A stretch of 64,000 nt of DNA from an uncultured Chthoniobacterales bacterium (GCA_902805675.1 CADCTA010000057.1:1-64000), one strand, 5' to 3'; positions 1 to 64,000 are shown, numbered from the stretch's first letter. Translations and numbers: made by a program. Notes: generated from the letters alone by a model not told the origin.

Positions 1-246
1 GCCACCACGAACGACATCATCGGCGGCAACTCGGGCTCGCCTGTAATCGCGAAGGACGGATCGGTGCTCGGCGCCGCGTTCGACGGCAACATTCATTCGC
101 TCGGCGGCTCCTACGGCTTCGATCAGCGGATGAATCGCACCGTCGTTGTTTCAAGCGCTGCGGTGCAGGAAGCGCTCGAAAAGATCTACGTCGCGCCGGC
201 GTTGAACAAAGAACTGAACAGCTCGCCGCCGACCGACAAACGGTAA
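1..246 (+). CDS. S46-family serine peptidase (DPP7/DPP11-like), C-terminal fragment
   Basis: This is the last 81 codons of a gene that begins before the window; the frame is open from base 1 to the TAA at 244-246. The fragment has GGNSGSPV (residues 8-15), the active-site serine motif of chymotrypsin-fold S46 dipeptidyl-peptidases. It is followed by an AAFDGN segment and a C-terminal RTVVV...AVQEALEKIY stretch, matching the order seen at the end of DPP7/DPP11 proteins. S46 enzymes are periplasmic exopeptidases that release dipeptides from oligopeptides. The assignment rests on this C-terminal signature only, as the His and Asp of the triad lie outside the window. A type-A palindromic repeat starts 21 bases after the stop. 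Confidence 0.75.
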   Translation, partial: ATTNDIIGGNSGSPVIAKDGSVLGAAFDGNIHSLGGSYGFDQRMNRTVVVSSAAVQEALEKIYVAPALNKELNSSPPTDKR

Positions 247-267
247 CGCTTGCGGGTAGCGGCCCGC

Positions 268-377
268 GGTAGGGATGCCGCGCTGCGGCGTCCGAGACGC
301 GTGGCTACAGTTGTTGCGTCCGCACGACTGTTACCCGCCGCAACACGCACAGGACAGCGCAGCGCGCTGTCCCTACC
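268..377. repeat. Palindromic repeat family A, copy 1
   Basis: A 110-bp element bounded by GGTAGGGA and its inverted counterpart TCCCTACC. Each end folds as a hairpin. The left stem is GGATGCCGC with loop GCT (one G-T pair); the right stem is GGACAGCGC with loop AGC. It ends exactly next to the phoU stop codon (378-380), so it probably supplies the 3' structure of that transcript. Other copies are at 9481, 59917 and 61503. Confidence 0.85.
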
Positions 378-1067
378 TCACAGGCGCACCGGCACGCCCG
401 ACTGGTGCCGGATGTCCTCCGCAGCGGCGGCGTAGACGGCGTCCTCAGCAATGTTCGTCGCGTGGTCGCCAACTCGCTCGAGATGCCGCGCGATGAACAT
501 CAGGTTCAAATACCCGCGCAGCTGATCCGGATCTTCCGCCATGCGCTGGATGAGCCGCTTGCTCGCGTTGGCGTTCATCTCATCGACGGTCTTGTCGCGC
601 GGCTTCAGCGTCAGCGCGAGCTGCACATCCTCGCGGATGTAGGCATCGACGCTGTCCTTGAACATCGCCATGGCGAGCTTGTGCATTGGCGCGACGAATT
701 CGATCTCCGCCAGCGCCGGATGCTTGTTTAGCTTGCGAGCCTTGCGCGCGATGTTCACCGCCTGGTCAGCCATCCGCTCCAGGTTCCCGCTCAACTTCAT
801 CGCGGAGACGACGCGGCGCAGATCGGACGCCACCGGCTGGAAGCGCAGCAGCAGATCGACGCCATCCTTGTCGACCTGCTTCTCGAGTTGATCGATCTCT
901 TCGTCGTCCGCGATGGCGACGACACACAGCTCGTCGTCTCGCTCGAGCAACCCTGCGACCGCGCGGTCAAGGCTGCGCTCCGTCAGGCTCGACATCATGA
1001 GCACGTTGTTGCGCAACGAGCTGAGCGCTTCGTCGAACGTTCCGAGGATATGATTGCTTGCGATCAT
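378..1067 (-). CDS. phoU: Phosphate-specific transport system accessory protein PhoU
   Basis: A 229-aa protein, the usual PhoU length. It has the two-fold all-helical repeat with PhoU metal-site signatures: EEIDQLEKQVDKDG in the first half, ERMADQAVNIAR, and ERVGDHATNIAE near the C-terminus. PhoU is a cytoplasmic protein linking the PstSCAB transporter to PhoR, which keeps the Pho regulon off when phosphate is plentiful. An ATG 30 bases further upstream would add ten residues, but those lie inside a palindromic repeat (1083-1162), so the ATG at 1067 (MIASNHILGTF) is preferred. It is the last gene of the phoBR-pstCAB-phoU block, separated from pstB by 325 bases of repeats. Confidence 0.93.
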   Translation of the reverse strand: MIASNHILGTFDEALSSLRNNVLMMSSLTERSLDRAVAGLLERDDELCVVAIADDEEIDQLEKQVDKDGVDLLLRFQPVASDLRRVVSAMKLSGNLERMADQAVNIARKARKLNKHPALAEIEFVAPMHKLAMAMFKDSVDAYIREDVQLALTLKPRDKTVDEMNANASKRLIQRMAEDPDQLRGYLNLMFIARHLERVGDHATNIAEDAVYAAAAEDIRHQSGVPVRL

Positions 1068-1082
1068 GAAGTTGTGTTTACG

Positions 1083-1162
1083 GCCACGGATTGACACGGA
1101 TGAAACACGGAGCCGGAGAATCTGTTCTTCTGAGTCCGTGAAAATCCCTGTTCATCCGTGGC
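1083..1162. repeat. Palindromic repeat family F (CCACGGAT type)
   Basis: The left arm GCCACGGATTGACACGGAT is mirrored by ATCCGTGGC about 60 bases later, making an imperfect hairpin immediately upstream of phoU. Similar CCACGGAT...ATCCGTGG units are known as scattered intergenic repeats in environmental bacteria. It overlaps the upstream alternative phoU start. Confidence 0.6.
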
Positions 1163-1182
1163 TAAAATGCTTTCGCAGGTGA

Positions 1183-1236
1183 ATCAACCGAACCGGCCGG
1201 TGGTGTAATCGTCCGTCTGCTTCTGCGACGGGTTGG
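1183..1236 (-). pseudogene. Duplicated 3' end of pstB
   Basis: A 54-bp segment nearly identical to the end of pstB (1392-1445). On the minus strand it encodes NPSQKQTDDYTTGRFG and a stop, against [16 protein letters not shown] in the intact gene. It lies downstream of pstB in the same orientation, separated from it by a type-C palindromic repeat. It is a relic of a local duplication or repeat-mediated rearrangement. Confidence 0.85.
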
Positions 1237-1238
1237 GT

Positions 1239-1358
1239 GTCATTCTGAGCGCAGCGAAGAATCTCGAGCTGGCTGCCTGTTTGCTGCAATACGCGGGTCG
1301 AACGCAGTGCGTGCGGCCGTGCGCGAGGTCCTTCGTCGTCTTCGCGACTCAGGATGAC
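1239..1358. repeat. Palindromic repeat family C, copy 1
   Basis: A 120-bp element with ends GTCATTCTGAG and CTCAGGATGAC (imperfect inverted repeat) and the internal string GAGGTCCTTCG. It sits between the two copies of the pstB 3' end. Related copies are at 62340-62463 and, truncated, at 22838-22930. Confidence 0.75.
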
Positions 1359-1392
1359 CGCGGTGGGAGTTGATTGCGCGAGGTGCATCTGA

Positions 1393-2232
1393 TCAGCCGA
1401 ACCGGCCGGTGATGTAATCTTCCGTCTGCTTCTGCGAGGGGTTGGAGAAAATCTTCCGCGTATCGGCGAACTCGATCAGCCGACCGAGGTAGAAGAACGC
1501 AGTGTTGTCGGACACGCGGCCAGCCTGCTGCATGTTATGCGTCACGATTACGATCGTGTAGTGCTGCTTCAGGTGATGGATCAGCTCCTCGACTTTCGCG
1601 GTGGCGATCGGATCGAGCGCGGAGCACGGCTCATCCATGAGGATGATCTCCGGCTCGACCGCGAGCGCGCGGGCGATGCAGAGACGCTGCTGCTGGCCGC
1701 CAGAGAGTCCGTAGCCGCTCACATTCAGCCGGTCCTTTACTTCATCCCACAACGCGGAGGCGCGGAGGCTTTTCTCGACCGCCTCGTCGATGAGCGAGCG
1801 CTTGGTCACGCCGGCGATGCGCAAGCCGTAGGCGATGTTGTCGTAGATCGATTTCGGGAATGGGTTCGACTTCTGGAACACCATCCCGACGCGGCGGCGC
1901 AGCTCGACGACGTCCAGGCCGGGCGTATTGATGTCGGTGCCTTGAATGCGAATCGCGCCCTGAGTGATCGCAGCGCCGTCGACCAGGTCGTTCATGCGGT
2001 TGATGCAGCGCAGGAGCGTCGTCTTACCGCAGCCGGACGGACCGATAAACGCAGTGACCGCTTTCGGCGGCACATTCAACGTGACGTCATGCAGCACGGT
2101 GTTCGTGCCGTAGGCGAACTTCACACGATCGATCTCGATCATGGCGGTGTCGTTCTGCTGCGCCGGCAGCTGCGCAGCATCGCGCGTGGGGGATTTTGAA
2201 ACGGCTTGAGGCATTTCCAGTAGACTCACCAT
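1393..2232 (-). CDS. pstB: Phosphate ABC transporter ATP-binding protein PstB
   Basis: A 279-aa ABC ATPase that energises high-affinity phosphate uptake by the PstSCAB importer. Visible motifs are Walker [10 protein letters not shown], the Q-loop at [13 protein letters not shown] (typical of PstB), signature [15 protein letters not shown], Walker [14 protein letters not shown] and the H-loop THNM. The ATG at 2232 is chosen because AGGAG lies just upstream and it overlaps the pstA stop by 7 bases, giving translational coupling. A longer frame upstream lies over pstA and lacks family similarity. About 30 residues precede the conserved [12 protein letters not shown], a modest N-terminal extension. 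Confidence 0.96.
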
Positions 2233-3251
2233 GATAAGCGACTCCTCGATTTTTCTCTCAACACAATTGACGTCAGCGCGATCAACATGACCAGCGCGAG
2301 GAAGACGAACGCCGCGCCGTATTGCACGCGTTCGGTGTATTCGTTCTGCGGGATCTTCGAGCTGACGACGTAGATGTGGTACGGCAGGGCCATCACGCCC
2401 TGAAAAACGAAATCGCTCGCGCGGCTGACCTGCCACGGCATCTCATCGCGCATCGCGTAAGCGGCCGTGAACATGATCGGCGCCGTCTCGCCTGCCACGC
2501 GGGCGATGCCGAGGATCGAGGACGTAAGGATGCCGGGTAGCGCGTACGGCAGCACGTTCTTCCGGATCGTCTGCCACTTCGTCGCGCCGAGCGCGAGGGA
2601 GCCTTCGCGCAGGCCTTGCGGCACCGCGCGGAGCGACTCCTCACTCGCGGTGATGATCGCCGGCAAGATCATGAGGCCGAGCGTGAACCAGCCCGCGAGT
2701 AGCGAGACGTTCCAGCCGAAGAAGATCACAAACAGCCCGAAGCCGAAGAGGCCGAAGACGATGGAGGGCACACCCGCGAGGTTCAGAATCGCGATGCGCA
2801 CGAGCTTAATGAAACGGCCGTTGCGGCTGTACTCGCTGAGATAGATGGCGCTACTGATCCCAACGAAGAGCGCGAGCACCATCGAGCCGACGACGAGCAA
2901 AGCGGTGCCGACGATGCAGGGCCAGATGCCGCCGGCGGAGTAGGCGACGGTAGTTGGATCGACTGCCGGTTCTCCGTGCGTCTCCTTCCAAGCGCGGAAA
3001 TCCGTGTCGCCCAGCGTCATCTTCTGACCCTCGTGTTCGAAGACGTAGAGCGTCTGCGGTCGATCGAAGAGGAACGTCGTGTTCACGAACGGTGCCGTCG
3101 TCGTGAAGACGGTCCGCGCGCCTTTGATGCCGATGTCGAGGAAGATGTAAGTCGCGAACGCGAGCACGATGTACGTGGCAATGCGGAATGCCCAGAAGGC
3201 GATGCGCTCGATGATGCGCGAGCGGCGGAGATGTGGACGGACGCTAGTCAT
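2226..3251 (-). CDS. pstA: Phosphate ABC transporter permease PstA
   Basis: A 341-aa inner-membrane permease subunit. A first membrane helix (about residues 16-40) is followed by a periplasmic segment of roughly 70 residues, then a five-helix MetI-like domain. The EAA loop that contacts PstB reads [20 protein letters not shown] (about residues 216-235), and the PstA-type [12 protein letters not shown] segment precedes it. It is somewhat longer than E. coli PstA because of the periplasmic stretch after helix 1. It overlaps pstB by 7 bases. Towards pstC there are 96 bases, nearly filled by a palindromic repeat. Confidence 0.95.
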
Positions 3252-3267
3252 TTCAGCGGCAAGAAGG

Positions 3268-3347
3268 TTAACCGCAGAGGCGCAGAGAGCGCGGAGTATG
3301 GATGTGAATGGTTTGCATCGCTGCGTTCTCTGCGCCTCTGCGGTTAA
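3268..3347. repeat. Palindromic repeat family E (CGCAGAGGCGCAGAG type)
   Basis: Inverted arms TTAACCGCAGAGGCGCAGAG (left) and CTCTGCGCCTCTGCGGTTAA (right) flank about 36 bases. The right arm ends directly at the pstC stop codon. It fills the pstC-pstA junction and would form a strong hairpin in the operon mRNA. Confidence 0.8.
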
Positions 3348-4895
3348 TCACCCGATGCTCATCCGGTAACGCGCCACCAGCTTCTGCGCGAAGTAGTTGA
3401 TCAGGAGCGTGATCGTGAACAGCACCAGCCCGACCATGAAAAGCGCGCGATAATGGATGCTGCCGCGCACCACTTCGCCCATCTCCTGCGCGATGATGCC
3501 GGTCATGGTGTGCACCGGCTGGAAGAATGCGCCCAGCCCCTGCGTGAAATCCGGGATATCGATGCGATTACCGGCGCAAAGCAGCACCACCATCGTCTCG
3601 CCGATCACGCGCCCGAGGCCGAGCAGGATCGCGGATACGATGCCGGAGAGCGATGCCGGCACGAGCACGCGAGCGATCGTCTGCAGGCGGTTCGCGCCGA
3701 GCGCGTAGGAAGCTTCCTTGAAGCCGCGCGGCACATTGCGCAGCGCATCTTCCGCCAGCGTGAAGATCGTCGGCACCGCCATCAACGCGAGCAGCAGGCC
3801 CGCCGTAAAAACATTCAGCCGCTCACTGATAGGAAAAAACGAAACCCAGCTGAACATCGGCAGCTCGGAAATCGCGCGCACCGCGGTGCCCACGACCGCG
3901 ATGCCGAAAAAACCGAGCACGACAGACGGGATCGCAGAGATGAACTCGATGTATGGCTTAATGATCCGCTTCTCGTGACGTGACGCGATCTCGCTCACGT
4001 AAACGGCGGAAGCGACACCGAGCGGCACCGCGAAAAACAGCGCCACGAGCGAGACCATGATCGAGCCCACCAGCAGCGGTCGAATGCCGTACCAATCCTG
4101 CCAGAAACTCGCTGTGATCCAGTCATGACCGAACAGGAACGCGCTGATCGCGCGGTACCAGGGCACCGGCGTGTCTGGTGACCAGGCGCGCAACTTCTCG
4201 CCCGCGGCCGGTAGCTGCGCGACGTAATCTCGCGCGCGCTGCTTCCATTTGTCGAAGGTCTGCTGCAGCTTCGCTTCCGGTAACGGTGGCGCGGTAGAAA
4301 GCAGCTGGTCGACGCCGGTCGACACGCCCGACACCGCTTGGTCGTACTGCTGAGTACCCGCGCGTAACACCGCCAGCGCAGCATCACGTTCTACCGGTGG
4401 AGCTCCGGCTGTTGCCCCGGCTTCGGCTTGAGCGAACAGCTGTTCCTTAAGCGCGCTCGCTTGCTCCGAGAGATCAGAGACCAGACCATTCAACGGCTCC
4501 GAAGTGTCGCTAAAGGCGGTCGCAAACTCGTCGAAAGTCGCCAACGAAGCGTTCGCCTGCTCGGGCGCGACGCCCTCGATTTGCATCTTCTGGAATTGGC
4601 GCAGCCGCAGGTCGTTTAGCGCTCGGGTCAGCTCAGAGTGCTTCTCTGCTTCTACGCGAATGAAGTCGACGTACTCGAGCCCGGCCGACCGGTAGAGGCG
4701 CAGGTTGTTCAGGTTCTGCCCGAAGAACCCGAAGCCTTCGCGAAAGAGGAAAACGGTGATTAGCGCGAGGACCAGCAGCGCGACGAGTGCGTTGCCGCCG
4801 AAGAATGCCTTGATCGCCTGCTCGGCGCCCGACGTGGAGACGAGCGAGCGCGTCCGCGGCGGCACCATGGGCGGCGATTCGGCGAGCACAGGCAT
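3348..4895 (-). CDS. pstC: Phosphate ABC transporter permease PstC with large periplasmic insert
   Basis: A 515-aa permease subunit, far longer than E. coli PstC (319 aa). A first membrane helix (about residues 36-52) is followed by about 210 residues of predicted soluble, helix-rich sequence before the standard transmembrane core (about 275 to the end). The core carries IPSVVLGFFGIAVVG and the EAA loop KEASYALGANRLQTIARVLVP. The ATG at 4895 (MPVLAESPP) is preferred; an ATG at 4976 would add 27 arginine-rich residues of no recognisable family. The insert is unrelated to anything I recognise and might bind PstS or sense the envelope. Upstream lies a type-B repeat, then phoR. Confidence 0.92.
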   Translation of the reverse strand: MPVLAESPPMVPPRTRSLVSTSGAEQAIKAFFGGNALVALLVLALITVFLFREGFGFFGQNLNNLRLYRSAGLEYVDFIRVEAEKHSELTRALNDLRLRQFQKMQIEGVAPEQANASLATFDEFATAFSDTSEPLNGLVSDLSEQASALKEQLFAQAEAGATAGAPPVERDAALAVLRAGTQQYDQAVSGVSTGVDQLLSTAPPLPEAKLQQTFDKWKQRARDYVAQLPAAGEKLRAWSPDTPVPWYRAISAFLFGHDWITASFWQDWYGIRPLLVGSIMVSLVALFFAVPLGVASAVYVSEIASRHEKRIIKPYIEFISAIPSVVLGFFGIAVVGTAVRAISELPMFSWVSFFPISERLNVFTAGLLLALMAVPTIFTLAEDALRNVPRGFKEASYALGANRLQTIARVLVPASLSGIVSAILLGLGRVIGETMVVLLCAGNRIDIPDFTQGLGAFFQPVHTMTGIIAQEMGEVVRGSIHYRALFMVGLVLFTITLLINYFAQKLVARYRMSIG

Positions 4896-5060
4896 GGGAG
4901 AGAACCTTCGCCGGTAGCTGCGAAGCCGGGCAACGCCCGAAATGTGACGATTATGTGACGGCGGGCCGAACGACACGACACGCCGCGCAGCCGAACTGCG
5001 GCGTGAATCGCTCGGTCAAGGATGTAGACGGACGCGCGCCCGCAATCACAACGCTGAGCA

Positions 5061-5160
5061 AAAGCGGCGGAATACCGCCGCACTCCAAGACGCTGCCGCG
5101 ACAGTCAGAGCGTTGTTCGACGCGTGAGCGTTTTGGAGTGCGGCGGTGTTCCGCCGCTTT
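5061..5160. repeat. Palindromic repeat family B, copy 1
   Basis: A 100-bp element with long terminal inverted repeats, beginning AAAGCGGCGG and ending CCGCCGCTTT, each with an inner CACTCCAA or TTGGAGTG motif. Each arm contains its own small hairpin (GCGGCGG, loop AATA, CCGCCGC). It lies between phoR and pstC. Other copies are at 29046 and 41254. Confidence 0.85.
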
Positions 5161-5193
5161 CGCACGCGATTCCGCCGCCGCCCGTGTAAACGT

Positions 5194-6510
5194 CTATGTG
5201 ACGGCGCGCGCGTCGAAGGGCAGCCGCGGCTGCGGTTCCTCGGGACCCGCGATCGGGAGGAACACGCTCACTGTGGTGCCGCGGCCAAGCTCGCTTTGCG
5301 CGCCGACTGTGCCGCCGTGCAGCAGCACGATGTGCTTTACGATCGAGAGACCGAGGCCGGTGCCGCCGAGTTCGCGGCTCCGCGCTTTATCGGCGCGATA
5401 GAATCGCTCGAAAATCCGCGGCACATCCGCTTCGCGAATCCCGATGCCTTCATCGGTGACGCTGATGTGAACGGCGTCGCCTTCGACCTGCGCGCGCACG
5501 GTGATGGTGCCGCCGCGCTTCGAATACTTCACCGCGTTATCGAGCAGGTTATACACGATTTCCTGCAGCCGGCCTTCATCCGCGCACAACAGCGGCATGT
5601 CAGCCTGGATGTCTGGATCGAAGCGCAGCTGCTTCGCTTTCAGGCGCGATTGCCAGTCGGTCAGCGTCGCGTCGAGGAACTCGCCCAGATCGACTTCGCT
5701 CACATCGAGCTCGATCTCGGGAGACTCGAGCCGCGCGAGGCTGAGCACATCCTCGACGAGCGCGTTGAGCCGGTCCGAATGCCGCTCCATGATCTCGAGG
5801 ATCCGGAGCAATTCGCCCGGCGGCTGCTGCGGATCGTCGAGCAGCGTCTCGAGATAGCCGCGGAAGATCGAGAGCGGCGTGCGCAGCTCGTGCGACACAT
5901 TCGCCACGAAGTCGCGCCGCATCTCCTCCACCTGCCGCAACTGCGTCACATCGCGGAACAACACGACCGCGCCGCGCATCTGGGGCGAGTTTTCGCCCAG
6001 CGGCACCGCGCTCACTTCGAGCTCGCGCCCTTCGCTCGGGCCGCGCGACATCTGGATCGATTCGCTCCGCGGCTCGTCCGCCTCGATCGCGTCGTGCACC
6101 AGGCGATCGATCGTGGCGTGGCCGATCACCTCGACGAGCGCAGTGCCGGGCGACGCGCCGTTCACGCCGAAGATGCGGCCGAACTCGCGATTGATCATCC
6201 GGATGCGCCGCCGTTCGTCGACGACGACAAGCCCATCCAGCATCGCGCCGAACACCGCCTGCACGCTGAACTCGCTCTCGTGCACGCGATGCTCGAGATC
6301 GTGCAGGCGATCGGCGATCGTCTCGAGGGAGCGACCGATGGCGGTGGCGCGCAGGTTGCCGGTCATCAAGAACTTCCGCGGTGCGCGCTTGCCGGCCAGC
6401 GCGCTCAGGAGTTCATCGACTTCGCGCCACGGATCGATCCAACGCCGCCACACGTAGATCGCGGCGAATGCCGCCGAGATGACGATGACTGCGAGGAGCA
6501 CCCACGCCAT
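5194..6510 (-). CDS. phoR: Phosphate regulon sensor histidine kinase PhoR
   Basis: A 438-aa membrane histidine kinase. One N-terminal membrane helix (residues 3-20) is followed by a HAMP-like stretch, a PAS domain (about 85-190), the HisKA H-box NVSHELRTPL with phospho-accepting His207, the N-box NLLDNAVKYS (Asn325), G1 VTDEGIGI, the F-box IFERFYRAD and G2 GGTGLGLSIVK. The one-helix plus PAS layout is that of PhoR, which reads phosphate status through PstSCAB/PhoU rather than a periplasmic sensor. It starts 3 bases after the phoB stop, so the two are co-transcribed. Context with pst-phoU supports the specific name. Confidence 0.92.
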   Translation of the reverse strand: MAWVLLAVIVISAAFAAIYVWRRWIDPWREVDELLSALAGKRAPRKFLMTGNLRATAIGRSLETIADRLHDLEHRVHESEFSVQAVFGAMLDGLVVVDERRRIRMINREFGRIFGVNGASPGTALVEVIGHATIDRLVHDAIEADEPRSESIQMSRGPSEGRELEVSAVPLGENSPQMRGAVVLFRDVTQLRQVEEMRRDFVANVSHELRTPLSIFRGYLETLLDDPQQPPGELLRILEIMERHSDRLNALVEDVLSLARLESPEIELDVSEVDLGEFLDATLTDWQSRLKAKQLRFDPDIQADMPLLCADEGRLQEIVYNLLDNAVKYSKRGGTITVRAQVEGDAVHISVTDEGIGIREADVPRIFERFYRADKARSRELGGTGLGLSIVKHIVLLHGGTVGAQSELGRGTTVSVFLPIAGPEEPQPRLPFDARAVT

Positions 6511-6513
6511 AGG

Positions 6514-7215
6514 TCAGCTCTCGAGCAAACGATACCCGAAGCCGCGCACCGTCTCGATCGCGTCGGCGGCTTTGCCGAGCTTCTTCCGGAGGCGCCGGAC
6601 GTGCGTGTCGACCGTGCGCGTGTCGATCAGGCTCTCGTAGCCCCACACTTCGTTGAGCAGACGATCGCGCGATTGGACGCGGCCGCGGCGCAGCATCAGC
6701 ATGCTCAGCAGCTTATATTCGACTGTCGTCAGACGCACAGCTTTCCCGTCGACCGTGACGTGATGGCGGGCCGGGTCGACCGTGATCGGGCCGAGCGTCA
6801 TCTTCTCGTCCGGCGCGCCTTCGCCCTTCCCGCGCCGCATGATGGCCTTGATGCGCAGCACGATCTCGCGCGGGCTAAACGGCTTCGTCACGTAGTCATC
6901 GGCGCCAAATTCGAGGCCGACGATGCGGTCCACCTCCTCCGCCTTCGCCGTCAGCATGATGATCGGGATATGCCGGGTGGCGCCGTCGTTTTTCAGCACC
7001 TTGCAGACTTCGAGGCCGGGCATCTTCGGCAGCATCAGGTCGAGAATGATGAGCGCCGGAAGCTCTTCGCGCGCTTTCTTCAATCCCGCAGCGCCATCCG
7101 CCGCGGTCGAGACGACGAAGCCGCCGGCCTTCTTCAGGTTGAGCGTGAGCATGTCGACGACGTCCTGTTCGTCCTCGACGATGAGGATTTTATTGCTCGG
7201 CGTCGTTGAATTCAT
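6514..7215 (-). CDS. phoB: Phosphate regulon response regulator PhoB
   Basis: A 233-aa OmpR/PhoB-type response regulator. The receiver domain (about residues 9-125) has an acidic pocket (EDE at 14-16), phospho-acceptor Asp59 in IILDLML and Lys111 in VTKPF. The C-terminal winged helix (about 140-232) contains LTTVEYKLLSML and RTVDTHVRRLRKKLG, the DNA-recognition helix region. Phosphorylated PhoB binds pho boxes and activates phosphate-starvation genes. It is the first gene of the minus-strand operon and diverges from thyA across 94 bases; no clear pho box is visible there. Confidence 0.93.
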   Translation of the reverse strand: MNSTTPSNKILIVEDEQDVVDMLTLNLKKAGGFVVSTAADGAAGLKKAREELPALIILDLMLPKMPGLEVCKVLKNDGATRHIPIIMLTAKAEEVDRIVGLEFGADDYVTKPFSPREIVLRIKAIMRRGKGEGAPDEKMTLGPITVDPARHHVTVDGKAVRLTTVEYKLLSMLMLRRGRVQSRDRLLNEVWGYESLIDTRTVDTHVRRLRKKLGKAADAIETVRGFGYRLLES

Positions 7216-7309
7216 GCGCTACTTGGAATCGTGTGCGCTGAGCGCCGCGGATGAAAGCGACGATGGAGTGACAAACGGCGCGTTCATGCGGCGTTCCTAG
7301 CATTATCTC
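7216..7309. promoter_or_regulatory. Divergent phoB / thyA intergenic region
   Basis: These 94 bases separate the divergently transcribed phoB and thyA start codons and must hold both promoters. I see no good sigma-70 hexamers and no obvious CTGTCAT-type pho box repeats. Confidence 0.4.
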
Positions 7310-8104
7310 ATGCGTCAATATCACAATCTCCTGCGCCTCGTGCTGGAGAACGGCACGCCCCGCAGCGACCGCACCGGCACCGGCACCCTCTCGGTCTTCG
7401 GGGCGCAGGCGCGTTTCGATCTGCGGGAAAGCTTTCCGCTGCTCACGACGAAGAAGCTGCACCTGAAATCGATCATCCACGAGCTGCTCTGGTTTCTCAG
7501 CGGCAGCACCAATGTCAATTATCTGCGCGAGAAGGGCGTCACCATCTGGGACGAGTGGGCGGATGACAATGGCGACCTTGGGCGCGTCTACGGCGCGCAG
7601 TGGACGGACTGGCGTGGCGCAAACGGCGAGCGCATCGATCAGATCGATGAGGTAATCGCGCAGATCCGCAGGAACCCGGACAGCCGCCGCCTCATCGTCA
7701 GCGCGTGGAATCCGGCCGAGATCGCGGGCATGGCGTTGCCGCCGTGTCACGTGCTCTTCCAGTTCTACGTGAACGAGGGCGAGCTGAGCTGCCAGCTTTA
7801 CCAACGCAGCGCCGATCTCTTCCTTGGCGTGCCGTTCAACGTCGCATCGTATGCGCTGCTCACGATGATGATCGCGCAGGTCTGCGATCTCAGGCCGGGC
7901 GAATTCATCCACACGTTCGGCGATCTGCACTTGTACTCGAACCATCTCGAGCAGGCGCGCGAGCAGCTCACGCGCAGCTTTCGTCCGCTCCCGCGCATGC
8001 AGCTCAACCAGGACGTGAAGCAGATTCGCGACTTCCGCTTTGAGGATTTCGGGCTCGTCGGCTACGACCCGCACCCTGCGATCCGCGCGCCGATTGCGGT
8101 TTAG
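7310..8104 (+). CDS. thyA: Thymidylate synthase
   Basis: A 264-aa protein, identical in length to E. coli ThyA. It converts dUMP to dTMP using methylene-tetrahydrofolate in the cytoplasm. Catalytic Cys146 lies in ALPPCHV; other signatures are RTGTGT near the N-terminus, [25 protein letters not shown] (dUMP and folate contacts) and [13 protein letters not shown]. The ATG at 7310 matches the family's start (MRQYHNLL). No dihydrofolate reductase gene follows; downstream is a decayed gene. Confidence 0.97.
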
Positions 8105-8139
8105 GTGCGCGAGCGACGTGAGTGCTGCCCTCGCGAGCG

Positions 8140-8792
8140 CCGGCGACTGTCCCAGCTGCGGCGAGTCGCCATGGCTGCGTACTGCAGCCGTTGCGGCGAG
8201 AAGCGGGTGGACCGCGAATAATTGGAAGCACGCCACCTCGCCGCCGAAACGTTCTCGGAGATCGTGAACGTGAGCATTCAAAACTTTGGCAGACGCTTCG
8301 GCTGCTGCTGGCAAAGCCCGGGCAGCTCACGACCGAGTACTGGAGCGTCCTCCGGAAGGGCTAGATCGGGCCGGTGAAGCTTTACGCTCATCATCTTCGC
8401 GCTTTCGCCTATCCGTTGTTCGTGGCCCTCGCGCTGAAGCTCCTGTTCGGTCGCCGCGCCCTCTACTTTGCCGAGCATCTGATCTTCGCCCTGCACGTCC
8501 TGGCCCGCGTGTTCCTGTCGTTCGTTGTCCTCTGGCCCGTGTATTTTCTCTTCGGCGCGCGGGGCGAGGGCGCGATCACTCAGTTTACTGCCGCTTACTT
8601 CGCGATCGCCGCTGCCCCGATTGTCTGGATGCTCGCCTATCTGTCGTAGCGGTGCGTCGTGCCTACTCGGAGCCTTGGCTCGCGGCATCCGCGAAAAGCG
8701 CGGTGATCTTTCTCGTCTACTTCGTCACCTCGGCGGTCTCCCTGTTGGCGACTCTGCTCCTCGCCGTGTCCCGCACGAGCGCCGCGGGGTAG
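8140..8792 (+). pseudogene. Decayed DUF3667-like membrane protein gene
   Basis: Pieces of one protein are spread over all three frames. A zinc-ribbon-like start (DCPSCGE, then YCSRCGEKRVDRE, about 8148-8220) is followed by a stop. Then come HLAAETFSEIVNV and, after a frameshift near 8270, EHSKLWQTLRLLLAKPGQLTTEYW (8275-8345). A TAG at 8362 interrupts the frame before the hydrophobic part IGPVKLY...FAYPLFVALALKLLF (8365-8649). A further shift leads to a final membrane segment ending at 8792. The order (CxxCG ribbon, 'TLRLLLxKPGxLTxEYW' motif, membrane helices) fits DUF3667-type proteins of unknown function. At least two stops and two frameshifts make it non-functional. Confidence 0.65.
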
Positions 8793-8837
8793 CGCGAGCA
8801 ACTTCGCGCCGCGCGCGGGGTTCAAAGACGTGACGCT

Positions 8838-9470
8838 ATGTTCACGCGCTGGTTGGTTGCATTCACACTCGGAGTCCTCGCGCTCACCCCGTCGCTCGCG
8901 CAAGGGCCGAACGGCTACTCGGTGGAGATCGATCTCCAGGAGCAGGTCGCCTACCTGCTCGACGGCGACGAAGTGGTTCTCACCTCGCCGATCTCCAGCG
9001 GGCGGCAGGGCCATCACACGAAGCGCGGCACGTTCAAGGTGATCCAGAAGGAACGGCAGCATCGCTCGAATCTTTACGGCAAGATCGTCGACTCACGCGG
9101 CAGGACGATTGTCGCCGATGCTGATTCAGACATGCCGGTCCCGCGCGGGGCAAAGTTCGTGGCCGCGCCGATGCCCTACTTCATCCGCTTCAATGGCGCG
9201 GAGGGCATGCACGCGGGCTATTTGCCGGGTTACCCGGCATCGCACGGCTGCGTGCGTTTACCGGAGCGGAACGCGATCGCGTTCTTTAATGCCTTGGAAA
9301 TCGGCTCGCCCGTGACTGTCTTCGGCAGCACGCCGTCGCGCGGCCGTTCGCGCCAGCAGCCGGGCGACTACCGCCGCGGCCAGCAGCGGTTGCAGTACGA
9401 AGACGAGGAGATCATCGATCCGTACTACGACGAGCGGTTCGCCGAGCCGCCGCCGATTCGCTGGCGCTAA
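8838..9470 (+). CDS. L,D-transpeptidase (ErfK/YbiS/YcfS/YnhG family)
   Basis: A 210-aa secreted protein with a signal peptide (about residues 1-21, ending SLA-Q). The YkuD catalytic domain (about 26-163) has the motif H125...S135-H136-G137-C138-V-R, with Cys138 the acyl-enzyme nucleophile. Such enzymes act in the periplasm, making 3-3 peptidoglycan cross-links or attaching proteins to the wall. The C-terminal 45 residues are rich in Arg, Gln and acidic residues and appear disordered. No LysM or SH3 wall-binding domain is present. Its substrate cannot be read from sequence. Confidence 0.9.
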   Translation: MFTRWLVAFTLGVLALTPSLAQGPNGYSVEIDLQEQVAYLLDGDEVVLTSPISSGRQGHHTKRGTFKVIQKERQHRSNLYGKIVDSRGRTIVADADSDMPVPRGAKFVAAPMPYFIRFNGAEGMHAGYLPGYPASHGCVRLPERNAIAFFNALEIGSPVTVFGSTPSRGRSRQQPGDYRRGQQRLQYEDEEIIDPYYDERFAEPPPIRWR

Positions 9471-9480
9471 CGCCGGTCCC

Positions 9481-9589
9481 GGTAGGGACGCCGCGCTGCG
9501 GCGTCCGGTAGACGTGGCAACTCCTCGGACGTGCGGATAGTCTCCGCGTGAACAACGCACCTCGGACATCGCAGCGCGATGTCCCTACC
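9481..9589. repeat. Palindromic repeat family A, copy 2
   Basis: A 109-bp element bounded by GGTAGGGAC and GTCCCTACC. The left hairpin stem is GGACGCCGC (loop GCT); the right is GGACATCGC (loop AGC). It fills the gap between two convergent genes and probably acts as a bidirectional 3' structure. Confidence 0.88.
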
Positions 9590-9595
9590 ACCGGA

Positions 9596-10819
9596 TCACC
9601 GTTCTGCCGTGCGCGTGCCGGGTGACGGTGAGGCGTCGGCTTTCGGCCGCTCGGCTTTCCAGACAGGGCCTTCCTTCGCGAAGACGGGAGCTTCCACCGC
9701 GGGCTTCGGCACGTCGCTCGCGGCCAGCTTGAAGATCGGCAGGATCGGATTGCCCTTTCCGTCCTTGGGATACTGCACGCCGTCTTTCTCGAGCAACAGC
9801 CAGGCCTTGAAATCCCCGCCCGGCCATTCGCCGATCAGCACCTCCATCGGATAGCTTTCGCCGGCTGTGACCTGGAAGGCGTCGCCACGCCCGAGACCCT
9901 TGTACCACGGCATGTCGCTCTTCATTTGCAGCCCTTCCGTCGCGTAGAACGAGCGCGGCTCCTTGCCGCTCGGCATGTTGGGCCCGCAATCAAGCACCAC
10001 CTGGCCGTTAAAGCGCACGACGAGCACGTCGTCACCCATGCCGACGAAGCGATACGTGCCGCTCTCCGGGGGGACGACGTTCCCTTTGTAGTGCACCACC
10101 CACATCCTCGGTTGCACGCGGCTGAGATTGAATGCCCGCGGGCCTTGGTCGGCGTTGATCTTCGGGATGAAGATCTGCGTCGTGTAGAGCGGGTTCGGCC
10201 CCACGAAATACTTCGCGAAGTGTGATTCGTTCCACCCACGGACAAAATCCGAGAGCTCCTTCGGATAATCCTTCTCGTCGAGATTGGATGGCTTGCCCTC
10301 TTTCGTCTGCTTCAGGTCGTAGAACTTACCGGCGAGCGAGCCGCCGCCTTTCGACTCCCGAAACCCGAAGAACGGCACCGCGGCGCCGCCGGCTCCCGAG
10401 CCGCCACTTGCGGTGAAGCCGCCGGGATTGAAGCTGACATCCGTCCCGCCGGCGCCCGCCATCTTCGTGGGCGCAGATGCGAGCTTCGGCATCGCCGGCA
10501 TGTCCGGCAGCGTCACTTTCGAGAGGCCTGTCGTGGTGATCCGCTTGGCCATTTGCGGCGCACTCATCGAGCTCTGCTTCTTCGCCATCTGCACCTTGTG
10601 CTCGATCGCGCGCGTGGAGGGATTCGGCGATGGCGGCCCGCCTTTGAAGGTCAGCTTCCGTGCAGCCTGGTGTTTCTGCACCACGTAAACCGCCGCACCC
10701 ATGCCGAAGAACACGTGCACAGCGATGCTGATGATGAGGAACTTCGCGCCGAACTGCCTCCAGCTCCACCGGCGCTTCGCTGGCGACGGCGGCGCAACTT
10801 CTGCCGGGGCGTCGATCAT
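9596..10819 (-). CDS. TonB-like membrane protein with C-terminal PA14-like domain
   Basis: A 407-aa protein. A short cytoplasmic N-terminus (PSPAKRRWSWRQ) precedes one membrane helix (about residues 28-47), then a Pro/Gly/Ala-rich periplasmic linker (about 50-165) with polyglycine patches. A folded C-terminal half follows, whose ESGTYRFVGMGDDVLVVRFNG (split about 260-280) matches the heart of PA14-like carbohydrate-binding beta-barrels. The topology resembles TonB/TolA, and the gene is last in an operon with an ExbB/TolQ channel and two ExbD genes, but I see no TonB C-terminal domain. I infer a force-transducing or anchored envelope protein energised by the ExbBD motor. It overlaps the upstream exbD by 4 bases. 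The PA14 call is moderate. Confidence 0.65.
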   Translation of the reverse strand: MIDAPAEVAPPSPAKRRWSWRQFGAKFLIISIAVHVFFGMGAAVYVVQKHQAARKLTFKGGPPSPNPSTRAIEHKVQMAKKQSSMSAPQMAKRITTTGLSKVTLPDMPAMPKLASAPTKMAGAGGTDVSFNPGGFTASGGSGAGGAAVPFFGFRESKGGGSLAGKFYDLKQTKEGKPSNLDEKDYPKELSDFVRGWNESHFAKYFVGPNPLYTTQIFIPKINADQGPRAFNLSRVQPRMWVVHYKGNVVPPESGTYRFVGMGDDVLVVRFNGQVVLDCGPNMPSGKEPRSFYATEGLQMKSDMPWYKGLGRGDAFQVTAGESYPMEVLIGEWPGGDFKAWLLLEKDGVQYPKDGKGNPILPIFKLAASDVPKPAVEAPVFAKEGPVWKAERPKADASPSPGTRTAER

Positions 10820-11259
10820 TCTTCTTCGGCGACGGTGAAGGTGACGTTGTCGATCTTCGCCACCGCGAGCGCGTCCAGCACATCGACGGTGCGGCTGTAC
10901 TTGGCCTGCTCATCGCTGATGATGGTGACGACCGCCGGTGTCTTCGCCGCGTCGGCGTTTTGCTTGAGGCGCATCAGCGTTCCGCGCAGCTCCGGCAGTT
11001 CCTTGCTCTGTGGCGTGTCAAACGGCTCGTCGTTCAGGCTCACCTCGCCGATGTCCGAGATGGTGATGATCTGTTCGTCGACGAAGTCGGTGGAGGTCGA
11101 GGTGGCCGCGGTGCCGGGCAGCTGCGTGTTGAGCTCGTTCTCGATCTTCACCGCGCCGGCCATGACCATGAAGAACAGCATGATCACGAACACGACGTCG
11201 ATCATCGGGGCGATCTGAAAGCCGACGTTCTCGGCGTGCGAATTGATTTGGAGGCGCAT
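10816..11259 (-). CDS. ExbD/TolR-family biopolymer transport protein (second of pair)
   Basis: A 147-aa inner-membrane protein: a short cytoplasmic tail, one membrane helix with the proton-path aspartate in IAPMIDVVFVIMLFF (Asp about 21), and a periplasmic domain. ExbD/TolR proteins pair with an ExbB/TolQ channel to convert proton-motive force into motion of a TonB/TolA-type partner. It lies 1 base from the upstream exbD paralogue and overlaps the downstream PA14 gene by ATGA. The periplasmic part is divergent and acidic. It cannot be assigned to Exb or Tol proper. Confidence 0.88.
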   Translation of the reverse strand: MRLQINSHAENVGFQIAPMIDVVFVIMLFFMVMAGAVKIENELNTQLPGTAATSTSTDFVDEQIITISDIGEVSLNDEPFDTPQSKELPELRGTLMRLKQNADAAKTPAVVTIISDEQAKYSRTVDVLDALAVAKIDNVTFTVAEEE

Positions 11260-11260
11260 G

Positions 11261-11716
11261 CTATTCCTTGTTCGTGGCTGAGAACGAGATGTCGCTGATG
11301 CCCGCCTCCGCGCAGGCGTTCATCGCCTGCGAAACGTAGAGCGCAGGCACGTCGCGATCGCCGCGGATGATGGCGCGGAACGCCGGGTTCGCACCAGCGG
11401 TGATGTTCTTCTCGCCGGTAATCTTCGCCGTCTTCAGCTGCTCGACGATCTCGGTCGCGCTCTTGTAGACCCGATCCTCATACACGAACTCGGCGCGCTT
11501 ATTTTCCCAGCGCACATTCACCACCGTCTCGGCGCGCGAGTTGTCCTTCTTCTGCGCGTTCTTCGCGATCGGGAGGTCGATCTTCTTGTCCACCTTCAGC
11601 ACCGAGGCCGAGGTGATCGTCATGAAGAAAATCAGGATGACGAGCAACACGTCGATCATCGGAGCTATCTGAAACTCCGGCTCGCCCGAGTCGCTGCCTC
11701 CGCCTCCACCTGCCAT
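11261..11716 (-). CDS. ExbD/TolR-family biopolymer transport protein (first of pair)
   Basis: A 151-aa ExbD/TolR protein. A glycine-rich cytoplasmic start (MAGGGGGSDSGEPEF) precedes the helix IAPMIDVLLVILIFFM with the conserved aspartate (about residue 21), then a periplasmic domain containing IIRGDRDVPALYVSQAMNAC, close to the TolR/ExbD consensus. Two different ExbD proteins in tandem may form a heteromeric motor stator or rotor. It is 139 bases downstream of the TolQ-like channel gene, with a palindromic repeat in that gap. Confidence 0.9.
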   Translation of the reverse strand: MAGGGGGSDSGEPEFQIAPMIDVLLVILIFFMTITSASVLKVDKKIDLPIAKNAQKKDNSRAETVVNVRWENKRAEFVYEDRVYKSATEIVEQLKTAKITGEKNITAGANPAFRAIIRGDRDVPALYVSQAMNACAEAGISDISFSATNKE

Positions 11717-11751
11717 ACCTCTAGCCCTCTACGGCGCGCCCGCGCAGCGCC

Positions 11752-11833
11752 GTTGTTGCGTCCGCTGTCCCAGCGGATCTTCGCGCCCGTGCCACACTTT
11801 TCGTGATGCGCTGGGGACAGCGCACACTACAAC
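11752..11833. repeat. Imperfect terminal-inverted-repeat element (family G)
   Basis: An arm reading GTTGTTGCGTCCGCTGTCC is matched in inverted orientation by GGGGACAGCGCACACTACAAC (imperfect) about 50 bases away, giving an ~82-bp structure between the tolQ-like gene and the first exbD. A single copy is seen here. It could attenuate or stabilise the mRNA at this junction. Confidence 0.55.
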
Positions 11834-11855
11834 TGCCCTCGAGGCCGATCATCGG

Positions 11856-12746
11856 CTAAGCCCGCAGCGGACCTGTGGCGCCAGTAGCAATGCGCCCTGT
11901 CGCGCCCGTTGGAATGCGACCAGTTGTCGAGCCAGTCCCATCTTCCGGCTGCACGAGCCAGTTCGGGATTGCCGCATACAACTCCTCGTCGCCGATATGT
12001 ACCCCGGCGAGGGATTCGTACGGCATCTTCCGGAAGGCGCTGTTGATGACGTCCTGGATGTGATGGATCGAGGCGGCCGCGCGATTGCGCAGATAGTAGA
12101 ACGAGCCGAAGGCCGGGATCGCGATGAACAGACCTGACGCCGTCGCCACGAGCACCTCACCGATCGCCGCCGACAAGCCTGACGGATCGCCGATGCCGGC
12201 TGCGCCGAGATTCGCGAATGCCTTGATCATACCGGTGACCGTTCCGAGCAGACCAATCATCGGCGTACAAACACCGATCACCGAAAGGTAGCTGATGTAT
12301 GTCTGCATGTTCGCATTCTCCTTCTGGAGTTCGCCCATCATGCCCTCCTCCGCGTTCGGCTTGCCATCGCCGAGCAGGCTGATGCCGACGCGCAGCACGT
12401 TCGTGAGCGGCGATGGGTTCTCTTTGCAGAAATTGTAAGCGCCGACGTAATCGCCCTGTCGGAAGAGCGCCTTCACGCTCTGCTCGTGTGCCGGCGGCGC
12501 GACGCGCTTGCGACTTGTGCGGATGACGCCGTCGCCGATCAAATAAAGCGTCGCCACCGAGCAGAGGCCGATCGGGATCATCACCCATCCGCCTTCCTTG
12601 ATCTGCTCCCAAAGCGTCTTCGAATGCACGCCGCTGCCGTGGCCACCGGCCGCACCCGCAGCGGGCTCCTGCGCCACGCCCGCGCTGACGAACAATAACA
12701 GCGTCAGCAAGGTGAGCGCGGCGAGATAAAGATTTTTCAATTTCAT
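11856..12746 (-). CDS. MotA/TolQ/ExbB-family proton channel protein with signal peptide
   Basis: A 296-aa inner-membrane protein. An apparent signal peptide (residues 1-25, ending AGVAQ) precedes a first helix (VMIPIGLCSVATLYLI), a cytoplasmic domain and the paired conserved helices. The family core reads CTPMIGLLGTVTGMIKAF, then ALVATASGL-like EVLVATASGLFIAIPAF (about 160-215). It should form the proton channel for the two ExbD proteins downstream. The C-terminus ends in an odd TGRIPTGATGRIATGATG stretch. An N-terminal signal sequence with extra periplasmic residues is common in such channels of this phylum. It is in an operon with TPR genes upstream. Confidence 0.9.
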   Translation of the reverse strand: MKLKNLYLAALTLLTLLLFVSAGVAQEPAAGAAGGHGSGVHSKTLWEQIKEGGWVMIPIGLCSVATLYLIGDGVIRTSRKRVAPPAHEQSVKALFRQGDYVGAYNFCKENPSPLTNVLRVGISLLGDGKPNAEEGMMGELQKENANMQTYISYLSVIGVCTPMIGLLGTVTGMIKAFANLGAAGIGDPSGLSAAIGEVLVATASGLFIAIPAFGSFYYLRNRAAASIHHIQDVINSAFRKMPYESLAGVHIGDEELYAAIPNWLVQPEDGTGSTTGRIPTGATGRIATGATGPLRA

Positions 12747-12774
12747 AGGGGTAACGCGGGTCCACGCGTTCAGT

Positions 12775-13584
12775 TCATAACTTCTGCAATTCTGTTTTGG
12801 CGGTGGCTGCTTCAGCCGATTTCGGAAAGCCTGCGATCAGCTCGTCGAGCGTCTTCTTCGCGCGTTCTTTGTCTTCCAGCCGCCGATACGCACGCGCGCT
12901 GCCGAGCAACGCCTGCGGCATATACAACTTTTCGTCGCGATAAAACACCGGCACGCGGAGGAAAGCGAGCAAAGCCGCATCCCATTGGTTCTGGGCCATC
13001 AGCACGTTGCCTTTTGTGATCCAGGCGTCGGCCAGCACGTCAGGTCGCGTGCTCTCCTTGATCGCAGCGTCAACGATCTGCGCCGCCTTCTCGTACTCCT
13101 GCCGCTTCACGAGCGAGCTCGCGATCCGCAGGTTTGCGACGCGCGCAGTCTCGGGATCGGTCGCGGTTTTTTGGATCATCGTCGCGAGCGGCTCTGCTTC
13201 CACATCGCGCTGCAAAGCGGCCAGCGCGGAGACTTTGATCACCGCAGCGGGAGCCCACCACGCGCCGGGGATATCGCGGAACGACTCGTAGAACGTGATG
13301 ATGGGATGGATGTCTGCGAGCGCCTTCTCAGCGTCTCCCTGCGAAAGAAACTCGGCAGCGCGTTTGATCCCCTGCGGCTCCAGGAATTCGATCTTCGCTA
13401 TCGCGGAGACATCGTGGCCGACTTCACCAGCCGTGCCGCCGACGGCGATCTTCCCCATCACCTTGTCGCCGCTGCGGCGCACGCCAGTGGTGTCCACACG
13501 CTGGCCGGTTTTCAAAACGATCGTCTGAGCTTGGGTGCTCGACCGTCCGGCAAGGAGTGCGAGGGCGACAAACAACACCGTCAT
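12775..13584 (-). CDS. Secreted tetratricopeptide-repeat protein
   Basis: A 269-aa TPR protein starting at the ATG at 13584 (MTVLFVALALLAG, signal peptide to about TQA-Q). After about 55 residues of beta-type sequence (VLKTGQRVDTTGVRR...GKIAVG), helical TPR-like repeats run to the end (AEFLSQGDAEKALADI, KRQEYEKAAQIVDAA, SARAYRRLEDKERAKKTLDEL). A different ATG at 13767 overlaps the upstream gene by ATGA and would be the coupled start, but the 61 residues between are mostly a translated type-D palindromic repeat (13580-13705). The repeat has therefore entered the original leader, and its own ATGAC end now offers a start. Function is unknown; it is probably an accessory of the ExbBD system. Confidence 0.75.
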   Translation of the reverse strand: MTVLFVALALLAGRSSTQAQTIVLKTGQRVDTTGVRRSGDKVMGKIAVGGTAGEVGHDVSAIAKIEFLEPQGIKRAAEFLSQGDAEKALADIHPIITFYESFRDIPGAWWAPAAVIKVSALAALQRDVEAEPLATMIQKTATDPETARVANLRIASSLVKRQEYEKAAQIVDAAIKESTRPDVLADAWITKGNVLMAQNQWDAALLAFLRVPVFYRDEKLYMPQALLGSARAYRRLEDKERAKKTLDELIAGFPKSAEAATAKTELQKL

Positions 13585-13705
13585 TCCGAGCGAAGTCGAG
13601 GAATCCCGTTGCGACACCTTTACGGTAAAGCCACGGGATTCCTCCACTTCGCTAAGTTTACCCTGAGCGAGCAAAGCGAGTCGAACGGGCTTCGGTCGGA
13701 ATGAC
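13580..13705. repeat. Palindromic repeat family D, copy 1 (inside a coding leader)
   Basis: A 126-bp element with ends GTCATTCCGAGCGAAG and CTTCGGTCGGAATGAC and an inner inverted pair CGAGGAATCCCG / CGGGATTCCTCC. It lies within the 5' end of the TPR gene, in frame, between the ATGA-coupled start (13767) and the mature signal peptide. A second copy is at 19059-19149. Confidence 0.85.
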
Positions 13706-13763
13706 AGCGGGGCGAGCGCAGTGAACAATCGCGAATCCAAGATCGCAAATCGATGATTTCGCC

Positions 13764-16604
13764 TCATCCCTGTTGCCCCATCGCGTCGAGTTTCTTGCGC
13801 GCTTGCTGCGCTTCCGCAAAGGAGGCGAGCTTTTCGTTGCGCAGCAGTTCCCGGTAGGTGTTCGCGGCTTCCTGCAGCTGGCCGAGCTTCTCGAAGCTCT
13901 CCGCGCTCGCCATGTAAGCCTTCGCCACCCAGGGCAGGAACTTTTGGTAGCCGACGTAGACTCGCTGGAAGTAGGCATTCGCCTCAGCCCAACGCCCGCG
14001 TCGCGCCTCGATCTCGCCTAACGAGAAGACGCTGAACGCAGTCGCCTCACCACGCCACTCACGCACCGCTGCCACCTGCTCGAAGACTTTCCGCGCTTCG
14101 TCGAGATTACCTGTCGCCAGCAGCGTCTTGCCTCTGCCCACCGTCACATCCTTCAGCTTCGAAACCGCGGCGATCTTCTCCGTGGCCTCAGTGAACAAGC
14201 GCAGCGCCTTCACGTGATCGCCCTTCTGAAACGCGATCTCTCCAAGGCCGTTGTAGGCGAAGTCGACGTATTCGCTCTTCGGAAACTCGTCCATGAGCCG
14301 CTGGTAGAAGTCGCGCGCCTTCTCCAGCTTATTGGTGGCAAGCAGATGATCGGCCGCGCGGCCGAGCAGCATCGGACTCAGGTCGTCAGGCTTGGAGCTT
14401 TCTGCAATGCGCGCGATGTTCTTCTCTTCTTCAGCCGGCTGGCGGCGAAGTCGCGCCAGCTCGGCTTTGGCAAACAGAATGCGCGCCTTCGCAGTCGGAT
14501 GCGGATCTTTGTCGGCGTCGCCAAGCAGCGTGTCGAGCTCCGCGCCTGGATCCGTCGGCGGCGGTGTCGGTGCCGCTTCCGCCTCACCTTCAGCTGGTGG
14601 CTCGACGCGCTTCTTTCGCACGCATAGCTGCGCCAGCTGCGTCAGCAACATCTCGACCGGCTCACGCTGCGGATCCCGAATGTACTTCTTGATCGTGTCG
14701 GCTGTGATGCGCTTCGCCTCGTCCGGCTGGCCCTGGTGCGACTTCGCTTTGCCTATCCAATACAGTGCCGTGATGACGGACGGATGCTCAGGTCGCTCCT
14801 CGATGAACTCGCTGAAAAGGTTGCTGACCTTGTCCCACTCGCCGCGCTTCTGGAGAATCTTGCTCGCGGCGAAGAGCGCGTAGTTCATCACCTCATCGGT
14901 GGCGGCGAGTTTGTAGCTGCGGGTGTAAATGCCCACCGCCTCCTGCTCGCGATCCGTCCCCGCGTATGCGTCAGCTAGAAGAGAGAGCACCTCACCGAGC
15001 TGCTGGTTTTTCGGATACTCCGCTTCCCAGGTCTTGCAGTCCTTGATCACATCGTCGTAGAGCGACGCGGCGTACTTGCAGACGGCGAGACGATACTTCG
15101 CATCGGTAACGAATGCCCCCTGCGGATACTTCTGCATGTAGGCATTGAGCTCCGTCATCGCCTGCTCGTACTTCCCGGAGAACAGCGCCGTCAGCGCAAT
15201 CCGGTAGACGACGTCCTCGACGCTCTGTCCCTTCGGGTACTCGCTCAGATATTTCTTGTACTCCGCCGCGGCTTCGTCGTGCTTACCGGCCATGAACTTC
15301 GCGTTCGCGAGCAGGTATCGCATTTGTTCGCGGTAGGTGCCCTTCGCCTGCGTATCGAGCATGCGGCCGAAGTAGGTCTCCGCCGCGCGCGGGTCATTCG
15401 CCTGTAACGCGACCGCGCCTAACAAGTAGCCGACCGTCTCGGCGTTTGGGCCATCCTTGAAGTCGCGCAGATATTCCTCGCAACGCGCCATCGCCTTCTC
15501 CGGCTGGTTCACATCGGACAGCGCGACAATGATGCCGAAGAGTGACGGCTCGCGTTCGGCAGCCTTCGGAAAACGATCGAGTATCTCCTGTGAGACGACT
15601 ATCGACTCCCACTTCTTGTCGATCTCAAAGAAGCAGCGCGCCAGCCGGATGTAGATCGCCGGCGTGACGTTCGGCAGCTTCTGGAATTCGGCGAGCAGCC
15701 TCTGCGCATTCGCGATATCGGCTTTTAGCTGGTTGTTCGCGGTGCCGAGATTGCTGATCTGCGACGGATCGGCGCGTGCGGCGCTGAGATTGTTCTCAAT
15801 CGCCTGCTGCATGCCCGCGATGCGCTCCGTTTGCATCCGCACGATCTGCTCCGGGCGATATGCCGCGCGGTAACACTCCAGCGCGTCGGCGTAGAGCTTC
15901 TTCCCGTAGAGCTGGTCGCCGAGCTCCACGGTCAGAGCGTTCAGCTCCACGATATTGTCCACGAGATGGATGCTTCCGTGCAGCTTAGTGATCGTCTGCA
16001 CCGCTTTGTCGGCGATCCCTTTCTGCGCATACGACTGCGCTAACATCATCGCGCCGCGAACCGCCTGCGCGGTCTTGATCTCGCCGCCGCCCACCTTCTC
16101 GAGAACGGCTGCGGCTTGATCGGCTTTGCCGCTTTCCTTCAACGCCTGCGCCTGCGCCATCAACGCCTGGTCGCGGAACTTCGGGTCCTTCTCGAGCGCG
16201 GCGAACTGCGCAGCGGCAGCGTTGTAGTCCTTGGTCAGCAGGCTGCACTGCGCGATGGCGAACGCGGCTTCGGAGGCGTGCGCGCCCTGCGGGAATTTCT
16301 CCTGATATTTTTTGAAAGCGGCCGTCGCTTTCTTGTGGTCGTTCGCGTTGAAATAAGCCGATCCGATCGTGTAGAAGATCGGCTCCATCTGCGGCGAGAA
16401 CTCCGCCTTATTCACCAGCGCCTCGAGCTCGGTCGCTGCTTTCGCGTAATCGCCGCCCTGAAAGGCAGCCATTGCCTGCCCATACTGCTGCGCAAGTTCG
16501 CCACCTTCGGCGGCTTGTTGCGCGAGAACCGGTGCCGCCGTGCAGCTGAACGCGACGCACGCGAGTGCCGCAGCGACCCTGGTGCGAAAACGCTCAACCC
16601 TCAT
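13764..16604 (-). CDS. Large periplasmic tetratricopeptide-repeat protein
   Basis: A 946-aa secreted protein with a signal peptide (about residues 1-28, VLA-QQ). It has 15 or more TPR/Sel1-type helical pairs covering nearly the whole length, such as AFQGGDYAKAATELEALV, YLSEYPKGQSVEDVVYRIAL and FYQRLMDEFPKSEYVDFAYNGLGEIAFQKGDH. The 'YPKG...V/A.YRIA' repeats resemble those of YbgF/CpoB and BamD, periplasmic partners of the Tol and Bam machines. A Pro/Glu/Ala-rich break (PPAEGEAEAAPTPPPT) splits the solenoid at about residue 665. As first gene of the operon leading to TolQ/ExbD/PA14 genes, it may be the scaffold of that envelope complex. Function is inferred from context only. Confidence 0.85.
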   Translation of the reverse strand: MRVERFRTRVAAALACVAFSCTAAPVLAQQAAEGGELAQQYGQAMAAFQGGDYAKAATELEALVNKAEFSPQMEPIFYTIGSAYFNANDHKKATAAFKKYQEKFPQGAHASEAAFAIAQCSLLTKDYNAAAAQFAALEKDPKFRDQALMAQAQALKESGKADQAAAVLEKVGGGEIKTAQAVRGAMMLAQSYAQKGIADKAVQTITKLHGSIHLVDNIVELNALTVELGDQLYGKKLYADALECYRAAYRPEQIVRMQTERIAGMQQAIENNLSAARADPSQISNLGTANNQLKADIANAQRLLAEFQKLPNVTPAIYIRLARCFFEIDKKWESIVVSQEILDRFPKAAEREPSLFGIIVALSDVNQPEKAMARCEEYLRDFKDGPNAETVGYLLGAVALQANDPRAAETYFGRMLDTQAKGTYREQMRYLLANAKFMAGKHDEAAAEYKKYLSEYPKGQSVEDVVYRIALTALFSGKYEQAMTELNAYMQKYPQGAFVTDAKYRLAVCKYAASLYDDVIKDCKTWEAEYPKNQQLGEVLSLLADAYAGTDREQEAVGIYTRSYKLAATDEVMNYALFAASKILQKRGEWDKVSNLFSEFIEERPEHPSVITALYWIGKAKSHQGQPDEAKRITADTIKKYIRDPQREPVEMLLTQLAQLCVRKKRVEPPAEGEAEAAPTPPPTDPGAELDTLLGDADKDPHPTAKARILFAKAELARLRRQPAEEEKNIARIAESSKPDDLSPMLLGRAADHLLATNKLEKARDFYQRLMDEFPKSEYVDFAYNGLGEIAFQKGDHVKALRLFTEATEKIAAVSKLKDVTVGRGKTLLATGNLDEARKVFEQVAAVREWRGEATAFSVFSLGEIEARRGRWAEANAYFQRVYVGYQKFLPWVAKAYMASAESFEKLGQLQEAANTYRELLRNEKLASFAEAQQARKKLDAMGQQG

Positions 16605-16678
16605 TGCGCGGCGAGTTTATCGACTCGACCAGCAATTGAAAAGCGCTCCCTCGAACCCGCGCGCGATTCGCCGCTCCG

Positions 16679-18871
16679 TTATGGAGTCGGCGGAGTCGTC
16701 GTCGTGCTCGCCGTCCTCGGGCCCTGCGTCAATCCGGCGAGATCCGCCAGAATGTTCAGGGTTTCGTCGCGCAGTGGATCGAGCCGTGGCTCGTCGGCAT
16801 TCTCTGAATCGGCAGTCTCAGACTCTGCGTCGCCGGCTGCTTCCGGAGCGACGGTCTTCTTGGCCGCAGCCATTTTGCCCGGATACATGATCAGCTGGAG
16901 ATTCGGGCTGTCGACGGTGTCGAGCGTGACGCGATAAATGCGGGTGTCTTCCGTCTGCCGGGCGAGACGATCTTTGGCGCGCGTTTCCTTCCGGAGCTTG
17001 TCTTCTTCGAGCTCGGCCTTGCGGACCTCTTCGTTCAGCGAGATGCGGTTTTCATCGAGCTTCTTGCGAAGGCGCTCCATGTCTTCCATCACGTAGTGGA
17101 ACTCTGGATTCTGCTTCACACGGTCGGTCGAGCGGCGCTTCAGCTCCTCGAGGAACACGTGCGGCGTCTCCGGCCATTTGGTGTATTTCGCCTTCGGCAC
17201 GGTGTCGAACGGCAACGCATTCTTCAGCGCGCCTTCGCCGAATTCCGGCAGGTCGCTCAGCGAGGGCAACACGATGTCAGATGCGACGCCGTTCAACTGC
17301 GTCGAGCCACCGGCCACGCGGTAGAACTTCTGGATGGTCAACTTGAGCGCGCCATCTTCCTGCGAGTTGCTGCCGAGCAGCGAGGTGAACCGGCCAATCT
17401 CAAGGATCGTCTGCACGGTGCCTTTGCCGAAGGTGTTTTTGTCGCCCACGACGATGGCGCGGCCGTAATCCTGTAGCGCGCCCGCGAAGATCTCGCTCGC
17501 CGATGCGCTCTGGCGGCTGGTCATCACGACGAGGGGGCCGGTGTATGCGATGCCGGGATCAGGATCGCTCGAGACAACGATGTTGCCGTTCGAGCCTTTG
17601 GTCTGCACGACGGGGCCCGACTTCAGGAACAGGCCGGTCAGCGCGATGGCCTCCTCGAGCGAACCGCCACCGTTCCGGCGCAGGTCGATCACGAGGCCGC
17701 CGACGTTCTCCTTCTTGAGCCGCTTAAGGAGCGCCTGCACGTCGCGCGTGGTGCTCTTCTGGCGCTTGTCCATGTCCGCGTAGAACGATGGCAGCGTGAT
17801 CCATCCGAGCTTCACCGTCTCGCCGTTCGCGTCCTTCTTGTGGATGATGTCGGCGCGCGCTTCCTGGTCCTTCAGCTTAATTTCATCGCGCACGAGCTCG
17901 ACGGTTTTGCGCTTCGAAGGGTCGGCCGCATCCGACGGGATGATGAGCAGGCGGACCTTCGTCCCCTTTTTGCCGCGGATCATCTCGACAACGTTGTCGA
18001 GGCGCATGTCGCGGACGTCGGTGAATTCCGCCGCGCCCTGCGCCACGGCGGTGATGCGATCTCCGACTTTCACGCCGCCGTGCTTCTGCGCCGGGCCGCC
18101 AACGACGAGGCTCTGGATCTTAGCGTAGCCGTCTTCGCTGCGGAGCATGGCGCCGATGCCGACCAGCGACAGGCCCATGTTGATGCTGAAATTTTTCAGG
18201 TCCGCTTTGCTGAGATACTCGGAGTGCGGGTCGTAGGTTTGCGCGAGGGCCGCGAGGAACAGCTTCACCTGCTCCGGCTTGTCTTCCTCGTGGACGTTCC
18301 GCATGAGGCGATCGTAGCGGCGCGCGATCAATTGCGGGCCGGGCTCAATCGGATGCTCGCTGAGCTTCTCCTGCAGCAATTCGTTGGCGATGCGTAGACG
18401 CCAGATCTCGTCGGCTTCCGCTTCGTCTTTCGGCCATGGCGCTTTCTGCCGGCTCAGGTCGATCGTCGCGTCCGGCTTCACTTCCGGCGGGTTGTTGACG
18501 AGTTGCTTTACCTTCGCGACGCGGTCATCGACGCGCTTCATGTAGAGCTCGTAGATTTCGAAGGCTGGCTTCAGGTTGCCCAGCAAAACGTCGTCATCGA
18601 TCGACGTGCCGTATTTCGTATACAGCATGTCGACATCCTGCTGGGTGAAGAAGAGGTGGCTGAAATCGAGCAGCTCCAGGTACGTCTTGAGGAATTTCTT
18701 CGAGACCTCATCGTTCAGCGGCTGATGGGTGTAATGGCCCTCTTCGAGGAGGCGACCGACGGAGACCGCGACCTGCTCCAGATCCGATTTCGCCTGCAGC
18801 GGCTGCACCGCCAACGCGAACGTCAGAATTGAGGCGGGGAGAGCGAGAGAGAGGCGGAAGTGAGACTTCAT
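16679..18871 (-). CDS. prc: Carboxy-terminal processing (tail-specific) protease, S41 family
   Basis: A 730-aa periplasmic serine protease of the Prc/Tsp type. It has a signal peptide (MKSHFRLSLALPASILTFALA...QA), an N-terminal helical domain, a PDZ domain (about residues 230-310 with SLVGIGAMLRSEDG and VKVGDRI) and the S41 catalytic domain. The Ser-Lys dyad is Ser457 in SRQSASASEIF and Lys483 in TFGKGTVQ. A C-terminal DUF3340-like region and an acidic, Thr/Pro-rich tail follow. These enzymes degrade or trim periplasmic proteins and regulate peptidoglycan hydrolases. The ATG at 18871 gives the clean signal peptide; one 33 bases upstream adds MSATFPNRFFR. The length matches Prc (682 in E. coli) plus the tail. 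Confidence 0.93.
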   Translation of the reverse strand: MKSHFRLSLALPASILTFALAVQPLQAKSDLEQVAVSVGRLLEEGHYTHQPLNDEVSKKFLKTYLELLDFSHLFFTQQDVDMLYTKYGTSIDDDVLLGNLKPAFEIYELYMKRVDDRVAKVKQLVNNPPEVKPDATIDLSRQKAPWPKDEAEADEIWRLRIANELLQEKLSEHPIEPGPQLIARRYDRLMRNVHEEDKPEQVKLFLAALAQTYDPHSEYLSKADLKNFSINMGLSLVGIGAMLRSEDGYAKIQSLVVGGPAQKHGGVKVGDRITAVAQGAAEFTDVRDMRLDNVVEMIRGKKGTKVRLLIIPSDAADPSKRKTVELVRDEIKLKDQEARADIIHKKDANGETVKLGWITLPSFYADMDKRQKSTTRDVQALLKRLKKENVGGLVIDLRRNGGGSLEEAIALTGLFLKSGPVVQTKGSNGNIVVSSDPDPGIAYTGPLVVMTSRQSASASEIFAGALQDYGRAIVVGDKNTFGKGTVQTILEIGRFTSLLGSNSQEDGALKLTIQKFYRVAGGSTQLNGVASDIVLPSLSDLPEFGEGALKNALPFDTVPKAKYTKWPETPHVFLEELKRRSTDRVKQNPEFHYVMEDMERLRKKLDENRISLNEEVRKAELEEDKLRKETRAKDRLARQTEDTRIYRVTLDTVDSPNLQLIMYPGKMAAAKKTVAPEAAGDAESETADSENADEPRLDPLRDETLNILADLAGLTQGPRTASTTTTPPTP

Positions 18872-19058
18872 TCGGAAAAAGCGGTTTGGGAAAGTCGCAG
18901 ACATCGTAATTCAGCGCAACATGGCGAGCTCGTCGTTACTGCGCAGTGAGTGAGACAACGCGTGGGCGCGAAGATTCAAAGACTGCACGTAAAAACGTAT
19001 GTCGCAGCGGTTTTGACCGCAGCTTCCGTTCCGTTGGGTTGAGAATGATCTATGATCT

Positions 19059-19149
19059 GTCATTCCGAGCGAAGTCGAGGAATCCCGTGGCTTCCCGTGA
19101 GGTGGCGCCACGGGGTTCCTCCACTCCGCTGCGCTTCGGTCGGAATGAC
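19059..19149. repeat. Palindromic repeat family D, copy 2
   Basis: A 91-bp element with ends GTCATTCCGAGCGAAG and CTTCGGTCGGAATGAC and the inner pair CGAGGAATCCCGTGG / CCACGGGGTTCCTCC. It lies between divergent prc and the MBL hydrolase gene, 36 bases before the latter's start. It is shorter in the middle than copy 1. Confidence 0.85.
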
Positions 19150-19184
19150 AGTGCTTATTTAGCTTCCTGAGAGAAAAACCAGCC

Positions 19185-19796
19185 ATGACCTACCAAACTT
19201 TCTGCGGCGGCATCTTCGAGACGAATTGCTATCTCCTCGAGTCGCCGGAAGGGCCGATCCTGTTCGACGCGCCGGACGGTGCGTGCGATTGGCTCGAGTC
19301 GCAGGGCATCGAGCCGAAGATGCTATTGCTGACGCACGGGCACTTCGATCACGTGCCTGATGTGGCGAAGATCAAACGACGCTTCGGTTGCCCGCTCGGC
19401 TGCCATGCCGACACGGTGCCGATGATCTCGGAGCCGAACTTCTTCCGAAAGGTCGGGTTCGCGCTCGAGATCGAAACGGCCGAGCCGGATTTCCTGATCG
19501 AGGAAACGCCATCGCGCGCGTTTCTCGGGCGCGAGTTTCAGGTGCTCGATGTCCCGGGGCACTCACCCGGCAGCTTATGCTTCCTCTCGCGCGAAGAAGC
19601 GCTGCTCATCGGCGGCGATGTGCTGTTCGCGGGCGGCGTCGGGCGATGGGATCTGCCCGGCGGCGATGGTGAGCTGCTCTTCGACGGCATCCGCAAAAAG
19701 CTCTACCCGCTCGGTGACGACGTCACCGTTTTAGCCGGACATGGTCCGCCGACCACGATCGGCGTGGAGCGGCGGACCAATCCGTTCGTGCGCTAG
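19185..19796 (+). CDS. MBL-fold metallo-hydrolase (glyoxalase II-like)
   Basis: A 203-aa metallo-beta-lactamase-fold protein. The metal-binding motif THGHFDH is at residues 50-56, with further ligands in VPGHSPGS (about 124), GGDVLFAG (about 143) and AGHGPPT (about 188). The size and motif order fit the small hydroxyacylglutathione hydrolase-like or persulfide dioxygenase-like group; no C-terminal glutathione-binding domain is present, so the substrate is unknown. The start ATG is preceded by a GAGAG-type ribosome site. It is transcribed alone and converges with the next minus-strand gene. Confidence 0.85.
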   Translation: MTYQTFCGGIFETNCYLLESPEGPILFDAPDGACDWLESQGIEPKMLLLTHGHFDHVPDVAKIKRRFGCPLGCHADTVPMISEPNFFRKVGFALEIETAEPDFLIEETPSRAFLGREFQVLDVPGHSPGSLCFLSREEALLIGGDVLFAGGVGRWDLPGGDGELLFDGIRKKLYPLGDDVTVLAGHGPPTTIGVERRTNPFVR

Positions 19797-19802
19797 AGGC
19801 GC

Positions 19803-20225
19803 TTACCGCCAGCCGCGGGGGCGATCGTCGTCCCAACGATCGCGGCGGTCGCCACGGGAGCGCAGATCCTCGCGGATCGCGTAAAGCTCGGCGCGCACCT
19901 GCTCGATGCGGCGGCGGGTCTCATACGGTGGAACAACGCGGCGGTTGTATTCGTAGTTCAAGCGATCGGCGGCACGCAGCACCCGATCGAAGCGAGCGCG
20001 AACGCGGGGAACTCCGCCGCGGAAGGTGCGGAGTTCGAAGCGGACCTGCTGGATCTCGCGGTTCAGCCGGTCGAGTTCATAGCCGGCCCGGCGGTCTCCT
20101 CGGCCGCTGCCCGGGACGAGGCGGACGCCCGGTGTCTCAACGACAATGCGCTGGGCGGAAGCATCCGCGGCAAACATCGAGAGTCCGGCCGCGATGATGG
20201 TGAGAGATAAAGCTAGTTTTTTCAT
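19803..20225 (-). CDS. Small secreted arginine-rich protein, unknown function
   Basis: A 140-aa protein with a clear signal peptide (MKKLALSLTIIAAG...DASA-Q, cleavage about residue 24). The mature part is highly charged (many Arg and Asp/Glu), with heptad-like helices YELDRLNREIQQVRFELR and RRRIEQVRAELYAIRED, and a disordered RGDRRDRWDDDRPRGWR tail. I do not recognise a family; it looks like a small periplasmic helical protein. It lies 85 bases downstream of the AmgK-like gene, in the same orientation. Confidence 0.7.
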   Translation of the reverse strand: MKKLALSLTIIAAGLSMFAADASAQRIVVETPGVRLVPGSGRGDRRAGYELDRLNREIQQVRFELRTFRGGVPRVRARFDRVLRAADRLNYEYNRRVVPPYETRRRIEQVRAELYAIREDLRSRGDRRDRWDDDRPRGWR

Positions 20226-20310
20226 ATTGATCTCCTGTTGCGAGAGTCTGACGCAGCCTCGCTCCCATACATTCGATCAAAATGGGCGGCTTGAGCGTGC
20301 CGCCAGCCAG

Positions 20311-21315
20311 CTAGCGCAGGCTCGCGAGTACGTCGTGCAACTTCTCGGCCCCGTCTCGCTGAGCGACGATGCCGATTAACGAAGCGAGCGCCGCCGGTAT
20401 GTGCGACAGGAACGCCTTGTTGCCTTTGACGAGGCCAAGGAACCCGTACGCGCCCAGTGCCTGCATGAGACGCTGCATCGCGCATAGCTGTAGTAGCTCC
20501 GCGCATTGATGCGGCACGGGATCGCCGGCGGCCGCGCGCGCTGCGCAATAGTCGCTAAAGAGTTGCTCGCGCTCTTCCGGCGTGAACGTGACGTAAGGAT
20601 CGTAGAGCAGCGAGGCGAGATCGTATTCAGCGAGACCCGGCCGCATGCCTTGGAAGTCGATGAGATAAGCCTGGTTCTGGCGGATGATGATGTTCTGCGA
20701 CTGGAAATCGCGATGAACCAGCACGCGCGGCAGCTCGGCGAGTCGGTGCGGGATCTCCCCGAGGGCAGGCAAAGCTGCAAGCTCCGCGAGCTGCGCTTCA
20801 TCCAGCCCGAAGTAGCGGCCCAGGCAATTCTCGAAGAAATACTGCTGCTCCCAAGAGTAGAGCGTCGCGTCGAACTCCGGCGGGAAGTCGTTTCGGATCC
20901 GGTCGGCCGCGGCGTGCGGCAGGGAGTGGAGTTTTGCGACTTCTTCCAGCGCGGAGTCGTAGAGCGCGCGGCGGACGATCCAGCTCTCATCGCGATAGCT
21001 CCAGAGGTCGGTCTCCCCGAGGTCTTCGATCCAGATTAGCCCTTCCTCTGGATCATGGAAATAAACGCGCGGCGTGCGGATGCCGTTCGCGCCCAGGAAC
21101 TCGGCTACCTGCACGTAAAGCCGGTTCTCTTCACGCTCGAGATTGTACTTAACCAGGATGAGCGTCTGATCCGGCGACGAACGCACACGATAAAACCTGC
21201 GATCGGACCCGCCTTTCTCGATCGGCGTGATGTCCACCTGTGCGTCGCCCAGACGCGGAAAATGGATGCGCGTCTGGCGCAGCAGCAGGTCGCGGGAGCT
21301 AGATGTCGACGTCAC
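20311..21315 (-). CDS. AmgK-like sugar kinase (aminoglycoside phosphotransferase fold)
   Basis: A 334-aa kinase-fold protein. GGSDRRFYRV forms the nucleotide loop, LVHRDFQSQNIII the catalytic loop and LIDFQGMRPGLAEYDLASLLYDP the metal-binding DFQ motif. The 'HRDF..QN...DFQ....YDLASLL' combination is that of AmgK, which phosphorylates MurNAc/GlcNAc at the anomeric carbon in the peptidoglycan-recycling bypass found in Pseudomonas. A GTG at 21315 is chosen as start because it overlaps the stop of the upstream nucleotidyltransferase by 15 bases; the longer frame has unrelated sequence overlapping that gene. Pairing with a MurU-like gene supports the role. Confidence 0.78.
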   Translation of the reverse strand: MTSTSSSRDLLLRQTRIHFPRLGDAQVDITPIEKGGSDRRFYRVRSSPDQTLILVKYNLEREENRLYVQVAEFLGANGIRTPRVYFHDPEEGLIWIEDLGETDLWSYRDESWIVRRALYDSALEEVAKLHSLPHAAADRIRNDFPPEFDATLYSWEQQYFFENCLGRYFGLDEAQLAELAALPALGEIPHRLAELPRVLVHRDFQSQNIIIRQNQAYLIDFQGMRPGLAEYDLASLLYDPYVTFTPEEREQLFSDYCAARAAAGDPVPHQCAELLQLCAMQRLMQALGAYGFLGLVKGNKAFLSHIPAALASLIGIVAQRDGAEKLHDVLASLR

Positions 21316-22243
21316 GGAGGATGCCCTGGGCGGTTTGGTGGGAGCGGACGATACAGTTCCGCAGCTCGCTTCGTGAAGCGATTTGTGCGCCAGGCCACAC
21401 GATTGTGTTCTCGAGAATCGCACCCGCTCCGACACGCGATCCCGCGCCGACAGAGCACGTGCCGCAGAGCTTTGCACTTGGATCCACCTCGGCGTCGGGC
21501 GCGATGCGCAGCGGCCATCTTTCGTCTGTCACATACCGTGGTTTCCACGGCTCCACCGCGATCGTGCGATGCGCCTCCAGGTATCCTGAGCGAGAGCCGA
21601 TGTTGAACCACTTCCCGTGGTTCAGGGCTACGCCACCGATCTTGCCGCCTTCTCCGATCCATTTCAGCACGACCGGGATGAACGACGTCTTCTTCTTCGA
21701 CGCGATGCGCTCGAAGATCGTTGGATTCCAAACCGCGACGCCCGCGAAGTCGCACGTGCCTTTGGTGCCGAACTTGCCGGCGATGTCGGTGACGCGGCCA
21801 TCCGTCAGCGCGATGTCGGTGGAGAGGCCATCCTCGCGCAAGCCGAGTGTGACGTCGTTCCCCTTCGCGAAATGCTCATCGATCAATGGCTGCAGCTCGA
21901 TGTCGGTGAGAATGTCACCGCTGTAGGTGATGAACGGCTCGTCCGCGCGCAGCAGCGGTTCGGCGTTTTTGATTCCGCCGCCGGTCTCGAGCAGGTCCGG
22001 CTCGTGCGCCAGCTTCACCGGCAGCCCTTCGTACTCGCCGCTGCCGAAAACCGCCTCGAATTCCTCCGGCAGCCGATGGGTATTGATGACGAACGAGTCG
22101 ACGCCCATGCTGCGCAAATGATCGAGCGAGAACGTGATCAGCTGCTTGTTGAAGATCGGCACGAGCGGCTTCGGCATGTGCTCCGTCATCGGACGCAGCC
22201 GCAGACCCAACCCGGCGCCAAGCACAAATGCCTGCCTGATCAT
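21299..22243 (-). CDS. MurU-like sugar-1-phosphate nucleotidyltransferase with beta-helix tail
   Basis: A 314-aa nucleotidyltransferase. GAGLGLRLRPMTEHMPKPLVP is the (degenerate) G-x-G-x-R-x-x-P-x-T...PKP nucleotide loop, LLETGGGIKNAEPLL matches the MurU signature, and SGDILTDIEL is the metal-binding loop. The C-terminal ~70 residues form hexapeptide repeats (PDAEVDPSAKLCGTCSVGAGSRVGAG, split 237-262), a left-handed beta-helix that Pseudomonas MurU lacks. With the adjacent AmgK-like kinase it probably makes UDP-MurNAc from recycled MurNAc-1-phosphate, or another NDP-sugar. The ATG at 22243 (MIRQAFVLGAG) is preferred over 22273. Confidence 0.8.
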   Translation of the reverse strand: MIRQAFVLGAGLGLRLRPMTEHMPKPLVPIFNKQLITFSLDHLRSMGVDSFVINTHRLPEEFEAVFGSGEYEGLPVKLAHEPDLLETGGGIKNAEPLLRADEPFITYSGDILTDIELQPLIDEHFAKGNDVTLGLREDGLSTDIALTDGRVTDIAGKFGTKGTCDFAGVAVWNPTIFERIASKKKTSFIPVVLKWIGEGGKIGGVALNHGKWFNIGSRSGYLEAHRTIAVEPWKPRYVTDERWPLRIAPDAEVDPSAKLCGTCSVGAGSRVGAGAILENTIVWPGAQIASRSELRNCIVRSHQTAQGILRDVDI

Positions 22244-22315
22244 GCGCCCGTGTTTTCGTGCATCCGCGAACACGATCTTTAGACTCGGCTCCTCGCAAGT
22301 GAAAAGCTGTGGAAA

Positions 22316-22780
22316 ATGGATGGCGCTCGCCCGATGACTCCTCAGGTTGAGATTACGTTGCGCCGCGCCACGGAAGCGGACGCGAAGGTGGCGGCTGAAT
22401 TATCGGAGCAGCTCGGCTATCCGATCACTGCGGAAGCGATGCGGCGCCGCATCGTCACAATCCTCGCGAATCCCGAGCACGACGTGATTATCGCGCAACG
22501 TCGCGCGCAGGTTTGCGGTTGGGTGCATGTGCACGTCCAGCAACTACTGGAAGCTGAGCCGCGGGGCGAAATCCTCGGGCTTGTCGTGTCGCGCGATCTG
22601 CGCCGCGCCGGGCTCGGTCGACTGCTCATGGAGGAGGCGGAACGCTGGGTGCGCGACCGCGGACTCGATCTCATGGTCCTGCGCAGCAACGTGCAACGGC
22701 CGGAAAGTCATGCGTTCTATCCGGCAATCGGATACGAGCACTTCAAGACCCAGGCCGCTTACCGCAAGCGTCTGCGCTGA
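22316..22780 (+). CDS. GNAT-family N-acetyltransferase
   Basis: A 154-aa GNAT protein. The acetyl-CoA site is seen in LGLVVSRDLRRAGLGRLLME (motif A, R/Q-x-x-G-x-G/A as RRAGLG, about residues 98-103), and RPESHAFYPAIGYEHFKTQ is motif B. The protein could begin at the ATG at 22334 (MTPQVEITLRR), which removes six residues; there is no strong ribosome site for either. It is transcribed divergently from the MurU-like gene. The acceptor substrate cannot be predicted. Confidence 0.8.
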   Translation: MDGARPMTPQVEITLRRATEADAKVAAELSEQLGYPITAEAMRRRIVTILANPEHDVIIAQRRAQVCGWVHVHVQQLLEAEPRGEILGLVVSRDLRRAGLGRLLMEEAERWVRDRGLDLMVLRSNVQRPESHAFYPAIGYEHFKTQAAYRKRLR

Positions 22781-22837
22781 GCCTTTCGTGCGCAGGGCGC
22801 CGCGCGCAGCCGTGGCGGGGTGGGCGGCGTGCCGCGG

Positions 22838-22930
22838 GATGCCACGCAGGGTCCTTGGATCGCGTTCGCCGAAAAGCCTGCCACAGCAGCCTGCGTGAGG
22901 TCCTTCGCCGTCTATGCGGCTCAGGATGAC
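22838..22930. repeat. Palindromic repeat family C, truncated copy
   Basis: The right half, CTGCGTGAGGTCCTTCGCCG...CTCAGGATGAC (22891-22930), is clear. The inner CACGCAGGGTCCTTGG (from about 22843) pairs with it, but the expected left end GTCATCCTGAG is missing. It lies between two convergent genes, just before the aspartyl protease stop. Confidence 0.65.
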
Positions 22931-22947
22931 CGCGCTCGCGCTTTCGC

Positions 22948-23982
22948 CTACAGCTTCAGGTAAAGCGTTTTGGTCCCGAAATCGATGATGCCGTTGTGGC
23001 GCTGCAGGATCTCGGAGCCGAGCAACCCGGCGACCGGCGGCGATGCCTCGAGCAAGCCAGTGCGGATGAGCCCCTCGAGATTGATCACACCGACCTCTTT
23101 GCCGCGCAGCTGAACAGAACCGACCGACATCCGCGAGATCGTCGCGAGCTGCACGCCACGCTGCTTCAGGTTCACCCCGGCAGAACTGTAAGGCGTGTCG
23201 CGCATCGGGATCTTCATCCGCTTGACGAAACCTTGATGGAGCAGCGTCGCGAAAGCTCCCGTGTCCACCATCAGCTTCGCCTTTCGGCCATTCACGCTGC
23301 CGTCGACGTAGAGATTGTAGCCGCTGCTGACCGACATCGGGACGCGGCTGTAGCCCGCGTAATTCATGCCCGGCACGCCGCCGCGCACGTTTGGGTCGAT
23401 CTTCAAAATCAACACCTGATTGCGGCAATCGAGCACGGCATGCGTCGGGAAAAGAACGTCCGCCCCGAGGATGCCGTCGATCGCCTGCTCCTTCATCAGC
23501 TTCGCCGCACGTCGCGAGCCGCCTAGGTCCACGGCGACCATCGGCTCGTCGACGAGGTTCAACGCCCCGAGCTGCAAACCACGCGCCACGACGACATTGT
23601 TGTACGTACCATTGATCCTCAGCCGCGTGGGCACGTCGCCGTTCGCTTTCGCCGGCGTGAGGCCGAAGTGGGCGACGCGGTGAATGGCGATCGCACTAAC
23701 TGGCGCACCTGAGTCGACGCCGAGCAACGCCGGCTTGCCGTTGATGCGCGCGCGGACGAGCAGGTGATTCTGACGCGACCGCTCCAGCGGCAGCGCCTGA
23801 AATTGCAGGCTCCGCCCGGCAGCAGGGGCGCTCCATACGGTTTGCTCGCGCGCGGTGAATGGCACGCGGCGCTCCGCAGAAAAAGCCGGCGTCGCCAACG
23901 CTAGCACGACCAGCGCGGGCCCGAGAATGCGCGCCGAAAAACCCCCCGTAAGTATCAACACGCGCCGAGGATAACACATCAT
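22948..23982 (-). CDS. Secreted protein with two retropepsin-like aspartyl protease domains
   Basis: A 344-aa protein with a signal peptide or signal anchor (about residues 15-36, ATPAFSA). Two tandem pepsin/retropepsin-like domains follow. The first has GVDSGAPVSAIA (about 88-99) and a second-half IDGILGADVL; the second has MVDTGAFATLLH (about 239-250) and VAGLLGSEIL. Both keep the D-[ST]-G catalytic triplet and the hydrophobic-Gly flap-end motif, so one chain could make a pseudo-dimeric active site. Similar periplasmic proteins are annotated as aspartyl protease family with unknown substrates. Confidence 0.85.
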   Translation of the reverse strand: MMCYPRRVLILTGGFSARILGPALVVLALATPAFSAERRVPFTAREQTVWSAPAAGRSLQFQALPLERSRQNHLLVRARINGKPALLGVDSGAPVSAIAIHRVAHFGLTPAKANGDVPTRLRINGTYNNVVVARGLQLGALNLVDEPMVAVDLGGSRRAAKLMKEQAIDGILGADVLFPTHAVLDCRNQVLILKIDPNVRGGVPGMNYAGYSRVPMSVSSGYNLYVDGSVNGRKAKLMVDTGAFATLLHQGFVKRMKIPMRDTPYSSAGVNLKQRGVQLATISRMSVGSVQLRGKEVGVINLEGLIRTGLLEASPPVAGLLGSEILQRHNGIIDFGTKTLYLKL

Positions 23983-24153
23983 GCCGCCCGCTAATACGCT
24001 TGATATCGACGGGTGGATTCGGCCATCGACAGATTAGCGGTGTGCTCGGCAGCCAAGCGGAGGGCGTCCGGATGGCTCGTGGCGCTACAAGATCGTGCGC
24101 CTAACGACCGCCGACACGGTCCCGGCGGACATCTCGTTTACAGAGCCGTAGCG

Positions 24154-25797
24154 CTAGTCAGGTGTTTCGCCGCGGTCGACGGCGTGCCGGAACGTGCGGT
24201 AGCTCACGACCTCTTCCTTGATCTTCGGCAGCAGCGCGTAAAGCGCGATGAAGTTCGGGAAACACATCGCGAAGATCAGCGCGTCGCTCAGGCGCAGCAC
24301 GTTGTCGAGGGTCGCGGCGGCGCCGAACACCACGCAGAGGCAGAAGATTAGCTTGTAGATGATATCGACCTTTGCGCTGCGACCAAAGATGTAGGCTGTC
24401 GCCTGCTGGCCGTAGTACGACCAGGTGATCATGGTCGAGAACGCGAACAGGAAAACGGCCACGAAGAGCATGTAGGGGAACCAGCTGATCACGCTGCCGA
24501 ACGCGCGCGAAGTCACGGCGATGCCCGCCGCCGTCGACGCTTCGTTTGCCGCCACCCGCTCCTGCGTCACGACAATGACGAGCGCGCTCATCGTGCAGAT
24601 GATCACCGTATCCACGAACGGCTCGAGCAGCGCGACGTAGCCTTCGCTCGCGGGCCGCCGCGTCCGCACTGCGGCGTGCGCAATTGGTGCGGAACCGAAG
24701 CCAGCCTCGTTCGAGAACGCGGCCCGGCGGACGCCAGAAATCAGCACGCCGAAGAAGCCGCCGTAAAGCGCGTTGTTGCTAAACGCCTCGCCAAAGATGG
24801 TGCCGAATGCGGCCGGCAGGTCGGCAAAATGCGCGATCAGCACGTACAGGCACGTCAAGACGTAAAAGATGCACATGAACGGCACTAATTTGTCCGTCAC
24901 GTTCGCGATGCTCCTGATGCCGCCAATGATGACTATCCCGCTCAGGATCGCCATGGCGATGCCGAAGAGCCAGCCTTTGCCGAACCAGAACCCTGCCTCG
25001 CCGCCGGTGATCGTGACGAGCTGAGTGAACGCCTGGTTTACCTGAAACATGCACCCGGCGCCGAACGTGCCGCCAAGGCAGGAGATCGCGAACAGGACTG
25101 CGAGAACCTTGCCCCACGTCGGCCAGCCGCGCTCCGCGAAGCCTTTGCGCAGCGTGTACATCGATCCGCCGTAGATCTTCCCGTCAGCGCCGACGTCGCG
25201 GTAGCGGACGCCAAGCGTGACTTCACAGAATTTCGTCGTCATTCCGATGATGCCGCAGAGCACCATCCAGAACGTTGCACCGGGCCCGCCGATACTGACT
25301 GCGATCGCAACGCCGGCGATGTTACCGAGGCCAACCGTGCCGGAGACGGCGGCGGTCAATGCTTGAAAGTGCGAGATCTCGCCAGGGTCGCTCGCGGAGG
25401 AATATTTGCCGCGGACGGTGCGAAGAGCGACTCCGAAGCCGGTGATATTGATGAAGCCGAAGTAGAGCGTGAAAAACACGCCACTCCCGACGAGGAGATA
25501 TAGAACCCACGGGGTGGCGAGCACCGGGTAATCACTGAACGCAGTGCCCGCCGGGAAGAAGATGATGCGTTCTGCCACATCTGCCGGGACCTTGACGAGG
25601 CCATCCAGCATTTGGTCGACGCCTTGCGGACGCGCTGTTTGTACTGGGGACGGCGCAATCGACCCGCTCGGGACAGGTGAATCCTCCTGCGCCTGTAACT
25701 GCGGAACCATCGTCACAGCAACGGCGGCGCAGCAGAGCGCCAGTAACAATTTCGTCAATTTATTGCTGTTGCCGATCAACGCGCAGGAGCTGTGCAT
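24154..25797 (-). CDS. Alanine/glycine:cation symporter (AGCS family)
   Basis: A 547-aa inner-membrane transporter. The AGCS signature is SGTVGLGNIAGVAIAVSIGGPGATFWM (split about residues 152-178), with the family motifs FSNEAGFGSAPIAHA and TWSYYGQQ. It imports alanine or glycine with sodium or protons. The ATG at 25797 is chosen because it begins a signal-like leader (LLLALCCAAVAVTMVPQLQA-Q); the frame is open for a further 83 codons but those overlap the divergent permease gene. The apparently cleavable leader and Pro/Gln-rich segment before the first helix are extra relative to E. coli YaaJ-type members. Confidence 0.92.
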   Translation of the reverse strand: MHSSCALIGNSNKLTKLLLALCCAAVAVTMVPQLQAQEDSPVPSGSIAPSPVQTARPQGVDQMLDGLVKVPADVAERIIFFPAGTAFSDYPVLATPWVLYLLVGSGVFFTLYFGFINITGFGVALRTVRGKYSSASDPGEISHFQALTAAVSGTVGLGNIAGVAIAVSIGGPGATFWMVLCGIIGMTTKFCEVTLGVRYRDVGADGKIYGGSMYTLRKGFAERGWPTWGKVLAVLFAISCLGGTFGAGCMFQVNQAFTQLVTITGGEAGFWFGKGWLFGIAMAILSGIVIIGGIRSIANVTDKLVPFMCIFYVLTCLYVLIAHFADLPAAFGTIFGEAFSNNALYGGFFGVLISGVRRAAFSNEAGFGSAPIAHAAVRTRRPASEGYVALLEPFVDTVIICTMSALVIVVTQERVAANEASTAAGIAVTSRAFGSVISWFPYMLFVAVFLFAFSTMITWSYYGQQATAYIFGRSAKVDIIYKLIFCLCVVFGAAATLDNVLRLSDALIFAMCFPNFIALYALLPKIKEEVVSYRTFRHAVDRGETPD

Positions 25798-25924
25798 GCG
25801 CGTGCATAGTAACTCTGCGTGATACACGCGATCTAAAACGCCAATAATATCGCGTCGGTTCGTCACGCCGCGTTCGCTGTCACTTCTTGCGTCGCAGAGC
25901 CGCAATCGATAGACAAGCACACGG
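25798..25924. promoter_or_regulatory. Divergent promoter region between two transporter genes
   Basis: These 127 bases separate the start codons of the AGCS symporter (minus) and the APC permease (plus), so both promoters must lie here. I see no operator-like palindrome. Confidence 0.4.
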
Positions 25925-27436
25925 ATGGCCGACGAGTCCGCGGGCGACGACAACAAATTGGTTCGCGGATTGGGTCTGCTCGATTCGACGATGCTGGTTG
26001 CCGGGTCGATGATTGGCTCGGGCATTTTCATCGTCTCGTCCATCATTGCGCGCCAGGTCGGCTCGCCCGGTTGGTTGCTCGTCGTGTGGGTGGTGACGGG
26101 GCTGCTTACGCTGATGGCGGCGCTGTCGTATGGCGAGCTCGCGGCGATGATGCCGAAAGCGGGCGGGCAGTATGTCTACCTGCGGGAAGCGTTCTCGCCC
26201 CTCTGGGGATTCCTCTACGGCTGGACGCTTTTCCTCGTTATCCAGACCGGCACGATTGCGGCCGTGGCCGTCGGCTTCGCGCGCTACATGGGCGTGCTCG
26301 TGCCCTGGGTCTCTGAGTCGAATTATCTGATCGCACCGATCCGCTTCGGCGGTTACGCCCTCTCGCTTTCGACCGCACAATTCGTCGGCCTCGCTCTCAT
26401 CGCGCTGCTCACGTTCATGAACACGCGCGGGCTGCGGCTCGGCAAGATCGTGCAGAACGTCTTCACGACCGCGAAGACCGGCGCACTGATCGCGCTCATC
26501 ATTCTCGGTATCGTCGTGGGCCTCAGGTCGGGCGCAGGCGCGGCGAATTTCAGCGACATGTGGACCGTTCGCGGCAACCTCGCCGATGTCGGCGCGGGCC
26601 TGACGGCGGCGGTCGCCTTCGGCCTCTTCGTTGGCATCTGCGTGGCGCAGACGAATTCGCTCTTCTCAGCCGACGCGTGGAACAACATCACCTTCACGGC
26701 CGGCGAAGTGAAGAACCCGCGCCGCAACGTTCCGCTCTCGCTCGCGCTCGGCACCATCCTTGTTATCGCCCTGTATCTGCTGGCGAACGTCGCCTACCTG
26801 GCGGCGCTGCCGTTCGAAGCAATTCAGAATGCGCCAAGCGATCGCGTCGCATCCGAAACCGCGAACGTCATCTTCCCCGGCCTCGGCGCCACGATCATGG
26901 CCGTTGCGATCATGATCTCGACCTTCGGTTGCAACAACGGGCTGATCCTGGCCGGCTCGCGTGCTTACTATGCGATGGCCCGCGATGGGCTGTTCTTCCG
27001 CGCGGTCGGCGAGCTGAACAAGAATCACGTGCCCGCATGGGGCTTGGTCATTCAGGGAATCTGGGCAGCCGTGCTCGTGCTGCCGCGCACGGTAAAGACC
27101 GACGGAACCGGTGCGGTGACAGGCTACGGAAACCTCTACGGCAACCTGCTCGACTACGTCATCTCAGCCGCGCTCATCTTCTACATCCTGACCATCATCG
27201 GCATCTTCGTGTTGCGCCGGAAACGGCCCGACGCTGAGCGCCCATACAAAGCGTTCGGCTACCCGATCATTCCCGCGCTCTACATCATCGGCGCGTCCGT
27301 CATCCTCGTGGTGCTCTTCATGTACCAGACGGCCACGACATGGCCGGGCCTGCTCATCGTGCTCACGGGCATTCCTGTCTATTTCCTCTGGAGAAAACGG
27401 GACGCCGCCGATGTCGCAGGCAGCCAGCGTCCGTAG
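25925..27436 (+). CDS. APC-superfamily amino acid permease (LAT-like)
   Basis: A 503-aa protein with about 12 membrane helices. The first helix carries the substrate-binding GSMIGSGIFIVSS motif (about residues 27-39), typical of APC transporters, and SYGELAAMMPKAGGQYVYLREAF is the conserved helix-2/3 region. GCNNGLILAGSRAYYAMARDGLFF and RPDAERPYKAFGYP near the C-terminus fit the L-type (LAT/APA) branch. Probably an amino-acid/H+ symporter or exchanger; the specific substrate is unknown. A second APC gene follows 57 bases downstream. Confidence 0.9.
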   Translation: MADESAGDDNKLVRGLGLLDSTMLVAGSMIGSGIFIVSSIIARQVGSPGWLLVVWVVTGLLTLMAALSYGELAAMMPKAGGQYVYLREAFSPLWGFLYGWTLFLVIQTGTIAAVAVGFARYMGVLVPWVSESNYLIAPIRFGGYALSLSTAQFVGLALIALLTFMNTRGLRLGKIVQNVFTTAKTGALIALIILGIVVGLRSGAGAANFSDMWTVRGNLADVGAGLTAAVAFGLFVGICVAQTNSLFSADAWNNITFTAGEVKNPRRNVPLSLALGTILVIALYLLANVAYLAALPFEAIQNAPSDRVASETANVIFPGLGATIMAVAIMISTFGCNNGLILAGSRAYYAMARDGLFFRAVGELNKNHVPAWGLVIQGIWAAVLVLPRTVKTDGTGAVTGYGNLYGNLLDYVISAALIFYILTIIGIFVLRRKRPDAERPYKAFGYPIIPALYIIGASVILVVLFMYQTATTWPGLLIVLTGIPVYFLWRKRDAADVAGSQRP

Positions 27437-27493
27437 CAAAAGCGAAACCTGTCCATAACCCCGCCGACCGCCTAACAAGGAAAGTCTCCCCCT

Positions 27494-29002
27494 ATGAGCA
27501 ATCTCTTCGCCACGAAGCCGCTTGATAAGTTGATCGCAGAGTCGCAGGAAGTGGGCGAACACAGCCTCAAGCGATCACTCGGCCCGCTGAACCTGATCGC
27601 GCTCGGTATCGGCGCAATCATTGGCGCCGGTCTGTTCGTCCGCACGGCTGCCGCGATTGCGGATCGTGCGGGTCCATCGGTCGTGCTGGCTTTCGTCGTG
27701 GCCGGCATCGGCTGCGCGTTTGCAGGTCTGTGTTACGCGGAGTTCGCCTCGATGATTCCCGTCGCGGGCAGCGCGTACACATATTCCTACGCGACCATGG
27801 GCGAGCTCGTCGCCTGGATCATCGGCTGGGATTTGATTCTCGAATATGCGGTCGCGGCCGCGACGGTCGCGATCGCGTGGAGTGAGTACGCCAACAACGT
27901 CCTCGCATGGTTCGGAATGAAGATTCCGTATCAATGGATACATTCGCCGTTCGAGAGCGATCCGGTGACTAAAGTCAGCGGCATCATGAACATACCGGCG
28001 GTGATCATTTTGCTGTTGCTCAGCCTGCTGCTGATCCGCGGCACGAAGGAATCCGCGTTCATCAACGGCATCATCGTTGTCCTGAAGACCGCCATCGTCC
28101 TGCTCTTCATCGGGATCGGCTGGAGCTTCATCAATCCGGCTAACCACGTGCCGTTCATTCCGGAGCCGACGACTTACACGACTCCGCAGGGTATCACGCA
28201 CTCCTACGGCGGAATCATGGGAATCCTCGGGGCTGCGGGCGTAGTTTTCTTCGCCTTTATCGGCTTCGACGCGGTGTCGACGGCCGCGCAGGAAGCGCGT
28301 AATCCGAAGCGCGACATGCCGATCGGCATCCTCGGTTCGCTCGCGCTTTGCACCGTGCTGTATGTGCTCTTCGCTTACGTGCTGAGCGGCGTCGCCACCG
28401 TCCAGGACTTCCGCTCCACAGGACGCGAAGCGTCGGTGGCCTTCGCGATCACCAAATACATGGCTGGGTATGAGTGGCTATCGCGAGCTGTCACCGTCGC
28501 GATCCTGGCGGGATTTTCGTCCGTGATTCTGGTGATGTTGCTCGGCCAATCGCGCGTCTTCTTCTCCATGAGCCGCGACGGCCTGGTGCCACCTGTGTTC
28601 TCGCAGGTGCATCCGAAATACAGGACGCCGCACAAGTCGAACATGATCATCTTTGTCTTCACTGGGCTCTTCGCCGCCTTCGTGCCGGCGGATGTCTCAG
28701 GTGAGATGACCAGCATCGGAACACTGTTCGCGTTTATCCTCGTCTGCGCCGGTGTCTGGATTCTGCGCGTGCGGCGGCCCGAAGTGGAACGCGGTTTCCG
28801 CGTGCCGTTCGCGCCAGTTGTTTGCACGCTCGGCATTCTCACCTGCGGCGCGATGATCTACGGCCTTGGCTGGACGAACTGGATGCGGCTAATCGGCTGG
28901 CTCGCGATTGGCTTTGTGTTCTACTTCCTCTACGGCAAGAAGCACAGCCGCCTGAACGCCCCACCGCCGGAGATGCCGGAAGGGATCAGCCTGGGCAAGT
29001 AG
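27494..29002 (+). CDS. APC-superfamily amino acid permease (cationic amino acid transporter-like)
   Basis: A 502-aa permease with about 12 helices. It begins with the CAT/YfnA-type N-terminus (KPLDKLIAE...HSLKRSLGPLNLIALGIGAIIGAGLFV) and has CYAEFASMIPVAGSAYTYSYATMGE and FIGFDAVSTAAQEARNPKRDMPIGI. GQSRVFFSMSRDGLVP and RPEVERGFRVPFAP complete the group signature. The family imports basic or branched amino acids. An AAGGAAAG ribosome site precedes the ATG. It probably shares a transcript with the previous APC gene. Confidence 0.92.
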   Translation: MSNLFATKPLDKLIAESQEVGEHSLKRSLGPLNLIALGIGAIIGAGLFVRTAAAIADRAGPSVVLAFVVAGIGCAFAGLCYAEFASMIPVAGSAYTYSYATMGELVAWIIGWDLILEYAVAAATVAIAWSEYANNVLAWFGMKIPYQWIHSPFESDPVTKVSGIMNIPAVIILLLLSLLLIRGTKESAFINGIIVVLKTAIVLLFIGIGWSFINPANHVPFIPEPTTYTTPQGITHSYGGIMGILGAAGVVFFAFIGFDAVSTAAQEARNPKRDMPIGILGSLALCTVLYVLFAYVLSGVATVQDFRSTGREASVAFAITKYMAGYEWLSRAVTVAILAGFSSVILVMLLGQSRVFFSMSRDGLVPPVFSQVHPKYRTPHKSNMIIFVFTGLFAAFVPADVSGEMTSIGTLFAFILVCAGVWILRVRRPEVERGFRVPFAPVVCTLGILTCGAMIYGLGWTNWMRLIGWLAIGFVFYFLYGKKHSRLNAPPPEMPEGISLGK

Positions 29003-29045
29003 CACCTGCGGAAAGACCAATCGGGATCGGAGCTACGCGCGCGTA

Positions 29046-29142
29046 AAAGCGCCAGAATACTGACGCACTCCAAACCGCTGCCGCGACTCCGCACGTCTGG
29101 CAGTCGCTCGCGTCTTGGAGTGCGGCGGTATTCCGCCGCTTT
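29046..29142. repeat. Palindromic repeat family B, copy 2
   Basis: A 97-bp element beginning AAAGCGCCAG and ending CCGCCGCTTT, with CACTCCAA / TTGGAGTG inner motifs. The left arm carries the GCGCCAG hairpin variant (one mismatch), the right arm the GCGGCGG variant. The remaining bases up to 29338, between two convergent genes, show no further feature. Confidence 0.85.
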
Positions 29143-29338
29143 CGCCCCAGGCTTACCACGCCTCGCAGCATCGGAAACGCGAAAAGCTCGTCCACAGAAG
29201 ACTCCAGCTCTGGTTCTGCCGCACGTCGTCCTGCGAGTCCGGTCCGCAGAGGCGTGTGGGCCAAGGCCCGCCACCATCCGGTGCCTCCACCCGTGCTTGA
29301 GACAGCCACCCGCATCTCAAGCCGGGGCGAGCGGCGGC

Positions 29339-30172
29339 CTATGATCCGCCGCCGAAGCCACTGGCGGGACTCGTGACACTCCGGCCGAACCCGAGAATCT
29401 TCTCCAGATTCTGCTGAACCCAGAGATCTGGCGCCTCCGTCTGCGCTGGGTCCGCTGCAGACTCCGCTACCGCATCGTCGATTGCCTGCACGATCTCGCG
29501 CTCTTCCTGCGTCATATTACTGCTGCCGCTCTCCGATGCAGCGCGCTGCCGCAGGTCGCTGAGCATGGCCGTGAGGGACGCGTTCTCGTGTTTCGCAACA
29601 CGGGCCAAATCGATCATGCGTTGGAAGCTCAGGTGAAACGGAACCGTCGCGAAATCAGGCGCCTCGGCCTGGTCAACGCTGTCCGGCGGTGTGGCCACGG
29701 GCATCGAGATCGCGACTGAATGCCAGACGTTGGGCGGTTCGTAGTAACCGACCTCGGCGGTGTATTGCTCGTCGCCGCTGGTCACTTCGACGTAGCAGCT
29801 CCCGGCCATCGGCTCCACCTCAAGGGCGGTTTCTTCCTCGCCATCGGAACGCGAGACCCGCAGATGCACCTTTCGGTCGCGCGGCTTCTGTTCGCGAAAC
29901 GTCTCCGCCCAATCGATGTCCCAGTAGACAAAGAGGCTGTGCGGATCGCGCGCCATTAAGTAGAGCGACTGCGAACCGTATGAGCTCGGCAGGCCCGCCT
30001 CCGCTGCGCCCATCGCTTCAACGGCAGCGTGCCCGTTGCCATTCTCGACTACGGGACTAGCCGAGACTCGAAACGTCGAGTCGTCATCCGGCTCCGCCGC
30101 AGCGGGTGCTGGCGCGGCGGGCGGCGGCTCTATCGGCAGATCGCCGGGCTGCGGTTCGAGTTTATACGGCAT
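29339..30172 (-). CDS. DUF4912 domain protein
   Basis: A 277-aa cytoplasmic-type protein. An N-terminal Pro/Ala-rich region precedes the DUF4912 core (about residues 62-165), recognised from YGSQSLYLMARDPHSLFVYWDI, then Y/W-rich strands (AEVGYYEPPNVWHSVA). The C-terminal half is helical and acidic, ending in FGGGS. DUF4912 proteins are of unknown function and often carry carbohydrate-binding-like beta-sandwich folds. No signal peptide is seen. It is last before the two large secreted proteins in the same orientation, but a terminator separates them. Confidence 0.8.
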   Translation of the reverse strand: MPYKLEPQPGDLPIEPPPAAPAPAAAEPDDDSTFRVSASPVVENGNGHAAVEAMGAAEAGLPSSYGSQSLYLMARDPHSLFVYWDIDWAETFREQKPRDRKVHLRVSRSDGEEETALEVEPMAGSCYVEVTSGDEQYTAEVGYYEPPNVWHSVAISMPVATPPDSVDQAEAPDFATVPFHLSFQRMIDLARVAKHENASLTAMLSDLRQRAASESGSSNMTQEEREIVQAIDDAVAESAADPAQTEAPDLWVQQNLEKILGFGRSVTSPASGFGGGS

Positions 30173-30221
30173 CGGGAGCTATGTGCGGGCGGATGTTAGC
30201 CGCGCCCAACCCGACGGCCAG

Positions 30222-30263
30222 AATAAAAAGCGGCCGGGAAAGCTTCACGCGATCCCGGCCGCT
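30222..30263 (-). terminator. Rho-independent terminator after the 1146-aa secreted protein gene
   Basis: Read on the minus strand, an 11-bp perfect stem AGCGGCCGGGA / TCCCGGCCGCT with a 13-base loop is followed by TTTTATT, starting 5 bases after the stop codon at 30269-30271. It is a classic intrinsic terminator and the only strong one I found in the window. Confidence 0.88.
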
Positions 30264-30268
30264 CTCGA

Positions 30269-33200
30269 TTATTTGTTCCCGAGGTTGTAGGCCTCGACGA
30301 GCCCAATACCGGTCCCTCCACCGGCACCGTTCATGATGAACGTGTACTGGCCGGGCGCCAAGGTGCGGCGGATGGCCGATTCCTTGGGATCTGTAGGCGG
30401 GATGCCGCTGCCTCCAATGTCGCCCTGTGGATTCGTGGCGAAATCGTCGTTGAAGGCGATCGCGTTGCCTTGGACGTCTACCAAGGTGAGTTGCGGATCG
30501 GCGAGCGCATTAGCGATCCCGCTCGCCGCGAGCGATGGTCCGATGGCCCGCAGCAAGATGTCCTGCGACTGATTACGCGACGAGTCGTCCCGGACGATCA
30601 GACCGCCAATCAACACGGCGTCGTTCTGGCCGACAAAACCGCGGGTCGAGATGTTGCCGAGATCCGCGAAGGACTCCGCGTCAATGTCGTAGACCTCAAC
30701 CAACCCGATGCCCTGTCCGCCCCCCTCGCCGGTCAGCGTGGCCGTGAAGTTGGCTGAAGTTGCAGACGCCGGGACGTTGATGATGACCGCCGCTTCCTGG
30801 TCATTCGTCGGCGCGAGGCCGCTGGCGCTGATTTCCGACTGTTGGTTCGACCGCCAGTTGTTGTTCGATGCGATCACAGTTCCCGCTGCGTTCCTGATCT
30901 CGAGGACGGGATCCTGCAGTGCTCCCGCAATCGGCGCACTACCCGCCGCGAGCGACGGACCAATACCACGAATCATCAATCGCTTCGGTGCCTGTCGGCT
31001 GCGCACAATGAAGCCCGCAATTCCTACGTTCTCTCCGCTCCCAACTGCGACACGCGTCGCGATGTTCGCAAGCTCGATCTCCGGGGGCGTCGGCGCTGGT
31101 GTTGCGCCAGCGGCAAGAGCCCGGGGCGGCAACGGTGTGGCGCTCGGCGTAGGAGCCGGCGGCGGGAATGCAGAATCACGCACGGTAAACTGCGTGCCGC
31201 CACGCGTGATGTCTCTCAGCGCGTTTGCGCCGCCCGTCTGCGTGCGTGTGCGTAAACCGGCGATCACACTGCCGTTCCCAATCACGGGGCGACCTGCCGC
31301 CGCGATGACGGCATTAAGGTCCGCGACTGGTACCTGCGCGGAAATCGTGTTGGTGGCGCGGTTGAACTCACCGGTAGCCGCCGCTTTACGCGTGAACGTC
31401 TGCGTCCCATCAGGATTGCGGGTTGCGGTGCCCCAGCTGAAGGACGTTCCGCCTGTCGCGCTGGTGTTTGCCTCCAGGTAGAACTGATCGCCGTCATCAG
31501 ACACGCCGTAGCTGTAGGTGCCGTCGGCGCTCAGAATCGAGTTCGGCGCATTAGCTACGAAGCTCGCACGCCAGAAAGCATTCGGCGGAATGGTGCTGAG
31601 ATCAGTCACGCGCATGCTTGCCGCGATGGCCAGCGAATCGCCTGTGCCTGATGTGTCATACCTCACAGCGGAAACGTCGAGGGGAGACCGCGTGCGAACA
31701 CGAGCGAACTGCCCTTCCTGCGCGTCCAGCTCGAAGTCGGTGATCTGCTCACCGTTCAAGCCGGGCTGCCGGCGCGGAAAAGCATCCGGCTGCTCGACGG
31801 CTGTCGTCCCAGCCGGCAGTGCGAGCCCCGCACCCTCGACCTGCGACGGGAGGAGTCCTCCCTTGATGCTCGGACCAGCGATCTGGCGCGCCACGTAAGT
31901 GTGTCCGTCGAAGTCGTTGTGATCGTCCGTGTAGGCGACCATCGCTGCACCCTGCGGGTCGAATGAGATCTGGAAGTAATCGATCAGGTTGCGATTCGCG
32001 CCGCCTGTTGGATCGAGACCACCAGTTGAGATGTTCGAGCCGTGGATCACGTGGTCAGGCTCGGTAACCTCAGCGACGGTGAACGTCGGCTGCTCGCTGT
32101 CGGCGTTGAAGCTCTGCGCGAAGTAGACTTTCCACAGAGCGTTGTCGTCATTGGGCCCTGTCTTGTTGCCGTACCACACGATCCCGACCGAACCCGGCGT
32201 CGGGCCGGTTTCGATCCAAGGGAAGAGATTCTTGGTCGTGGCGTGCGCGCCCGTCGGCGGGTTAATGCGCACCGCCCCGCTGAACGTGCCGCCCTTGTCC
32301 TTCGAGCTCTTGAGGAAAACGTCCGTTCCGTTTGAGTACGTCACATACAACGTGCCGTTCGGCGTGCCGTCGTCGGCGACTTTGTTGACGAAGAAGATGC
32401 CACGCACGCCGGCCGGGTCGCTGGCAGCGGGACGAATGGTGTAACTCGTAGGCGCCTGTCCTGGCGCAGGAGGAGTGCCGACGGCAACAACGCCGTTGCT
32501 GCCTGAAGCGTAGACGGTGCCGCTTGCCTGGTGCACGTCGATGCAGCCCACCTGGCCGATGAGCCCCGCGGCGGTTGTCACACCGTAGGTGAAGCCGCCG
32601 TCGTTGGACCGCTGAATGTTGGCGATCGCCGGCGCGACGGTACGGTAGAGCAGATACACAGCGTTCGAGCCGTGGAACTCATGCCATTGGCGATCGTCGC
32701 CTGGAGGCCCTCCGGTGAGGTTGCCCGCATTATTAAACTCGAAAGTTACAGCGCGATCGCGGCTCCGGCCGGTCGGGATGTTTGCCAAAGTAAGGCTGCT
32801 GTACGCGAGGAAGGGAGGATCCCGCTCTACATCAGTCGAGGAAATCGGCGGGAACCCCACCGCCAAATCGATATCACCTCCGCCGTCGCCACCGACGTCG
32901 GCTGCCGTCTTTTCGGTGAATCCATCGGGCTGGCCACGATAGATCGGCACGCGCATTGTCGGATCGAACGTTGGACTCGAGGGGTTCAAGTCGAAGTACC
33001 AGAGATCAACACCGGCTGGGACGCCACGGATGCCGCCGACGTATGCGTTTCCTTTGAAGTCGGTGCGGGCACTCGGCTCGCCATCACGTCCGGCGACCGG
33101 CGCCTTCACCGTGGTGTTAGGGCCGAAAACGATGCCGCCGCCATCGAGGTAAGTTGCGGTCCGGCGGTCAGTGCCCTTCGCTTCCACACTGGCAGTGCCG

Positions 33201-33709
33201 CGATATTGATCGGCGCCGACGACGGCGAAATAAACGACACGCACGAAGTAATCGCCGACACCGGTGGCGGCTGGGTCGATGGCCGCGTTGTCCTCAGTCT
33301 CGGGCGCGCCGCCATTTCGTCCCGTCGAGGTCGTAGGTCCGTTTACGGCGTCCTTGTGGACAAAAAAATCATAATCGTTGGCAGCGAGGTTCCACTTGAA
33401 CTTCAGCACGATCTGCTTGGTCGCCCAATCGGCCTCTGTGCCTAGAACCGTGATTTTGAAAACGTCGCAGTTCACCCCGTTGACGCAGGTAGCTTCGCCT
33501 TCGGACGCCGGGCCCACAGCTGTGCCTACCCAGTTCACCGGTGGGCTGTCCGTGCCGATCATGGTGGAGGCTGGGTTCGCACCGCCGGCGAAGAAGACGA
33601 ACGATGTGAGGGACGCTAAGAGCAGCGCCAGCAGGAGGATTGGGCGGCGTGCAAAACCGTTAATCTTCGATGCTGCACCGGAGGAGAAGGGTCGACTTGG
33701 TTTAATCAT
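30269..33709 (-). CDS. Large secreted beta-propeller-like protein with tandem C-terminal NISTR/GPSL modules
   Basis: A 1146-aa secreted protein with a signal peptide (hydrophobic about residues 22-42). An N-terminal domain (about 58-180) with a CVNGVNCD cysteine pair and DYDFFVHK / GDYFVRVVYF resembles pre-peptidase-type beta-sandwiches and is shared with the neighbouring 1197-aa protein. The middle has few Asp-box-like repeats (SNDGGFTYG, SKDKGGTFS), suggesting a BNR beta-propeller. A Pro-rich linker (PPPAPTPSATPLPP, about 845-870) leads to two ~130-residue modules (880-1016, 1017-1146). Each has the pattern NI[SA]TR...G[EN]...IGGxIV...R.IGPSL...DP...N...GIGLVE.YD/N. No catalytic residues are recognisable. 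The modules may anchor or export the protein. Confidence 0.75.
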   Translation of the reverse strand: MIKPSRPFSSGAASKINGFARRPILLLALLLASLTSFVFFAGGANPASTMIGTDSPPVNWVGTAVGPASEGEATCVNGVNCDVFKITVLGTEADWATKQIVLKFKWNLAANDYDFFVHKDAVNGPTTSTGRNGGAPETEDNAAIDPAATGVGDYFVRVVYFAVVGADQYRGTASVEAKGTDRRTATYLDGGGIVFGPNTTVKAPVAGRDGEPSARTDFKGNAYVGGIRGVPAGVDLWYFDLNPSSPTFDPTMRVPIYRGQPDGFTEKTAADVGGDGGGDIDLAVGFPPISSTDVERDPPFLAYSSLTLANIPTGRSRDRAVTFEFNNAGNLTGGPPGDDRQWHEFHGSNAVYLLYRTVAPAIANIQRSNDGGFTYGVTTAAGLIGQVGCIDVHQASGTVYASGSNGVVAVGTPPAPGQAPTSYTIRPAASDPAGVRGIFFVNKVADDGTPNGTLYVTYSNGTDVFLKSSKDKGGTFSGAVRINPPTGAHATTKNLFPWIETGPTPGSVGIVWYGNKTGPNDDNALWKVYFAQSFNADSEQPTFTVAEVTEPDHVIHGSNISTGGLDPTGGANRNLIDYFQISFDPQGAAMVAYTDDHNDFDGHTYVARQIAGPSIKGGLLPSQVEGAGLALPAGTTAVEQPDAFPRRQPGLNGEQITDFELDAQEGQFARVRTRSPLDVSAVRYDTSGTGDSLAIAASMRVTDLSTIPPNAFWRASFVANAPNSILSADGTYSYGVSDDGDQFYLEANTSATGGTSFSWGTATRNPDGTQTFTRKAAATGEFNRATNTISAQVPVADLNAVIAAAGRPVIGNGSVIAGLRTRTQTGGANALRDITRGGTQFTVRDSAFPPPAPTPSATPLPPRALAAGATPAPTPPEIELANIATRVAVGSGENVGIAGFIVRSRQAPKRLMIRGIGPSLAAGSAPIAGALQDPVLEIRNAAGTVIASNNNWRSNQQSEISASGLAPTNDQEAAVIINVPASATSANFTATLTGEGGGQGIGLVEVYDIDAESFADLGNISTRGFVGQNDAVLIGGLIVRDDSSRNQSQDILLRAIGPSLAASGIANALADPQLTLVDVQGNAIAFNDDFATNPQGDIGGSGIPPTDPKESAIRRTLAPGQYTFIMNGAGGGTGIGLVEAYNLGNK

Positions 33710-33893
33710 AGTGGATCTAAGTTTTCAGCTGAAGGAAGCCGAAGACAGGCTCGCGAATTAGCGAACAACACCAGATGCCGGGCCCTCTCAGCAGAGACAG
33801 GCGCGACACGGGAAGTGAGATCGCTGAAAATCGAGAAGCCTCGGCTCAGTTTCCCCTTCGGCCAGCTACGCTACCGTCGCAACTTATTTTTTA

Positions 33894-34466
33894 CTATTTT
33901 TCTGATAAATCTGGCTCGACTGCCTGGTGGTCAGTCGACCCAACTGCCTGTGAAAACATGTAGACGCTGATCGCTTTTTGATCGGTGCCCTGTGCGACGA
34001 GCCGATATGGGGCTCCGCTCTCCGTTTTCAGATTCCACCGTACTGTCTGTGCATCCGCGGTGATTGCCGCCGCCAGGTCGCCAATCTCTGCGAATGGCTT
34101 CTGGTGCTCCGCGCGAAACATAGCGCGCACACGCGTGACCTTCCCCTGCTTGTCCGCCCACGCCATGATCCAATCGTAATCTGTGCCTGCCAGCTTCCAA
34201 TAAATGCGCCTGCCTTGCAGTTCCTTCTCGTCGGGCGGGTAGCTGCCAGGCGCGCGCAATGGGTCGAGCTGCTCGCGCGTGCTCTCGAGCGTGTCGCCGA
34301 TGGCTACACCGAGGATCCGCCCTGACGATTGCACTGTCCCGGCCGCAGGCCCGGCAGGCTGACGCTGCTGGTCTTTGCTCGCTCCGCGTCCTTCGTCGCG
34401 ACATGCAGCCGCGACCAGAATCACGGCGGCGGCACCGGCCAGGAGGGAGAGGGTCTTCGACAACAC
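33894..34466 (-). CDS. Putative lipoprotein, unknown function
   Basis: A 190-aa protein with a lipoprotein signal (VILVAAAC, Cys22), so probably anchored in the envelope. The mature part has a low-complexity start (EGRGASKDQQRQPAGPAAG) then a compact domain beginning SSGRILGVAIGDTLESTREQLDPL and containing RRIYWKLAGTDYDWIMAWADKQGKVTRVRAMFR. The 'GVAIGDTLEEVR..LGP' opening resembles small periplasmic beta-folds found in other lipoproteins, but I cannot name the family. It sits between the two large secreted protein genes in the same orientation. Confidence 0.7.
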   Translation of the reverse strand: MLSKTLSLLAGAAAVILVAAACRDEGRGASKDQQRQPAGPAAGTVQSSGRILGVAIGDTLESTREQLDPLRAPGSYPPDEKELQGRRIYWKLAGTDYDWIMAWADKQGKVTRVRAMFRAEHQKPFAEIGDLAAAITADAQTVRWNLKTESGAPYRLVAQGTDQKAISVYMFSQAVGSTDHQAVEPDLSEK

Positions 34467-34592
34467 GCGATGCGGTTTTCTTAGCGCCGGACCATCTTGG
34501 AAGCCACGTACATCGCCTACCGCGGAGCTACACCACGCTCGCCGCTGCTGGCAATAGTCCCCCAGCAGCGGAGTGTTCTGCAGCGATGCGGG

Positions 34593-37500
34593 TTATTGAA
34601 CGTTGTACGCCTCGACGAGCGCCACGCCGATCGAGTCGTTCTTGCCGCGGACGATGGCGGTGTAATTCCCCGGCGCGAGCGACGACAGGATAGCGGACTC
34701 GCGATCGTCAGCCGGCGCGATCGTCGTAGCCGCGATTTCGGCTTCCTGCGCTTCCTTCCAGTTATCGTTCGCTGTCATGACGGCGCCATTGCCATCGTAG
34801 AGCTCGAGTGTCGGATCCTGCAGCGGACCGCCCACGCCGCTTTGGCCGAGGGAAGGTCCGATCGCCCGCAGAAGCACGCGCGTGCTGCCGACGCCGCTTG
34901 GGCCAACGATCAAACCGCCGATCATTACATTGTCGCCGGTCTGGACCAGCCCGCGGGAGCTGAGGTTCACCAGTTTCGAGCTCGTTCCGAGGTTGAGGTC
35001 GTAGATCTCAACTAAACCGACACCCGACGCGTCACCGGCCCCGCGCAAGACAGCTGTGTAGGCGCCTGGGCCGAGCGTTTGCACGATGGCTGATTCAGCG
35101 TCGTTAGTCGGCGGAATGCCGGTTCCGGCGATTTCAGCCTGCTGCGAGTCTTTCCAGTTGTTGTTGCTGGTGATTACGCCGCCGGGCCCGTTTAACTCGA
35201 GCGTCGGGTCCTGTAGCGTGCCAGGCACGTTCCGCTCGGCGAGCGACGGCCCGAGGCCGCGGATCAAGACGCGTTTTGAGGCGCCTTCGCTGACGATGAA
35301 CCCGCCGATGAGTGCGTTGTCACCGGGCTGAACGCTGGCGCGCGTGGAGATGTTCAACAACTGCGAGAACGCCGGGCCGACAACCGCATAGGTCGCAGCA
35401 TTGGCCGTGAGATCGTTCGCAGTCGCATTGTTTGCCTGATCGGTCGCAGCGGTGGTGCGCACCTCTTCGCTATCCGCAGCGAAGGTTCTGACTGCGAAGT
35501 TGCCGAGCAGATCTCCCTTTTGGGGTGAGCCGATCTTATCGGGCGAAACGACGATGGTGATCAACCCTTGTGAGGTAAAGCTACCTGCATCAGCGCCGCC
35601 CGCTCTCCTGGTGCGCGGCACGCCAAGCACGAGGCCGACCACTCCGGTTTCAACGGTCCCGTACTCATAGGTGAGCGCTCCGGCGGCGTCCTTTGTCGCC
35701 CCGACATAGAAGCTGCCAACGTTCTTCGGCGGCTTTTGGGTATTATCGACCGCATTCGGCGAATCCCAGATGATTCTCCACATCCGGTTGTTCACGGTGG
35801 GTCCGCCCATCACTTTCAGGTTGAACACAATCTTGCCGGCGTGCGGGCCGTCCGTCGGCTCGACGATGGAGAGCGTCTGGAAGTCCAGATCAGGATTTCC
35901 CGCCTGCCCAGCGCCATCCGCAGCGCCGGTCGGATCGGTGTAGATCGTGTAGCCAAGGCCGGAGCGGGAATTCCCCACGAAACGGGCCGCGACCTCGTTG
36001 TTGTCGCAAGACTCGCCCGCGGCGTTGGTCGCCGTCACCTTGTAGAAGTAAGTCGCGGCTGGGTCATTCGCGGTCGCGTCTTCGAAGCGGGACTCGGAGC
36101 CAGGCACCGTCGCGAGCAGTGTTTGAGCGCCTTTGGCTGTGCCGCGCAGGATCTTGTATTGCGTAACAGGCGATCCGCCGGTGTTCGACTGCGACCAGCT
36201 GAGTTTCACGCTGTTGCCATTCCGCAATGCGTTGACGAGCGGCGCGCCCGGCGTCGTCGGAGCATCCGGGAACAGCGAGTCATGCGCTGCAAACAATCCT
36301 TTGCCGCCGGTCTGGCGAGCGATCGCTGCCAGCGCGGTGTAGGAGTTGCCGGTGGCACCTTCCGGAGCCTGCGAGCATTCCGCGCCCGCGCAGCCGTCAT
36401 TGTATCCGACGAGCATGCGGCCGCGCTTGTCGACATCGGCGCCCATAAAGTCGAGCATGTTGCGGCAGATGTTCGCACCGCCGCCCAGCCAGATGCAGCC
36501 GCGCTGCATCGGATCATTCGGCGTCGCGTCGACAGTGTGCCACGTCTTTCCGCCGTCATACGTATGCGCGACGTACAGGTGCCACACGCCCTGAAACTTC
36601 GGGTCCTGCAGGCCGCCGGTGGTCGGCGTTCCGTAGAAGGCAAATGCCGCGCGATCATCATCCCCGGCCACGACGGCCGGGAAGGCAACGTTATTGATGC
36701 CGAAAACAGCGCCCACGTCGACCGGCTGCGACCAGGTCAAGCCACGGTCGTCGGACATGGAGACCGTCGCCTTCGTGTCTCCGTCAGCCATGCCGAGATA
36801 GACACGACCCTTGCCGGGAAGTAAGTCGCCGCGCCCGATGCCGACGGCAGCATCGCTGCCGCCAGACGTGCTACCTGGGACCTCGCGCACGTCCCACGTG
36901 ACGCCATTGTCCTCACTCACGATGACACCCTGACCGGTGCCGCAACCTTTGTTTGGAAGGTAGGCTGTGCCGTCCGGCCCCACTTTGATGTGGCCATGCA
37001 GCCCGCCACATTCACCGTTCGGATCGACCGGGCGCGCGGCGCCATACGTCGTCCCGCCGTCGGTGCTCAGGGCGCAGGTGGCTGCCGGCAGCTGCCCGCA
37101 ATAGTAGATCGCGTTTGGGTAAGCGGGATTGATCAGCGGCGCATGGAATGGCCCGCCTCCGCCGATCGTCTGGTGGTCGATTCCGGAACCCGGACCCGCA
37201 CCGGTGCTCGGCACATACGTCTCGCCGTCATTTTCTGTGTACGCCGAAGCGGTCGCCGCGAAACCAGCGGGGAACTCCAGCTGCGAAACAAGTGTCCGGC
37301 CAGTGCCGATCTGTAGGATTTGTCCGTCAGGCCCGGTCCGACGTGAGTTATCCGTGAACAGGATCGGATCGAAAGTCTGGGCCGCTGTGGTGACGAAAGA
37401 CTTGTTTTCCCAAAGCGCGTTTGGCGACGAAGGGCAGCTGTCGTCGAATGTGATACGGAGCGTCTGTAGGAGGGCAATATACATTGCCCTTCCGCCGTTT

Positions 37501-38186
37501 ACGTCGTCGCCGGTGCCCGGCAGGATCCCTTCACTCTTCCAGTTCACTCCGATCGAAGGCTCGGCAGCGTCGATCCCGAGTGTCGCCGCGCCTGCTGCGG
37601 GCGGTGTGTGGTTCTGGTAACGAGGCGCGACGCCGGACGCTTGTGTCGCGGGAATGGGGCCGGGCGCCGATGTTTTGACCTCAGCTACGCCGTTATACTG
37701 GTCGGCTTCTGTCGCCGCGAAGTAGATGGCGCGGACGAAGAAGTCTCCGGTGCCGACGCTAACGCTGCTCGGGTTCAAAGCGACTTCTTCGGCAGTCGTT
37801 GCACCAGCTCCCGAAGAGGCGACGATCGGTCCATCCGGTGCACCTTTCCGAATCGAGAGATCGTAGTCGCTGGTCGGCGAGAGCCATTGAATGCGCACGT
37901 TAACCTGTTTGCCGGTCCACTCTTCGGGGGATCCGGAGATCGTTAGTTTGAATGTGTCGCAATTCGCGCCTTCCTCGCAGTCAGCCTCTCCACCTGCGGC
38001 TGGTGGAGCTCCGATAGCTGTACCCATCCAGGTGACAGGGGCCGAACTCGAGGGCGTCACTGTGCCTTCAGCCGGTTTTGCGGCGAAGCTGAGCGCCGCG
38101 AGCAGCGCGCTCATGCAGACGAGGGCACAGCCGAGCAGGAGGCGTGGCGTGAAGAGACCGGATTCAGAGACAGGCTTGGTGCGCAT
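34593..38186 (-). CDS. Large secreted Asp-box beta-propeller protein with FN3 domain and tandem C-terminal modules
   Basis: A 1197-aa secreted protein with a signal peptide (about residues 15-37). The N-terminal beta-domain (about 50-170) has the CEEGANCD pair. An Asp-box (BNR) propeller follows, with STDGGTTYG, SEDNGVTWD, SDDRGLTWS and TYDGGKTWH between about 370 and 570, then a fibronectin type III domain (about 655-745, PGAPLVNALRNGNSVKLSWSQ...QYKILRG). Next is a ~190-residue beta-rich region and the two C-terminal modules (943-1071, 1072-1197), ending GVALVEAYNVQ. Asp-boxes are a fold mark of sialidases, photosystem and other propellers and do not prove glycosidase activity; no RIP motif or arginine triad was seen. 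Likely surface-exposed or secreted. Confidence 0.78.
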   Translation of the reverse strand: MRTKPVSESGLFTPRLLLGCALVCMSALLAALSFAAKPAEGTVTPSSSAPVTWMGTAIGAPPAAGGEADCEEGANCDTFKLTISGSPEEWTGKQVNVRIQWLSPTSDYDLSIRKGAPDGPIVASSGAGATTAEEVALNPSSVSVGTGDFFVRAIYFAATEADQYNGVAEVKTSAPGPIPATQASGVAPRYQNHTPPAAGAATLGIDAAEPSIGVNWKSEGILPGTGDDVNGGRAMYIALLQTLRITFDDSCPSSPNALWENKSFVTTAAQTFDPILFTDNSRRTGPDGQILQIGTGRTLVSQLEFPAGFAATASAYTENDGETYVPSTGAGPGSGIDHQTIGGGGPFHAPLINPAYPNAIYYCGQLPAATCALSTDGGTTYGAARPVDPNGECGGLHGHIKVGPDGTAYLPNKGCGTGQGVIVSEDNGVTWDVREVPGSTSGGSDAAVGIGRGDLLPGKGRVYLGMADGDTKATVSMSDDRGLTWSQPVDVGAVFGINNVAFPAVVAGDDDRAAFAFYGTPTTGGLQDPKFQGVWHLYVAHTYDGGKTWHTVDATPNDPMQRGCIWLGGGANICRNMLDFMGADVDKRGRMLVGYNDGCAGAECSQAPEGATGNSYTALAAIARQTGGKGLFAAHDSLFPDAPTTPGAPLVNALRNGNSVKLSWSQSNTGGSPVTQYKILRGTAKGAQTLLATVPGSESRFEDATANDPAATYFYKVTATNAAGESCDNNEVAARFVGNSRSGLGYTIYTDPTGAADGAGQAGNPDLDFQTLSIVEPTDGPHAGKIVFNLKVMGGPTVNNRMWRIIWDSPNAVDNTQKPPKNVGSFYVGATKDAAGALTYEYGTVETGVVGLVLGVPRTRRAGGADAGSFTSQGLITIVVSPDKIGSPQKGDLLGNFAVRTFAADSEEVRTTAATDQANNATANDLTANAATYAVVGPAFSQLLNISTRASVQPGDNALIGGFIVSEGASKRVLIRGLGPSLAERNVPGTLQDPTLELNGPGGVITSNNNWKDSQQAEIAGTGIPPTNDAESAIVQTLGPGAYTAVLRGAGDASGVGLVEIYDLNLGTSSKLVNLSSRGLVQTGDNVMIGGLIVGPSGVGSTRVLLRAIGPSLGQSGVGGPLQDPTLELYDGNGAVMTANDNWKEAQEAEIAATTIAPADDRESAILSSLAPGNYTAIVRGKNDSIGVALVEAYNVQ

Positions 38187-38339
38187 AGGGATGTTGCTAG
38201 TCCGGCGAAACGTCGCCGCAGACGGATTTACTTCAGGGAGACTTTTGGAGAGACGGGCGGGACAAAAGACACCGCGCGCGTCGTGTATCGGAACTCGGAA
38301 AAGGGCCGGTCGTGTCCCGTCGCCCGATTAGCAACCAAG

Positions 38340-38954
38340 ATGTGTCTCTTTCGATCCGGAAAACTCCGGCGCGCCTCCGCGGCTCTCGCGCTCGCGGGCA
38401 GCTCTCTCCTGCTGAGTCTCGTCGGATGTTCCAAATCTGACGAGCGGGCGCAGACATCACCGCCGCAGTCGCCCAGCCCAGCGGCTGAACGTGTCGCGGT
38501 GGCTCCCGCCGCGCCGATCGACCCCTGCTCACTGCTGACGAGCGAGGAAATCACGGCCGTGCAAGGCGAGGCGCTCGTCGGCACGAAGCCATCCGTGAAC
38601 CAGGGCCAGGGTCTGGCGATGTATGACTGCTTTTACACGCTGCCGACGTTTACCAACTCCATCAGCCTGAGTGTCACGCAAAGCGGCTCCGGCCTCGACG
38701 CGCGCAACCCATCGCAATCCTGGCAGGAAACCTTTGGCGAGGCAGCCAGGCAAAACGCCAAGAAGTCGGGGCCACCGCAGAAGGTTGAAGGTATCGGAGA
38801 TGAAGCTTTCTGGGCCGGCGACAATCGCATGGGCGCGCTCTACGTATTGAAAGGCTCGCGCTTTATCCGCATCAGCGTCGGCGGAGCCGGTGACCAGGCG
38901 GCGAAAATCGAGAAATGTCGCTCGCTCGCCGAGGCGGCGCTGAAGCACCTGTAG
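38340..38954 (+). CDS. Putative lipoprotein, DUF3558-like
   Basis: A 204-aa protein starting at the ATG at 38340 (MCLFRSGKLRRASAALALAG), with lipobox LSLVGC (Cys30), a Pro/Ser-rich linker and a domain starting IDPCSLLTSEEITAVQGEALVGTKP. The 'PCSLLT.EEI....G' opening and later YDCFY, together with VEGIGDEAFW and VLKGSRFIRISVGG, match the style of DUF3558-type periplasmic proteins. Function is unknown. It is transcribed divergently from the 1197-aa secreted protein across about 150 bases. Confidence 0.72.
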   Translation: MCLFRSGKLRRASAALALAGSSLLLSLVGCSKSDERAQTSPPQSPSPAAERVAVAPAAPIDPCSLLTSEEITAVQGEALVGTKPSVNQGQGLAMYDCFYTLPTFTNSISLSVTQSGSGLDARNPSQSWQETFGEAARQNAKKSGPPQKVEGIGDEAFWAGDNRMGALYVLKGSRFIRISVGGAGDQAAKIEKCRSLAEAALKHL

Positions 38955-39199
38955 TTTCGGGCTTTCACCACCTCCTCGTGACCGTCTGGAGCGCATGTCG
39001 CGAGGCCGACCCTCTGGAGAGACGGGCGTCGTCGTTTCTTTAGACCTCCCGTCGGTTCTTCAAGCCGGACGCCACGGCGGGCGTCCCTCCACGCGTGCCA
39101 AGCTCGAGCCGGCCGCTCGATGGCACGATGTACCTTGAGAGCGTCCGCCCGCTTGCCGTTTGCACGGCGACTGCGAAGATTCAACGCCGCCGCCACTCC

Positions 39200-40093
39200 G
39201 TGAAGACTTGTATCATCTGCAATCCAGGAGCCGGCAGCGTCGACGATCCCTCGTCGACCTTTGAACTGCTGCGCGACGAACACGGCGCCGCGACCGTCCG
39301 CCTAACGAGAGATAGCGGACAAGCGACCGAGTTCGCTCACCAGGCAGCGGAAGATGGCTACGAGCTCGTGGTCGCAGCAGGCGGCGATGGGACACTGAAC
39401 GAGGTGATCAACGGCATCGCGGCTCATGTCGATCGCGTCCGCGTCGGCCTGATCCCCCTCGGGACCGGGAACGATTTCGCTCGCTCGTTGAACCTGCCCG
39501 GCACGGTCGAAGAGTGCATCGACGTGCTGCGCGCAGGGCATGTCAGGCGCGTCGATCTTGTCCGCGTGACGAACGGCGGCGTCCGCTACATGCTGAACGT
39601 TTCCGCCGGCGGCTTCAGTGGCACCGTGGGCGAAAAGCTCACGCCCGAGATCAAAAAAAGCTGGGGGCCGCTGGCGTATGTGCGCTGCGCCGCAGAAGCC
39701 TTTCCGGAGCTGCGCGCCTACCGCACCAGCATCGTGCTCGATAACACAGCTCCGCTCGAGCTGAACCTCTACAATGCCATCGTCGCCAACGGCCAGTTCG
39801 TCGCTGGCGGCACGCAGATCGCGCCGGACGCGAAGATCGACGACGGCCAGCTCGATCTGGTGCTCGTCCCCGAACGGCCCATGAGCGAGATGGTGATGAT
39901 GGCCGCGCAGATGCTGGTCGGCAAGCATCTCACCAGCGACGCAATCGTCTTCCGGCGAGCCGCCAAGATCTCGATTCACTCCGAGCCGGGGATGTGGTTC
40001 AACGTCGATGGGGAGCTGATCGGCAATGAGCCTGTCACCTTCGAGGTCATGCCACGTGCCCTGCAGTTCATGGCGCCGCCTAACGAAGAGTGA
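39200..40093 (+). CDS. Diacylglycerol kinase family lipid kinase (YegS-like)
   Basis: About 297 aa from the GTG at 39200 (read as MKTCIICNPGAGS, the normal family start); an ATG at 39128 in the same frame would add 24 residues without family similarity. Motifs are NPGAGS near the start, the nucleotide site AGGDGTLNEVINGI and PLGTGNDFARSLNLP, then the beta-rich second domain with VDLVRV and MWFNVDGELIG. These enzymes phosphorylate diacylglycerol or similar lipids at the membrane. It overlaps the hldE-type gene by GTGA. Confidence 0.87.
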   Translation: MKTCIICNPGAGSVDDPSSTFELLRDEHGAATVRLTRDSGQATEFAHQAAEDGYELVVAAGGDGTLNEVINGIAAHVDRVRVGLIPLGTGNDFARSLNLPGTVEECIDVLRAGHVRRVDLVRVTNGGVRYMLNVSAGGFSGTVGEKLTPEIKKSWGPLAYVRCAAEAFPELRAYRTSIVLDNTAPLELNLYNAIVANGQFVAGGTQIAPDAKIDDGQLDLVLVPERPMSEMVMMAAQMLVGKHLTSDAIVFRRAAKISIHSEPGMWFNVDGELIGNEPVTFEVMPRALQFMAPPNEE

Positions 40094-40566
40094 GTCCAAA
40101 AATTCTCACGCTCGGTGCGCTGGCGCGGAAGGGGGAAGAACTCCGCGCCCGCGGCACCAGGCTGGTGGCGACGAACGGCTGCTTCGATCTGCTGCACGTC
40201 GGCCACGTGCGCTATTTGCAATCGGCCCGCCGGCTGGGCGACGCACTCGTCGTCGGCATTAATGGAGATGATTCCGTCCGAGCCCTGAAAGGCGAATCGC
40301 GCCCGCTTAACCGCGAGTCAGACCGGGCAGAAGTCTTGGCCGCGCTCGAGTGCGTCGACTTTGTCACCATCTTTCCAGACGTGCGAGCGACCGAGTTCCT
40401 GAAGCACGCGCGACCGGCGATCTACGTGAAGGGGGGCGATTACAAACCGGAGACGTTGAACGCGGATGAGCGTAGCGCTCTCGAGCAGATGCAGACGGAG
40501 ATCAGGATCGTCCCGTTCGAAGCCGGCTATTCCACGTCCGGGCTTCTCGAGCGGATGACCTGCTAG
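40090..40566 (+). CDS. rfaE2: D-glycero-beta-D-manno-heptose 1-phosphate adenylyltransferase
   Basis: A 158-aa stand-alone nucleotidyltransferase equal to the C-terminal domain of HldE. It adds AMP to heptose-1-phosphate to make ADP-heptose for the lipopolysaccharide inner core. The HxGH nucleotide site is LLHVGHVRYLQ preceded by TNGCFDLLHVGH, followed by VGINGDDSVRALKGESRPLN, YVKGGDY and GYSTSGLLERM, the C-terminal substrate signature. It starts with GTG overlapping the previous stop (GTGA). Its presence implies an LPS-bearing outer membrane. Confidence 0.93.
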   Translation: MSPKILTLGALARKGEELRARGTRLVATNGCFDLLHVGHVRYLQSARRLGDALVVGINGDDSVRALKGESRPLNRESDRAEVLAALECVDFVTIFPDVRATEFLKHARPAIYVKGGDYKPETLNADERSALEQMQTEIRIVPFEAGYSTSGLLERMTC

Positions 40567-40570
40567 TGCG

Positions 40571-41143
40571 ATGGCTCTGCGGCTCGGGATTCTCGGCTCC
40601 GGCAAAGGCTCGAACTGTCGCGCAATCCTGGAGCGCATTCGCGATGGCTCGCTCGACGCTGAGGCTCGCATCGTCGTCTCCGACTTTGGTGATGCGCCGA
40701 TTCTCGAGATCGCGCGCGAATTCGGCGTGCCGCATGCGCACGTCGCGCCTGGCAACTTCCGCACCATCCTCGAGCCTGCGGCCGAGCAGGAACTCGTGCG
40801 CACGCTGCAGCGTGCGGACGTCGAATTGGTGGTGCTGGCCGGCTTCATGCGCGTCCTGAAGGCGCCGATGCTCCAGGCCTTTCCGCAGCGCATCATCAAC
40901 ATCCACCCGTCGCTCTTGCCGAAGTTTCCCGGCCTCGCAGCCTGGAAGCAGGCGCTTGCCGCGGGGGAGAAGGTCACCGGCTGCACGGTCCACTATGTGG
41001 ACGCCGGGATCGACAGCGGCATGATCCTCGGTCAACGCGAAGTGCCGATCATGCCTAACGACACGCCGGAGACGTTGCACGCCCGCATTCAGATCGCCGA
41101 GCGTGAGTTGTACCCGGAAGTGATCGGGTGTCTGGCTGTGTAG
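40571..41143 (+). CDS. purN: Phosphoribosylglycinamide formyltransferase
   Basis: A 190-aa GAR transformylase that uses 10-formyl-THF in the third step of purine synthesis. Signatures are LGILGSGKGSN at the start (phosphate loop), AGFMRVL, INIHPSLLPKFPG with catalytic Asn and His, and TGCTVHYVDAGIDSG with the catalytic Asp. The length is like E. coli PurN (212). It starts 4 bases after the rfaE2 stop and is probably in one operon with it and the lipid kinase. Confidence 0.95.
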   Translation: MALRLGILGSGKGSNCRAILERIRDGSLDAEARIVVSDFGDAPILEIAREFGVPHAHVAPGNFRTILEPAAEQELVRTLQRADVELVVLAGFMRVLKAPMLQAFPQRIINIHPSLLPKFPGLAAWKQALAAGEKVTGCTVHYVDAGIDSGMILGQREVPIMPNDTPETLHARIQIAERELYPEVIGCLAV

Positions 41144-41253
41144 TCATCGCTGTCGGGTTCTGCAAGAGCCGCTGTTTCTCGACGGCTACCGGCGGGCGGC
41201 TGGGTGAGTCTTTCGTTCATTCCAGAGCGCACGCGCGTGGTAAGCGTGATCGG

Positions 41254-41349
41254 AAAGCGGCGGAATACCGCCGCACTCCAAAACGCAAGCGACTGAGCGT
41301 GCGAGCACTCGCGGCAGCGTCTTGGAGTGCGCCAGTATTCTGGCGCTTT
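41254..41349. repeat. Palindromic repeat family B, copy 3
   Basis: A 96-bp element beginning AAAGCGGCGG and ending CTGGCGCTTT, with CACTCCAA / TTGGAGTG inner motifs. The left hairpin is GCGGCGG, loop AATA, CCGCCGC; the right is GCGCCAG, loop TATT, CTGGCGC (perfect). It lies between convergent purN and gpsA. Confidence 0.87.
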
Positions 41350-41389
41350 CAGGTGGCGTGTAAGCCCGCCCGTTGTGTGGCCGGTCGCG

Positions 41390-42388
41390 CTAGATCCGCT
41401 CAGCCTTCTGATCGCGCCCTAACAACTCCTGCAACGCCTGCGCTGGAGGCTTCGCCTCGTACACCACGGAGTAGACCTGATCGATGATCGGGGTCTCGAT
41501 ATCGAGCCGCCGCGCGCATTCAAACGCGCTCTTCGCCGTCGGCACACCTTCCGCGATTGAGTGACTCCGCGCTGCAATTTCCTCGAGCGTGCGCCCGCGC
41601 CCAAGCTGCTCGCCGACGCGTCGATTCCGGCTGTGCTGGCTAAAACAGGTGGCGATCAAATCGCCGGCGCCACTCAGACCGTAAAACGTCTGGGGGTTGC
41701 CGCCCATCGCGGTGCCCAGCCGCAACATCTCAGCCAGCGCCCGCGTGACCAACGCCGCCTTCGAGTTGTCGCCAAGGCCAAAGCCATCACTGCAGCCGGC
41801 CGCGAGCGCGAAGACGTTTTTCAGCGCGCCACCAAGCTCAATCCCAGTGGTCTCGTCACTCGAATAGATGCGGAACAGCGGACTCCCGAGATGTTGCTGC
41901 AGCTGCTCCGCGCATTCCGGCTGCTCACAACCGAGCACTGTCGCCGTCGGCCGGTCACGCGAGACTTCGATCGCGAGGTTTGGGCCGGAAAGCACCGCGA
42001 CGGTGTGCTCTGGGTGCACTTCGGCCAGGATCTGTGTCATCCGCATTCCGGTGCCGTGTTCGATGCCTTTCGTGCAACTTAGGAACACCGCGTCCCTCGA
42101 CAGGTGCGGCTGTAGTTGCTCGGCAACAGTGCGCAACGCGGTCGACGGCGTGACGAACACAACAAGCTCGGCGCCCGCGGCTTGCGACAGGTCGCTCGTG
42201 ACGTGAATCGACTCTGGCAACGTGACCCCAGGCAGATATTCAGTGTTCTCGCGAGTGGCCCGCAGCTCCTGCGCCCGTTCAGGGTTGTGGCCCCACAAGA
42301 GGACGTCATTGCCTTGCCTCGCCCAGAGTATCGCCAAGGCGGTTCCCCATCCGCCGGCTCCCAGAATGGCTGTGCGTTTGAATCTCAC
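41390..42388 (-). CDS. gpsA: Glycerol-3-phosphate dehydrogenase [NAD(P)+]
   Basis: A 332-aa enzyme making sn-glycerol-3-phosphate from dihydroxyacetone phosphate for phospholipids. It has the Rossmann start AILGAGGWGTALA, then SCTKGIEHGTGMRM, SGPNLAIEVSRDRPTA and ELGGALKNVFALAAG with catalytic lysine, and GAGDLIATCFSQHSRNR. The start is the GTG at 42388, overlapping the plsY stop by GTGA; an in-frame extension upstream overlaps plsY and is unrelated. Pairing with plsY is a common arrangement since PlsY uses the product. Confidence 0.96.
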   Translation of the reverse strand: MRFKRTAILGAGGWGTALAILWARQGNDVLLWGHNPERAQELRATRENTEYLPGVTLPESIHVTSDLSQAAGAELVVFVTPSTALRTVAEQLQPHLSRDAVFLSCTKGIEHGTGMRMTQILAEVHPEHTVAVLSGPNLAIEVSRDRPTATVLGCEQPECAEQLQQHLGSPLFRIYSSDETTGIELGGALKNVFALAAGCSDGFGLGDNSKAALVTRALAEMLRLGTAMGGNPQTFYGLSGAGDLIATCFSQHSRNRRVGEQLGRGRTLEEIAARSHSIAEGVPTAKSAFECARRLDIETPIIDQVYSVVYEAKPPAQALQELLGRDQKAERI

Positions 42389-43014
42389 TTCCGCGCGAAC
42401 CGTGGTTCGGTTCCATTGAGAAGGCGAGTGATATTCGAGCGATGACGCCAGACGACGAGAGCTGCCATCACAAGCGAGAAGTAGAACAACACGGTGCCTT
42501 GTGTCTGCTTCATCGCGACTAGCACGGCCACGACGACCGGCAATGCTGTCGCGGCGACGATCGACGCGAGCGACACATAGCGTGTCACTTTGAAGACGAT
42601 GAGCCAGACGACAAAGATCGCGAAGGCTGAGATCGGCGTCACGCCGGCGAGGGACCCCGCTGAGGTGGCGACGCCTTTGCCTCCTTTGAAGCGCAGCCAC
42701 ACTGGAAACGAGTGCCCGGCGACACATGCCGCAGCCGCGACGATCGCGAAAAACTCGATGTACTCCGCCGTGTCAGGCGTGCGGCTGGCGAGAAGCATCG
42801 CAAGTCGAACAGCAATGAATCCTTTCAGCGCGTCGGCGAAGAACACGGCAAAGCCCCACGGCTTACCTAGAACACGCAAGACATTTGTAGCACCGATGTT
42901 GCCGCTCCCGTGTTGGCGTACGTCCACGCCTGACAAGCGGCCGGCGAGATATCCGCACGGGATTGACCCGAATAGATACGCTTCGAGCAGCACCAGAATG
43001 AGGAGCGTCCACAT
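42385..43014 (-). CDS. plsY: Acyl-phosphate:glycerol-3-phosphate acyltransferase
   Basis: A 209-aa inner-membrane acyltransferase with about five helices. It makes lysophosphatidic acid from acyl-phosphate and glycerol-3-phosphate. The three active-site loops are visible: FGSIPCGYLAGRLSG, HGSGNIGATNVLRVLGK (motif 1) and RFKGGKGVATSAGSL (motif 2), with H101-type SFPVW nearby. It ends inside the gpsA start, and its own start is 2 bases downstream of the mnmG stop, so mnmG-plsY-gpsA form one operon. Confidence 0.95.
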   Translation of the reverse strand: MWTLLILVLLEAYLFGSIPCGYLAGRLSGVDVRQHGSGNIGATNVLRVLGKPWGFAVFFADALKGFIAVRLAMLLASRTPDTAEYIEFFAIVAAAACVAGHSFPVWLRFKGGKGVATSAGSLAGVTPISAFAIFVVWLIVFKVTRYVSLASIVAATALPVVVAVLVAMKQTQGTVLFYFSLVMAALVVWRHRSNITRLLNGTEPRFARK

Positions 43015-43016
43015 GG

Positions 43017-44924
43017 CTAGCGTGCTGTTGCCTGAGACCCGAGCGACCGCGGCACCGTGCCCTCGCGTGAACGAGCTGCCATGTGGGCACGGCCGAGCCA
43101 GACCGAGATGATGGCGACATCGGCCGGTGTGATTCCGCTGATCCGACCGGCCTGACCAATGCTGACCGGCCGCACAGCAGAGAGCTTCTGGCGCGTCTCG
43201 GGGCGCAGCCCTGGAATCCGTGCATAGTCGACATCGAGAGGAATTGGCTGCGACTCGCGCGCCGTGAGCTGCCGATGCTGTTGAGTTTGCCGCCGCACGT
43301 AGCCTTCATACTTCATCTCGGTTTCGATGAGCTCCCAATGCTCGGGCGAGGCGATGGTGCGGATTTCCGTGGGAAGGCTGTCGAGGTGAAACTCTGGTTG
43401 CTTCAACAGCGCAGCGACCGGGCGCCCGGCGACCTTTACTTCGGCAGCGGCTCGGCGCAGTTCGGCGAGCGCGCGTTCTTTGTCTTCGAAGACTGCCCAG
43501 CGCCGATCGTCAACCAACCCCGCTTCGCGCCCGCGGCGAGTGAGGCGCTGATCGGCATTATCCTGCCGCAGCGATAACCGATCCTCTGCACGACTGGTGA
43601 ACATGCGGTACGGCTCCTCCGTTCCTTTCGTGACCAGATCGTCGATCAGCACACCGGTGTATGCTTCATCGCGCGCCAATGTGAACGGTGCGCGGCCCTG
43701 CACCTTGAGCGCTGCGTTGGTGCCAGCGACGAGCCCTTGCGCCGCAGCTTCCTCGTAACCCGAGGTGCCATTCACCTGACCGGCGAAATACAAGCCGCCG
43801 ACCCGCTTGGTCTCTAGCGTGTGATGCAGCTGCGTCGGCGGAAAGTAATCATATTCGACCGCGTAGCCCGGTCGCATGATCTCCGCGCGCGAGAGGCTTG
43901 GGATCGTGTGCAGGAACTCAAGCTGCACCGCGTAGGGCAGACTCGTGGAGATCCCGTTGACGTAGAACTCATCGGTGTGCAGTCCCTCGGGCTCTAAGAA
44001 GAGTTGATGCGCTGGCTTCTCGGAGAACTTGACCACCTTGTCCTCGATGGACGGACAGTAACGCGGCCCTGTGCCTTGGATGCGCCCGGCATAGAGCGCA
44101 GATAGATGCAGGTTGCGCCGGATGACATCATGAGTGCGCTCATTCGTATGCGTGATCCAGCACGGAACTTGTTCCACGTGGAACTTCGAGCCGTTCAGCG
44201 TGAAGATGTCGCCTGGGTTCTGCTCGGCTGGCTGCGCGTAGCCGAAACGTGGCGCAGGCACATCGCCGTGCTGGATCTCGCAGAGGGAAAAATCGATCGA
44301 GCGGCGGCTGATCCGACACGGCGTACCGGTTTTGAATCGCCCGACCTCGAAGCCGAGCGCGCGCAAGCTGTCGCTCAACGTCGACGCTGTGTCTGCCATT
44401 CGGCCGCCAGGCTTCGTGTGGGAGCCGACGTGGAGCAGTCCTCGGAGGAAAGTGCCTGAGGTAATCACTACGGCACGGCAGGCGATCTCAATCCCGACGT
44501 CTGTCGTGACACCCGCGATCCCGTCGCCCCGGACCAGCAACGACTGCACAGTAGCCTGCTTCAGATCAATACCATTTGTCCGCTCGAGAACCGCCTTTGC
44601 GCGGAACTGGTAAGCCTTCTTGTCACACTGGGCGCGCGGGGCGCGTACACTCGGACCCTTCGTGCGATTCAGCAGCCGGAACTGGATTCCAGTTGCGTCG
44701 GCGTTCTCACCCATGAAACCACCCAGCGCATCGATCTCACGAACAATGTGACCCTTTGCCAACCCGCCGATCGCCGGGTTGCACGACATTTGTCCGACGG
44801 TGTCCAGATTCTGCGTCAGCAAAGCGACGGACGCACCCACCCTTGCCGCCGCGAGGGCCGCCTCGATGCCGGCGTGGCCGCTCCCGACGACTACAACGTC
44901 ATATTCTCTCGGTGATCGGTCCAT
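43017..44924 (-). CDS. mnmG: tRNA uridine-5-carboxymethylaminomethyl modification enzyme MnmG (GidA)
   Basis: A 635-aa FAD-dependent enzyme that, with MnmE, modifies U34 of certain tRNAs. The FAD site is [18 protein letters not shown]; family hallmarks are [33 protein letters not shown] (split 37-69), [20 protein letters not shown], and [22 protein letters not shown], with the C-terminal helical MnmE-binding domain (about 470-635). MnmG is next to parA/parB and the origin in many bacteria; here two parS-like sequences flank and lie within it. The length is normal (629 in E. coli). Confidence 0.96.
44170..44185. other. parS-like centromere site (inside mnmG)
   Basis: The 16-mer TGTTCCACGTGGAACT contains the 14-bp perfect palindrome GTTCCACGTGGAAC (44171-44184), very close to the bacterial parS consensus TGTTNCACGTGAAACA. 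An identical 16-mer lies at 44924-44939. It falls within mnmG codons, as is often the case for parS near gidA. Confidence 0.8.
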
Positions 44925-44939
44925 GTTCCACGTGGAACT
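44924..44939. other. parS-like centromere site (mnmG-cdd junction)
   Basis: A second identical TGTTCCACGTGGAACT, with the palindrome at 44925-44938. It fills the 13-base gap between the mnmG start codon (44922-44924) and the cdd stop codon (44938-44940). Expected role: a ParB-binding site for chromosome segregation. parA and parB are not in this window. Confidence 0.82.
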
Positions 44940-45327
44940 ATCCGAGAATACCTTGCCGCGGCTTCGGAAACAGCGCGCTCAAGGTGAACTCAGCCGTCCG
45001 CCCGCTGAGCGTCCGGCTGACAATCGCCAGGTCCGGACAAAACTCCGCCAGGACCTGTCGGCACGCTCCGCACGGCACAACCGGCTCCTCCGAGTCGCTC
45101 ACGATCGCCAGTTGGTCGAACTCGGTTGTACCCGCTTGAACGGCCGATCCAACCGCGACCCGCTCTGCGCAAATCGTTAGACCGTAGGAGACATTCTCGA
45201 CATTACCGCCTGTGAAAACTTCACCGGTCGCCGCCCGCAACGCGGCGCCGACTTTGAACTCGGAATACGGCGCGTATGCCCTAAGCCGCGCATCAGCAGC
45301 CAGGTGCACGAGGTCGTTCGAACTCAT
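44938..45327 (-). CDS. cdd: Cytidine deaminase
   Basis: A 129-aa homotetramer-type cytidine deaminase (pyrimidine salvage, cytidine to uridine). Motifs are [33 protein letters not shown] (CAE zinc/catalytic site) and [12 protein letters not shown] (the two zinc cysteines). The length fits the small Bacillus-type enzyme. It overlaps the upstream VTT gene by ATGA and ends within the parS site next to mnmG, so VTT-cdd-mnmG-plsY-gpsA may form one long minus-strand operon. Confidence 0.95.
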
Positions 45328-46100
45328 AACCTTTTCGTAGCGAGATTGTTATCAATTGAATATTCGGTCGACTCCGCCGCCGCGCCGTTAGGTTTCGCTG
45401 CCTCCTCTGCTTCCTTCAGCAACCGCAGCGCGATCCGACCGAGCATCAACAACACCACGACCGAGGTCACCAAGCCGCCGCCCCAGATGAAGTACTCGAT
45501 GAGATGGGGATGACTCTTGCCGCGCACCAGGTTCAATCCCAACTGCCCCAGCGTGCCGAGATACGCATACAGGAACAGCCCTGGCGCCTGGCCGATCGCC
45601 ACCCAGAGCATGCAGGTGCGAAAGCGAATCGTGGTGAGCCCGTAGAGGTAATTGAGGAGACTCGTCGGAAACAGCGGGTGCAGCTGGCTGAGCAGGATGA
45701 TTTTCCACCCCTCGCGTTCCACGGCTGGCTCGAGCGCCTCCAGAGTACGGTTCTGCATCAGCCGCCGCCGCAGCCATCGCCGGCCGATCCAGCGGCTGAT
45801 GTAGAACGAGATCGCCGCGCCTCCGACGTTACCGACGAGGATGATGAGGAAACCCCACCAAAGTCCGAAGAAGAATCCGCCCCCGAGGCTAAGGAAGCCG
45901 CCCGGCAGCAACAGCACGTTGCAGCACGCATAGAGCAGCGGGTAACAGATGGCGCTCCACGCGCCCCAGCCCATCACGCGCTGCTGCACGGCAGCGAGAA
46001 TGTCAGCGAGCGGAAAGAACCGCGAGAGGACGAAGATGAGGATGCCGACGAGCAGCAGTCCGCCGAACTGAACGTAGAGCGCGCGACGAACTTCGACCAT
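45324..46100 (-). CDS. TVP38/TMEM64-family (VTT domain) membrane protein
   Basis: A 258-aa membrane protein of the VTT/DedA superfamily. Hydrophobic segments start at about residues 12, 48, 75, 155 and 210. The VTT core includes LLLPGGFLSLGGGFFFGLWWG and SQLHPLFPTSLLNYLYGLTTI (the conserved P-x-x-P-x-x-x-x-N-Y-x-x-G-x-T re-entrant loop). Members are implicated in lipid scrambling or undecaprenyl-phosphate recycling, but no specific role can be assigned. The soluble tail is EEAAKPNGAAAEST. It overlaps cdd by 4 bases. Confidence 0.88.
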   Translation of the reverse strand: MVEVRRALYVQFGGLLLVGILIFVLSRFFPLADILAAVQQRVMGWGAWSAICYPLLYACCNVLLLPGGFLSLGGGFFFGLWWGFLIILVGNVGGAAISFYISRWIGRRWLRRRLMQNRTLEALEPAVEREGWKIILLSQLHPLFPTSLLNYLYGLTTIRFRTCMLWVAIGQAPGLFLYAYLGTLGQLGLNLVRGKSHPHLIEYFIWGGGLVTSVVVLLMLGRIALRLLKEAEEAAKPNGAAAESTEYSIDNNLATKRL

Positions 46101-46118
46101 TCGTCACACCATCGTCAC

Positions 46119-47936
46119 TCACAACGCGCGCGCAAACTCCGCCAGCTCCACCGTCGTCTCGTATTGCAGGAATGGCGTAATGAGATACACGCCGGCATAC
46201 TCCGCGAGGGCCGCCTCCGTCATCTCCTTCGCCAGCTTCAATCCCCGCGCGCGACCTTCCGCGCCTTCGCTGCCGGCCATTGCCGCCCGCACACGATCGG
46301 AGACGAGGATGCCTGGCACCTCGTTGTGCAGGAACTCCGCCTGCCGTCCGCTCAGCAACGGCCAGATGCCGATGAAGAGCGGGATGCCGAGATGCGCAGT
46401 GCGTCGCTTCGTCTCCGCGATCAGCTCTGCGTCAAAGACTGGCTGCGTCATCGCATACTGCGCGCCGGCCGCGACTTTGCGCTCCAGACGTTGCACCTGC
46501 GCGTCGAGGTTCTTCGCATTCGGATTGAACGTGCAGCCGATGACAAACTCAGTCTTCGCCTTGAGCGGTTTGCCGGAATGCGTGAAGCCTTCGTTGAGCT
46601 GTTTCACGATTGCCATCAGCTCGATCGAGTTGACGTCGTAGACCGACTTCGCGCCCGGATGATCGCCGACGCGCGCCGGATCGCCGGTCAGCGGCAACAC
46701 GTGTCGCATGCCGAGCGCCGCCATGCCTAACAACTCGCTCTGCAGGCCGAGGACGTTGCGATCGCGGCAACTGATATGCAGCAGCGGCGTGATGCCGAAG
46801 CGCTCCTTCAACATCGCGCCCACCGCAAGGTTGCTCATGCGCAAAATGGCTAACGAGTTATCCGCCAGCGTGATCGCATCGCAGCCTGCGCGCGTGAGCG
46901 CCTGCGCCCCGGCGAAGAACTTGTCGAGCGCGAGCGACTTTGGCGGATCGAGCTCGCAGATGATGACGCGTTGCCCCTGCGCCAGCTTCTCGACCAGGCT
47001 GTCTTCCGCGCGACGCTGCGTGTGAAATGTCTCGAGCGGCGCCTGCGAGATTGCGCGGACCTGTTTGCTCCGCACCGGCTTCATCTCTGCGACCGCCCTC
47101 GAGAGCGCCGCGATGTGCGCCGGAGTTGTCCCGCAACATCCACCAATCAGCCCCGCGCCTTGCTCCGCCATTTCGCGCCCGGTGATCCCGAAGTAATCCG
47201 GCGCGGTCGGATAAACATAGCGCCCCTCGGTGTAGCGCGGATACCCGGCATTCGCATACGCGGCGAGCAGATCGCCGGCCGGAATCTTCTGCAGCAGCTG
47301 CACCATGGCGTGCGGACCATTCATGCAATTCGCACCCACGATGTGCGCACCGAGCTGCCGGCAATGCGCGAAGGCATCGACCACCGGCATGCCCGATTGC
47401 AATCGCCCTTCCGGCTCGCAAGCGAAGAGCGCGACCACGATCGCGTCGCTCGCCGGTCTCGCTCCCAGCGCGATCTGCATCTCCTCGAAGCTCATGAACG
47501 TCTCGAAGAACAGGATCTGCACGCCGCCATCGAGCAGCGCCGTGATCTGCTCACGAAAGCACGCCGCACGATCGATCCCGCGCTCTGTCGCATCGCTTTC
47601 GCTGATCCCGAGCGGCCCGACACTGCCGGCCACGCACACATCCTTGCCGCGCGCCGCGGCGAGAGCCACCCGAGCAGCGGCCGAGTTGATTTCCGCCACG
47701 CGTGCCTGCAACCCGAAGCGCTCGAGCCGCGGAGCGTTCGCGCCGAAGGTGTTCGTCTCGATGAGACGCGCGCCGGCGGCGACGTACTGCTCGTGCACCA
47801 TGCGGACGCGATCCGGCTCCGAGACGCACAGCTCCTCAAGGCAGCGATCCACCGGCACGCCTGCATCGAGCAAGAGCGTCCCCATCGCGCCATCGCCGCA
47901 GACGATGCGCTCCTGCAGTTCATCGAGTAAACCCAC
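46119..47936 (-). CDS. Bifunctional homocysteine S-methyltransferase / methylenetetrahydrofolate reductase
   Basis: A 605-aa fusion. The N-terminal part (about 1-300) is a homocysteine S-methyltransferase barrel with GDGAMGTLL at the start, ETNTFGANAPRLE, and the zinc-binding GLIGGCCGTTPAHI. The C-terminal part (about 320-605) is MetF-like with ELDPPKS, DNSLAILRMSNLAVG and YAMTQPVFDAE. It would make methyl-THF and methylate homocysteine to methionine, as in the known bacterial YitJ-type fusion. A GTG at 47936 (read as MGLLDELQERI) is preferred; the frame is open to an ATG at 48023 but lacks similarity. No SAM riboswitch is recognisable upstream. Confidence 0.9.
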   Translation of the reverse strand: MGLLDELQERIVCGDGAMGTLLLDAGVPVDRCLEELCVSEPDRVRMVHEQYVAAGARLIETNTFGANAPRLERFGLQARVAEINSAAARVALAAARGKDVCVAGSVGPLGISESDATERGIDRAACFREQITALLDGGVQILFFETFMSFEEMQIALGARPASDAIVVALFACEPEGRLQSGMPVVDAFAHCRQLGAHIVGANCMNGPHAMVQLLQKIPAGDLLAAYANAGYPRYTEGRYVYPTAPDYFGITGREMAEQGAGLIGGCCGTTPAHIAALSRAVAEMKPVRSKQVRAISQAPLETFHTQRRAEDSLVEKLAQGQRVIICELDPPKSLALDKFFAGAQALTRAGCDAITLADNSLAILRMSNLAVGAMLKERFGITPLLHISCRDRNVLGLQSELLGMAALGMRHVLPLTGDPARVGDHPGAKSVYDVNSIELMAIVKQLNEGFTHSGKPLKAKTEFVIGCTFNPNAKNLDAQVQRLERKVAAGAQYAMTQPVFDAELIAETKRRTAHLGIPLFIGIWPLLSGRQAEFLHNEVPGILVSDRVRAAMAGSEGAEGRARGLKLAKEMTEAALAEYAGVYLITPFLQYETTVELAEFARAL

Positions 47937-48142
47937 CGCCGTGGGCTTAACGTCGCGCGTCCGGAACGTCAACACGGCTGGGTCCAGGCAACGGCTGCGG
48001 CCGACCCGATCGCCCGGCGCCACACGCCAAGCGATCTTGACATAGAGCCGCTAGGCCACACGATGCGGCGGTGTCCCGCGCGCGCCCAAAACTCCGGCAG
48101 GACATCCTGCCCTCGCCGCAGCAGACCGGCCGCGCCTAACGA

Positions 48143-50815
48143 ATGAATGCGCTGCGCGCAGCCGGCTCGAGATTCGCGGCGCTGTTCCGCAAAGACGAGC
48201 TCGAGCAGGAGCTAAACGACGAGCTTCGCTTCCATCTCATGATGCGCGCGCGCGAGCACGCCGGCAGTGGCATCTCTGCGAGGGACGCTTCGCTGCAGGC
48301 GCGCCGTCAATTTGGCAACGTCAACGCGGTCAAAGACGCTTGCCGTGATTGGAGCGGCGGTGGTCCCCTCGAGGTGCTGCTCGCGGACACTCGGTTCGCC
48401 TGGCGGATGCTGGCCAAGGACCGCTCATTCACGGCCATGGCCGCACTGACTCTGGCCCTCGCGATCGCGGCGAACACCGCCGTGTTCACCGTCGCGAACA
48501 GTGTCCTGCTTCGGCCGTTGCCGTTCCCTGATGCGCACGAGCTGGTCGCCTTGCGCACTCACCCGGCGAGCGATCCTGCAAGCGGCCGCACGGTTTCCAT
48601 TCCCGACTTCCAGGACTTCAATACAAGCGGGCGCTGGTTTGCGGGGATGGGAATTTCTTACTCGCAGCGTTTCCTCGCCACGGAGGCTAGCGGTGATCTG
48701 GCAAAAGTCCGCGGTGCGCGCGTCTCTGCGGGCGTGTTTTCGTTGCTCCGCGTTCCGCCGGCGCTCGGGCGGGTATTCTCGCCGGAGGACGATCAACCGG
48801 GCGCGCGCGTCGCCATCATCAGCCATGAGTTCTGGCAGCAGCGCTTCAAAGGCGCCGCCGACGTCCTCGGTACGAAGCTCACGCTGGACAACGAGGAGCA
48901 TCGAATCGTCGGAGTGATGCCGTCCGCATTCCGGTTCCCGGTTCTGAATGAGGCAACCGAGGTGTGGACAAGTTTCGCCACGCAGCACGAGCAATGGCCC
49001 GGCGGCGGCGCGCCGATTTCCGCTTCTCGCGACAGCCGGCTTTTCCACGCCATCGCGCGACTCAAACCTGGCAGCACCCAGGCGCAAGCGGATGCCGGGG
49101 CTAAGGAAATGGCCGCGCGCCTGGCTGCGCAGCATCCGACAAATCAACATCTCAATTCATGTTCCGTGACGCCCTACCGCGCCTTCGTGACCGGCACGGT
49201 GCGCGCGGAGCTCATCATGCTCAGCGTGGCTGCGCTCTGCTTCCTCTGTGTCGCCTGCGCGAACGTCGGAAACCTGTTGCTCGCGCGGGGCGCCACGCGC
49301 GCCAGAGAGAGTGCGATCCGTGCGGCTCTCGGAGCGGGACGCGGCCGGATCTTTCGCCAGCTGCTCATCGAAGGGCTGATGGTCGGCGCCATCGCAGGCG
49401 TTCTCGGCCTGCTCGCCTCTTTCGCGGCCTCGTCCTCCATCGTGTGGCTGCTCCCCCGCGATTTCCCGCGTGCCTATGAGGTGCGCATGGATGGAATTGT
49501 CCTCGCGTTTGCCGCTGGTCTCGCCGTGCTTTTCGGCTGCGTCTTTGCGGCGGTGCCGGCGTGGCGTTCCGCACGCTCGCCGCTCGCGCCTTTGCTGAAC
49601 GAGTGCAGCCGCGGGTCGGATGACAACGCGGGCAGCCGGCGCTTTCGCAACGGCCTCGTCGTCGTCGAACTCGTGCTCGCATTCGTGTTGCTGAGCGGAG
49701 CTGCGTTCTTGCTCCGGGGGGTGCAACGCCTTCGCGATGCGGAGCCCGGTTTTCGACCTCAAGGTGTCATCAGTGCGACCGTGTCGCGCCAGGAAGTGGA
49801 AGCCCCGGAGCCAGTGCAAAATGCGGAGTTCTTCCGGCAGCTTACCGCCAGGGTGGCGGCGCTGCCGGATGTGCAATCCGCCAGCGCAGTTTCGCACGTG
49901 CCGTTTCGCACAAACCGTCCGATCACTGAACTGATCGGGGTGCGTAGCAACACGGCAGGCTTACCGCGGACCGAGTTCTGCATCGTCACGCCGAACTACT
50001 TCGGCACCTTGGACATCCCCATCGTTCAGGGGCGCGACTTCGATGAACGCGATTCTCGAGATGCGCCGCGGGTCGTAATCATCAACCAGAGCCTCGCCCA
50101 CGCTCTCTTCGGGAGCGAGAACCCGGTGGGCCAGCGCCTCCACCCGAAGCTCGCCGACGATGGCGCCGGCTACATCGAACGCGAGATCGTCGGCGTGGTG
50201 CAGGACGTGCAATCGCATCGGCAAAGCACTCGCCAAACACCCGAGCTTTACCTCCCGCACGCGCAATTCAGCATCACCGACATGGCCGTGCTGGTTCGCA
50301 CCGACACATCCGCTGCCGTGATAGCGGAGCGAATCCGCGCGGCCGTTGCGGCCATCGATGGGCGGGCGCTGTTTCATGAACCCGGAAGCGTAGCGGACCA
50401 CATGGACGCGAGCCTCGCGCGGCCGCGTTTGAATTCCGCCGTGCTGGCCGCCTTCGCCATCGTCGGCGTTTCTCTCGCGCTCGTCGGCATCTACGGCGTC
50501 ATCGCCTACTCTGTAGCGCAGCGGCGACATGAGATCGGAATCCGCCTGGCGCTTGGCGCGGCGCGATCCAGAGTCAGCCGATTGATTATCGGGCAAGGTG
50601 CGCCTCTCATCGCCATATCGCTCGTGGCCGGCGCGCTCTGCAGCCTCATCGCCCGGCCATTTCTGCGCAGCTTCGCGCAGTCGTCCACGGGAGAGGACGC
50701 ACTGCTGATCGCGATCGTCGCATCGATTGTGGGGGCTGTCGCTCTGCTGGCCTGCTGGATCCCGGCGCGTCGTGCAGCGCGGCTCGATCCGCTTGCAGCC
50801 ATCGGCAGCCGATAA
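48143..50815 (+). CDS. ADOP-type (acidobacterial duplicated orphan) ABC permease
   Basis: An 890-aa MacB/FtsX-family permease. The soluble N-terminal prefix (about residues 1-75; KDELEQELNDELRFHLMMRAREH...ARRQFGNVNAVKDACRD) is diagnostic of ADOP proteins. The first helix and a periplasmic MacB-core domain follow (about 95-350), then three FtsX helices (RESAIRAALGAGRGRIFRQLLIEG), a second periplasmic domain (about 500-750) and the last three helices (RRHEIGIRLALGAARSRVSRLIIGQG). No ATPase gene is adjacent, hence 'orphan'. ADOPs are common in Acidobacteria and Verrucomicrobia and have no defined substrate. A GCCTAACGA motif directly abuts the ATG. Confidence 0.9.
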   Translation: MNALRAAGSRFAALFRKDELEQELNDELRFHLMMRAREHAGSGISARDASLQARRQFGNVNAVKDACRDWSGGGPLEVLLADTRFAWRMLAKDRSFTAMAALTLALAIAANTAVFTVANSVLLRPLPFPDAHELVALRTHPASDPASGRTVSIPDFQDFNTSGRWFAGMGISYSQRFLATEASGDLAKVRGARVSAGVFSLLRVPPALGRVFSPEDDQPGARVAIISHEFWQQRFKGAADVLGTKLTLDNEEHRIVGVMPSAFRFPVLNEATEVWTSFATQHEQWPGGGAPISASRDSRLFHAIARLKPGSTQAQADAGAKEMAARLAAQHPTNQHLNSCSVTPYRAFVTGTVRAELIMLSVAALCFLCVACANVGNLLLARGATRARESAIRAALGAGRGRIFRQLLIEGLMVGAIAGVLGLLASFAASSSIVWLLPRDFPRAYEVRMDGIVLAFAAGLAVLFGCVFAAVPAWRSARSPLAPLLNECSRGSDDNAGSRRFRNGLVVVELVLAFVLLSGAAFLLRGVQRLRDAEPGFRPQGVISATVSRQEVEAPEPVQNAEFFRQLTARVAALPDVQSASAVSHVPFRTNRPITELIGVRSNTAGLPRTEFCIVTPNYFGTLDIPIVQGRDFDERDSRDAPRVVIINQSLAHALFGSENPVGQRLHPKLADDGAGYIEREIVGVVQDVQSHRQSTRQTPELYLPHAQFSITDMAVLVRTDTSAAVIAERIRAAVAAIDGRALFHEPGSVADHMDASLARPRLNSAVLAAFAIVGVSLALVGIYGVIAYSVAQRRHEIGIRLALGAARSRVSRLIIGQGAPLIAISLVAGALCSLIARPFLRSFAQSSTGEDALLIAIVASIVGAVALLACWIPARRAARLDPLAAIGSR

Positions 50816-50907
50816 TCGCGCGCGCCGGTAGTGCGCTCCCACCCTCTACTCACGCGTGACGGACAAAGGACATTGACACTCTGGGTCCTTTTCGACATTC
50901 TCGCCGC

Positions 50908-51066
50908 ATGAGAACCCGACGTTTGTACGGAATTGTTATCGTCGTGGCGATCGCTGGATTGCTCGCCGCGTGCGACACCACGACGACCCAGAGCGGTACA
51001 ACCACCAAAAAGAGCAGTGCGACAGCATCCTACGGTGCGCGCCAGACCGGCACCCATTTGCCGTAA
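50908..51066 (+). CDS. Small lipoprotein (52 aa)
   Basis: MRTRRLYGIVIVVAIAGLLA followed by AC: a textbook lipoprotein signal with Cys22, leaving a 31-residue mature peptide rich in Thr and Ser and ending YGARQTGTHLP. Such tiny lipoproteins with a TG[ST]xLP end recur in this phylum, which supports a real gene. A TTGACA hexamer at 50873-50878 with a weak CATTCT 17 bases on gives a possible promoter, which would leave an almost leaderless mRNA. Function is unknown. Confidence 0.72.
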   Translation: MRTRRLYGIVIVVAIAGLLAACDTTTTQSGTTTKKSSATASYGARQTGTHLP

Positions 51067-51208
51067 CAAGAACGAGCCCGCTCCGCGCCTCTACAGCTCG
51101 CGGCGGCGACTCCGTTCGGCAGCCGACCTCCGGATTTTGCAGGCCCAAGCGTTACAGCGACGCGACCTTCGCGAGGCTGCACCGTCATGCACATTGCGGC
51201 GGCCCTCC

Positions 51209-51655
51209 GTGCGCGCGGTAATCAGGCGCCTGCTCGCCTCCGCGCGGCTGCCTGCGGTATTCGCCGTCGTGATCCCGGGATTGCTGGCGGCAACCTGTAC
51301 GTCGCCCGATGCACAGCCGATCGACGTCAGTGTTCGCGACGTCGTGATCGACCCATATGCGATGGATGGAAGGCGGGTCAGGCTCTTCGGATTTCTGCAT
51401 CACACTCGCGAGAGGGATGCGCTCTACTGGCGTGGGGCCGACATCAAACCGTCAATCGACAGCGACGGCGTAGCAGTTCATTACTCGTCCCGGGCGCCGG
51501 CATCGCATCACGAGACGGATGGGAGCTTGGTCGTGCTGGAGGGAATCTTTCACGCAACCAAACCGCAGCGGCGCGGTTGGAATTCGGAGACAGCCGGCGC
51601 CGGTGAGCGGTTTAACGGCGCGCTGGTCGATGCGCGACGCATCCAGACGAGATAA
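51209..51655 (+). CDS. Hypothetical secreted protein
   Basis: About 148 aa from a GTG at 51209; a hydrophobic leader (LPAVFAVVIPGLLAATC) suggests export, and the Cys after AAT is a weak lipobox. The mature part has SVRDVVIDPYAMDGRRVRLFGFLHH and GSLVVLEGIFHAT, resembling small OB-like beta-barrels in which 'DP..LDG..V.V.G.L' opens the fold. I do not recognise a named family. No ribosome site supports this start strongly, and the frame is open further upstream. Confidence 0.5.
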   Translation: MRAVIRRLLASARLPAVFAVVIPGLLAATCTSPDAQPIDVSVRDVVIDPYAMDGRRVRLFGFLHHTRERDALYWRGADIKPSIDSDGVAVHYSSRAPASHHETDGSLVVLEGIFHATKPQRRGWNSETAGAGERFNGALVDARRIQTR

Positions 51656-51776
51656 GCTTTAGCCTACTCCACGCCTACGCTCGCGACCGACGGCCGTCAT
51701 GTGATCTCACCATTATTTCACAGAGCGCGGACTCGGCCGACGAGATCTCAAACACCCCCCAGCGAAGGACATTCAC

Positions 51777-54362
51777 ATGATCAAACGAGCATTCGCTAAA
51801 CACCGCAACCTCGCAGGCGCCCTGGCTTTATTGCTCACCACCGGCGTCGTCTTTCCAGCACTCGGGAGCGATACCGCCGCGGCGGCGCACCCGTACTCCG
51901 GGCGAACCGTCACGGAAGTAGATCGCAGCCGACTTCCAGCGGCCCTGCAAAATGTGCCGCTGGAGCGCCTCTCATCCGGTGCGCTGATCCGCCTCGGCCT
52001 TGCCGAGTCAGACGAGGATTGGAATGCTCGCGTCGCGCGCGCCGCTGCGGCCGACGTGCAGGAGCGCAAAGCTGCCGTCGCGCTGGATCGCCGCGTGGGC
52101 GCGAACATCCGCCTCGGCGACGATCCGCCCGAATTGCCGTCCTTCCGTCGCGCGCAAGCCGAGCCACACATCGCGCGTTCGCCCACCGACCCTGATTTTC
52201 TGGTCGCCACGTTCCAGGAAGGACGCTTTCGCGACGGCGGCGCCGTCAACTGCGGCTACTCGACGAGTCGCGACGGCGGCGTGACGTGGTCGCGCGCGCT
52301 GCTGCCCGGCGCCGGCGCGGTCAGCGGTGGACCTTACGAGCGCGTGACAGATCCCGTGGCCGGTTTCGATCGCGCGGGGAATGCATACGTAAACACGCTC
52401 GGGCTGATCACCGGCACTACGTCGACCGGCACGCAGGACTTTGATGGCAGCGTGATTGTCAGTCGCTCGACCGACGGCGGCGTCACCTTCGGCCAGCCGG
52501 TGCTCGCGTACAAAGAGCCCAATGCCGACACCTTTGCGGACAAAAACTGGATGGCGATCAATAACTTCCCCGGCACGCCGACCGCGGGCCGCATCATCCT
52601 CACGTTTACGATCTTCTCGAACGTCGGCGGCACGGCGCACCCGATTGCGCGCGTCTACAGCGACGACCAGGGCGCCACGTGGAGCCCGCTCGCCTACATC
52701 CACTCGCTCAACAACCAGGTGCAGGGCTCGCAGCCCGTCTTCCTCCGCGATGGCAGGCTTGTGATCGTTTACTGGAACTTCATGGGCACCAGCACCTTCG
52801 CCGACGATCGCCTCGAGCTCGTCGTCTCGAACGACGGCGGGAACACTTTCGGTCCGCCAAGGCCGATCACGAACGTCGCGATCTACGGACCTCCTAACAT
52901 TCGCAGCGGCGGTTTTCTTCCATCCGTCACGACCGACCGCGAGACCGGCACTCTCTTCCTCACCTACCAGGCCCGCCATGAAGGGCAGCCGCGCATCATG
53001 TTTATGCGTTCGTCCGATGCGGGGAACAGCTGGAGCACCCCCATTCCGATCAGCAACAACCCGCCGAACTCTGGCGTGTTCAACCCGGCGATCGCCTCCT
53101 CCGCCGACGGGCGCACACTGACGGTCGCGTTCTACGATCTGCGCGATAATCCCGGATCAACGACGCGCTGTGACATGTACCTCGCGCAGTCCTTCGACGG
53201 CGGAAACACGTGGCAGCCAAACATCCGCCTGTCCAGCGAATCGACAGATGCAGCGCTCGCCGTCAACACCGGTTCGGACAGTAACCCCAGCTATATGCTC
53301 GGCGACTACATTGGCATCGCGGAGCCGGTTAACTCAAACGTGCCCGCCGTCCCGGTGTGGATCGACACGCGGACGGGCGATCCGGATCCGTTCGTCACGC
53401 GCGTCGGCATCGCGCCGCAGCTGGATTTCACCAGCTGGCAGGCGGCCCGCTTGTCGTTTAGCCAGACAGGCAATCCGGCATCCGGCGGGGAGTCCGGGGA
53501 CGCAGATGGCGACAACGCCTCGAATTCATCCGAGTACAACACGGACACCGAGCCTAACGAGTTTTTCCACACCGGGCGGCAGCTCAACATCTCGACCCGC
53601 GCGCGGGTTCAGACCGGCGAGAACATCCTGATCGGCGGATTCATCGTCACCGGCAGTGAACCTAAGCGCGTGGTCATCCGGGCCCTCGGCCCGTCGCTCA
53701 CCGGGGCGGGCGTGCCCGGAGCACTGCAGAACCCGACGCTCCAATTGCTGACTGACAACAACGCGCTGGTCGCCGAGAACGACGACTGGCGGCAGACGCA
53801 GGAATCGGAGATTACGGCGACCGGCATCCCGCCAGCGGATGATCGCGAGGCCGCGATCGTGCAGACATTGTCGCCGGGTAACTACACTGCCGCCGTGCGC
53901 GGCGCCGGCGACACCGCAGGCGTGGCGCTGGTGGAGATCTACGATCTCGCGCCGGGCGCAAACTCGCGGCTGGCCAACATCAGCACGCGCAGCTTTGTCG
54001 AAGCGGGCGAGAACGTGATGATTGGCGGGCTAATCATCGGCGCCGGCGCGGGACCAGACGGAGCCGGTAGCACGCGTGTGGTGCTGCGCGCCACCGGTCC
54101 ATCCCTTTCGCAGCAGGGTGTTACCGGCGCGTTGCAGGATCCGGAGCTGCTGTTGTTCGATGCGAACGGCTCGGTCATCGAGACGAACGACAATTGGCGC
54201 CAGACTGAACAGGCCGACGTCCGCACGTTAAACCTCGCGCCACGAGATGATCGCGAAGCAGCCCTCGTTGCGAGCCTGCCCCGCGGCAGCTACACAGCGA
54301 TCGTGCGCGGACGCGACGGAACGACGGGCGTGGCGCTGATCGAGGCTTACAACGTGCAATAG
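51777..54362 (+). CDS. Secreted Asp-box beta-propeller protein with tandem C-terminal modules (copy 1 of tandem pair)
   Basis: An 861-aa secreted protein with a signal peptide (about residues 11-30) and a GAAGGA ribosome site. The central domain (about 110-560) has many Asp-box repeats: SRDGGVTWS, STDGGVTFG, SDDQGATWS, SNDGGNTFG, SSDAGNSWS and SFDGGNTWQ, fitting a six-bladed BNR/sialidase-like propeller. EPHIARSPTDPDFLVATFQEG near the start is typical of exo-alpha-sialidase-annotated proteins, but no catalytic set is visible. A DADGDNASNSSEYNTDT spacer (calcium-loop-like, about 575) leads to the two modules (603-731, 732-861), ending GVALIEAYNVQ. It is a clear paralogue of the protein at 55203. 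Confidence 0.85.
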   Translation: MIKRAFAKHRNLAGALALLLTTGVVFPALGSDTAAAAHPYSGRTVTEVDRSRLPAALQNVPLERLSSGALIRLGLAESDEDWNARVARAAAADVQERKAAVALDRRVGANIRLGDDPPELPSFRRAQAEPHIARSPTDPDFLVATFQEGRFRDGGAVNCGYSTSRDGGVTWSRALLPGAGAVSGGPYERVTDPVAGFDRAGNAYVNTLGLITGTTSTGTQDFDGSVIVSRSTDGGVTFGQPVLAYKEPNADTFADKNWMAINNFPGTPTAGRIILTFTIFSNVGGTAHPIARVYSDDQGATWSPLAYIHSLNNQVQGSQPVFLRDGRLVIVYWNFMGTSTFADDRLELVVSNDGGNTFGPPRPITNVAIYGPPNIRSGGFLPSVTTDRETGTLFLTYQARHEGQPRIMFMRSSDAGNSWSTPIPISNNPPNSGVFNPAIASSADGRTLTVAFYDLRDNPGSTTRCDMYLAQSFDGGNTWQPNIRLSSESTDAALAVNTGSDSNPSYMLGDYIGIAEPVNSNVPAVPVWIDTRTGDPDPFVTRVGIAPQLDFTSWQAARLSFSQTGNPASGGESGDADGDNASNSSEYNTDTEPNEFFHTGRQLNISTRARVQTGENILIGGFIVTGSEPKRVVIRALGPSLTGAGVPGALQNPTLQLLTDNNALVAENDDWRQTQESEITATGIPPADDREAAIVQTLSPGNYTAAVRGAGDTAGVALVEIYDLAPGANSRLANISTRSFVEAGENVMIGGLIIGAGAGPDGAGSTRVVLRATGPSLSQQGVTGALQDPELLLFDANGSVIETNDNWRQTEQADVRTLNLAPRDDREAALVASLPRGSYTAIVRGRDGTTGVALIEAYNVQ

Positions 54363-54444
54363 CCCCAAGCTCCACGCCGCCGCGCGTGCCGATCGCAATC
54401 TGTTTGCCGGTGTGTTGCGCGTCGAGTTCTGATCTACTCGCGGC

Positions 54445-54786
54445 TGTGACGGCAGCGAGTTCCGCGAGATCGCTCTCAGTCAGGCAGACGCCGTGGAGTC
54501 CGCGCACATGAGCCATCCGGACTTTCGCGTCGACGGAAAGATCTTCGCAACGCTCGGGTATCCGGACAGCGACCACGCCGTCGTGATGCGTTCGGCGGAT
54601 CAACAGGAAGGGTTTCTGGCGGAGATGCCGCGCGCGTTTTCCGCTGTCAAAGGCGCGTAGGGAAAACGCGGCTCCACGCAGATCCATCTTCCGTCCGCGG
54701 AGGCCGAAGCTGTTGCCGCAGCGATCCGGCTCGCGTGGAAACGGGGCCGACCATCCTTGCAGCGCAATCCGTCGAAACGCCCGTAG
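54445..54786 (+). pseudogene. Decayed MmcQ/YjbR-family gene
   Basis: Closely similar to the intact gene at 57749, but with two defects. One base is missing near the start (between GTGACGGCAG and CGAGTTCCG), and a TAG replaces the Trp codon of the GAWGKRGST motif at about 54658. The remaining sequence, MSHPDFRVDGKIFATLGYPD and later STQIHLPSAEAEAVAAAIRLAW, keeps the family pattern. It is the MmcQ member of the first half of a tandem duplication. Confidence 0.88.
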
Positions 54787-54944
54787 TTCTCGCGCGACTC
54801 GGGCGGAACACCTCGACCTGCATCGCGAGCGGAGTGCGGAACCGCACGCGCAACATTCCTCTGTCCTCAGCGGCGTTCACACCGATAGAGCAGCGTCACC
54901 AGCAACGTGCGGCGGAGCGCGCAGCCGCCTTGTCGGTGAGAGGC

Positions 54945-54992
54945 ATGTTCCTCAGCCATCTCGCGTGCACGTCTTGCAGTCTCCGGCGCGCG
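54945..54992 (+). pseudogene. Fragment of the threonine synthase 5' end
   Basis: ATG plus about 15 codons (MFLSHLACTSCSLRR) match the start of the intact threonine synthase at 58249 ([15 protein letters not shown]), and the leader before it also matches (TTGTCGGTGAG against TTATCGGTGAG). Similarity fades after the first CxxC. This marks the right end of the duplicated block. From 54993 to 55202 I see no other feature. Confidence 0.75.
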
Positions 54993-55202
54993 ACTGTGCG
55001 GCAGAACCGTCCGCCAGAAGGCAGACCTGCCGAGCAGTTATAATCTGACTTCATCCCTGCATAAGATCAGCTGTTCGCGCCCGCGGCGACTCTACGTCGG
55101 GAACGACGGGCATCCTTTTAATGCGTGACTGCTGACTCGATTTATAATTCAGTCACACCTCTCGACCTTCCAGACGCAACTCTTCACCCTTCGAGATTGT
55201 CT

Positions 55203-57686
55203 ATGTCCCTTCGCCAGTTCGTCCGTATCTCCGCTGCTCTGCTCGCTTCTACGGCGCTCGTCACTGCACAGGATCCGCCAGCCGGTGCCTCGCCGGCTCC
55301 AGAGAATGTTGATGAGCCGCACGGCGCAATGCTCGAGCGACTCTCATCAGGTGCGATCCGGAGTCTCGATCAAAACGGAAATCTCGTTAATTGGAAAGCC
55401 GGTGAAGCGAAGGCGAAAGCTGCTGTCGCGCTGGATCCACGAGTGGGCGCGAATATTCGGCTGGGCGATGATCCGGCGGCACTTCCGCCTAACCTGCGCG
55501 CGCAGGCCGAGCCGCATATCGCGCGCTCGCCGGTCGATCCGGATTTTCTAGTCGCGACCTTTCAGGAGGGACGCTTCACCGACGGCAGCGCGGTGAACTG
55601 TGGCTACTCCGTCAGTCGCGACGGCGGGCTCACCTGGACACGCGCGTTGATTCCCGGACTGACCCCATCCAGCGGCGGCCCCTACCCGCGGGCGACGGAC
55701 CCCGTCGCAGCGATGGGGTTGAACGGGCATGCCTACCTCAACACCCTCGCCGCGGGGTCGTCGACTCGCCTCGGCGACATCCTCGTGAATCGCTCGACTG
55801 ATGGCGGCGCGACGTTTGGGCAGCCGGTGGTGGCATATCGCGCCCCGAGCGTGAACGTCTTTCCGGACAAGAACTGGATCGCGGTGAATACGTTCGCCAA
55901 TACCCCCACGGCGGGACGGATCGTCGTGACATTCACCGCGTTCCCTGCTCCCGGCCAGCAAGGCACCACGCCGATGATGCGCGTCTACAGTGACGATGCA
56001 GGCCTCACCTGGAGCCCGGCGGCGTTGATCCATGAAGCAACGAAGAACACGCAAGGCTCCCAGCCGGTGTTCCTGCGAGATGGAAAGCTTGCGGTCGTCT
56101 ATTGGAACTTTAACGGCGCCGGTTCTGCCGATGATTCGCTGGAACTCGTCGTCTCAAACGACGGTGGAAATACCTTTGGCGCGCCCAGGCCGATTCACGG
56201 TGTGACTCCTTACGATCATCCGCAGATTCGCGACGGCGGAATCCTTCCCTCGGCAGCCGCGGATCGCGTCAACGGAACCCTCTACGTCGCGTACCAGGGA
56301 CGTTTGAACGGCCCATCGCGCATCCTGTTCACGCGCTCGGGTGACGCCGGCGCAACATGGAGCAGCCCGATTGCAGTCAGCGACAACAATCCAGACTCAG
56401 GGGTTTTCAATGCCGCGATCGCCAGCTCACACGACGGGCAGACGATCACGATCGTGTACTACAGCAATCGCGATAACCCCGGCTCGAACACCCTCGTGGA
56501 TGTTTACCTCGCGCAGTCTTTCGACAATGGAAACACGTGGCAGCCGAACATCCGGCTCACGAGCGTGTCAACGGATGCGACCCTCTCTCCTCTGACGCCT
56601 GCCGGTCATATGCTCGGCGATTACATCGGCGTCGCTGAGTCGACAAACCCGAACGTTCCCGCGGTGCCCGTCTGGGTCGACAGCCGCACAGGCAATCCGG
56701 ATCCGTTCGTCACCCGCGTAGGGATTGCGCCGCAGGTCGATTTCGCGAGTTGGCAGGCCTCGCGTCTCTCGTTAGGCCAGATCAACGATCCGCAGTCCGG
56801 CGGCCCCTCGGGCGATGCCGATCGCGACGGGGAGCAGAACTCGGTCGAGTTCAAATACGGGACCGAGCCTAACGACCCCGCCTCGATCTTCCACACCGGG
56901 CGCCAGCTGAATATCTCGACACGCGCGGGTGTGCTCACAGGCGAGAACATCCTCATCGGCGGCTTCATCCTGACCGGGAACGAGCCCAAACAAGTTATCA
57001 TCCGCGCCATCGGTCCATCGCTCGTCGGCGCCGGCGTGCCCGGACCGCTGCAGGACCCGATGCTGCAGTTGCTCACCGGCAACGACGTTGTGGTGGCGGA
57101 GAACGATGACTGGCGCCAAACACAACAGTCCGAGATCGAGGCAACGGGAATCCCGCCGTCCGACTCGCGCGAATCCGCGATTGTCCGCACACTCCCGCCG
57201 GGTAGCTACACGGCCGCAGTGAGCGGCAAATCCGGCACCACCGGTAACGCCCTCGTCGAGGTGTATGACCTTACCCCAGCTTCGAATTCGAAGCTCGCCA
57301 ACATCAGCACGCGCAGCTTCGTCGATCAGGGCGAGCAGGTGATGATCGGCGGATTGATCATCGGCGGCGGCGAAGGAACCGACGGCGCGGGCAGCGCGCG
57401 GGTCGTGTTGCGAGGCATTGGCCCTTCGCTCGCGCAGCAAGGCGTCAATGGCGCGTTGCAGGACCCTGAGTTGCTGCTCTTCGATGGCAACGGCAGCGTC
57501 ATCCAGGCGAACGACAACTGGCGACAGACGCAGCAGGGCGAAATCCAGGCGCTGAATCTCGCGCCGAATGACGATCGCGAAGCAGCACTCGTGGCGAGCC
57601 TTCCGCGCGGCAACTACACGGCCATCGTGCGCGGCCGCGACGGCACGACCGGCGTGGCGCTAGTGGAAGCTTACAACGTGCAATAG
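55203..57686 (+). CDS. Secreted Asp-box beta-propeller protein with tandem C-terminal modules (copy 2 of tandem pair)
   Basis: An 827-aa secreted protein starting at ATG 55203 (MSLRQFVRISAALLASTALVTAQ, signal peptide). A GTG 78 bases upstream would place 26 polar residues before the signal. It aligns with the 51777 gene almost end to end: EPHIARSPVDPDFLVATFQEG, Asp-boxes SRDGGLTWT, STDGGATFG, SDDAGLTWS, SNDGGNTFG, SGDAGATWS and SFDNGNTWQ, and a DADRDGEQNSVEFKYGT loop. The C-terminal modules are at 569-697 and 698-827, ending GVALVEAYNVQ. The N-terminal ~100 residues differ more than the rest. Role unknown. Confidence 0.85.
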   Translation: MSLRQFVRISAALLASTALVTAQDPPAGASPAPENVDEPHGAMLERLSSGAIRSLDQNGNLVNWKAGEAKAKAAVALDPRVGANIRLGDDPAALPPNLRAQAEPHIARSPVDPDFLVATFQEGRFTDGSAVNCGYSVSRDGGLTWTRALIPGLTPSSGGPYPRATDPVAAMGLNGHAYLNTLAAGSSTRLGDILVNRSTDGGATFGQPVVAYRAPSVNVFPDKNWIAVNTFANTPTAGRIVVTFTAFPAPGQQGTTPMMRVYSDDAGLTWSPAALIHEATKNTQGSQPVFLRDGKLAVVYWNFNGAGSADDSLELVVSNDGGNTFGAPRPIHGVTPYDHPQIRDGGILPSAAADRVNGTLYVAYQGRLNGPSRILFTRSGDAGATWSSPIAVSDNNPDSGVFNAAIASSHDGQTITIVYYSNRDNPGSNTLVDVYLAQSFDNGNTWQPNIRLTSVSTDATLSPLTPAGHMLGDYIGVAESTNPNVPAVPVWVDSRTGNPDPFVTRVGIAPQVDFASWQASRLSLGQINDPQSGGPSGDADRDGEQNSVEFKYGTEPNDPASIFHTGRQLNISTRAGVLTGENILIGGFILTGNEPKQVIIRAIGPSLVGAGVPGPLQDPMLQLLTGNDVVVAENDDWRQTQQSEIEATGIPPSDSRESAIVRTLPPGSYTAAVSGKSGTTGNALVEVYDLTPASNSKLANISTRSFVDQGEQVMIGGLIIGGGEGTDGAGSARVVLRGIGPSLAQQGVNGALQDPELLLFDGNGSVIQANDNWRQTQQGEIQALNLAPNDDREAALVASLPRGNYTAIVRGRDGTTGVALVEAYNVQ

Positions 57687-57748
57687 CGCGGCTGGGTCGC
57701 AGGCTCTTTGCCGGTGTGCTGAACGTCGAGTTCTGATCTACTCGCGGA

Positions 57749-58078
57749 GTGACGCCGCACGAGTTTCGGGAGATGGCTCTCCTTCAACCCGGAGCCGTCG
57801 AGTCCGCGCACATGAGCCATCCGGATTTTCGCGTGGGCGGCAAGGTCTTCGCGAGCCTCGGTTATCCCGATGCCGATCACGCGGTCGTGATCCTTTCGCC
57901 GGACGAACAGGAAGGCTTCGTGGCGGAATTTCCGCGCGTGTTCGCGCCGGTGAAGGGCGCGTGGGGCAAGCGGGGATCAACGCAGATCAGTTTACCGGCG
58001 GCTGATGGCGAGGCGGTGGCGGAAGCTATTCGCCTGGCGTGGAGACGCCGTGCGCCCGCGCGACTCCAGTCGCGGTGA
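57749..58078 (+). CDS. MmcQ/YjbR-family DNA-binding-like protein
   Basis: A 109-aa small protein beginning with GTG (read as MTPHEFREMALLQPGAVE). MSHPDFRVGGKVFASLGYPDADHAVV and VKGAWGKRGSTQISL match the MmcQ/YjbR (CyaY-like fold) family, whose members have a cytoplasmic double-wing fold and no firmly known function. The tail RRRAPARLQSR is basic. It is the intact counterpart of the decayed copy at 54445 and lies 62 bases after the secreted protein gene. Confidence 0.85.
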   Translation: MTPHEFREMALLQPGAVESAHMSHPDFRVGGKVFASLGYPDADHAVVILSPDEQEGFVAEFPRVFAPVKGAWGKRGSTQISLPAADGEAVAEAIRLAWRRRAPARLQSR

Positions 58079-58248
58079 AAGAGTGCCTCGCACGGCAACC
58101 ACAGCGGAACACAACGACAGCAAAGTGCCTTCCGCTGTCCCGCCGTAAACGCCGTGTTCGCTGTGCGAGGCAATCCGCACGCGTTGCACGCCGGAGGGCG
58201 GCGGAATTTCCGCGCGACGCTGTGGGCGCGCGGCCTTATCGGTGAGCC

Positions 58249-59415
58249 ATGTTTATGACGCATCTCGAGTGCACGGCGTGCGGCCTGCGCCACGAATGGA
58301 ACCAACTCCAGAATCTTTGCACCGCGTGCAGCAAGCCGCTCTTCCCGCGCTACGATCTCGAGGCGATCGGACGCGTGCTCACGCGCGATGCGCTCGCCAC
58401 GCGCGAGAAGTCGCTCTGGCGATATCGTGAAGTCTTACCCCTCGCGCAAGATGCCGAGCCGGTGACCTTCGGCGAAGGCGGCACGCCATTGCTGCGCGCG
58501 GACAGGTTCGGCGCAGACGTTGGCGTCTCAGAGTTGTGGATCAAAGACGAGTCGCAGAACCCGACGCAAAGCTTCAAGGCTCGCGGGATGACCACCGCCG
58601 TGTCGATGGCAAAGCAACTCGGCGCGACCAAGCTCGCGGTGCCAACGGCAGGGAACGCAGGTGGCGCGCTCGCCGCTTACGCCGCACGCGCAGGACTCGA
58701 GGCGCACATCTTCATGCCGCGCGACACGCCGCGCGCGAACCAAATCGAATGCCGCGAGCTCGGCGCGCACGTGACGTTGATCGACGGGCTCATCACCGAT
58801 TGCGGCGCCGAGATCGCGAAGCGCAAGGCGGCGGAAGGCTGGTTCGACATGTCGACGCTGAAGGAGCCTTATCGCGTGGAAGGGAAGAAGACGCTCGGCT
58901 ACGAGCTTGCCGAGCAGATGAACTGGCAGCTGCCGGATGTGGTGCTCTACCCGACCGGCGGCGGGACCGGGCTGATCGGGATGTGGAAAGCTTTCGAAGA
59001 GATGGAGACGCTGGGTTGGATCGGCTCGAAGCGGCCACGGATGTTCTCCATCCAACCGACAGGCTGCGCGCCGATCGTGCGCGCGTTTCAAGCAGGCGAG
59101 ACATCCGCGCCGGAGTTCCCGGACGCGCATACTGTTGCGTCAGGTTTGCGCGTGCCGAAAGCCGTTGGGGATTTCATTATGCTGCGAATTCTGCGCGAAT
59201 CGGGCGGCGGCGCGCTGACCGTGGATGACGCAGAGATGATTCGCATCACGCGCGAAGTCGGTCGGCGCGAAGGCATCTTCGTTGCTCCGGAAGGCGCCGC
59301 ATGTTTCGCAGCGCTGCGCTCGCTCGTCGCTGATGGCACGATTAGCCGCGACGAGCGCGTGGTAATCTTTAATACCGGCTCAGGAATCAAATACCTCGAC
59401 TGCTACGAAGATTGA
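58249..59415 (+). CDS. thrC: Threonine synthase
   Basis: A 388-aa PLP enzyme converting O-phosphohomoserine to threonine. A zinc-ribbon-like N-terminus has Cys8, Cys11, Cys24 and Cys27; the PLP lysine is Lys110 in [11 protein letters not shown]; the phosphate-binding loop is PTAGNAGGA, and [12 protein letters not shown] is the glycine-rich PLP loop. [11 protein letters not shown] at the end is typical of threonine synthases. The CxxC N-terminus places it in the type found in archaea and many bacteria rather than E. coli ThrC. The gene overlaps the next one by TTGA. Its 5' end is partly duplicated at 54945. Confidence 0.93.
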
Positions 59416-59912
59416 CGGCGATTCGTCTGCTGACTGCTGACGATGCGGAGGAGTATGCCGCGCTGCGACGAGACTCGTTGCTCGATGCGCCGCTGGCCTT
59501 CACCGCGTCGCCGGAAGACGACGCCGCTTCGTCCGCGGAAGGAGTGCGCAAGATGCTCGCACGCGCACCCGACTCGGTGATCCTCGGGGCGTTCGCGCCG
59601 GAGCTCATCGGCATGGTCGGCATGTATCGCGATCATCATCTGAAGCGCGCGCACAAGTTGCACGTCTGGGGCGTCTATGTGCGCGCAACGCATCGAGGCT
59701 CTGGTGTCGCGGTGGCGATGCTTGAAGCTGCCATCCGGCACGCGCGCAGTATGCCGGGCATCGCCTGCCTCGACCTGAGCGTGAACTCCACCGCGCCCGA
59801 GGCGCAGCGTGTCTACGAGCGCGTGGGTTTCCGCATGTGGGGCTGCGAGCCCGACGCCTTGCGCTGGCGCGGTGAGGTGACGCAAGAGCACCACATGTCG
59901 CTGCAGCTGTGA
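59412..59912 (+). CDS. GNAT-family N-acetyltransferase
   Basis: A 166-aa acetyltransferase starting with TTG at 59412, overlapping the thrC stop by 4 bases (TTGA), so it is translationally coupled. Motif A is VWGVYVRATHRGSGVAVAMLEAAI (RGSGVA is the acetyl-CoA loop); LDLSVNSTAPEAQRVYERVGF is motif B with the family Asn. It resembles RimI-like or uncharacterised small-molecule acetyltransferases. The substrate is unknown. Confidence 0.82.
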   Translation: MTAIRLLTADDAEEYAALRRDSLLDAPLAFTASPEDDAASSAEGVRKMLARAPDSVILGAFAPELIGMVGMYRDHHLKRAHKLHVWGVYVRATHRGSGVAVAMLEAAIRHARSMPGIACLDLSVNSTAPEAQRVYERVGFRMWGCEPDALRWRGEVTQEHHMSLQL

Positions 59913-59916
59913 GCCT

Positions 59917-60026
59917 GGTAGGGACGGCGCGCTGCGCCGTCCGAGACGCGTCGCTCCACCGAAGGGTGACCGAACGTCGGTCCAGTTTGCCACAACGCTC
60001 GGACGCCGCAGCGCGGCGTCCCTACC
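59917..60026. repeat. Palindromic repeat family A, copy 3
   Basis: A 110-bp element bounded by GGTAGGGAC and GTCCCTACC. The left stem is GGACGGCGC (loop GCT); the right is GGACGCCGC (loop AGC). It starts 5 bases after the GNAT stop. Confidence 0.88.
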
Positions 60027-60077
60027 AAATCGCTGCGGGCATAAGCGTCTCGCGCGGTCGTCCTCCGATTCAAAAAT

Positions 60078-61484
60078 ATGGCTGCAACAGCATTGAGCGC
60101 TGCGCCGTCTGGCGCGCATGACGAGAAACATCCGAAAGGACTTTACGTCCTCTTCGCGACGGAGATGTGGGAGCGCTTCAGCTACTACTCCATGCTGGCG
60201 ATGTTCACGCTCTATTTGCGTGACACGACCGGGCAGGGGTTCGCCTGGAGCAGTGACAGCGCGACCAAGCTTTACGCGAACTATCTGATGTTCGTGTATG
60301 CCAGCCCGCTGATCGGCGGATGGCTGGCGGATCGGAAGCTCGGCTACCGGCGCGCGGTGATGTTCGGCGGCCTGTTCTTCATGGCCGGGCACCTTTTGCT
60401 CTCGTTCAAATCGATGACCGCCGTGTACGCGGCGCTGACCTGCCTGGTCATTGGTAACGGTCTCTTCAAACCGAACATCTCGGCCATGGTTGGGAATCTC
60501 TATCCAGAGGGCAGCCACCTCAAAGACCGCGCCTACAACATCTTCTACATGGGCATCAACGTCGGCGCCTTTCTCGCGCCGGTCGTCGCCGAGTACGTGC
60601 AGGGCAAATGGGGTTTCCACCCGGCGTTTGCCGTCGCCGCCGCGGGGATGGCCATTTCTGTGTCGATTCTGTGGAAGTTCAAGCATCACATCCTGGCCGC
60701 TGATGACGCGCGGGTCAGCCGACTGACGGCCGCGCATGGAAGTGCGGTCGCAGTGGACGCGCCGCCGGCCAGCGTCAGTCATCAGGATGAAGATCGTGCC
60801 GGACGGCAGGGCACGATGGAATCCGTGCCCGAATGGAAACGGATCGGCGCGCTGATCGTGATCTTCCTCATCGTGATCGTGTTCTGGATGGTCTTCCACC
60901 AGAACGGCTCGACCATGACCTACTGGGCGAACGAGAACACCGACTGGAAGGTCACCGGCATCATCTCAAACGCGATCAATCCGCTGTGGGTGATGATTCT
61001 CACGTTCCCACTTGTCTGGTTCTGGCAATGGCTCGACAGCAAAGGCATGGAGCCTTCCACGCCAGTGAAAATGGCGATCGGGATGTTTCTGACCGGGGCG
61101 GCGTTCTTCGTTCTCTATCTCGGCGCGAAAGTCGGCGAAGGCTCCGTGGCCGGCGAGCTCGTGGGCGATAATCGCTGGGCCTACAAGGTGTCGCCAATGT
61201 GGCTGCTTGGTGCGTACGGCGTCCTGACTTTAGGCGAGCTCATGCTTTCACCGATGGGGCTCTCGTTGGTCTCCAAGGTGGCGCCGATTCGATTCCGCGG
61301 CGTAATGATGGGCGGCTGGTTCATGGCCACTGCGATCGGCAACAAGCTGACGCAAATCGGCGCGCTCTGGGACGATTGGCTGCATTCGTCGTTCTGGTTG
61401 CTGCTGAGCGGTCTCGCCGCGTTCATGGCGATCGTGCTGCTCTTCCTGCTGCGGCCGTTGAAGAAGGCGATGCCCGGCGTCTAG
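60078..61484 (+). CDS. POT/PTR-family proton-dependent oligopeptide transporter
   Basis: A 468-aa major-facilitator protein with about 12-14 helices. The POT signature E-x-x-E-R-F-x-Y-Y is TEMWERFSYYSM (about residues 28-39), and GNGLFKPNISAMVGNLY is the second family motif (F-x-x-N-x-x-x-x-x-x). A long central cytoplasmic loop (about 207-250) contains charged sequence. FHQNGSTMTYWANENTDW (about 275) corresponds to helix 7 residues in peptide transporters. It imports di- and tripeptides with protons. Confidence 0.92.
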   Translation: MAATALSAAPSGAHDEKHPKGLYVLFATEMWERFSYYSMLAMFTLYLRDTTGQGFAWSSDSATKLYANYLMFVYASPLIGGWLADRKLGYRRAVMFGGLFFMAGHLLLSFKSMTAVYAALTCLVIGNGLFKPNISAMVGNLYPEGSHLKDRAYNIFYMGINVGAFLAPVVAEYVQGKWGFHPAFAVAAAGMAISVSILWKFKHHILAADDARVSRLTAAHGSAVAVDAPPASVSHQDEDRAGRQGTMESVPEWKRIGALIVIFLIVIVFWMVFHQNGSTMTYWANENTDWKVTGIISNAINPLWVMILTFPLVWFWQWLDSKGMEPSTPVKMAIGMFLTGAAFFVLYLGAKVGEGSVAGELVGDNRWAYKVSPMWLLGAYGVLTLGELMLSPMGLSLVSKVAPIRFRGVMMGGWFMATAIGNKLTQIGALWDDWLHSSFWLLLSGLAAFMAIVLLFLLRPLKKAMPGV

Positions 61485-61502
61485 CGACGCCGTCCCCGCA
61501 GT

Positions 61503-61611
61503 GGTGGGGACGCCGCGCTGCGGCGTCCGGGGCGCGCTGCTCGCGCAATCGGTTCCGGACGTTCCCTGGACCAGCCACGCCGCTGGGACATCGCAGCGCG
61601 ATGTCCCTACC
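61503..61611. repeat. Palindromic repeat family A, copy 4
   Basis: A 109-bp element bounded by GGTGGGGAC and GTCCCTACC. The left stem is GGACGCCGC (loop GCT); the right is GGACATCGC (loop AGC). It ends 14 bases before the carbonic anhydrase start. Confidence 0.87.
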
Positions 61612-61624
61612 TCCGCGACGTGCT

Positions 61625-62287
61625 ATGGTGCGCGCCGTGGAAAGCCGCACACTCCGTCACCTCTTCGAAAGCAACAGAGCCTGGGCCAACAGCATCCGGG
61701 AGCAGGACCCGGATTTCTTTCTCAAGCTCTCACAGCAGCAATTCCCGGGGTATCTCTGGATCGGCTGCTCCGATAGCCGGGTGCCGGCGAATCAAATCGT
61801 CGGACTGCTTCCAGGTGAACTGTTCGTCCACCGGAACATCGCCAACCTCGTCGTGCACACGGACTTGAACTGCCTGTCGGTCATGCAGTTCGCAGTCGAT
61901 GTGCTGAAGGTGCGGCACATCATCGTTTGCGGACATTACGGCTGCAGCGGTGTGCGCGCGGCCCTGCGCGGTGATCGGATCGGCTTGAGCGACAACTGGC
62001 TCCGGCACCTGCAGGATGTGCGGGACAAACACGCGAGCAGCCTCAAGCAGCTGTGCGACGCCGCGGCGTGCCACGATAAGCTGTGCGAGCTGAACGTCGT
62101 CGAGCAGGTCACGAACGTCTGCGCGACGACGATCGTGCAGGACGCCTGGGATCGCGGCCAGGAGCTGACGATCCACGGCTGGATCTACGGCCTGAGCAAC
62201 GGGCTTTTGCGCAATCTCAACGTGACCGTCGCGGCGACGGATGAGCTCGCGCCGACATACGAAGCGGCGGTGTCCGCTCTCACGTGA
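61625..62287 (+). CDS. can: Beta-class carbonic anhydrase
   Basis: A 220-aa zinc enzyme (CO2 to bicarbonate). Zinc ligands Cys48 and His104/Cys107 lie in WIGCSDSRVPA and VCGHYGCSGV, with the Asp50-Arg52 dyad conserved. HRNIANLVVHTDLNCLSVMQFAVDVL is the typical beta-CA helix region. The length and order match E. coli Can/CynT (about 220). A long open frame runs upstream through a type-A repeat, so the ATG at 61625 is chosen as the start. Confidence 0.94.
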   Translation: MVRAVESRTLRHLFESNRAWANSIREQDPDFFLKLSQQQFPGYLWIGCSDSRVPANQIVGLLPGELFVHRNIANLVVHTDLNCLSVMQFAVDVLKVRHIIVCGHYGCSGVRAALRGDRIGLSDNWLRHLQDVRDKHASSLKQLCDAAACHDKLCELNVVEQVTNVCATTIVQDAWDRGQELTIHGWIYGLSNGLLRNLNVTVAATDELAPTYEAAVSALT

Positions 62288-62339
62288 TCAGGTCGAGGGG
62301 TGTGGACGACGGCCCGCACCACGTTGACGAGACACGACG

Positions 62340-62463
62340 GTCATCCTGAGGCAGGCGCAGCAGGCCGAAGGACCTCACGCAGGATCCTTGGCACATGCAT
62401 GTCTCAGCCATGGACCAAGCACCCTGCGTGAGGTCCCTCGCCGTCTTCGCGCCTCGGGATGAC
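62340..62463. repeat. Palindromic repeat family C, copy 2
   Basis: A 124-bp element with ends GTCATCCTGAG and CTCGGGATGAC and the inner pair GAAGGACCTCACGCAGG / CCCTGCGTGAGGTCC. It occupies the gap between convergent carbonic anhydrase and the SRPBCC gene and probably acts as a 3' hairpin. Confidence 0.85.
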
Positions 62464-62533
62464 CGCGCACCGCGGCAGCGGTTAAGCAGCGTGAGTCGAC
62501 CTTGTGGGGCGATCCAGTATGAGGCTCCGCGCT

Positions 62534-63301
62534 CTACTGCGTCGCGCCGGTGTGCATGCCGCCGTTTTGCCCGGCAACTGCTGCGACCGCTTCGCGCTCG
62601 ATGATCGTCTTAAAGCGCGCGAGATCTTCCTCGAGCTGCTGCTCCGGCGCTTCGCCGAAGAGCTTCGCCACGGCTGCGCCGAGAACACCGGCCGGCGGCT
62701 GATATTGCAGCGACACGCGGACTTCAGTCTGGCCATCACCAGTTGATTCAAAGCGCACCGAGCCGGCATTCTGAACTTCAGCGCCTGGGAGTGACTCCCA
62801 TGCGATGAGTTCGCCTTCGCGATCGGAGAGGATCTGCGCAGTCCACTCGAGATCGGTGCCCATCGGGCCTTTGACGACCCAGGTGGAGCGACGCTCGTCG
62901 ATCTGCGTAACGGACTTCACGTGGTTCATGAACTGCGCGAGATTCTCGAACTTGCGCCAGTAGCGATAAACTTCCTGAGCCGGGCGGCCGACGGTGACAG
63001 ACTTCACGACCTTGATGCCCTTGTTGCCGGGCACGCCGGTCTCGGTGTTCAGCTGGCGCGAGTTCACGCCGAGCGCGGCGTACATTTCGCAATGTCCCGT
63101 GGCTCCGCGCTTGATCAGCGCGCCGCCGAGCAGCGCGAGCAGGACTCCGCCGAGTGAGCGGCGGGAGAGGCCGTAAGCGGCAAGGCCGACACCGGCTGCG
63201 AGCGACCCGATGCGCTCAGGCTGAGGGACGTTGATTTCCATGGCAGCGCGAACGGTGTCGAGTGCCTTGTTGTCTGCGAAAGGTTGTACAGTTAATGCCA
63301 T
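62534..63301 (-). CDS. SRPBCC (cyclase/dehydrase-like) protein with N-terminal membrane region
   Basis: A 255-aa protein. The N-terminal part (about residues 21-75; PERIGSLAAGVGLAAYGLSRRSLGGVLLALLGGALI) is the YgaP-like DUF2892 membrane hairpin. The rest (about 95-235) is a START-like SRPBCC domain, with VKSVTVGRPAQEVYRYWRKFENLAQFMNHV and TEVRVSLQYQPPAG typical of the cyclase/dehydrase group. The tail is AGQNGGMHTG. This two-part architecture is known in bacteria without an assigned role; a lipid or hydrophobic-ligand binding function is possible. An alternative start at 63241 (MEINVPQPERIG) fits the family equally well. Confidence 0.83.
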   Translation of the reverse strand: MALTVQPFADNKALDTVRAAMEINVPQPERIGSLAAGVGLAAYGLSRRSLGGVLLALLGGALIKRGATGHCEMYAALGVNSRQLNTETGVPGNKGIKVVKSVTVGRPAQEVYRYWRKFENLAQFMNHVKSVTQIDERRSTWVVKGPMGTDLEWTAQILSDREGELIAWESLPGAEVQNAGSVRFESTGDGQTEVRVSLQYQPPAGVLGAAVAKLFGEAPEQQLEEDLARFKTIIEREAVAAVAGQNGGMHTGATQ

Positions 63302-63415
63302 AAAAAGTTGCCGTGTGTGCGGTAGTTTCGCGCGCGGTCCGGCATTTGGCTGTGCCGCAATCTCGACACGGGCGCGCGCACCTTGTTACATTCTGCAGCA
63401 GTCGTTCCACTGCTC

Positions 63416-64000
63416 ATGGGCAACAAAGATCCTCGTATTGACGCTTACATCGCGGAGGCAGCTCCGTTCGCACAGCCGATCCTCAAGCACATCCGGAAAA
63501 TCGTGCACGCGGGCTGCCCACAAGTCGAAGAGACGCTGAAGTGGAGCATGCCGCACTTCGACTACAAAGGCGTGCTCTGCGGGATGGCTGCGCACAAGCA
63601 GCACTGCTCGCTCGGCTTCTGGAAAGGCTCGCTCGTTCTCGGTGATGCGGCTGCTGATGAGAAGGCGATGGGGCAATTCGGACGGATCACTGCGATCTCG
63701 GATCTCCCCGCGGAGAAGGTGTTGCTCGGCTATGTGCGCAAGGCCGCCGAGCTGAACGACGCAGGAGTAAAGTCGCCCGACCGAGCGAAGCCGAAGCAAG
63801 CTGCGCCGCCGCTCGACGTTCCGGATTATTTCAGCGCAGCGCTGCGCAAGAACAAGCAGGCGCAGGCGACCTTCGAATCGTTCACTCCGGGCAAGCGGAA
63901 GGATTACGTCGAGTGGGTGACCAGCGCGAAGCGTGAGGAGACGCGCGCTGAGCGACTCGCGACGGCGGTCGAATGGATCGCCGAGGGCAAATCGCGCAAT
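63416..64000 (+). CDS. DUF1801/YdeI-family protein, N-terminal part
   Basis: 195 codons to the window end, still open. A YdhG-like DUF1801 domain (about residues 15-115; ILKHIRKIVHAGCPQVEETLKWSMPHFDYKG...MAAHKQHCSLGF) is followed by an OmdA/YdeI-type segment (PPLDVPDYFSAALRKNKQAQATFESFTPGKRKDYVEWV). Both are small folds frequently joined in bacterial proteins of unknown function, sometimes called iron-chaperone-like. The ATG at 63416 is in the family position. The 114 bases upstream, shared with the divergent SRPBCC gene, hold both promoters. Confidence 0.82.
   Translation, partial: MGNKDPRIDAYIAEAAPFAQPILKHIRKIVHAGCPQVEETLKWSMPHFDYKGVLCGMAAHKQHCSLGFWKGSLVLGDAAADEKAMGQFGRITAISDLPAEKVLLGYVRKAAELNDAGVKSPDRAKPKQAAPPLDVPDYFSAALRKNKQAQATFESFTPGKRKDYVEWVTSAKREETRAERLATAVEWIAEGKSRN

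Follow-up and report, generated by a model that had tools for sequence, protein, structure and literature searches.

Six co-oriented genes on the minus strand of a 64,000-nucleotide stretch of DNA from an uncultured Chthoniobacterales bacterium (the whole stretch is hereafter referred to as the window) form a real and conserved operon for an energized envelope machine, in which a proton channel and two different ExbD subunits are encoded together with an arm protein carrying a PA14 head. This PA14 head is a new variant of an already published type of motor operon. Since Williams-Jones et al. (2025, PMC12204202) have described the vWA-headed form of the same operon in the PVC group, the system of the window is not new as such. 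Its interesting parts are the modular heads, the kinase tails found on some arms and the possible link to the mucin-utilization locus MUL1 of Akkermansia muciniphila. We rather favor the reading that this TPR/TolQ/TolR-pair/transducer operon encodes a proton-driven motor pulling, through the PA14 head, on a putative glycan or glycosylated target in the envelope. The features of the locus are as follows.

13764-16604, minus strand: TPR-large, a secreted protein of 946 aa with signal peptide and many TPR repeats (Pfam TPR_6, E 8e-33), the conserved first gene of the operon
12775-13767, minus strand: TPR-small, a secreted protein of 330 aa as annotated (Pfam TPR matches)
11856-12746, minus strand: ExbB/TolQ-type proton channel of 296 aa with an N-terminal extension (Pfam MotA_ExbB, E 5e-24)
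11261-11716, minus strand: ExbD1, 151 aa, the first of two different ExbD/TolR subunits (Pfam ExbD, E 5e-19)
10816-11259, minus strand: ExbD2, 147 aa, the second, family-specific ExbD/TolR subunit (Pfam ExbD, E 6e-17)
9596-10819, minus strand: PA14-headed transducer (the arm), 407 aa (Pfam PA14, 27.5 bits against a cut-off of 24)
13589-13653, no strand: REP-like inverted repeat within the annotated 5' end of the TPR-small gene

The genes are transcribed in the order large TPR, small TPR, ExbB, ExbD1, ExbD2 and PA14 protein. The first-pass annotation had described six co-oriented genes at 9596-16604 for a proton channel, two distinct ExbD subunits, two secreted TPR proteins and a PA14 protein, and both the positions of all six open reading frames and the Pfam assignments agree with this description. 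It had also described the spacing as tight, which stands for the downstream part, where the ExbD2 and PA14 genes overlap by 4 bases and a single base separates ExbD1 from ExbD2; the gaps are 28 bp between TPR-small and ExbB and 139 bp between ExbB and ExbD1. Doubtful, however, is the 4-base overlap between the TPR genes, as it hangs on the ATG at 13767. About 60 codons between this ATG and an in-frame ATG at 13584 traverse the REP-like hairpin, of which a second copy is present at 19068-19130 (expected by chance, 0). Since the signal peptide of TPR-small begins at 13584 and the codons upstream lie in the DNA of the hairpin, the true start is probably at 13584, giving a protein of 269 aa, and the overlap is probably an annotation effect of the hairpin. 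The operon is flanked by the genes for Prc (tail-specific protease) and YkuD (L,D-transpeptidase) as identified by Pfam; both were rejected as parts of the unit, as the link with Prc is confined to the four nearest relatives.

The six-gene arrangement is far beyond chance, and conservation of its order across Verrucomicrobiota, proposed as a check of the first description, was observed in dozens of other genomes. Among a total of 195 Verrucomicrobiota genomes searched, relatives of the PA14 arm were present in 77 (genomes in which the match is confined to helix and linker are counted here as well), and members of the ExbD2 family in 101 (profile, E <= 1e-20; the profile included one MUL1 sequence). 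Loci were then collected from the matches in these 195 genomes and from 80 named genome contigs. The gene located directly after exbD2 was PA14-headed in 24 loci, vWA-headed in 59 and toroid-headed in seven, vWA thus being the commoner head in this operon type. Because some loci were counted twice (L031=L159, L033=L172, L050=L219, L098=L218), the distinct PA14-headed loci are 23 plus that of the window. The full upstream gene set was present in 20 of the 24 loci, and about half of the PA14 genes start with a 4-base overlap with exbD2. A conserved link between the PA14 gene and exbD, on which the original proposal depended, is therefore supported by the 23 other distinct loci, but the link is facultative: vWA is commoner, two close relatives (loci L158 and L161) lack the PA14 gene at this site, and many genomes carry stand-alone PA14 arms. 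These stand-alone arms were also considered as markers of polysaccharide loci and rejected as such, since the neighbors that could be read were, on visual inspection, largely housekeeping genes and no partner recurred among them.

The heads are exchanged in evolution among PA14, vWA and toroid, while the motor, helix and linker are kept. At locus L033, two arms encoded side by side have identical sequences over helix and linker, after which one goes on into a vWA head and its neighbor into a PA14 head. Gene order at L158 and L161 matches that of the window between the Prc protease and YkuD, with exactly the PA14 gene missing. Elsewhere in the L158 genome there is a single arm, which ends in vWA and whose helix and linker are 54% identical to those of the window arm. 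The possibly incomplete L161 genome gave no arm, and the genome of the window and two relatives carry the PA14 arm only. On a tree of ExbB plus ExbD2, the head label needs at least five changes, and a single clade of PA14-headed motors is rejected (p 4e-5), so that one late acquisition of PA14 was discarded. The toroid head was identified by Pfam as an alpha/alpha-toroid; its AF2 model is low in confidence overall and good in the head, and its PDB matches are alpha/alpha-toroid proteins.

The motor proteins of the operon carry the residues of ExbB/ExbD 5:2 proton motors, the ExbD Asp and the ExbB Thr. The transmembrane Asp is invariant in the aligned sequences of both ExbD1 (D22) and ExbD2 (D21), and the pore residues T169 and T202 of ExbB are invariant across 10 aligned sequences. 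In the ExbB plus ExbD2 tree, the motors of this operon type group together as a single clade, separate from the 12 further Exb motors included (support 95 from a short search).

The 407-aa arm was modeled by AF2 using 20 homologues, giving a model in which residues 13-51 are helical, 84-146 are disordered and about 150-370 make up a confidently predicted head (pLDDT mostly above 90). The best PDB match of this model by Foldseek is the PA14 domain of the Marinomonas ice-binding adhesin MpAFP (top E 2.7e-7), with Epa and Flo lectins ranking next; among the 50 matches listed, none is a TonB or TolA domain. Neither Pfam nor NCBIfam gave a TonB_C match on the arm, and a PDB sequence search with this protein alone gave no significant match. 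The head is a PA14 beta-sandwich with a conserved acid pair, D263 being retained in 41 and D264 in 33 of 45 aligned heads (Asn in eight of the 45 at the latter position). The transmembrane helix (about 13-51) bears S31-x3-H35, the spacing of TonB and TolA. S/T-x3-H was detected in 90 of 97 arm helices of the family, as compared with four of 208 ExbB/ExbD helices and 12% of shuffled helices, and most of the seven arms lacking it still have His at or close to that position. Beyond the helix, RKLTFKGGP (54-62) is a candidate motor box: TonB has an ExbD-binding D-box positioned relative to the Ser of the helix motif (PMC10907165), and, as judged from position counted from this Ser, RKLTFKGGP may occupy the same place. 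A second linker motif of the V/I-S/T-L-P-D/E-M-P type, about 70 residues past the motif Ser, is common to arms with different heads. Taken together, the S-x3-H helix, the Pfam match, the AF2 model and the Foldseek ranking bear out the single-pass protein of TonB topology with PA14 in place of the TonB domain, and the predicted structure is a PA14-lectin fold in which a standard TonB C-terminal domain was not found.

MUL1 (Mul1A/Mul1B) includes five of the six parts, namely a large TPR, a small TPR, ExbB and two ExbDs, but differs from the operon of the window in the permuted order, the absence of an adjacent transducer and the far-diverged sequences. The Akkermansia genome compared is presumably the one carrying MUL1, and a match of the Mul1B model agrees with this assignment. 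The best match of the TPR-large profile in Akkermansia is the MUL1 TPR protein (49 bits versus 31 for the next), and TPR-large is a possible counterpart of Mul1A. TPR-small is the sole match of the Mul1B model NF052542 in the genome of the window, at 25 bits against a cut-off of 75, and thus lies below the threshold for membership in that family. The MUL1 motor nests within the operon family at 82% in the ExbB plus ExbD2 tree. As the alternative of a MUL1 branch lying outside this clade could not be rejected (p 0.108) and the MUL1 ExbD2 is barely closer than another Akkermansia ExbD (61 versus 56 bits), MUL1 was not accepted as a secure ortholog; the sequence comparison makes it a probable, not proved, divergent relative of common ancestry. 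No PA14 gene adjoins MUL1, and the Akkermansia PA14 proteins of the arm family are located away from it, without the helix His. The accumulation of mucin products inside Akkermansia requires the MUL genes (review, PMC12418764), and an association of CAZymes with Mul1A is indicated in PMC11790493.

In the mechanism that we propose, the two ExbDs would form a heterodimeric axle inside an ExbB pentamer, on which the arm would dock through its His helix and by pairing of the post-helix strand with the ExbDs. Proton flow would then pull the PA14 head. A partner that is a glycan or is glycosylated (imported polysaccharide, cell wall or a glycoconjugate of the outer membrane) would be presented by the TPR scaffold and may be held by this head. 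The target would be set by the head, which would be the part replaced during evolution while the motor, helix and linker stay. The original suggestion that the motor acts on a polysaccharide layer or an outer-membrane protein may thus hold in this form. The most likely biology would be a role in glycan uptake or retention by analogy with the related-looking MUL1, and this is the weakest step of the proposal. Counted against glycan pulling are the facultative linkage of PA14 to the motor, the insecure relation to MUL1, the ability of PA14 domains to bind proteins as well, and the Pfam scan of the main open reading frames of the window, in which no glycan-degradation gene was detected; the scanned genes are for transport, phosphate-type regulation, housekeeping and two BNR-repeat proteins.

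Because no polysaccharide-degradation cluster is included among these scanned genes, a role in envelope integrity is a serious rival, possible though less than probable in our estimate. The PA14 or vWA head would then grip peptidoglycan or an outer-membrane glycoconjugate as in a Tol-Pal-like machine, and would hold the outer membrane to the wall or drive constriction, with no nutrient uptake. Besides the lack of carbohydrate-degradation genes nearby, the broad conservation of the ExbD2 family and, within its own family, the position of the operon between the protease and the transpeptidase, both envelope enzymes, agree with such a role. The protease neighbor is, however, restricted to four near relatives among the named loci, and MUL1, which is the only system of comparable composition to have been studied, is linked to mucin utilization (PMC12418764).

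A signaling receptor, with a transmembrane sensor put under tension by the motor and a head conveying the state of glycan or envelope inward, appears unlikely. Such a receptor is suggested by arms of L162, L163 and L170 (Chthoniobacterales-type MAGs), in which a Ser/Thr kinase at the N-terminus (best Pfam E 7e-43) is joined to the same helix and linker, and by SAM domains on arms of L033, L194, L196, L200 and L205 (Pfam confirms the kinases and, of the SAM domains, those of L033; SAM was assigned to the remaining arms from resemblance of their N-termini). Most arms, including that of the window, nevertheless have a short cytoplasmic tail alone, and in one of the kinases Cys replaces Arg of the HRD motif. 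Least probable, and already disfavored, is an ordinary Ton system with TonB encoded elsewhere and the PA14 protein as an accessory uncoupled from the motor. The genome indeed includes nine TonB_C matches, all at places other than the 407-aa arm, and eight matches to TonB-dependent receptor plugs, but the PA14 protein retains the TonB/TolA docking motif, its gene directly follows exbD2 with an overlap in about half of the cases, and the motor clade is separate from the other Exb motors tested. Since TonB and its dependent receptors are encoded elsewhere in the genome, the PA14-armed motor is an extra machine and no substitute for Ton.

If the glycan-pulling motor is correct, proton-motive force is passed on to a sugar-binding fold on the periplasmic side, and no such use of an ExbBD-type motor was found in the literature searched. 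The natural swaps provide a ready comparison for learning the role of each head, and signaling may be a further function of the motor, as suggested by the arms fused to a kinase. A wider reading, which we offer tentatively, is that Verrucomicrobiota possess a general periplasmic machine, driven by protons, into which various heads (PA14 lectin, vWA and alpha/alpha toroid) and cytoplasmic kinase or SAM modules can be plugged. The PA14 form of this machine would be a powered glycan-pulling lectin, and MUL1 would have descended from the machine. MUL1 was read in 2026 as a gut-only adaptation (PMC13174399); if it is related, the gut mucin locus would instead be a late version of an old environmental machine, a reinterpretation that stands or falls with the insecure relation to MUL1.

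Among known systems, the vWA force-transducer operons are the closest: as described in PMC12204202, they share with the window a TPR gene, a single tolQ-like gene, two different tolR-like genes as a pair, an SHLS-type helix with disordered linker, the gene order and the motor family, and the vWA arm was modeled as docking at the TonB/TolA site through His. Of the features defining that operon type, the upstream gene set and the Ser/His helix are present in the window, and the vWA fold at the C-terminus is replaced by PA14; because of this replacement, the operon was filed as a variant of the type and not as a vWA transducer. PA14 is unmentioned in the main text of PMC12204202, and its section on these operons does not describe toroid heads or kinase or SAM tails. 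PA14 linked to such a motor was not found in the literature searched, which lay mostly outside subscription journals. The operon resembles ExbBD-TonB in the channel, ExbD, arm topology, S-x3-H helix and strand-like motif past the helix, but differs in the two different ExbDs, two TPR partners, lack of a TonB C-terminal domain and lack of a nearby receptor gene. With Tol-Pal (TolQRA, TolB, Pal, CpoB) it shares the channel and axle family and a TPR protein with YbgF/CpoB-like repeats, but it has two TolRs, no TolA domain and no TolB or Pal. The first-pass view that the operon is neither canonical ExbBD-TonB nor Tol-Pal is thus supported by the arm without a TonB or TolA domain and by the absence of TolB and Pal from an operon flanked by Prc and YkuD. 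The PA14 lectins (PA14 of the MpAFP adhesin, Epa and Flo adhesins) are similar in the head fold, with the acid pair mostly retained, but the PA14 domain of the window is predicted from sequence and model to be carried on a motor-coupled inner-membrane arm facing the periplasm.

At L033, a locus from another member of the Verrucomicrobiota, two neighbouring SAM-domain arms are identical in helix and linker and differ in the head (vWA versus PA14).

L033:7229-8620, SAM-domain arm with vWA head
L033:8643-10238, SAM-domain arm with PA14 head

An alpha/alpha toroid of squalene-cyclase-like fold is the third head type on the motor operon (L099, L100, L103, L112, L197, L205, and L234), and at three loci a Hanks-type Ser/Thr kinase is located N-terminal to the motor-docking helix of the arm.

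L162:2887-5208, kinase arm with PA14 head
L163:3174-5546, kinase arm with PA14 head
L170:1682-3034, kinase arm interrupted by the contig end

A REP-like inverted repeat with the arms GGGATTCCTCSACTTCGCT is present in the window in two copies, and two large BNR-repeat proteins are also encoded there.

13589-13653, repeat copy 1, within the 5' end of the small TPR gene as annotated
19068-19130, repeat copy 2
51777-54359, BNR-repeat protein, 861 aa
55125-57683, BNR-repeat protein, 853 aa

Five genomes of a single Verrucomicrobiota genus (G035, G050, G087, G127, and G160) each encode between two and nine dispersed PA14 arms, distant from several motor loci that lack an adjoining arm, and no recurrent neighbours of these arms were seen among the neighbourhoods examined. 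In Akkermansia-type genomes (L042-L044 and L047), PA14 proteins of the family, with a helix lacking the motor-docking His, are encoded apart from the motor of MUL1, the mucin-utilization locus. At L046:15713-16501, a PA14 head without helix or linker forms an apparently secreted protein, and the gene run upstream resembles a BatA-like operon.
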